Positions 1 through 26,159 of a stretch of DNA of 26,159 bases are shown here, in pieces. The notes beneath the pieces were generated by a model. It saw nothing but the letters and a program-made list of their open reading frames with translations, ran no database searches and was not told the origin of the DNA. The DNA lies in IMG/VR virus record IMGVR_UViG_3300044295_000214, positions 1 to 26,159 of that record; one strand, 5' to 3'. A program made the translations under genes and the position numbers. The DNA is from a virus. How positions within the stretch are numbered: the stretch's first letter is position 1; each line of letters opens with the position of its first letter.

Positions 1-1
1 T

Positions 2-3000
2 GTAGCTGCTGCCAAGCGTGCTAACAAGGCGCTTGACGACATGGAAGCTGGTCTGCAATCAGTTGCAAAAAAACTCCAGAACAACACCAACGAACAAGAG
101 TCCTTCAGCAAGAAGGCGGCATCCTCTGTGGACAGAGTTGTGTCCGCTTTCGACCGCATGGCTAAGGCAGGGAAATCCTCTACCGAGGAGATGGCTAAGA
201 AACGTTCTGAGCTTGTTGGCACCTTGGACCGTGAGATTGATCGTCTCAATAAGTTAAAGTCTACTTACGATGATGTTGGTAAGACGGGGAGCCAGGCTTT
301 TGATAGTGTTAGCTTGTCTGTAAACCGGATGGTTAGTAACATCACCCGTGCCTACCTGTCCTATAGCACTTTGAAGCAAGCCGTAAAAGATATTGGGGTG
401 GAGACAGCCCTGTATGCCGCCCGTACTCAAAGTATGGCGGTTGCTTTGGAGGCTTCGGCAAAAACCAATCGAGTCAGTATGCCTATGCTGCAAAAGCAGG
501 AAACTGAACTCCTGAAGAGTGGTATTGGTAAACAAGAAGCGCGTACTGCTTTGCTTAGAATGGTGTCTGCCCGTATGGACACCTCTCAGGCCGGAACTCT
601 TAGTCGTTTAGGTCAAAATGTTGGTGTGATTGGAGGGATAAACTCTTCTGAGGCGTTTCTCCGTATTTTGAACGGTATTCAGGTGGGGGATGCAGGTTCT
701 TTACGAGAGCTAGGCATTAACGTAAACTTTGATAGCGCCATGAGACGCGCTGCTGCAAAGAATCCTCTTTTAGGGATTAACGACTTCTCCGAGTTGGAGA
801 AGATGGATATTCGCATGAAAGAGTTGATTCGTGTAGCCCCACAGTTTGCTGGTATTTATGAAGCGGCTATGACCGACGTGGGGAAGCGTATAACCTCCCT
901 GACTAGACATTTTGACGATCTAAAGAACGCCGTTGGTAATGAGTTCCGGGATGAGTTGATTGCCAGTGTAAACGCTTTGGAGTGGTTTGCTAAAGCTGGG
1001 CAAGAACACCCTGGCATTGCTAAGGCTGGTGTTACAGCCATGTTCGGCGGTGCTGCCGCCTTAGGTATCCGTAGCTTTGCAAACGTGGCTGGGCTTGGTG
1101 CTGCTGGGGCTACGCTAGGTACGGTTACTTTATATGCCACGGCGGTTACTGTGCTTGGCATGAGTGCCACTAGTTTTGCTAAAGGGCTGGTTGCTGATAA
1201 AGTTCCTGAGATGTCTGAGGATGATCTTCGTAAGGCATTAAATGGGGATGGGTCTAAACTCCCGTGGTACTTGCGGTCTTTTTATGATGGGCGTCCGTCT
1301 GCTGTAACGCAGTCCGTTCTTCAAGATCGTTTGGACAAGATTGTTAAAACTAGAGTGGGGGATTACTCGGTACTGTCTTCTGAAGAGCGGATTAAGGAAG
1401 AGGATAAGGATAAGAAGATTAGAGAGGGTTTGTTTACCTCTCTTGAAACCCTAGACCCTATTTTTTCTATTCAGAAGAAGATCAGCAACGCCCAAGATGC
1501 TCGGCAGGCGTATCTTGTGAACCCCAAGGTAGTTCCTGATGAGTTTAATGGTGATGCTGCTAAAGCTTTACGGGCGAACATAAACGAGATTCGTAGTTTG
1601 GAGATTGAGCTAGCTGGCGCTCAGGCTGCGAAGAAGTATCGTGAAGATCGGCAGAATCGTGATTTCTTCTTTGACACCTCCGGGGGAATGCACGCCACCT
1701 CTGCTGTTGCTAAAGAGCAAGCCACTACCCGTGTCAACTTGTTAAAAGAAGAAGCTAGGGTACAGGAACAGGCTATGAAATCCGCTACGGTGGGTTTCTC
1801 TCAGCGTGCGCGTATTGAGGAGTCCTATAATAGGTCTGTCAACTTGGCAGTCCAAGAACGTAAGATCATGAAAGACCATGAGGATGGTCTTAAGGTGTCT
1901 TTGACGTTCCAGAAAGAGATCAATGAGGCTGTAAACACCAGAGCCACTGCGCTCCTGGCCCATGAAAAAGAGCTTTGGGATCAGATCACTGGTATTCAGG
2001 CGAAGGGTATTGACCTTGCAGAGAAGTTGAGGGAGGCAGCCTTCAATACTCGCTCTGGGCCTCGTAGTGTGTTTGATGAGGCTAGAGAGCTTACCAGCAT
2101 TCGTTTGCAAGCAGCTAAAGAGGAGTTTGAACTCATGTCCCGTCGTGGGGACAAGGAGAAGGCTTCGCTAGACTACGCCACCAAGTATGCAGAGATCATG
2201 AACAACTCTGCCATCCTCACCCTTCAGGCTAAGGAGAAGATTCGTAAGCTGGACGAGGATATGATGTACGCTGCCCTGTCTCGTAGCAATAAAGAGGCTG
2301 AGGCTGGGATAACCAATCGTCTCGGTTCTCGTAATGAGTTGAGCGAGATTTATGAGCGGTCTGGGAATCGTGAGAAGCAAGAGCTTAATAAGTTGTACCT
2401 GGATAGGTTGACGGGACGGATATCCAAAGAGGAATTCGACCGTTTGTCTCAGAGTCAGTATGCTGACCGTCAGTCTGATTTAGGGAATGCTGTTGGTGCG
2501 TACAACAAGAAGATGTACGACCTTGAAACTGGTCGCAGAGTTACGGCTTTGAAGCAGGAATACGACCTTCGTGAAAAGATGATGCGTATGGACGCTGGCC
2601 CCAACGGAGAGGGTGTTGCCATCGAACGTGCGTACCAGATGCGTCTGGAGTTGGCTCAGCAGGAGTATCAGATTCAGGTTGAACGTGGTGACGCTGTGAA
2701 GGCTCAGTTGGACTATGAGCAGGCTGCTCGTCAGGCCATGATCGACAAGGCTTCCCAGCAGTTAGAACTGTACAAGCAGCACTTCGCTGAGATGAAGCAG
2801 TCTATGGGCGGGTTGATTGATGCCACCTTCCGTGGTGGTGGGGACTTTGGGACCATGGCTAAAGGCATGGCTACCAGCATGTTCTTAACCCCGGTTAAAG
2901 AAGGCATCACCTCCATGATTGCCCGTCCTATGACGGACATGATGTGGGGACGCGACGGTAAGAGCGGACTGCTTGGGTCCGTAATGAGCATCTTCGGTAG

Positions 3001-4282
3001 TAAAGAGGGTGGTCTTCAGGACGTGAAGTCTGACAACGGGGCGATGCACGTAAAGATTGTCGCCGTTGATAGCTCTCTTAAGCCCTCTGGTGTATTTGGT
3101 GGCAGTGGAGGTGGTTTCTCGCTGCCCCGTTTACCCGGTCTGGGTACCCTGATGGGTGGTGGGGGCGTGTTCTCTGTCCCTGGATTCGCCGGGGGCACCT
3201 ACAACATTCCTATGGGTGGAAGTAGCGGTGTTGGTGGAGGCGGCTTCTCCTTACCTGCCATGCTTGGAATCGGTGGAGACATGAGCGGCATCTCTGCTAA
3301 CCGTGGTGCTCTAATGAACGACACCTACGGCTCCATCATTGGAGGCGGTGGTGCAGAGCGTGGCGGTGGTGTTTCAGGGCTACTTAGCAACATCATGGGA
3401 ATGGCTGGTGGGGGTAAGAGTGGTGGCTTTAACATGGGTGGCCTCCTTGGTGGTTTGAAGGGGAACCTGTGGAATCAGACCGGGTGGAAGAACTTGTATG
3501 AGCATGGTTTCAGTAAAGGCATGTCCAACGTAGGGGGAGTGCTGTCTAGTGCATTAGCTACTGGTGGCCTTATGATGGGCGGCTCCATGCTCATGAGTTC
3601 CGGCTTGTGGGGAAACAATCGTGGTACAGGTAAAGGCATTCTTCAAGGAACCCTTGGAGGTGCTATGACGGGCGCTGCCATAGGTACCATGATTATGCCT
3701 GGTTTGGGCACCTTAATTGGCGCAGGTGTTGGTGCCATTGCAGGTCTGGCTGCTGGTGTGTTTAGCAAGTTGGCTGGTGTTGAGTCTAAGCGTAATCAGG
3801 CTAAGAGATTGGCTCGTGAGATCTATGGACTCACCATCAACAACAACACTGCTGACGGCATCGTGAATTTAGCCAAGCAGAGTTTCGGCGGTAACGTGGC
3901 GGTGGCTATGCGTAGCCAAGAAGTTCGTGACATGTTGCAGCTTTGGGCTGACTCTACAGGTCAGAAATCCATGCTGTACCTTGGTAAGCCTCAGTCTGCT
4001 AACCTAGCCCAGATGAACGGGTCTTTAGGTCAGGCGATGAACTACCGCAACGGTGTAAGCTACTCGTTTGAATCGCCCTTGGCTAACTTCGGTGGGGCTG
4101 GTAACGTTGTGCCGTCCGGTAATCCGTTCTATGGTGGAGGAAACCCCACAGTTGTTCTGAATGTGAACGGCGGTTCGGCTGCTGATATGATGGAAGGCAG
4201 AGCTACACAGGCTGTGTTGGGTGGGTCCAATAGAACGTCAAGTGCCAACACGTTCTTAGATCCGGCCACGCTGCCGTACTAG
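2..4282 (+). CDS. Tail tape measure protein, 5' end cut by the window
   Basis: The frame is open from base 2 to the TAG at 4280-4282. An internal ATG at 41 has no good ribosome binding site, so the true start lies upstream. At least 1426 residues are visible. The product is the rod-like scaffold that sets tail length and is ejected with the DNA. Supporting features are the length, long Lys/Glu/Ala-rich coiled-coil stretches (roughly residues 1-110 and 440-960, counted from the ATG at 41), a hydrophobic segment around 325-380 preceded by the tape-measure-like WFAKAGQEHPG, and a Gly/Met-rich hydrophobic region around 1030-1240 with several predicted membrane-active stretches. The gene precedes small tail-tip genes, as in lambda-type siphophages. 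A dispersed 14-bp palindrome lies inside it at 54-67. The family call is firm; the function of individual segments is inferred. Confidence 0.9.
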   Translation, partial: VAAAKRANKALDDMEAGLQSVAKKLQNNTNEQESFSKKAASSVDRVVSAFDRMAKAGKSSTEEMAKKRSELVGTLDREIDRLNKLKSTYDDVGKTGSQAFDSVSLSVNRMVSNITRAYLSYSTLKQAVKDIGVETALYAARTQSMAVALEASAKTNRVSMPMLQKQETELLKSGIGKQEARTALLRMVSARMDTSQAGTLSRLGQNVGVIGGINSSEAFLRILNGIQVGDAGSLRELGINVNFDSAMRRAAAKNPLLGINDFSELEKMDIRMKELIRVAPQFAGIYEAAMTDVGKRITSLTRHFDDLKNAVGNEFRDELIASVNALEWFAKAGQEHPGIAKAGVTAMFGGAAALGIRSFANVAGLGAAGATLGTVTLYATAVTVLGMSATSFAKGLVADKVPEMSEDDLRKALNGDGSKLPWYLRSFYDGRPSAVTQSVLQDRLDKIVKTRVGDYSVLSSEERIKEEDKDKKIREGLFTSLETLDPIFSIQKKISNAQDARQAYLVNPKVVPDEFNGDAAKALRANINEIRSLEIELAGAQAAKKYREDRQNRDFFFDTSGGMHATSAVAKEQATTRVNLLKEEARVQEQAMKSATVGFSQRARIEESYNRSVNLAVQERKIMKDHEDGLKVSLTFQKEINEAVNTRATALLAHEKELWDQITGIQAKGIDLAEKLREAAFNTRSGPRSVFDEARELTSIRLQAAKEEFELMSRRGDKEKASLDYATKYAEIMNNSAILTLQAKEKIRKLDEDMMYAALSRSNKEAEAGITNRLGSRNELSEIYERSGNREKQELNKLYLDRLTGRISKEEFDRLSQSQYADRQSDLGNAVGAYNKKMYDLETGRRVTALKQEYDLREKMMRMDAGPNGEGVAIERAYQMRLELAQQEYQIQVERGDAVKAQLDYEQAARQAMIDKASQQLELYKQHFAEMKQSMGGLIDATFRGGGDFGTMAKGMATSMFLTPVKEGITSMIARPMTDMMWGRDGKSGLLGSVMSIFGSKEGGLQDVKSDNGAMHVKIVAVDSSLKPSGVFGGSGGGFSLPRLPGLGTLMGGGGVFSVPGFAGGTYNIPMGGSSGVGGGGFSLPAMLGIGGDMSGISANRGALMNDTYGSIIGGGGAERGGGVSGLLSNIMGMAGGGKSGGFNMGGLLGGLKGNLWNQTGWKNLYEHGFSKGMSNVGGVLSSALATGGLMMGGSMLMSSGLWGNNRGTGKGILQGTLGGAMTGAAIGTMIMPGLGTLIGAGVGAIAGLAAGVFSKLAGVESKRNQAKRLAREIYGLTINNNTADGIVNLAKQSFGGNVAVAMRSQEVRDMLQLWADSTGQKSMLYLGKPQSANLAQMNGSLGQAMNYRNGVSYSFESPLANFGGAGNVVPSGNPFYGGGNPTVVLNVNGGSAADMMEGRATQAVLGGSNRTSSANTFLDPATLPY
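54..67. repeat. 14-bp palindrome site 1
   Basis: TGCAATCAGTTGCA, inside the tape measure gene. With its flanks it forms a 21-bp exact match (53-73) to 20192-20212, in the same reading frame (LQSVAKK). Confidence 0.8.
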
Positions 4283-4285
4283 TTC

Positions 4286-4299
4286 TGCAATTGATTGCA
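4286..4299. repeat. 14-bp palindrome site 2
   Basis: TGCAATTGATTGCA, flanked by C and G so that the inverted repeat extends to 7 bp per arm. It lies in the 27-base gap before the 4310 gene and touches its ribosome binding site (AGGAG 4299-4303). A bound protein or hairpin could affect that start. Confidence 0.85.
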
Positions 4300-4309
4300 G
4301 GAGTGATGG

Positions 4310-4741
4310 ATGCCTAGTCCCATAGCTTACGCAGTAGTGCCTACCTCAGGAGGGCACCCCATAGTGATGCCTCAGTCACTGTGTACTGCCTTTGTGCGCT
4401 CTCACACTTGGCCTGTCCAGGTGAATGAGTACAAAGATGGGACTAGGCAAGTTGACCCTCTTACGACCACCAGTCATAAGTCTTGGAACATGACTAAGAG
4501 GTTGCGGGTGTCGGATTCGTCTTACCAAGACCTGTTTGATTTTTGGAAGAATTACCCCAACGAAGCCTTTTATTTCTATGATCCTTTTGAGGTTTCTGGA
4601 GGGGCGCAGCCTGGGTCTAACTATGACGCCACAGGAGCTTCTGGGGTTGGAAGATACAAAGTAGTTTTCAAGGGTGGTTGGCAGCAAGTGAACAATCTGG
4701 CTAGCATCGAAGTTTCGCTGCAATTAGTGGAGGTGGTGTAG
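4310..4741 (+). CDS. Small tail-tip protein (lambda gpM-like / minor tail protein)
   Basis: This 143-residue protein starts at ATG 4310 with AGGAG at 4299-4303; the ATG at 4306 is out of frame. It sits directly after the tape measure gene and ends where the L/hub-like gene begins, the usual place for gpM/distal-tail proteins. The pattern of an aromatic block (LFDFWKN, then FYFYDPF at about 75-95) followed by beta-rich sequence ending in VSLQLVEVV is typical of minor tail proteins at the tape-measure/hub junction. The first 150 residues of the next protein repeat this architecture (AFWESFDG, then PFWYP, then LTFVEV), which suggests two copies of one fold. The exact family (gpM-type or DUF2460-type) is an inference from context and pattern. 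Confidence 0.7.
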   Translation: MPSPIAYAVVPTSGGHPIVMPQSLCTAFVRSHTWPVQVNEYKDGTRQVDPLTTTSHKSWNMTKRLRVSDSSYQDLFDFWKNYPNEAFYFYDPFEVSGGAQPGSNYDATGASGVGRYKVVFKGGWQQVNNLASIEVSLQLVEVV

Positions 4742-7700
4742 TGTCTGATACGATTGGCGGGATCACAGTACCGGAGTACACCGTAGGATCTCCTAACAAC
4801 TCCAACACCTTCCCTTTGCGTACCGAGTATGGTTTTGGCAAGGCCATACCCCGTCAGACCATCGAGCATGTTTTTGGTCAGGCGAACATGAAAGTCACCC
4901 AGCGGTTTTATTTGGGTGATGGAGCAACTCGGTATACGTTTAGGGCTAGTACTCTGACTAAGCAAGAGCGTGCTGCGCTGATGGCGTTCTGGGAATCCTT
5001 TGATGGACCCACTAAACCCTTCTGGTATCCTGTCCCGCAGGAAGACGGTAGCTACGTCACCACTAAGGTTCGCTTTGAGAACGCGCCCCTGAGTTTACAA
5101 GAGGCTACTGCTAGCGCGACTTCTGTTGGGTTGACCTTTGTGGAGGTTCCAGACCCTTCTAACGCTCCGCAGTACTCCATCACCTCAACGTGTGAGCGAT
5201 TTCCTAACGGAACGCTAGCTACGAACCTGACCTCTCAGACTCAAGAGATCATCCCTCTTGTGACCATCACGCTAATAGACACCGGGATCAACCCGATTTA
5301 CTTGTCGGATAGGCGTGTGGTGGTGGGAGGGACGACCTATCTTCCCAGACTGCTTCGTATTGGTGAGCAGGGAAGTGAAGTACTGTTCTCCCAGTCCATT
5401 GATGGCTCCCAAGACGACATGACTCTGACCTTCGGCAATGCCGATAGAGTTATGGTTCAGCTTGCCAACTCCACTCAGTTGATGTGGGCCAAGGTTGAGT
5501 TGTGTCTTTTCCGAGTGGATAGCAAAACTGTGGGTACTCCTACCACTGGAAGTGGGACTCTATTGAAGCTATGGGCTGGCTATGTGCATGATTGGCATGC
5601 TGATGCTGGTCCTGAGTTCACTCTTAGTTCGTCAGACATTCTGACTGTTTTGACCAGAACAACTCCGGTAAGAGATGTTTCAAGACAGTGTTGGCGTAGG
5701 TATGGTTCTAGTAAGGGTGACGGGTGCCCTGCAACCATCGGTTCACAGCCGCTAGACACAACTCATTTTCCTAGCGCAAATGCTAGCACCTGTGATCTGA
5801 CTTACAATGGCCCCAACGGTTGCATGGCCCACCAAGTTAAGAAGGAGTTTGGTGGGATTTACTGTTCTCCCCAGGGGGTGTACCTTCGTGCTCGTGGGAT
5901 CGAGAAGTCTCTGACCCAGTTTGGCTTTTTCCCCCGCACCTCCATCATTGCTGACAACATCTATAGTGGTTTGCCTCTTCAGGAGATTTGGCACAACGAT
6001 GATGGGCAGCCCCAGCTTGGGTTGCCTGTGTCCTGCCTTATTGCTGCCGGAAGAGATGAGGATGATTTTTACAACGCTTTAGGAATAGTTGGGCGTGGTC
6101 CTATCGGTGCTTACACCGCTGCTCAACAGTGGGATTCTAACGGCGATGCCATCAAAGAGACTTTCCTTGGGTCTACTTTGGATGGTCAGCCTCACCATGG
6201 TTATGCAGCCGTACTGAACGCAGATGGAACCTACCGTAATCTGAGTGATCCTCAGGCTGCTGTGAAGCGCGCCTACGGCTTACGTCAGGTTCTTGGAAAC
6301 AACCTCTCTGACGACTACTTTAGCCTTGGCCGTAATGGCACAGGGGCTGGTTGGTTGACCATCCCTGGAACTTCGTTACCCATGAATGAAGTTACCAGAG
6401 GGTCTAGCGCCTATTACGAGATTTTTGCGTCTGATGTTGCCTTCATGGAAATCAAGCGCATGAAAGATAAGAACGACCCTATCAGCACTCCTGCCCAGCA
6501 CACCATGTTGGCGTATGTGTCTCAAGGGTTGACTGCGTATTCCTGGACTTCTCCTGGTAGTAGAACCACCATTCCAGGGTGTACTAATCCTTTTTGGGTG
6601 GCGGTGAATACGCTACTGTTCTCCCTTGGGTTGAATGGTGCTTCGTCAGCAGCACAGGAAGCCTTCTTCGTAACCCAGTCTGCAATTGATTGCGCTGCCA
6701 TCGCGGACTTGTCGGTTACTAAGTTGATTGGGTCTGGATCGGAGACGCAGTTCCGTTTTAAGGGTGTTATCAATGACCGTAAGCCTACTCGTGATTGGCT
6801 AAGAGCCATCATGACGAACGCCCTTGGCTACTACATCTGGCAGTATGGGAAGATCAAGTTTGGGACTCGTATCAACTCTTCGACCATAGCTGCGTTTAAT
6901 GCCAACAACATGCTGGCACAGTCTTTGGTTTTGGAGCCGATTAAACCTCAGTATGAGAAGTTGACTGCCACGTTTAACGACGAGGAGTACCAGTTCCAGC
7001 AGAACAGTGTTTCGTACACCGACCAAGACCATGCTGGCCTGTATAAGCGTTCTCAGAACCCGTTGGCTCAGGCGTTGAATATCTCTGGGTGCTCCACTAA
7101 GTCTCAGGCTGGACGCATCATCACTGTTCGCACCCGTGAAGAATTGGGTGGCGTGACGGAAGAAGAACAGCGTAATGCCAGAGAAGCCACTTGGAAATCC
7201 ACCATCCTTGCCCTGGATACAGAAGCCGGGATGGTTGTTAGTGTGACTGATGATGACGTGCCGTCAACTACGGGTATGGACCCCAACACCATGGAGTTCC
7301 GTATCAGTAAGTGGCAGTTGAACCGTGATTGGTCTGTGACGATTTACGGCAGAACTACCACGGATTCGATGTACGACTTGACGGCTGGACCCAAGCCTCA
7401 AGATGTTAAAGCCTTGCCTGTACAGCAGGAGCCGTTTCACGATATGGCTGTTCCTCCCAAGCCGGATTTTGCCGTTACTATGAGTGCTGTTGACACCGCA
7501 AGTGCGGAGATCAACGGTTTGACGTTCCCTGATGTGCCGGATTACGAGAATACCACCACCTTACGGCATGGCAAGTTCCAACTGCTGTATGTGGATGAGG
7601 CTGATCCTGGTGCTGTGCAATTGAGTGCAGACATTACGGACTCGGCAACGTCTGTTGACGTGTCTTCCATAGTTGGCATTTCTGCCGGGGATTACCTGTT

Positions 7701-8322
7701 GATAGAGGGTGAGATTGTTCTTTGTGGAACCCCGTCGGGTAGCTCAATCCCGATTACTCGTGCTCAGTACAGTACGATTGCAGCGGCTCACCTGACTGGG
7801 GCTATGGCTTACAAGGTGGTGTTTAGGACCGAGAATGTGTCCTTCCCCTACGCCTTCTTTGCCACCCCGGAAGCTGCGAACTGGAAACACGATGTACCGT
7901 TGCCGGATAAGAAGCTGGCTGTGGTCATTGGTACGATGAACAATGATTTCGGTGACTCCGAATCGGACACTGTTGTTCTGTGTACAGACGGCCCTGACTA
8001 CGGATTGAAGCTAGCTGCCGGGTTGTTCCCCGGAGTTACCATCAGGAACGTTGTTAACGCCAACTACAGTTGCTTGGCTGCTGACCAGACTCAGTTGATT
8101 CTTGTTACGGCCACAGATGATATGTTTGGTGCTTGCACCATTACGCTGCCAAATGAAGAGGATATGGTGGGGTATTCTGTCACGGTTAAGAGGGTGTCAG
8201 GGAGTACGCAGAATGTTGTTGTAGCGCCCTATGGGGACGGTGATACTATTGAAGGGTCCACTTCTTCCGTGATCTTAGACCAGGACGGTCAGAGCAAGAC
8301 GTGGATGGCATCGGAGGCTTAG
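4741..8322 (+). CDS. Fused tail-tip protein: minor tail, Cys-cluster (gpL-like) and hub regions
   Basis: This 1193-residue protein starts at GTG 4741, which overlaps the upstream TAG by one base and has GGAGG at 4730-4734. Residues 1-155 resemble the preceding 143-residue tail protein. Residues 160-375 look like the gpL/DUF2163 type: a beta-rich domain and then four cysteines at 317, 329, 351 and 361 (QCWRRY, DGCP, TCDL, NGCM), a pattern consistent with the iron-sulphur site known in lambda gpL. Residues 640-880 (with GYYIWQYGKIKFGTRI) look like the hub domain that forms the tail tip around the tape measure end. The C-terminal 90 residues (TITLP, then GDTIEGS) match a common fibre-type domain. 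The role is to close the tail tube and hold the fibre. Domain limits are estimates. A near-perfect 14-bp palindrome lies at 6681 and another at 7616. Confidence 0.78.
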   Translation: MSDTIGGITVPEYTVGSPNNSNTFPLRTEYGFGKAIPRQTIEHVFGQANMKVTQRFYLGDGATRYTFRASTLTKQERAALMAFWESFDGPTKPFWYPVPQEDGSYVTTKVRFENAPLSLQEATASATSVGLTFVEVPDPSNAPQYSITSTCERFPNGTLATNLTSQTQEIIPLVTITLIDTGINPIYLSDRRVVVGGTTYLPRLLRIGEQGSEVLFSQSIDGSQDDMTLTFGNADRVMVQLANSTQLMWAKVELCLFRVDSKTVGTPTTGSGTLLKLWAGYVHDWHADAGPEFTLSSSDILTVLTRTTPVRDVSRQCWRRYGSSKGDGCPATIGSQPLDTTHFPSANASTCDLTYNGPNGCMAHQVKKEFGGIYCSPQGVYLRARGIEKSLTQFGFFPRTSIIADNIYSGLPLQEIWHNDDGQPQLGLPVSCLIAAGRDEDDFYNALGIVGRGPIGAYTAAQQWDSNGDAIKETFLGSTLDGQPHHGYAAVLNADGTYRNLSDPQAAVKRAYGLRQVLGNNLSDDYFSLGRNGTGAGWLTIPGTSLPMNEVTRGSSAYYEIFASDVAFMEIKRMKDKNDPISTPAQHTMLAYVSQGLTAYSWTSPGSRTTIPGCTNPFWVAVNTLLFSLGLNGASSAAQEAFFVTQSAIDCAAIADLSVTKLIGSGSETQFRFKGVINDRKPTRDWLRAIMTNALGYYIWQYGKIKFGTRINSSTIAAFNANNMLAQSLVLEPIKPQYEKLTATFNDEEYQFQQNSVSYTDQDHAGLYKRSQNPLAQALNISGCSTKSQAGRIITVRTREELGGVTEEEQRNAREATWKSTILALDTEAGMVVSVTDDDVPSTTGMDPNTMEFRISKWQLNRDWSVTIYGRTTTDSMYDLTAGPKPQDVKALPVQQEPFHDMAVPPKPDFAVTMSAVDTASAEINGLTFPDVPDYENTTTLRHGKFQLLYVDEADPGAVQLSADITDSATSVDVSSIVGISAGDYLLIEGEIVLCGTPSGSSIPITRAQYSTIAAAHLTGAMAYKVVFRTENVSFPYAFFATPEAANWKHDVPLPDKKLAVVIGTMNNDFGDSESDTVVLCTDGPDYGLKLAAGLFPGVTIRNVVNANYSCLAADQTQLILVTATDDMFGACTITLPNEEDMVGYSVTVKRVSGSTQNVVVAPYGDGDTIEGSTSSVILDQDGQSKTWMASEA

Positions 8323-8325
8323 ACC

Positions 8326-11300
8326 TTGGGAAATTGGGTACTCACCTCACAAAATGACGTTGTTGGGCCTCCTGTAGCTCCCACTGCTGTATCTTTCAGT
8401 GAGAACACAGGGCAGCGTAGGCTCATGTCCTTTGGGAGAGTTATCGAGACTCCCATTACGGTTACAATCACTCGTGCTGCCAACGATAATGCCTACTGGT
8501 TTGAGGTTTACTGGTATGAGGTTGTTCTTGGGGAGTGGATTCCTATTGCCCCCTGGTTCCGTTTGGGGGAAACCGTAAAGTTTTGGCGTCAGCTTTGGGA
8601 CGAGGGGTACACGGGTGCTGGTTTTAAAGTAAAAGTTCGTGTTTTTAACAGGAATGGGGAAGCGACCAGTTTTGTTGAGTCCACGGCTGTAACTATTGCT
8701 GGTCTAGGAGTGCCTCCTTCTACTGCTGTAACCAGCATCACTCCCGGTAGTATTGCCATCAAACAAGACCCCGATTCTGGCAGGCAGTGGGCACACATGG
8801 GTCCGGTTACTTGGGTGGACCCCACCGACATTCGTGTTTGGGCTGTAAAGTTCTATGTTCGTGAGGTCAATTCTTCAGGCACCATAGCTCCTGACGACAA
8901 GGGGCAGTGGAGAATCTGGCTGTCCTACGAGGCCCGTGGGGGCAGCAGAACTTCTGTTGCTGAAGGAATGGACATCGTTCTTAGGGATGATGCCTACCAC
9001 TACATAGAGATTATGTGCGTTGCCTGTTCAAGGCAGGGCTACAATGATGGGGACTACTCGGATTCCGCTAAGTGTACCATTCAGAATGGGTGGTCTGGTG
9101 GGGCGAGCTATGTACGCCTTGATTTTGGGGCTTTACCAGCAGGGGCTTTGGCTACTAGTAGGCTTGGGTCCGGTACCCTACCCACAGGAGTAAACGTTTC
9201 TGCTAGTGCCATCACAGGCACTTTAGTTTCCTCACAAATCTCTTCTGTCTCTGCTACGGCTATCACAGGGACCATCACGGCTTCTCAGATTGGGTCGGTT
9301 TCTGCCAGCGTAATCAACGGGTCGATTGTCGCCAGCCAAATTGGTTCGGTTTCTGCGAGTGTTATCAATGGCGGTATCGTAGCGTCTCAGATCACCTCTG
9401 TTTCAGCAAGCGTTATCACAGGTGGGATCACTGCTAACCAGATCACCTCGGTTTCTGCCTCCACCATCACTGGTGGTATTACGGCAGGTCAGATCACCTC
9501 TGTTTCGGCGTCTACCATCACCGGGGGTATTACGGCAGGCCAGATTACGTCCGTGTCTGCCTCCACCATCAATGGCGGGATTGTAGCCAGCCAGATCACC
9601 AGCGTTTCCGCTAGTGCCATCACAGGTTCCATTGTTGCCAGCCAGATTAGCACTGTAAGTGCCTCTAGCATCTCTGGGTCTATTACGGCTGGGCAGATCG
9701 GGTCTGTAAGCGCCTCCACCATCACCGGAGGTATCGTCGCTAGCCAGATCACTAGCGTATCTGCTTCCACGATTTCTGGGACAATCACCGCAGGTCAGAT
9801 CGCTAGTGTAAGTGCTAGTACCATTTCGGGACAGATCGTGGCGTCCCAAATTAGTACAGTTTCGGCTACGTCTATCTCTGGTCAAATCACCGCAGGTCAA
9901 ATCAGTACTGTTGCTGCCGCCTCTATTACCGGGTCCATCACGGCTGGGCAGATTGCTAGCGTTTCCGCTAGCACAATTACGGGAGGTATCGTTGCCTCTC
10001 AGATTACCAGCGTATCTGCAAGTACTGTGGCTGGTCAGTTGGTAGCCAGCCAAATCTCCACTGTTTCTGCTGGTAGTCTGACGGGTACACTAGTTGCGTC
10101 ACAAATCAGCACGGTTTCTGCCGCTTCGGTAACAGGGTCTTTAGTTGCTTCTCAGATTGGGTCAGTATCGGCGTCTGCTATCACTGGGAGTATTGTTGCC
10201 GCTCAAATTAGTACTGTGAGTGCTACCAGTATTTCAGGCTCCATCGTTGCCGCCCAAATCAGCACGGTAAGCGCCACCTCTGTAACTGGGTCGCTTGTAG
10301 CAAGTCAAATCAGTACGGTTTCGGCGTCTTCTGTCACAGGAGCTTTAGTTGCTGCTCAGATCAGCACTGTCTCTGCTGCCTCTGTTACGGGTGCTTTAGT
10401 TGCTAGCCAGATCTCCACAGTATCTGCCACCGCTATTACGGGTGCGATAGTAGCAGCACAGATCAGCACGGTTTCAGCTACGGCTATCACCGGGTCCATC
10501 ACAGCAGGCCAGATCGGTTCTGTTAGTGCTTCTACCATCACCGGATCTCTGGTTGCCAGTCAGATCTCTACTGTAAGTGCCACGTCTGTTACAGGCTCCC
10601 TAGTAGCTTCGCAAATCTCAACGGTGTCAGCAGCCGCCATCACTGGAGCTATTGCTGCAAGCCAAATCGGTTCAGTTTCTGCCTCCACCATCACTGGTGC
10701 CATTGTAGCTAGCCAGATTTCCACGGTGTCTGCTGTAGCGGTAACTGGCGCTCTGGTTTCATCACAAATTGGGTCTGTGTCGGCTAGCGTTATTAATGGT
10801 GTGATCGTCACCTCGCAGTTGGCGAGCCAGATCATCAATTCTGTAAGCCTGTTGTCTTCCAACATGCTTGGCTCCGGTTTGACTATTTCAGACGGAAGCA
10901 CTCTTCGCAGAGCTACAGACGATAACAGCAATGTTTTAAGTAATCCTAGTTTTGAGTATGTTAACGGGTCTGCTCCCAAGGATTGGACTGCTTTTGGAAC
11001 CTCCACAGTTGTAACTACTCCGGTACACACTGGCACAAACGCCATGAAGTTTGCTGCTAACAACAGTGGCGTGTACGCTGGCCCGTTCTTGGTTAAGCCC
11101 GGAGATCAGTGGTTGTTCGACTTCTACTATCGAGCAGACCCTGCCATTTCTGGAAACATGACCGCTTTTATCCGATTCACCACGGATAGTGCAGGGACTT
11201 CTCCAACAGATGGGACAGCCGTAACCTTAACTCCCACGACGACCTACACTAAGTTGACTTCAGGCGTCGAAACAGTGCCTACAGGTAAGCCTTACATGTG

Positions 11301-12864
11301 GGTGCGCTTTGACACTGTTACGGGGACGGTTGGGCCGTACTACGTTGACAGCGTTTCCCTGTATCGGGCTTATGATTCTAGCAAGATTGTTTCTGTAAGT
11401 GCTTCGACCATCAACGGGTTCATCCTGGCAGCACAGATCAGTACGGTTTCCGCTTCGTCCATCAATGGTCAGATTGTAGCTTCTCAGATCAGCACCGTTA
11501 GTGCTGGTTCCATCACAGGTAGCATTGGTGCGTCCCAAATTGGAACGGTGTCAGCGACCGCTATTACTGGCTCTATAGCTGCTGCTCAAATTGGTTCCGT
11601 GTCGGCAACAGCAGTAACCGGGCAATTGATTGCAACGCAGATCAGCACGGTGTCGGCTGGGTCTGTTACTGGTCAGTTATCTGCTGGTCAAATCAGTACT
11701 GTATCGGCAACCTCTATTACGGGTAGTTTGGTTGCCAGCCAGATTAGCACAGTCTCTGCTGGGTCTTTGACAGGCTCGATTGTAGCCAGCCAAATCAGTA
11801 CCGTCTCTGCCGCTTCAGTGACCGGGAGTTTGGTTGCTTCCCAGATCAGTACCGTCTCTGCAACCTCGGTCACAGGTTCCATTGTAGCCAGCCAAATTTC
11901 TACGGTGTCCGCAGGAAGTTTGACTGGATCTATTGTTGCGTCCCAGATCAGCACGGTTTCTGCTACTAGCGTTACGGGTAGCCTTGTGGCTAACCAAATT
12001 AGTACAGTGTCGGCTACTTCCATTACTGGGTCGATTGTCGCCTCTCAGGTTGGTTCAGTATCCGCTAGCAGCATTACTGGCTCGATTGTAGCCAGCCAGA
12101 TTACGGGTGTCTCGGCCAACGTGATTAACGTTGGTACTCTGGCTGCCAGTCAAATTGGTGGTGTTTCGGCTGTAACCATCAACGTTGGGACCTTAGCAGC
12201 AAGCCAAATTGGTTCGGTTTCAGCAACCGCGATTGTTGCTGGTACGCTATCAGCCGGAGTGGTCTACGCAGGAAATTTGAACGCTAGTCAGATTACTGGC
12301 GGTACGATCTCCGCTTCTATCAGTATCACTGCCCCTAACATCACTAGCAGAAGCGGGACAGTAGACGAAATAACCCTGACTGGCGGTAAGGTTACTAGCA
12401 ACTACTATAACGGTAGTTTTGGTGGTGGGATACTGGTTTCCTCTATTTTAGCTGCCGGGAACCTTTCATGGGGTGGTTCTTTTGGTGCAGGGTATATCGG
12501 CATTTCCGGCCTTAGTTTGAACAATGGGGTGGTAATAGCCGATGGTAGTTCTCGGTACTTTAACGTCACCACCACTGGAACCAATGCCCCGTATAGGGTA
12601 AACGCCACCGCTGTTATTGACTACACCGGAGCTTTTGTTGGGGCGGGTGTTAATTGCCCTTCTAACGGAGTTGGGTGCTCTGGTGTGAACATATACTCTG
12701 GTGGTTGGTATTATGGGGCTACCTCTACTAGTCTCACTTTGGTAACTGATGTTCGCACCAATAGCGGTGTTTTGGAAAAGAAGACCAGAACCTTTGATAT
12801 CCGTGGTGGTGTAATCACCTCGGTTGGAACTGAGTCTGCCTGGACCACGGCTTCCAACATCTAA
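8326..12864 (+). CDS. Giant repetitive tail fibre / receptor-binding protein
   Basis: This 1512-residue protein starts at TTG 8326 with GGAGG at 8313-8317. Residues 1-288 form a head region with fibronectin-like beta sequence (for example TVTITRAANDNAYWFEVYW). Residues 289-832 are 32 tandem 17-residue repeats of the type STVSASTITGGIVASQI. Residues 833-1021 break the array with a jelly-roll-like module (NPSFEYVNG, then DQWLFDFYYRAD, then YYVDSVSLY) of the sort seen in family 4/9 carbohydrate-binding domains. Residues 1022-1313 hold 14 more 17-residue and 3 18-residue repeats. Residues 1314-1512 are a Gly-rich, beta-rich tip with two cysteines. The repeats should form a long trimeric beta shaft; the insert and tip are candidates for sugar or receptor binding. 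The tail-tip position supports this. The receptor is unknown. Confidence 0.85.
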   Translation: MGNWVLTSQNDVVGPPVAPTAVSFSENTGQRRLMSFGRVIETPITVTITRAANDNAYWFEVYWYEVVLGEWIPIAPWFRLGETVKFWRQLWDEGYTGAGFKVKVRVFNRNGEATSFVESTAVTIAGLGVPPSTAVTSITPGSIAIKQDPDSGRQWAHMGPVTWVDPTDIRVWAVKFYVREVNSSGTIAPDDKGQWRIWLSYEARGGSRTSVAEGMDIVLRDDAYHYIEIMCVACSRQGYNDGDYSDSAKCTIQNGWSGGASYVRLDFGALPAGALATSRLGSGTLPTGVNVSASAITGTLVSSQISSVSATAITGTITASQIGSVSASVINGSIVASQIGSVSASVINGGIVASQITSVSASVITGGITANQITSVSASTITGGITAGQITSVSASTITGGITAGQITSVSASTINGGIVASQITSVSASAITGSIVASQISTVSASSISGSITAGQIGSVSASTITGGIVASQITSVSASTISGTITAGQIASVSASTISGQIVASQISTVSATSISGQITAGQISTVAAASITGSITAGQIASVSASTITGGIVASQITSVSASTVAGQLVASQISTVSAGSLTGTLVASQISTVSAASVTGSLVASQIGSVSASAITGSIVAAQISTVSATSISGSIVAAQISTVSATSVTGSLVASQISTVSASSVTGALVAAQISTVSAASVTGALVASQISTVSATAITGAIVAAQISTVSATAITGSITAGQIGSVSASTITGSLVASQISTVSATSVTGSLVASQISTVSAAAITGAIAASQIGSVSASTITGAIVASQISTVSAVAVTGALVSSQIGSVSASVINGVIVTSQLASQIINSVSLLSSNMLGSGLTISDGSTLRRATDDNSNVLSNPSFEYVNGSAPKDWTAFGTSTVVTTPVHTGTNAMKFAANNSGVYAGPFLVKPGDQWLFDFYYRADPAISGNMTAFIRFTTDSAGTSPTDGTAVTLTPTTTYTKLTSGVETVPTGKPYMWVRFDTVTGTVGPYYVDSVSLYRAYDSSKIVSVSASTINGFILAAQISTVSASSINGQIVASQISTVSAGSITGSIGASQIGTVSATAITGSIAAAQIGSVSATAVTGQLIATQISTVSAGSVTGQLSAGQISTVSATSITGSLVASQISTVSAGSLTGSIVASQISTVSAASVTGSLVASQISTVSATSVTGSIVASQISTVSAGSLTGSIVASQISTVSATSVTGSLVANQISTVSATSITGSIVASQVGSVSASSITGSIVASQITGVSANVINVGTLAASQIGGVSAVTINVGTLAASQIGSVSATAIVAGTLSAGVVYAGNLNASQITGGTISASISITAPNITSRSGTVDEITLTGGKVTSNYYNGSFGGGILVSSILAAGNLSWGGSFGAGYIGISGLSLNNGVVIADGSSRYFNVTTTGTNAPYRVNATAVIDYTGAFVGAGVNCPSNGVGCSGVNIYSGGWYYGATSTSLTLVTDVRTNSGVLEKKTRTFDIRGGVITSVGTESAWTTASNI
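9190..10821 (+). repeat. Fibre repeat block 1: 32 tandem 51-bp units
   Basis: There are thirty-two units of exactly 51 bp without an indel (31 units from 9241 to 10821 span 1581 bases). Each encodes a 17-residue repeat with a nearly fixed frame: x-(S/T)-V-S-A-x-x-(I/V/L)-(T/S/N)-G-x-(I/L)-(V/T)-(A/S)-x-Q-(I/L). Synonymous codons vary heavily between units although the peptide is conserved. Confidence 0.97.
11389..12264 (+). repeat. Fibre repeat block 2: 14 units of 51 bp plus 3 of 54 bp
   Basis: The same 17-residue repeat as in block 1 runs from 11389 to 12102 in 14 exact 51-bp units. Three 54-bp units (18 residues, with NVGTLAASQI) follow at 12103, 12157 and 12211. The one-residue lengthening toward the tip suggests a change in helical register of the shaft before the terminal domain. 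Confidence 0.95.
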
Positions 12865-12870
12865 AAATTT

Positions 12871-12884
12871 TGCAATCAGTTGCA
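12871..12884. repeat. 14-bp palindrome site 3
   Basis: TGCAATCAGTTGCA in the gap after the fibre gene, ending 7 bp before the -35 of promoter P1. It is well placed for an activator or repressor. Confidence 0.85.
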
Positions 12885-12891
12885 ATTTCTC

Positions 12892-12920
12892 TTGACAAAC
12901 TGATTATCTTGTGTGACTCT
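12892..12920 (+). promoter_or_regulatory. Promoter P1 (sigma70 type)
   Basis: TTGACA at 12892-12897, a 17-bp spacer ending in TTGTGT, and GACTCT at 12915-12920. It shares TTGACAAAC, the spacer length and the -10 type with three other promoters in this window. It lies 7 bp downstream of a 14-bp palindrome (12871-12884) and upstream of the gene at 12956. The -10 is weaker than in the other copies. Confidence 0.75.
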
Positions 12921-12955
12921 AAAACCGAGGTAACTCCTCAGAAAGAGAAAGAAAG

Positions 12956-13360
12956 ATGAAGAAGATTCTGTTTGCGTTGGTTTTAGCGGCTGGTTTGAGC
13001 CAGGCTCGTCCGGTTATTGGGTACAGCAAGGTGCCCTTGCGCGGTTTGAATTCCATTATTGGGTTTGGTGGGAGCGGTTTCACGCAGGACGCGGTGGTAG
13101 TGACTGCACGAGAGTACTACGATCAGGATGTTCCGGTTTTGTACCGAATCACCCTCAAGTACGTTTACAATGGGGCTGAGACGACCATCATTCAGTATGC
13201 TATCCCCTCTTTAGTGGAGGCGAAGGTTGAAGATGGAGTGACCCTGACCCCTCGACACTACACGGTGGATTTGTTCTTTTACGTTCCAACCGTGGGAGTT
13301 GAAGTGACTTCGGTTAAAGTTGAGTCCCTGACTGTTGTGGATTCTCAAGAGATCCACTAG
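12956..13360 (+). CDS. Small secreted protein of unknown function
   Basis: This 134-residue protein starts at ATG 12956 after a purine-rich AGAAAG ribosome binding region. Residues 1-18 form a typical Sec signal peptide (KK, a hydrophobic core FALVLAAGL, then SQA before the likely cut at RP). The mature part is beta-rich with alternating hydrophobic residues (YRITLKYVY, YTVDLFFYV) and no cysteines, compatible with a single beta-sandwich domain. I do not recognise a family. It is the first gene after the fibre and has its own sigma70-type promoter (P1) next to a dispersed palindrome. That arrangement resembles accessory 'moron' genes that can be expressed independently of late transcription. 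A role in the host envelope, such as exclusion of other phages, is possible but not shown. Confidence 0.75.
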   Translation: MKKILFALVLAAGLSQARPVIGYSKVPLRGLNSIIGFGGSGFTQDAVVVTAREYYDQDVPVLYRITLKYVYNGAETTIIQYAIPSLVEAKVEDGVTLTPRHYTVDLFFYVPTVGVEVTSVKVESLTVVDSQEIH

Positions 13361-13386
13361 ACTTTTCTTCAATCGTTGGGTACACT
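13358..13386 (+). promoter_or_regulatory. Possible weak promoter before 13429
   Basis: TAGACT at 13358-13363 (4 of 6 matches to the -35 consensus), a 17-bp spacer, and TACACT at 13381-13386, which equals the -10 of P2. It overlaps the stop of the preceding gene. A small inverted repeat (CTAC-TGTT-GTAG) follows directly. The -35 is poor, so this is tentative. Confidence 0.35.
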
Positions 13387-13428
13387 ACTGTTGTAGTACG
13401 GAGTACAAAGAAAAAGGAGTTTCCGCAC

Positions 13429-13746
13429 ATGCCTGTGAAAGAGATCGCTATTTCTGAGAACCAGAAAAGCCGTATCAGTACGTTCCACCGTGAAATCGAA
13501 TCGGTTGACAAGCAGATTGCTGACCTTCAGCGCATCCGAGATCTTGCCCAGATGGGGCTGACTAGCCTTCTGAGTACGATTGTGGAGTGCGGTGGCGCTG
13601 TTGGTAACGATGAGTACCAGCTTGCTTCCGACTTCTCCAAGATGGTCCTGGTTAAGGAGGGTGGGGAGTCCTCTGAACCGACCCCCATTGACTTCAATCG
13701 CCCCCCGATGGGTCCGGTTCCTGTTGAGAAGTCCAACCTCGATTAA
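13429..13746 (+). CDS. Small coiled-coil protein of unknown function
   Basis: This 105-residue protein starts at ATG 13429 with AAGGAG 9 bases upstream. Residues 5-45 form an amphipathic helix likely to be a coiled coil (ISTFHREIESVDKQIADLQR). The C-terminal 30 residues are Pro-rich and probably disordered (PTPIDFNRPPMGPVP). It has no membrane segment or signal peptide. It lies between a secreted protein and the methyltransferase-glycosyltransferase fusion, 23 bases before the latter. I do not recognise a family. An oligomerising accessory or assembly factor would fit, but nothing in the sequence decides this. Confidence 0.65.
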   Translation: MPVKEIAISENQKSRISTFHREIESVDKQIADLQRIRDLAQMGLTSLLSTIVECGGAVGNDEYQLASDFSKMVLVKEGGESSEPTPIDFNRPPMGPVPVEKSNLD

Positions 13747-13769
13747 GCAGTACTCTCAAGGAGTGAGTG

Positions 13770-15662
13770 ATGTACTTTCGTCCAACTACCCTAGAAGAGG
13801 GTAAAGAAACTGTTGTTGGGACCATCAATGGTTTTTCGGCAGATCAGAGGTGGGAGTTGGAAACCCCCCTGTTTGCCAAAGCTATTCGCCACTTCATGCC
13901 CAAGGGGACTGTTAAAGCCTTGGACTATGGGTGTGGTGTTGGCAGGTTGGCGAAAGAGTTACTGAAGATCGTTCCCGGCCTCTCCATTCATGGTGTTGAT
14001 ACCTCGACCCATGAGATGGAGTTGGCCGAGGAGTACGTTGGGAATAAGGAACGGTTTTACGTCACCTTTCCTGACGGGATTCACGATAAGTACAAGTTAG
14101 TCTACTGCATTTACGTCCTTCAGCATGTCCCGGCTATTGAGCTTAGAGACACCATTCGTCGTATTTATGACCACCTTGAAGATGATGGTGTGTTGGTGTA
14201 CTGCTCTAGTGATAGTCGCATGGCTGTGGTTTTTGACCAGCCTGGGTTCATGGACGACCGTGCTCTAGGTGTGGACATACGGAAAGAGTTGTCAGAGTAC
14301 TTTGAGGTAGTAGAGCCTCTGTTTACGGACTATGATATCGAGAAGCATCCCATCTTAAAAGCGATGATCCCATCGCACCCCGCACTTGTTTATCGTAAGA
14401 AGGCAACCCTAACGGAGCGTGTTCAGGTGCAGGGTTCTGAGGATGTTCAGCAAGTGTGGTCTAGTGGTTTGAAAGATCTGGATGCTGGGCACTATGATCT
14501 TGCCAAAGCCAAGTTTGTCAAAGCTGCTACTTTAGCCCCCACTAGTGGTTTGCCGTGGGCTGGATTGGCTATGGCCTACGGGAAAGAGTTTAAGATTTGG
14601 GATCTGCTTGGTGCAGTAAAAGAGTCTTTGAAGCGTGAGAATCTGCCCGACGCCTATAACCAGTTGATTTTTGGCCTCACTCAGATGGAAGCTGATGACG
14701 CCCTTCATGATGTTCTTGAGTACACTCGCAAAGAGTTTCCCAAAGAAAACTCCCTGAAGTTTGCAAGAGGAGTTTGGTACTTGAATAAGCGTATATGGGA
14801 CGAGGGGTGGGAAGGTTGGCGGTATCGTGACTCCCGCATGACTCATATCAAGAACATGACCAAGACTTTCCCAGATGTTCCTGAGTGGGATGGGAAGTCT
14901 AAAGTGAAGACCCTGTTCGTCTTGATGGAGCACGGTCTTGGGGACAAGATCCTCTTCATGCGGTATGTTGACGGCCTTAGGAAGTACGCCGATACCGTGA
15001 AAATTTTAGCTGGTGTGGAGGCGATTGTAACGCTGCTGCGTGAGAACTTCCCCCAGTGTGTGGTTGTTGGGCCTAACGAAGTATTAACGGCATCCAAAGA
15101 AGACGCTTGGTTTGGGATTGAGAGCATCATGCACACCCCCTACAAGCTCGTACCGCATAGAGAAGCCCAGTATGTGTTTGCTGACGAGAAAAAGATAGAG
15201 AGTTTCGCCACTGCGATTCGTGGTGGGAAGCTGAAGGTTGGCATCTGTTGGAAAGGTTCTCCTATTCCTGAACCTTATCGCACGATCCCGTGGGAAGAGT
15301 TCAAGCCCATCGTGGACCAGCTATTCGTTGGAAATTCAGAGGTGTACTCTCTTCAGTTCAAAGAACCTTGTCCTGATTCACGAGTTGATACCGTGCAGAT
15401 CTCTAGGTGCTCGGACCTGTCTGATACGGCGGCTTTAGTGGCTAACCTGGATCTAGTCATTTCTGTTGACACTTCTGTTGCCCATCTAGCGGCAGCTTTA
15501 GGTGTTAAGACTTTTGTTCTTCGTCCCCGCCCCTTTGAGTGGCGTTGGGGTAACGGCACACGGAGGTCCCCTTTTTACGCAGACCATGTGTCCGTTTTCC
15601 CCCAAAAGGTACGGGGTGTGTGGCGTCACCCCATAGCAGAACTCTGCAACCAATTGCACTAG
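13770..15662 (+). CDS. Methyltransferase-TPR-glycosyltransferase fusion enzyme
   Basis: This 630-residue protein starts at ATG 13770 with AAGGAG at 13758-13763; the GTG at 13767 would be too close to that site. Residues 30-205 are a class I SAM-dependent methyltransferase with motif I DYGCGVG at 52-58, followed by GVDTS and a YVLQHVP segment. Residues 215-320 carry TPR-like helices (GHYDLAKAKFVKAATLAPTS). Residues 350-630 match the GT9/heptosyltransferase-like domain common in bacterial TPR glycosyltransferases: HGLGDKILFMRY near 388-399 and DLVISVDTSVAHLAAALG from 561, the nucleotide-sugar donor region. Together these suggest addition and methylation of a glycan. The acceptor is unknown; phage virion proteins such as the Ser/Thr-rich fibre just upstream, or a host surface glycan, are candidates. 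The 3' end overlaps a dispersed palindrome. Confidence 0.85.
   Translation: MYFRPTTLEEGKETVVGTINGFSADQRWELETPLFAKAIRHFMPKGTVKALDYGCGVGRLAKELLKIVPGLSIHGVDTSTHEMELAEEYVGNKERFYVTFPDGIHDKYKLVYCIYVLQHVPAIELRDTIRRIYDHLEDDGVLVYCSSDSRMAVVFDQPGFMDDRALGVDIRKELSEYFEVVEPLFTDYDIEKHPILKAMIPSHPALVYRKKATLTERVQVQGSEDVQQVWSSGLKDLDAGHYDLAKAKFVKAATLAPTSGLPWAGLAMAYGKEFKIWDLLGAVKESLKRENLPDAYNQLIFGLTQMEADDALHDVLEYTRKEFPKENSLKFARGVWYLNKRIWDEGWEGWRYRDSRMTHIKNMTKTFPDVPEWDGKSKVKTLFVLMEHGLGDKILFMRYVDGLRKYADTVKILAGVEAIVTLLRENFPQCVVVGPNEVLTASKEDAWFGIESIMHTPYKLVPHREAQYVFADEKKIESFATAIRGGKLKVGICWKGSPIPEPYRTIPWEEFKPIVDQLFVGNSEVYSLQFKEPCPDSRVDTVQISRCSDLSDTAALVANLDLVISVDTSVAHLAAALGVKTFVLRPRPFEWRWGNGTRRSPFYADHVSVFPQKVRGVWRHPIAELCNQLH
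15645..15658. repeat. 14-bp palindrome site 4
   Basis: TGCAACCAATTGCA at the last codons of the fusion enzyme gene (CNQLH), just upstream of the start-blocking hairpin at 15674. Confidence 0.8.
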
Positions 15663-15673
15663 TTTTGTAGTTG

Positions 15674-15714
15674 CTCATTCCTAAGATTGGGGTTAAGATC
15701 TTAGGAAGAATGAG
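15674..15714 (+). promoter_or_regulatory. Hairpin enclosing the start site of the 15710 gene
   Basis: CTCATT (15674-15679) plus CCTAAGAT (15680-15687) pair with ATCTTAGG (15698-15705) and AATGAG (15709-15714). This leaves a 10-base loop and a 3-base bulge. The likely Shine-Dalgarno AGGAAG (15703-15708) and the ATG (15710-15712) both lie in the 3' arm, so the folded mRNA should block translation. No T-run follows, so it is not a terminator. Confidence 0.6.
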
Positions 15715-16474
15715 TCTACTCCGCAAGTCATTGGTGTTTCTAAAGCTCTATGTTTTCTTAGCTTTAGCAGCCCTATGTACCCTCCTAGTGTGTGCGGTGT
15801 ACACCCTAATCCCTACCCTACAGAGGGTGGATTCTTCAAGCGCCATACTGTTCGAGTGCAAGAGAAACCCTAACTGTATACCCTCCATGGTTCAGGCTAT
15901 TGGGGGGTCTGTAAGGGCTACCTCTGGGCAGATCGCCAAAGCCGCCCCCGATATCGCTACCTCCTTGAAGTTGATGGCCGAGCACTCTGCTGCTGCCTCT
16001 GACCAAACAGAGATGCTAGCGGAGGAGGGAACGAAAACTGTTGCTAGGTTGTCCGGCTTGGTTGATAATGTGGATGGAATGGTGTCCGACTTGAGGAAGG
16101 ACATCTATACAGCGAATACTCTGATCTCTGACTTAGACGCTGGTATTAAGCCTTTGTTGGAGAGTGGTGACGATAGTGTTAAGAGTTTGAAAGTGACTCT
16201 TGACGAGTTCACTAAGTTGGAGGTTGCACTAAACGAACAGTTGTCGGTTGGCTCCCCAGAAGTTCTCGCCACCCTTACTGCCATGCGAAAGCTAGCAGAG
16301 GATGAGAAGTGGGATCAAACCTTAGATCATATCGAGGCTGCAACCAATAGTGGTGCTGAGATCCTAAGTACTGTGGATCAAAGTACACGCTTTCTTCGTA
16401 AGAAGATGGGGCAGCTTCGATTCGTGCTGACTCGCATAGCCAGTATGATTAAAGTGTCCTTTATACCTTTTTAG
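15710..16474 (+). CDS. Membrane-anchored coiled-coil protein of unknown function
   Basis: This 254-residue protein starts at ATG 15710 with AGGAAG directly upstream. An in-frame TTG at 15671 lacks a ribosome binding site. Residues 1-10 are basic and residues 11-33 form one transmembrane helix (FLALAALCTLLVCAVYTLI), so the rest should be exported (N-in). The exported part is mostly helical with heptad-like spacing (residues 60-220) and has two cysteines at about 50 and 56 (ECKRNPNC) that could form a disulphide. It sits between the fusion enzyme and the lysis-like genes. Its topology recalls an inner-membrane spanin but it is far longer than most. No family was recognised. Its start is enclosed in a strong hairpin, which suggests translational control. 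Confidence 0.7.
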   Translation: MSLLRKSLVFLKLYVFLALAALCTLLVCAVYTLIPTLQRVDSSSAILFECKRNPNCIPSMVQAIGGSVRATSGQIAKAAPDIATSLKLMAEHSAAASDQTEMLAEEGTKTVARLSGLVDNVDGMVSDLRKDIYTANTLISDLDAGIKPLLESGDDSVKSLKVTLDEFTKLEVALNEQLSVGSPEVLATLTAMRKLAEDEKWDQTLDHIEAATNSGAEILSTVDQSTRFLRKKMGQLRFVLTRIASMIKVSFIPF

Positions 16475-16487
16475 GGGGATTGAAAAA

Positions 16488-17063
16488 ATGAAAACGTTTT
16501 GTACGCTTGTTCTGCTGCTTGGTCTTTCTGGTGCTGTTCTGGCCCAGACTAATAGCGTGCCTGCTCCTGCGCCTGCTGCGACCGTTACGCAGGTTCCTGA
16601 AGTGAAGCTCCCCGCTTATGTGGGTTTCGGCATTGCCGCTAACCAACTTGGCACTTCCCGCTGGAATCTGTGGGGTTCGGCTATCTATGCGCTGGATGAG
16701 TCCAAGGGCCTGTACCTGTCTTCTACCGCTGATGCGTTCCCGGTTAAGAAGTTAGATCCGACCACCAATCGTATGTTCTGGAGTGCTAGCACCTCGTTCC
16801 GTCAGGGCGTTCATAAGCTGGTGTATCGTGACGGCAAGAATGCGTTTCTGATCGGTGGGGACGCTGGTATCGGTTTGTCACAGCAGAGTCCCACGGGTTC
16901 GGATTTTTCGTTTAGCGGCGGTTTTACCGGAACCTACATTCGTGAGATCAATAGTCGGTGGTCAGTGATGGTGCCGATTCGTGGTCTGTACATTTCTGGC
17001 AATAAGCTGGAGTCGAACTGGAACGTTGTTCCCCAGATTGGCTTCATGTTCCGCTTGCCGTAA
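16488..17063 (+). CDS. Secreted beta-barrel-like outer membrane protein
   Basis: This 191-residue protein starts at ATG 16488 with AGGGGGA about 8 bases upstream. Residues 1-19 form a signal peptide ending AVLA before Q20. A short Pro/Ala-rich linker follows (VPAPAPAATV). From about residue 40 onward the sequence alternates polar and hydrophobic or aromatic residues in segments suited to antiparallel strands (YVGFGIAANQL, GLYLSSTADAF, FSFSGGFTGTYI, RWSVMVPIRGLYI), and it ends GFMFRLP. This resembles small outer-membrane barrels of the Lom/Ail/opacity kind, although the last residue is not the usual Phe. Phages that carry such proteins often use them for superinfection exclusion or altered host adhesion. 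That role is inferred here. It lies 10 bases before the holin candidate. Confidence 0.68.
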   Translation: MKTFCTLVLLLGLSGAVLAQTNSVPAPAPAATVTQVPEVKLPAYVGFGIAANQLGTSRWNLWGSAIYALDESKGLYLSSTADAFPVKKLDPTTNRMFWSASTSFRQGVHKLVYRDGKNAFLIGGDAGIGLSQQSPTGSDFSFSGGFTGTYIREINSRWSVMVPIRGLYISGNKLESNWNVVPQIGFMFRLP

Positions 17064-17072
17064 GGAGACACT

Positions 17073-17318
17073 ATGGAAGACAACGTGAATCAGGGGCAAG
17101 CCCCCATCCCTACCGAGAACAGTGTAGTCACGCCTCCTAAAGATGATCTTGCTGGATATCGTGAGGAGCTAATGGTGTTGTGTGGAGGCTTGTTCCTGTT
17201 CACGATTGTCGTAATTGTGGTTGCTTTTGTTTTCCCGATGGACCAGGGTATCTACGCTCTGTTTGCGGGTATTCTAGGTAATTTTTCGGGTGCTTTGTTC
17301 ACCAAAATACGCAAGTAA
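17073..17318 (+). CDS. Holin candidate
   Basis: This 81-residue protein starts at ATG 17073 with AAGGAG 5 bases upstream. Residues 1-30 are polar. Two transmembrane helices follow at about 32-54 (LFLFTIVVIVVAFVF) and 59-77 (YALFAGILGNFSGALF), and the protein ends with the basic TKIRK. Small size, two helices, a charged C-terminus and a position just before an endolysin candidate fit a two-helix holin, which would open the inner membrane at lysis. There is no sequence family I can name with certainty; the call rests on topology and context. Confidence 0.65.
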   Translation: MEDNVNQGQAPIPTENSVVTPPKDDLAGYREELMVLCGGLFLFTIVVIVVAFVFPMDQGIYALFAGILGNFSGALFTKIRK

Positions 17319-17323
17319 GTAGT

Positions 17324-17337
17324 TGCAATTGATTGCA
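17324..17337. repeat. 14-bp palindrome site 5
   Basis: TGCAATTGATTGCA between the holin candidate and the endolysin candidate, starting 5 bases after the holin stop. Confidence 0.85.
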
Positions 17338-17362
17338 CTTTCTTGGATCATTAGAGTTGGGT

Positions 17363-17980
17363 ATGCTTGAGACGCGAATACTTAAGACACTGGAAGCAAA
17401 AGGGTTCCACGTCTCCAAAAACGATGGAGAGGTAAACATCGTGTACCTAGAGGGGTCCGATGAGTTCGGAAGCCCTGTGCCCAACACCCCCAACGTGTTC
17501 AATGACAGGCGTATAGTCATAGTTCATGTAGGTGGGGTTCCGCAAATCCTGGGAAACTGGGAAGCCACTACGGAACCTGGAAAGAAGTACACCATTGACC
17601 CCCTCAACCCTAACGGTGCTGCTCGTATCGCGTTTGGGCAGTATCAGTCTTGGGAAGTGGGGTTCCATAATCTCAACAAGCCGTCTGGTCATGAAGCTCT
17701 GGTGCAAGTTGCTCCGATCAAGGTGTACCGCGATCTTAACAAAGACTTCAAGAGAGATGGCGACACCCTTTATGAGGGGCTGTTTGGAGTGAATCAGCAT
17801 CATGGTTACAACCAAGGCAAGAATAGCGTTGAGGGCGCTAGTGCTGGCTGTTTGGTTGGCCGTTTAGTTGCTGAGCACGAGAAGTTCATGGCTCTTTGTA
17901 AAGAAGACCCTCGTTACAAGAAAGACAAGAAGTTTAGGTTTTACACCACCGTTTTACCTGTTGCAGAATTGCTGTCTTAA
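17363..17980 (+). CDS. Endolysin candidate with a SAGC (L,D-transpeptidase-like) active-site pattern
   Basis: This 205-residue protein is given from ATG 17363. The frame extends to TTG 17333, but that start lies within a dispersed palindrome and has no ribosome binding site; the site for the ATG is also weak. Residues 85-170 carry the pattern GFHN, then VYRDLNKDFKRDGD, then FGVNQHHGYN, then EGASAGCLVG. A His followed by a Ser-x-Gly-Cys motif resembles the active site of L,D-transpeptidase/YkuD-type folds. I recall a similar domain in phage and bacterial wall-associated proteins. It follows the holin candidate, so a peptidoglycan-acting lysis enzyme is the best guess. It has no signal peptide, consistent with release through a holin. 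It could also be a non-lytic wall-binding protein. Confidence 0.55.
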   Translation: MLETRILKTLEAKGFHVSKNDGEVNIVYLEGSDEFGSPVPNTPNVFNDRRIVIVHVGGVPQILGNWEATTEPGKKYTIDPLNPNGAARIAFGQYQSWEVGFHNLNKPSGHEALVQVAPIKVYRDLNKDFKRDGDTLYEGLFGVNQHHGYNQGKNSVEGASAGCLVGRLVAEHEKFMALCKEDPRYKKDKKFRFYTTVLPVAELLS

Positions 17981-17996
17981 CTTTCGGAGATAAGGG

Positions 17997-18560
17997 ATGA
18001 CTGAGCAAGAGTTTATTGTGCTGGTGGCTGGCTGGATTTGGGAGAATCCAGAGAAGGTAGTTACGTGGGCGGCTATAATCACTGCGGTTCTTACTAAGTT
18101 GCCGCATATTGGCCCCAAAGTAGCTACGTTTTTCCGTAAACGTTGGGAGAAGGTGTTAGAGCCTGTGCTGAGGGAGATCGCAGAGGTTCATCAGAAGCAG
18201 GACAATCTCATGTCGGACCACTCCTGCTTGCGGACCATGGTGTGGCACCAGACTAGTTTTCCTAGCTCCACTGCGTTTAAGGTTGATAGCGATGGGTCTT
18301 TGGTTCGCGCCACCCCAAGTATTTGGGACATTTCTGCTGACATTGATGGGCCTAGTTTTCAGAACATTTTTTACAACGGAGATCGCCTTAAGTTTGAAGC
18401 TGCTGTGAAGCATGCTGTGACTAAGGGAGCCTCCATTGTCATGAAGGTTACTTTGGTGGACGGTAAAGAGTACGACTTAAGAGGGACGCCTATCCCTGTT
18501 GAGAATAAGTCCTACCTTGGTGTGTACTGCACCCTCCATCCTAGAGGGGTTGGGGCATAG
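17997..18560 (+). CDS. Membrane-anchored PAS-like domain protein
   Basis: This 187-residue protein starts at ATG 17997 after CGGAGATAAGGG. Residues 5-35 are hydrophobic with one or two membrane helices (FIVLVAGWIW, WAAIITAVLTKL). Residues 40-75 form a basic, probably coiled helix. Residues 90-180 read like a PAS fold: FKVDSDGSLVRATPSIWDIS, then YNGDRLKFEAAVKHAV, then MKVTLVDGKEYDLRGTPI, then LGVYCTL. PAS domains usually sense small ligands or mediate contacts and are unusual in phages. No output domain is attached. The gene follows the endolysin candidate, where spanins often lie, but it has no spanin features. Its stop overlaps the next start by one base. Confidence 0.55.
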   Translation: MTEQEFIVLVAGWIWENPEKVVTWAAIITAVLTKLPHIGPKVATFFRKRWEKVLEPVLREIAEVHQKQDNLMSDHSCLRTMVWHQTSFPSSTAFKVDSDGSLVRATPSIWDISADIDGPSFQNIFYNGDRLKFEAAVKHAVTKGASIVMKVTLVDGKEYDLRGTPIPVENKSYLGVYCTLHPRGVGA

Positions 18561-18931
18561 TGAATTCCAGGTGTGTTGAGCTTAGTAGAAGGTTCATCTC
18601 TTCTGAGGAGATGGATAACGCTTCGCTTGACGCTGCGCTGAGGGCAGGGGAGGAGCTATTAAACGTGGTGGTTGTAGCTCCCCTCACCCTCCCTCAGAGG
18701 GATGCGTTGGTGTGTTTGTTTTCTGATGTTCTAGCGAATAGATCCCACAGCCTACCGAAAGTAGTTTTAAAAGATAGCCGCATTGTTCAGGCTGTCAATT
18801 CAGGACAACTACAGATTGCAGCGGCAGAGTTCCACTCATTCTGTTTCCGTAATGGCAAAGCATTCGCTGAGTTGTACAAGAAAAGAAACACAGAGTCGCT
18901 TCTTTTCGTCAAGGGCGTTCTTTTATCTTGA
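18560..18931 (+). CDS. Conserved-looking small protein of unknown function
   Basis: This 123-residue protein starts at GTG 18560, overlapping the upstream TAG by one base, which suggests coupled translation. It is helical and soluble with no membrane segment (SLDAALRAGEELLNVV, PQRDALVCLFSDVLA) and has three cysteines. No motif was recognised. It is the last gene before promoter P2: its TGA lies inside the -35 hexamer. It probably ends the lysis-side transcript. Confidence 0.6.
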   Translation: MNSRCVELSRRFISSEEMDNASLDAALRAGEELLNVVVVAPLTLPQRDALVCLFSDVLANRSHSLPKVVLKDSRIVQAVNSGQLQIAAAEFHSFCFRNGKAFAELYKKRNTESLLFVKGVLLS

Positions 18932-18956
18932 CAAACCTTCCATTTAGCGATACACT
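18928..18956 (+). promoter_or_regulatory. Promoter P2 (sigma70 type)
   Basis: TTGACA at 18928-18933, a 17-bp spacer and TACACT at 18951-18956. It shares TTGACAAAC and the following CTAA with the other members of the family. The -35 overlaps the stop codon of the upstream gene. It drives the AAA+ gene, whose leader contains AAGGAGTGAG. Confidence 0.85.
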
Positions 18957-18997
18957 AAACCCATAAGATCATACCTCAAGGAGTGAGGCCGTACTGA

Positions 18998-20218
18998 ATG
19001 ACTGTTTTTGAAATCGCCCTTAAGGGTAGTGTGCCCATCATCAGTGTGACTACACCTGATACTGTGAACGCCAAAGCTATTTTGATGGTGTTGTCTGGGA
19101 AGAAAGTGCAGCCCTACCCCCTCAGTAGCGTAGGCTTCCCAGTAGGGCAGAGTGTTCTTTACACCTTGGACTCGGTTGAGAAAGTTACTCCTGACCTATA
19201 TAAGAGGTTGTCCGATGCCGGGGCTTCCGTGGTTGTTATTAACCCCGAAAAGAAGAACAGCCTTGTATTTGATGCTGGAGAACTTCCCACCCCAGACAAG
19301 TTTTATCAGGACTACCTAACCAGTTTCGTTCCTGATGACAAGATCCAAGAGGTTATTGACGCCATCCGGGGCCTGTCCTTAAAAGATGCTCAGGAGATTG
19401 TGTCGATGACTATGGCACGCACTGGAGAAGCCTCTGCTAAAGAGGTTCGCAGAACCAGGATGCTGCTTACTGGCGCTGCCCCCGGCCTTCATACCATCGA
19501 CACCAGCTACGATTTCTACGTGATGCCCAAGGAGATTGACGACTGGATCACCTTGAACAAGAGCTACTACCTGAACCCCAAGACCCCGGAGAAGTTGGTG
19601 CCACGAGGGTTGCTGTTGGATGGTCCTCCGGGTGTGGGTAAGTCCATGGGAGCCGTGGCTATCGCCAATGCCTTCAGTGTCCCTGCCTTTCGGTTGGATA
19701 TCAGCGGGACTACCGGACGGTATCTAGGGGACACGGAAACCCGAGTGTCTCGTAACCTTGCTGCTGTTGAGTCCAGCGCCCCTTGCGTCCTGCTTATGGA
19801 TGAGGTTGAGAAGATTTTTTCTACAGGTGGGGACGAGGGTACCATACAGCGTGTGATGTCTCAGCTTTTGTGGTGGTTGCAGATGCGCTCTGGAAGAGTG
19901 CTCACCATCATGACTACAAACGACTTTCACAAGATCCCTAAGGAGCTATACAGGCCGGGGAGAATAGACCGGGTAATCTCCATCCCCAAGTTGAACTTCG
20001 AGCAGTCCCTTGAGTTTGCTTGCCAGGTGTATAAGAGTGTGGTGGGAACTCGTATAACGAAGGGTAGAAAAGACATGCTGGAGTTGGCACTGCACAATCT
20101 GATGGATTTCCAGCACCAAACCGAGTCACATGCGACCATCACCGAACTGGTGTATGAGGAGATCAAGCGTCGGGAGTGGCTTGACTTAGAACTGCAATCA
20201 GTTGCAAAAAAATCTTAG
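18998..20218 (+). CDS. AAA+ ATPase (Ycf46-like)
   Basis: This 406-residue protein starts at ATG 18998, after the AAGGAG at 18979-18984 with a longer-than-usual spacing. Residues 180-370 form a classic AAA module: PRGLLLDGPPGVGKS with Walker A at 209-216, Walker B LLMDEVEK near 266-272, sensor 1 TTND at 306-309 and the arginine-finger region RPGRIDR at 319-325. The block before Walker A (an EIDDWI helix) and the LDISGTTGRYLGDTETR segment resemble Ycf46-type ATPases. Residues 1-170 form an N-terminal region whose partner is unknown. It is probably a hexameric remodelling ATPase of early phage development; the substrate cannot be told. A dispersed palindrome encodes its C-terminal LQSVAKK. Confidence 0.85.
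   Translation: MTVFEIALKGSVPIISVTTPDTVNAKAILMVLSGKKVQPYPLSSVGFPVGQSVLYTLDSVEKVTPDLYKRLSDAGASVVVINPEKKNSLVFDAGELPTPDKFYQDYLTSFVPDDKIQEVIDAIRGLSLKDAQEIVSMTMARTGEASAKEVRRTRMLLTGAAPGLHTIDTSYDFYVMPKEIDDWITLNKSYYLNPKTPEKLVPRGLLLDGPPGVGKSMGAVAIANAFSVPAFRLDISGTTGRYLGDTETRVSRNLAAVESSAPCVLLMDEVEKIFSTGGDEGTIQRVMSQLLWWLQMRSGRVLTIMTTNDFHKIPKELYRPGRIDRVISIPKLNFEQSLEFACQVYKSVVGTRITKGRKDMLELALHNLMDFQHQTESHATITELVYEEIKRREWLDLELQSVAKKS
20193..20206. repeat. 14-bp palindrome site 6
   Basis: TGCAATCAGTTGCA in the last codons of the AAA+ gene, 21 bp before the -35 of promoter P3. It is part of the 21-bp exact match to site 1. Confidence 0.85.
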
Positions 20219-20227
20219 CTGCCCTAC

Positions 20228-20256
20228 TTGACAAACGATTTATTTTGTGGGACACT
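20228..20256 (+). promoter_or_regulatory. Promoter P3 (sigma70 type)
   Basis: TTGACA at 20228-20233, a 17-bp spacer ending in TTGTGG, and GACACT at 20251-20256. It shows the same TTGACAAAC and CTAAGA flanks as P4. It lies 21 bp after a 14-bp palindrome (20193-20206) and drives the two-gene unit 20306-21515. The leader carries ACCTCAAAGGAGTGAG, similar to the leader downstream of P2. Confidence 0.85.
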
Positions 20257-20305
20257 AAGAACGTAGCACCAACCCAAACCTCAAAGGAGTGAGAAAGGCA
20301 ACATT

Positions 20306-20851
20306 ATGAGCGAAGAGAATCAGCAGCCGGAAGCGTTTGAGCCTCGATATTTTACTGGCTCGGCCAACGATTACATTGAGATCGCCAAGCGAGGAAAGGA
20401 GACGCTGGGACTGTCCCTCATGTATGCGCTGCATCCCCAAACTGGGGTTGGCGTGGTTGTGACGCGGTTTGTTGTGTACTGCCCAACTACCCATAATCTG
20501 GGCGAGTTCAAGCACTTTACGCCTCGTGAAGAAGGCAAGTTCAAGACCATGGAAGGCGCTGAGTTTATCGGTATGCGTCTCAACCGGAACATCATTCCGA
20601 TGTTTTCTCCCGGCCCCATGCCGTTGAAGATGTTGGATTTGTCGGACAAGTTCATGTTTTGGGACTTGCTGTTCGACTGGACCAAGGATCGTGTGAAGAG
20701 CGATGACTTTGAGATGATTCCAGAGATCACCAAGGAGCATCTGCGCGATCTCCTGGGTGGCAAGATCGGTGGAGACGAGCAGTACAAGATGCTGATAGAA
20801 TTCCCCACCTTTGAGAAGGAAGCCGTAAAGCCTAACGAGGCTGGAGACTAA
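20306..20851 (+). CDS. Soluble protein of unknown function, partner of the SSB-like gene
   Basis: This 181-residue protein starts at ATG 20306, preceded by AAAGGAGTGAG about 14 bases upstream, a long but usable spacing. It is soluble, acidic at both ends, and beta-rich in the middle (VGVVVTRFVVYCP), with a helical second half (LSDKFMFWDLLFDWTK). No motif was recognised. It is the first gene of a compact unit bounded by promoter P3 and a strong terminator, and lies one base before the gene with the acidic tail. This isolated, strongly promoted unit suggests an abundant early protein of DNA metabolism, by context only. Confidence 0.65.
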   Translation: MSEENQQPEAFEPRYFTGSANDYIEIAKRGKETLGLSLMYALHPQTGVGVVVTRFVVYCPTTHNLGEFKHFTPREEGKFKTMEGAEFIGMRLNRNIIPMFSPGPMPLKMLDLSDKFMFWDLLFDWTKDRVKSDDFEMIPEITKEHLRDLLGGKIGGDEQYKMLIEFPTFEKEAVKPNEAGD

Positions 20852-20852
20852 C

Positions 20853-21515
20853 ATGGCAAGACAGCAAGACAACGCCGGAAAGGCCCCCCGTAACAAGGGG
20901 GTTTCCTCAGAGATTCAGAAGACCTCACGTACTGCTGCTGGCAAGCTGGCAAAGCAGACCATGATGGATGCTGGAGTGAATCCTGCTCGCCCCAAGCTGA
21001 TTACCGGGGACATGCGTACCTCCGTGGTGCTGCCTGTTGAAGGCGGCGAGGGGGCTATCCTGATGCAAAAAATGCACGGGTACAGCACCATCGCTGGCTA
21101 CCGTGTTCTTGCTGTCAAGGGCACCGCAGGTATCGTGTCGGCCAAGCGGTTGAACCGTAACCTGTTCAAGGTGAAGTTTTACCCCAACTTTGAGTTTTGG
21201 GGTATCAGTCCGAATCGTGTCAAGGCTTTGGGGGCCAAAGATTTCAACGACCGCTCTCCGTATCAGCGGTTCTTGATTCCCAAAGATGGAATGATTGAGT
21301 TGCTTAGCCGCCTCACTGAGGAAGCTGCTGCTCTCCAGACCATCAATGATCCGTCCAACATGAAAGTGACCACTTCGGAGAAGATGATGCTCAAGTGTGT
21401 CCCTGAGGACATCAGTGGGGGCAACCCCTTGATTGAGAATTACAATCCCAATGGTGGTCAGATTGAGTCCTTCAACCCCTTCGATGAGGGGGAAGAGGAC
21501 AAGTTTTTCGACTAG
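20853..21515 (+). CDS. Possible single-stranded DNA-binding protein
   Basis: This 220-residue protein starts at ATG 20853, one base after the upstream stop, with GGAG at 20842-20845. The N-terminal 45 residues are basic and flexible (GKAPRNKG, TSRTAAGKLAKQ). The middle is beta-rich with many aromatic and basic residues (GYRVLAVKGTAGIVSAKRL, FKVKFYPNFEFWGI), as an OB-like fold would be. The C-terminus ends in the acidic stretch FDEGEEDKFFD with terminal aromatics, like the acidic tails of single-stranded DNA-binding proteins such as T7 gp2.5 or bacterial SSB. It is followed by a strong terminator and then the replication genes. The SSB call rests on tail and context and no family match was made. 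Confidence 0.45.
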   Translation: MARQQDNAGKAPRNKGVSSEIQKTSRTAAGKLAKQTMMDAGVNPARPKLITGDMRTSVVLPVEGGEGAILMQKMHGYSTIAGYRVLAVKGTAGIVSAKRLNRNLFKVKFYPNFEFWGISPNRVKALGAKDFNDRSPYQRFLIPKDGMIELLSRLTEEAAALQTINDPSNMKVTTSEKMMLKCVPEDISGGNPLIENYNPNGGQIESFNPFDEGEEDKFFD

Positions 21516-21535
21516 TAGTCCCTCCGAGTAGTACA

Positions 21536-21579
21536 GAAGCCCTTAGATTTAGGTCTAGGGGCTTCGCCCTTTTTCTTTT
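21536..21579 (+). terminator. Rho-independent terminator
   Basis: GAAGCCCTTAGA (21536-21547) pairs fully with TCTAGGGGCTTC (21554-21565), one pair being G-T, around a 6-base loop. CCCTTTTTCTTTT follows. It ends the P3 two-gene unit and separates it from the replication genes. Confidence 0.95.
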
Positions 21580-21605
21580 CAAAACTAAGAAGTTTAGGAG
21601 TAGTG

Positions 21606-22694
21606 ATGCTGACAGGCAACGCTGTAGTAGACGCTCTCATGGACAGTCATAGTCCATCCTCCGCTGTTCCCAACAGTTGGTTTTTTTCCCCGAAGTTTTG
21701 CAATAAGTCTGGGACAGTGAACATGCTGGCAATGTTCATCTTGTCTGACATCCTCTATTGGTACAGGCCAACATCGGATTACAAAGACGGAGAGATACGT
21801 TACCGTACCCGTTTTCGGTCTGACATGTTGCAGAAGTCCTATGAGGATTTTGCAGAGAAGTTTAACGTTCCTAAGAGGAAAGTGAAAGACGCCTGTGATG
21901 TCCTTGTGTCTGGTGGTTTGATTGTCAGGCAGTTTAGAACTGTTAAGATGAAGAATGGTGGGAAAGCCACCAACGTCATGTTTGTTGAGCCTGTGCCTGA
22001 GGTAGTACTTTCTATTGCTGAGTACCCTCCCTCTAAAAATGAGGGCACCCTCCCCACGATTTCGGTAGGACCCTCCCACCAAAATCAGCATGACCCTCCC
22101 CCCAATTTTGGGGATACAAATACAAAGAATACTTCAGAGAATACAACAGAGAATACTCAAGAAGGCGTGCTGACGCACGCGACTCCGAATGGCAGTCCAG
22201 ACACTTTAAAAATACCGGGGGTGAAAGAAGTGGATTCCGACGAAATTTTACGGCTTCATAATGAGCGTAAGGGGGTTGCAAATTACGGGGTTGGGTTAGA
22301 CCAGACCTGGAAACGGTTTGTTAGTCTGGTGCATGATCGGCAGGTTTATGTGACTGCACAACAGCGTGGACAGTTGAAACATCTGGCTACGAAGGTTGGG
22401 GGTCATAACCGTGCGGTGGATGTGCTCGTTTACGTGATTGAGCATTGGAGTGAGTTCGGTCAGCGTGCTATTTCTGATGGTGGGAAGAAGGGAACCTACA
22501 GTTCATACCCGGATATAGGGTTTACGCTAGTCCATGCGGACACGGCTTTGGACATGTTTTTGCAATCAATTTCAAAGAAAAAGGCTGCGCCCGTGCCTGT
22601 CCCCGAACCTGTTGTGGAGTCTCTTGAAGACAAGATCATCACCTACACTGCTGAGGAGATGGACATGATTCTTGCCGGGATCAAGAAGGTATGA
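21606..22694 (+). CDS. Replication initiator with an internal origin
   Basis: This 362-residue protein starts at ATG 21606 with AGGAG at 21596-21600; the GTG at 21603 is too close. Residues 30-120 look like the winged-helix DNA-binding domain of phage replication initiators (lambda O/DnaD type): MFILSDILYWYRP, then SYEDFAEKFNVPKRKVKDAC, then LVSGGLIVRQFRTV. Residues 138-205 are a polar, Pro/Asn/Thr-rich linker whose DNA carries the iterons. Residues 215-340 form a helical C-terminal domain likely to contact the loader or helicase. The gene overlaps the loader gene by 4 bases and precedes the helicase. The lambda O arrangement, with the origin inside the initiator gene, is the best parallel. 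The name is not certain; the function is well supported by context. Confidence 0.8.
   Translation: MLTGNAVVDALMDSHSPSSAVPNSWFFSPKFCNKSGTVNMLAMFILSDILYWYRPTSDYKDGEIRYRTRFRSDMLQKSYEDFAEKFNVPKRKVKDACDVLVSGGLIVRQFRTVKMKNGGKATNVMFVEPVPEVVLSIAEYPPSKNEGTLPTISVGPSHQNQHDPPPNFGDTNTKNTSENTTENTQEGVLTHATPNGSPDTLKIPGVKEVDSDEILRLHNERKGVANYGVGLDQTWKRFVSLVHDRQVYVTAQQRGQLKHLATKVGGHNRAVDVLVYVIEHWSEFGQRAISDGGKKGTYSSYPDIGFTLVHADTALDMFLQSISKKKAAPVPVPEPVVESLEDKIITYTAEEMDMILAGIKKV
22024..22115 (+). repeat. Four 23-bp origin iterons
   Basis: ACCCTCCC begins at 22024, 22047, 22070 and 22093, exactly 23 bp apart each time, followed in each unit by an A/T run at the same place (AAAAAT, GATTT, AAAAT, AATTTT). Twenty-three is not a multiple of three, so the encoded peptide does not repeat. 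The conservation therefore acts on DNA. These are predicted binding sites of the initiator in whose gene they lie. Confidence 0.85.
22116..22180 (+). other. AT-rich unwinding region with 12-bp repeats and a hairpin
   Basis: Directly after the iterons, 22116-22160 is AT-rich and low in G on the + strand. AGAATAC occurs at 22126, 22138 and 22150, 12 bp apart, preceded by the related GATACAAATACA. A hairpin GCGTGC-TGAC-GCACGC follows at 22165-22180. The order iterons, AT-rich repeats, hairpin matches a DNA-unwinding element of a replication origin. Confidence 0.75.
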
Positions 22695-23221
22695 AAGTCA
22701 TAGACGAGAAAGAGCATAGTCGGTTGTTGCTGGAACGCACCAACCTACTGCATCAAGCGGGGATTCAAGAGAAGTTCCTGATGGAGTCCATGACCGAGTA
22801 CTGTGGACCTAAGGAAGTTGAGTGGGTGCAGAATTTCCACGCTCACCGGAAAAGTGGTATTCCTGGTTTGCTGATTGTGGGTACCCCTGATCCTGCCATT
22901 CGGTGTCAGGCCATAGCAGGAGCACTGCTCCGAAACTACATTGACGCTAGAGTGGTGTCTCTGTCCTCCTTGCTGGACAGTGCAGAGAGTGGGAAAGCCC
23001 CCCATCCTACGGTGTTGTTGGTTCCCAATTTTTTCGTAGACTTACCCGGTGGTAAGACCCTTGCCGCCTGGAAAGTTCAGGTTTTGTACGATATCCTACT
23101 GAACCGGGCAGCAAAGGGGTTGCCTAGTGTTGTTTGTGCCGACAACATGAAAGCCGTAGACCGAGATTACGGTACCCCGTTCATGAATTTCTTACTTGGC
23201 TTTATGAAAGCGGAGGCGTGA
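22691..23221 (+). CDS. Degenerate DnaC-like helicase loader
   Basis: This 176-residue protein starts at ATG 22691 within ATGA, overlapping the initiator stop. The layout follows DnaC/DnaA-type loader ATPases: GIPGLLIVG then an ALLRNYIDARVVSLSSLL helix-strand at 56-95, TVLLVPNFF at 107-115 in place of Walker B, and LNRAAKGLPSVVCADNM near 137-153 in place of the sensor region. The Walker A position reads GTPDPAIRC (64-72) instead of GxxGxGKT, so the lysine is missing, and the Walker B acids are replaced by PN. It should not hydrolyse ATP. It lies between the initiator and the DnaB-family helicase, so helicase delivery is the likely role. The homology is an inference from pattern. Confidence 0.6.
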   Translation: MKVIDEKEHSRLLLERTNLLHQAGIQEKFLMESMTEYCGPKEVEWVQNFHAHRKSGIPGLLIVGTPDPAIRCQAIAGALLRNYIDARVVSLSSLLDSAESGKAPHPTVLLVPNFFVDLPGGKTLAAWKVQVLYDILLNRAAKGLPSVVCADNMKAVDRDYGTPFMNFLLGFMKAEA

Positions 23222-23226
23222 GTTGA

Positions 23227-24546
23227 ATGTCAGCGTATGGTTTGGGTTTGAAAGCGATTGTAAAACTGTGCTTAGAGCAAGACCCTCTGGAGTGGCATCG
23301 TGCGAAGTTGAGAAGTGCCTTTTTCAAGGCTCATGAAGTTGGGGTGTTTGATTGGGTTCAGGATCACCTGTCTAAACACCATGCGTTGCCCAACATTCAG
23401 ACAGTGGTATCGAAGTTTCCTGATGTTCAGCAGCTAGTTGACCAAGTTCCTGAGCCTGTAAGTTACTACGTTCAGCAGATTGAGAATCGGTATTTCTACG
23501 ACCGTATCAACCACGCCAACCTGAAGTCACAGGAGATCTTACAGGGAGATCCTACGGCGTATGACGGTGCTGCTCTAGTTCTCCGTGATGTTCTCAACGA
23601 CCTAACAGAACAGCGGTTCCGTTTGCGAATAACGGACCTTGGATCTGAAGGCGTGAAGATGGTGGAGGACCAGTACAACTCAAGCTCTGAGCATAAAGAG
23701 GGGGCGTTGTTTGGGTGGCCCTATCTCGACTCGCAGGGGTCCATGGCAGAGGGTGAGATTGTGTCCATTGTGGGCCGTCCTATGGCTGGTAAGACGTGGT
23801 TGACGTTGCACATGGCTTTGGTGAACTGGAGGTTGAAGTACACGTTACCAAAGAAGCGTAAGAACGTGTTAGTGGTGTCCATGGAAATGATGCCCCTCCC
23901 CATCATGCAGCGCCTTGCCGCCATGTATACAGGGTGCAGTATCGGGATGTTGAAGGGGCCTGGATTTGGAACTCACGTTGGGGCCAAGTTTAAGAACGGC
24001 CTGATGCAAATGCAGCAAGAGGAAAGTAAGCTGTATGTCGTGGACGGGAATCTAGCTGCGTCCGTGATTGACATTTACGAGTTGGCTGACATGCTGCACT
24101 GTCACATGGTTCTAGTAGACGGTGCTTACCTCTTGAAGCATAAGAACTTACGGTTGGATAGGTACACTAGGGTTGCCGAGAACGTGGAGTTGATGAAACA
24201 CACCACCACGGATCTAGGAATGGTTACTGGTGCCAGTTGGCAGTTTGGTAGAAAAGCAGCCGAGAAGGGCAAGAAGGGTGGAGACTCTGACGACACAGGG
24301 CTTGAGGATATCGGGTACTCTGATGCCATAGGTCAGGTTTCGTCTGTTGTTCTTGGTTTGTTTCAGGAACAGTCAGTTGAGACTTTGACTAAGCGCAAGA
24401 TCAAAGTTTTGAAGGGAAGAAATGGTGAAACAGGTGAGTTTTCGATAGCATGGGATTTCTCGCTGATGGATTTCTCCCAGGTGGACCCGCCTTTGCCCAC
24501 CTCCAACAACGTTGTTAAGCCACCGGAGAAACTGAAGTTCCTGTGA
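23227..24546 (+). CDS. Replicative DNA helicase, DnaB/RecA-fold family
   Basis: This 439-residue protein starts at ATG 23227 with GGAGG at 23212-23216. Residues 1-150 form a helical N-terminal domain (NIQTVVSKFPDVQQLVDQVP) like that of DnaB. Residues 155-420 form the motor: Walker A GRPMAGKT at 183-190, the following VLVVSMEMMPLPIMQRLAA (motif 1a type), Walker B CHMVLVDG with D298, a GASWQFGRKA segment in the sensor position, and KIKVLKGRNGETGEF, the typical C-terminal DnaB signature with the RNG finger loop. It should unwind the fork as a hexamer. Initiator, loader and helicase lie in one operon; the primase is 0.8 kb downstream. Confidence 0.9.
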   Translation: MSAYGLGLKAIVKLCLEQDPLEWHRAKLRSAFFKAHEVGVFDWVQDHLSKHHALPNIQTVVSKFPDVQQLVDQVPEPVSYYVQQIENRYFYDRINHANLKSQEILQGDPTAYDGAALVLRDVLNDLTEQRFRLRITDLGSEGVKMVEDQYNSSSEHKEGALFGWPYLDSQGSMAEGEIVSIVGRPMAGKTWLTLHMALVNWRLKYTLPKKRKNVLVVSMEMMPLPIMQRLAAMYTGCSIGMLKGPGFGTHVGAKFKNGLMQMQQEESKLYVVDGNLAASVIDIYELADMLHCHMVLVDGAYLLKHKNLRLDRYTRVAENVELMKHTTTDLGMVTGASWQFGRKAAEKGKKGGDSDDTGLEDIGYSDAIGQVSSVVLGLFQEQSVETLTKRKIKVLKGRNGETGEFSIAWDFSLMDFSQVDPPLPTSNNVVKPPEKLKFL

Positions 24547-24582
24547 TGTCCCCAGGATGTCCTCTAAATGTCACCTTCACTA

Positions 24583-24611
24583 TTGACAAACTACCAACAT
24601 TGTGCAATACT
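24583..24611 (+). promoter_or_regulatory. Promoter P4 (sigma70 type)
   Basis: TTGACA at 24583-24588, a 17-bp spacer ending in TTGTGC, and AATACT at 24606-24611. It has the TTGACAAAC and CTAAGA flanks of the family and a leader with AACCTCGTAAAGGAGT. It drives the gene at 24646 and probably the primase gene. Confidence 0.85.
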
Positions 24612-24645
24612 AAGATCAAGGTAAAACCTCGTAAAGGAGTACGAA

Positions 24646-25158
24646 ATGGGACTGAATTTTGTGAAACCGACAGTGCAGGTGGAGCTTAAGCCTGTGGAAG
24701 TTGCTGTGGATTTGGCTGTGGAAAAATCTGAAGCAGCCAAGCCTAAGGTCATTGATATGACCGAGGCACCGGAGGAGGTTACTCTCACTGTTGAGTATCT
24801 GACGCTTCATGGCATCTATGAGAGCTTCGAGTACAAGAAGACTCTTAATCGGATGGAGGAGCTTCGGAAGCATCTGCAATTGATTGCAAACCATCAAGGG
24901 CTAGCTGCCGAGCCTTACACCTTCCAGTGTAACGAGGGGTCCATCACTTTCGGGCCTCGTGCCAACACGGTGAAAGTGAGTAAACCTGGCAAGTTGATGA
25001 AGGACATCTTGGAGAAGTTTGGTCAGGAGGCATTGGAGGAGGTTGTGTCTTTTAGTGTCACCGATCTGCGTAAGTTGTTCTCTGAGAAGGAACTGGAAAA
25101 GTACATTGAGAACGTGCCCGGTTCTCGTTCCATCAAGAAAGTGGAGCACATACTGTAA
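24646..25158 (+). CDS. Small acidic/basic soluble protein of unknown function
   Basis: This 170-residue protein starts at ATG 24646 with AAAGGAG 9 bases upstream. Residues 1-45 are low in structure and rich in Val, Lys and Glu. Residues 45-120 alternate strands and helices (VTLTVEYLTLHG, TLNRMEELRKHLQLIANHQ). The C-terminal helix is charged (LRKLFSEKELEKYIENV). No motif was recognised. It is first in an operon with a Cys-rich small protein and the primase, starts for these genes overlap the preceding stops, and it has its own promoter (P4). A role in replication is likely by context only. A dispersed palindrome lies inside it at 24875-24888. Confidence 0.65.
   Translation: MGLNFVKPTVQVELKPVEVAVDLAVEKSEAAKPKVIDMTEAPEEVTLTVEYLTLHGIYESFEYKKTLNRMEELRKHLQLIANHQGLAAEPYTFQCNEGSITFGPRANTVKVSKPGKLMKDILEKFGQEALEEVVSFSVTDLRKLFSEKELEKYIENVPGSRSIKKVEHIL
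24875..24888. repeat. 14-bp palindrome site 7
   Basis: TGCAATTGATTGCA inside the 24646 gene, where it encodes LQLIA. Like sites 1, 4 and 6 it lies inside coding sequence. Confidence 0.8.
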
Positions 25159-25328
25159 TGACGGAAGAAGAGCGGGATCGAACAGTAGCGGAAGCTATTA
25201 AAAGGAAGGAGTGTCCATTTGGACACGTCCTACCCGGAGAAGGTTTAGGCACTTGTCCTTTAGGGTTTCCTGGCTGTGGGTGTGCTGATGAGTTACTGCT
25301 TAACCCGTTCTTACAAGATATAGAATGA
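25158..25328 (+). CDS. 56-residue Cys-rich protein, possible zinc binder
   Basis: This short frame starts at ATG 25158, whose A is the last base of the upstream TAA, and ends with the TGA at 25326-25328. The next start (ATG 25325) overlaps this stop as ATGA, so translation is coupled at both ends, which supports a real gene. The sequence has ECPFGH near 18-23 and TCPLGFPGCGC near 32-42: four cysteines and one histidine that could hold a zinc ion. The N-terminus is charged and helical. It lies between an unknown gene and the primase, so a replication accessory role is possible. Confidence 0.7.
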   Translation: MTEEERDRTVAEAIKRKECPFGHVLPGEGLGTCPLGFPGCGCADELLLNPFLQDIE

Positions 25329-26159
25329 CCTCCGAGCAAGCAGTTCTGTTTTTACAGGCTCTTGGTGTACAGAACGCAAAGCCCAAAGGGAATGGGTGGG
25401 TAGAAGGCTCCTGTCCTTTGGCACCCTGGACTCATAAGAGCGGTAAAGACACCAACCCAAGTTTTGGACTAAAGATAGACGAGGGAAACAGGAGTCATTT
25501 TTCCTGTTTTGCTTGTCGGTCTGGGTCTGCTGAGGAGTTGGTTCATGTCCTGGAGATGTACAGTAAGGACACCCACCATGCTTATGATTTCACCACTGCC
25601 CATAAACTGCTGGAAGACGAGTTAGCAGTACTTCCTCTACCTGAATATGAAGAGTTTGGTTCCAGTAAAAGTGCCGTTTTTGAAGAGTGGCCTAGCTACT
25701 GGCTGGAGATGTTCGCTCCCGTCGCCTATGCGTCTGCTGCTGTGGAGTATCTTCAAAACCGTGATGTTAGCCCTGATATGGCTGCTGCTTATAATCTTAG
25801 GTTCGATCCTAAGCGAGAGATGATAGTTGCCCCCTACTACACCGTGTTTGGTCAGTTTGCGGGTGCAAGAGGCCGCTCCATCAAGGCTGACACCACCTAC
25901 AAGCACCACGACTATAAGTGGAATGGGAAGAATAACTGCCGTATGGTTTGGTACAACGAGCAAGTGCTGAACCTTCCCGGTCCTGTTGTAGTTGTGGAGG
26001 GGCAGTTCGATTGTTTGAAAGTGCTTCAGGTTTACCAGAAAGTTCTTGCGAATTTGACGGCTCGACCCACAGAAGAGAAGTTCAAAAAACTGGCAGACTG
26101 TTCTAAGATTGTTCAGATACCTGACAATGACGATGCTGGTGAGCAAAGCGTAGAGGTGT
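25325..26159 (+). CDS. DNA primase (CHC2 zinc finger and TOPRIM), 3' end cut by the window
   Basis: The frame is open from ATG 25325 to the window end, giving at least 278 residues. Residues 30-64 carry the CHC2-type zinc ligands C30, H37, C61 and C64 (SCPLAPWTH, then FSCFAC). Residues 120-215 contain a primase core-like region (APYYTVFGQFAGARGRSIK). The TOPRIM domain is clear: VVVVEGQFD with Glu225, and IPDNDDAG with D267, D269 and D270, the metal-binding acids. It should make primers on single-stranded DNA for the helicase encoded upstream. The start overlaps the upstream stop as ATGA. Whether a helicase domain follows, as in T7 gp4, cannot be seen; a separate DnaB-type helicase in the window makes that less likely. 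Confidence 0.9.
   Translation, partial: MTSEQAVLFLQALGVQNAKPKGNGWVEGSCPLAPWTHKSGKDTNPSFGLKIDEGNRSHFSCFACRSGSAEELVHVLEMYSKDTHHAYDFTTAHKLLEDELAVLPLPEYEEFGSSKSAVFEEWPSYWLEMFAPVAYASAAVEYLQNRDVSPDMAAAYNLRFDPKREMIVAPYYTVFGQFAGARGRSIKADTTYKHHDYKWNGKNNCRMVWYNEQVLNLPGPVVVVEGQFDCLKVLQVYQKVLANLTARPTEEKFKKLADCSKIVQIPDNDDAGEQSVEV

Follow-up and report, generated by a model that had tools for sequence, protein, structure and literature searches.

We found that the segment at 22024-22163, inside the gene for a predicted replication initiator, is in all likelihood the phage's replication origin, a reading to which we give a probability of about 0.9. The window, the whole stretch of DNA that was analysed, is the entire 26,159-base linear IMG/VR record IMGVR_UViG_3300044295_000214, and as the record is a fragment, a second origin may lie elsewhere. 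A sequence-only reading had proposed a lambda-like origin plan, with iterons inside an initiator gene, an adjacent low-stability AT-rich stretch and genes for a loader and a helicase downstream, and each of these elements was recovered, the loader as a candidate. The origin reading rests on iterons that go beyond what the peptide demands, on the low stability of the adjoining array, on the family and fold of the initiator and on the loader candidate and DnaB gene next door. It draws further on the repeats and 12-mer conserved in relatives, on the frozen codons of the array, on loci picked by their loader gene and on analogy with lambda, SPP1 oriL and pSK41. The features are as follows.

21536 to 21577, + strand: terminator-like hairpin of 13 pairs with a T-rich tail, directly upstream of the initiator gene
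21603 to 22694, + strand: replication initiator gene holding the predicted origin, starting at GTG 21603 or ATG 21606 (phrog_270, winged helix)
Initiator domains (AlphaFold model): winged helix at about residues 1-140, then a predicted disordered linker, then a helical C-terminal part
22024 to 22115, + strand: four 23-bp iterons with ACCCTCCC heads at 22024, 22047, 22070 and 22093
22116 to 22163, + strand: A-rich 12-bp array, ACAAATACAAAGAAT ACTTCAGAGAAT ACAACAGAGAAT ACTCAAGAA, the predicted DNA unwinding element
22165 to 22180, + strand: perfect 6-bp-stem hairpin, GCGTGC-TGAC-GCACGC
22691 to 23221, + strand: helicase-loader candidate, DnaC-like in layout by eye, with homologues that adjoin DnaB
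23227 to 24546, + strand: DnaB-like replicative helicase (PF03796, E 3e-16; phrog_19, E 2e-41)

The product of 21603-22694 matches phrog_270, a replication initiation protein family, with an E value of 2e-12 and, more weakly, O-like and DnaD-like families. In the AlphaFold model residues 1-140 form a confident winged helix, and the very low confidence at residues 145-232 fits a disordered linker. Structural matches of the winged-helix domain include the RepA_N initiators 4pql, 4pt7, 5kbj and 4pta (Z 7.7-8.2) and DnaD, and unrelated winged helices score as high as the RepA_N domains. By family and fold the gene product would be a DNA-binding replication initiator, in keeping with the winged-helix initiator proposed from the letters. 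The iterons encode approximately residues 141-171 and the array encodes residues 172-187, which places the predicted origin within the linker DNA. Many homologous initiators in phage and plasmid records are annotated as GntR-family regulators, as primosomal protein or as hypothetical.

The terminator-like hairpin at 21536-21577 is the probable boundary of the replication operon, and downstream of the initiator gene lie the loader candidate and then DnaB, the order that had been proposed. The loader candidate has no family match and lacks a canonical P-loop, carrying GTPDPA instead. Its homologues in large siphophages always stand beside DnaB, and DLP_5, RcZahn and Rhizobium phages of ~95-100 kb encode homologues of both proteins in this order too; it is from this homology to DnaB neighbours that the product of 22691-23221 is a candidate loader. 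It is possibly an ATPase-dead loader. An AAA-family ATPase is encoded at 18998-20218, two genes upstream of the initiator, and RcZahn and the Rhizobium phages share the order AAA ATPase, unknown gene or genes, initiator, loader and DnaB. Elsewhere in the window, long 51-bp tandem repeats at 9388-10495 run in-frame within a 1512-aa ORF (8326-12864) and are probably a protein-level feature of a collagen- or fibre-like structural protein. Within this fragment GC skew does not switch at the predicted origin.

The four ACCCTCCC heads lie on the + strand exactly 23 bp apart, as had been noticed at the outset. One further exact copy is found in the window, at 18686, and when spacings of 10-60 bp were scanned no other window site held four exact 8-mers at a single fixed spacing. 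Synonymous recoding of the segment, in which the peptide is kept and codons are drawn from the phage's own usage, did not once yield four 8-mer copies at 23 bp in 100,000 recodings and yielded three copies in 5 of them, confirming that the iterons exceed chance and peptide constraint. Applied to the whole gene with a cruder repeat score, synonymous shuffling gives a weaker result for the window (1 of 60 shuffles reaches its value) because identity is limited to the heads. Inverted-repeat character around an A/T centre is clear in the first and fourth units and weak in the second, and it was not seen in the third. The argument that a period indivisible by three places selection on the DNA stands for the 23-bp iterons but does not reach the array, since 12 is a multiple of three.

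These results bear directly on the notion that the repeats are functionless, a product of chance or of mutational tandem duplication in a tolerant linker, to which we give a negligible probability. A linker that is predicted to be disordered would indeed tolerate repeats, but identity is confined to the 8-bp heads while the units otherwise differ, the spacing is exact, and recoding never yields four copies. Moreover, a 22-23 bp period recurs in distant relatives with unrelated sequences, and the relatives' repeats are far above codon-usage expectation.

Pairs of ACCCTCCC 23 bp apart occur in 86 contigs, with 23 contigs for the reversed core and 19 for a 28-bp spacing. Some contigs carry the arrays antisense in winged-helix-like ORFs. 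In L006, L010, L025, L041 and similar loci, winged-helix-like initiator ORFs have ACCCTCCC at intervals of ~22-24 bp in antisense orientation, in the corresponding position past the wing, and the orientation of the iterons relative to the initiator gene is apparently free. In L009, L022, L043 and similar loci, ACCCTCCC iterons precede an AT-rich array of another sequence (ACATTTAATAAT / ACAGTTAATATT), alike in its 12-bp period and place. We considered ACCCTCCC as a universal core and rejected this, as many relatives that share the initiator domain have iterons of quite another sequence; the core would thus be one of several recognised sequences.

Directly after the iterons, the AGAATAC motif recurs three times at 12-bp steps (22126, 22138 and 22150), as first described, and Tandem Repeats Finder reports a 12-bp array at 22121-22157. 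Nearest-neighbour energies place the window's lowest duplex stability, for both 40 and 50 bp, in the stretch from 22114-22115, which ranks second at 30 bp. Array GC is 29%, compared with 48% for the gene, and its coding strand is A-rich, with 27 A and 7 T in 48 bases. The same bias is seen in relatives, where array GC is under the gene average in all 70 of those checked and A excess is above it in 67 of 70. The array region contains the window's best two sites for the array profile.

The low stability of this stretch also weighs on the possibility that the repeats are operators, at which the protein, bound within its own gene, would control how the replication operon is transcribed, the true origin lying elsewhere. 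Replication initiators often autoregulate, many homologues are annotated as GntR-family regulators and a weak promoter-like match is present at 21922-21949, all of which would suit such a role. We nevertheless consider it very unlikely, given that the repeats lie 420 bp inside the gene and beside the window's weakest duplex, that there is no terminator or convincing promoter at the repeats, the promoter-like sites falling below chance expectation, and that the plan of iterons plus AT-rich region is a proven origin in lambda and SPP1.

The array consensus in relatives is ACT ACA RAG ANT. In genes with the peptide pattern the array Glu codon is GAG in 75 of 78 cases and in 493 of 1495 elsewhere; the second Thr is ACA in 111 of 114, Ile is ATT in 59 of 59, Asn is AAT in 84 of 86 and Lys is AAG in 32 of 34, counts that are non-independent through shared ancestry, although the same ancestry left the neighbouring domain unfrozen. 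Where residues of these genes' DNA-binding domain are conserved, the top codon accounts for only ~35% of Thr, 62% of Glu, 52% of Ile, 67% of Asn and 61% of Lys. Synonymous codons of the array are frozen, and those of the DNA-binding domain are near saturation. Because its synonymous codons are frozen in relatives, the array appears to be under constraint at the DNA level. Its reading frame is also kept, in 139 of 142 copies, so that descent or peptide constraint is at work as well. A 30-base array pattern was found in 29 viral contigs, in every case in the same frame of an initiator-type ORF and beside many kinds of iteron.

Preservation of the frame in these copies and pattern matches is what would be expected if the array were conserved for mRNA or for peptide, as a flexible TTE-type linker, and not for unwinding. 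Frozen synonymous codons, however, are not demanded by the peptide, and the uniformly low GC of the array in the 70 relatives and its constant position beside iterons also count against this explanation, which we regard as highly unlikely, with some small probability left on sequence evidence for a role in the mRNA. A reading of the array as DnaA-trios was rejected: the arrays of relatives mostly have two trios in a row, not at least three, and DnaA boxes are absent: the window has no exact copy, and allowing one mismatch gave none within 1.4 kb.

The 48-base array consensus matches 103 of 50,697 annotated phage records. Among the matches listed, most are in replication-initiation, O-like, DnaD-like or primosomal genes, and they range from Staphylococcus to Klebsiella, Escherichia mEp460, Burkholderia and Synechococcus phages. 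We found no description of the 12-bp array or of its 10-mer ACTACAGAGA in the open-licence literature, and the cross-phylum 12-mer is the less familiar part of an otherwise known origin plan. The hairpin is present exactly at 22165-22180, as reported from the letters, but such origins do not generally include one: the idea of a conserved third part was rejected, since a score of at least 14 was reached by 14 of 69 relatives and by 8.5% of windows from the same genes, too weak an enrichment.

Neither a blastn match in the phage collection nor, for the whole initiator protein, a related locus in viral contigs was found, and with no close DNA relatives conservation was assessed across distant relatives whose iterons differ. 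Among annotated phages the closest by protein match at ~31-43% across the N-terminus; they include Geobacillus PT9.1, Acinetobacter, SpaA1, Exiguobacterium, Bacillus PM1 and Eggerthella phages, and most of these have repeats spaced by 22-23 bp with TACAGAGA-type 12-mers after them. Relatives were gathered from viral and bacterial contigs by N-terminal alignment alone, to avoid selecting on the feature. The 12-mer core is present in 65 of 76 non-redundant linkers. With periods of 15-30 allowed and synonymous shuffles as control, repeats are significant in 47 of 75 genes (28 at 23 bp, 15 at 22 bp and four at other periods), and the repeat block usually ends shortly before the first 12-mer. The sequence-only reading had looked to related phages for conserved 23-bp spacing, and indeed 43 of the 47 significant blocks have a period of 22 or 23 bp. 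Relatives that keep the gene have not lost the repeats but have kept them at 22-23 bp in a different sequence. The iterons vary freely in sequence; the array does not. Loci picked independently, by their neighbouring loader gene, had significant repeats in their initiator ORFs in 15 of 30 cases and TACARAGA in the linker region in 7 of 30, where 1.0 would be expected.

The predicted origin is of the same, already known kind as lambda ori, SPP1 oriL and the origins of RepA_N plasmids. Lambda ori lies inside gene O and consists of four iterons and a 40-bp AT-rich region, which is required for unwinding and dispensable for the binding of O to the iterons (PMC5043065, PMC7466680). Its likeness to the window is in four iterons, with inverted-repeat character that in the window is clear for two units only, at 20-24 bp steps inside the initiator gene, followed by an AT-rich stretch; the best array-profile position in lambda begins at the end of iteron 4, with a weak fit. 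Unlike lambda, the window phage has its own DnaB-like helicase, and lambda O and the window initiator have no significant similarity (best BLASTP E 0.24), with no lambda O family among the Pfam matches. Because of this helicase and the lack of detectable homology to lambda O, the module resembles SPP1 38-39-40 and RepA_N rep genes as much as it resembles lambda. SpaA1 P41 combines a window-type N-terminus and array with a lambda-O-type C-terminus (E 7e-21).

In SPP1, oriL lies inside gene 38, and the loader gp39 and helicase gp40 act with it (PMC6316719). Compared by published description, both systems have direct repeats and an AT-rich origin inside the initiator gene, followed by a loader and a DnaB-type helicase, and the window has the gene order of an SPP1 gp38-gp39-gp40-type module, initiator, loader candidate and DnaB, with the predicted origin in the initiator gene. 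The window's loader candidate differs in having no G39P family match, a G39P-type loader being found in Geobacillus PT9.1, a relative by its initiator; no second origin like SPP1 oriR was seen in the fragment.

RepA_N plasmids such as pSK41 and pTZ2162 have a winged-helix N-domain, mid-gene repeats that encode the central region and are semi-palindromic around an A-tract, and an exchangeable C-domain (PMC5703833, PMC7145576). The window gene likewise has a winged-helix N-domain and mid-gene repeats, and RepA_N structures are among its best matches. In the modelled structure this fold does not prove RepA_N kinship, as unrelated winged helices match about equally, and RepA_N (PF06970) is not among the initiator's Pfam matches up to E 1.

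RcZahn (Rhodobacter) has exactly the window's order of initiator, loader and DnaB, and DLP_5 (Stenotrophomonas) has it with two small ORFs between. The window loader candidate is 41% identical to that of DLP_5 and 34% to that of RcZahn, the helicases are homologous too and both initiator genes have 23-bp repeats, but their N-terminal domains are only distantly like that of the window and their iterons are of other sequence. The C-terminus of the window initiator matches DLP_5 (E 2e-8) and RcZahn (E 3e-8), and its N-terminus, together with the predicted origin, is of the Geobacillus/Acinetobacter type, so that the gene looks mosaic, joined in or near the linker. The Rep protein of plasmid pPR9, with a phage-like N-domain on a pSK41-like C-domain (PMC5703833), is a known parallel.

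In the mechanism that we propose for the predicted origin, the winged-helix domain of the same gene's protein would bind the four 23-bp iterons as an array, and this binding would stress and open the adjacent 48-bp A-rich array of 12-mers, which would serve as the unwinding element. The initiator or a partner may then hold one of the separated strands, probably the T-rich one, the downstream loader candidate would place the phage's own DnaB helicase and replication would start at 22024-22163. The role suggested for the T-rich strand is modelled on plasmid initiators, which bind single-stranded unwinding-element repeats in which thymines are important (PMC10797057). Beyond this phage, we tentatively suggest, at somewhat less than even odds, that the array (ACT ACA RAG ANT) serves phage origins generally for unwinding or loading and has a constant reader, one unaltered by changes of iterons, initiator C-terminus, loader and host, and that the binding domain and origin are exchanged as a cassette. 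The constant reader might be a surface shared by the initiator domains or a conserved host factor acting on the T-rich strand, and the DNA-binding domain could be exchanged together with its matching origin because the array lies in the linker.

For the window phage, the analysis provides a precise predicted origin, and more widely the frozen-codon element can indicate where the origin probably lies in many phages for which none has been mapped. Array-bearing phages have hosts among Bacillota, Acinetobacter, enterobacteria, Burkholderia, cyanobacteria and Chloroflexota, and the array could help correct the GntR-regulator, primosomal and hypothetical annotations of homologous initiators. The 12-mer is the part that merits follow-up, being common to phages of distant hosts and found beside different iterons, C-terminal domains and loaders, and it raises the question of what recognises the same 12-mer beside entirely different iterons. 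Our findings also suggest why phage initiators shuffle so easily: a crossover in the linker would move the binding domain and its own sites together.
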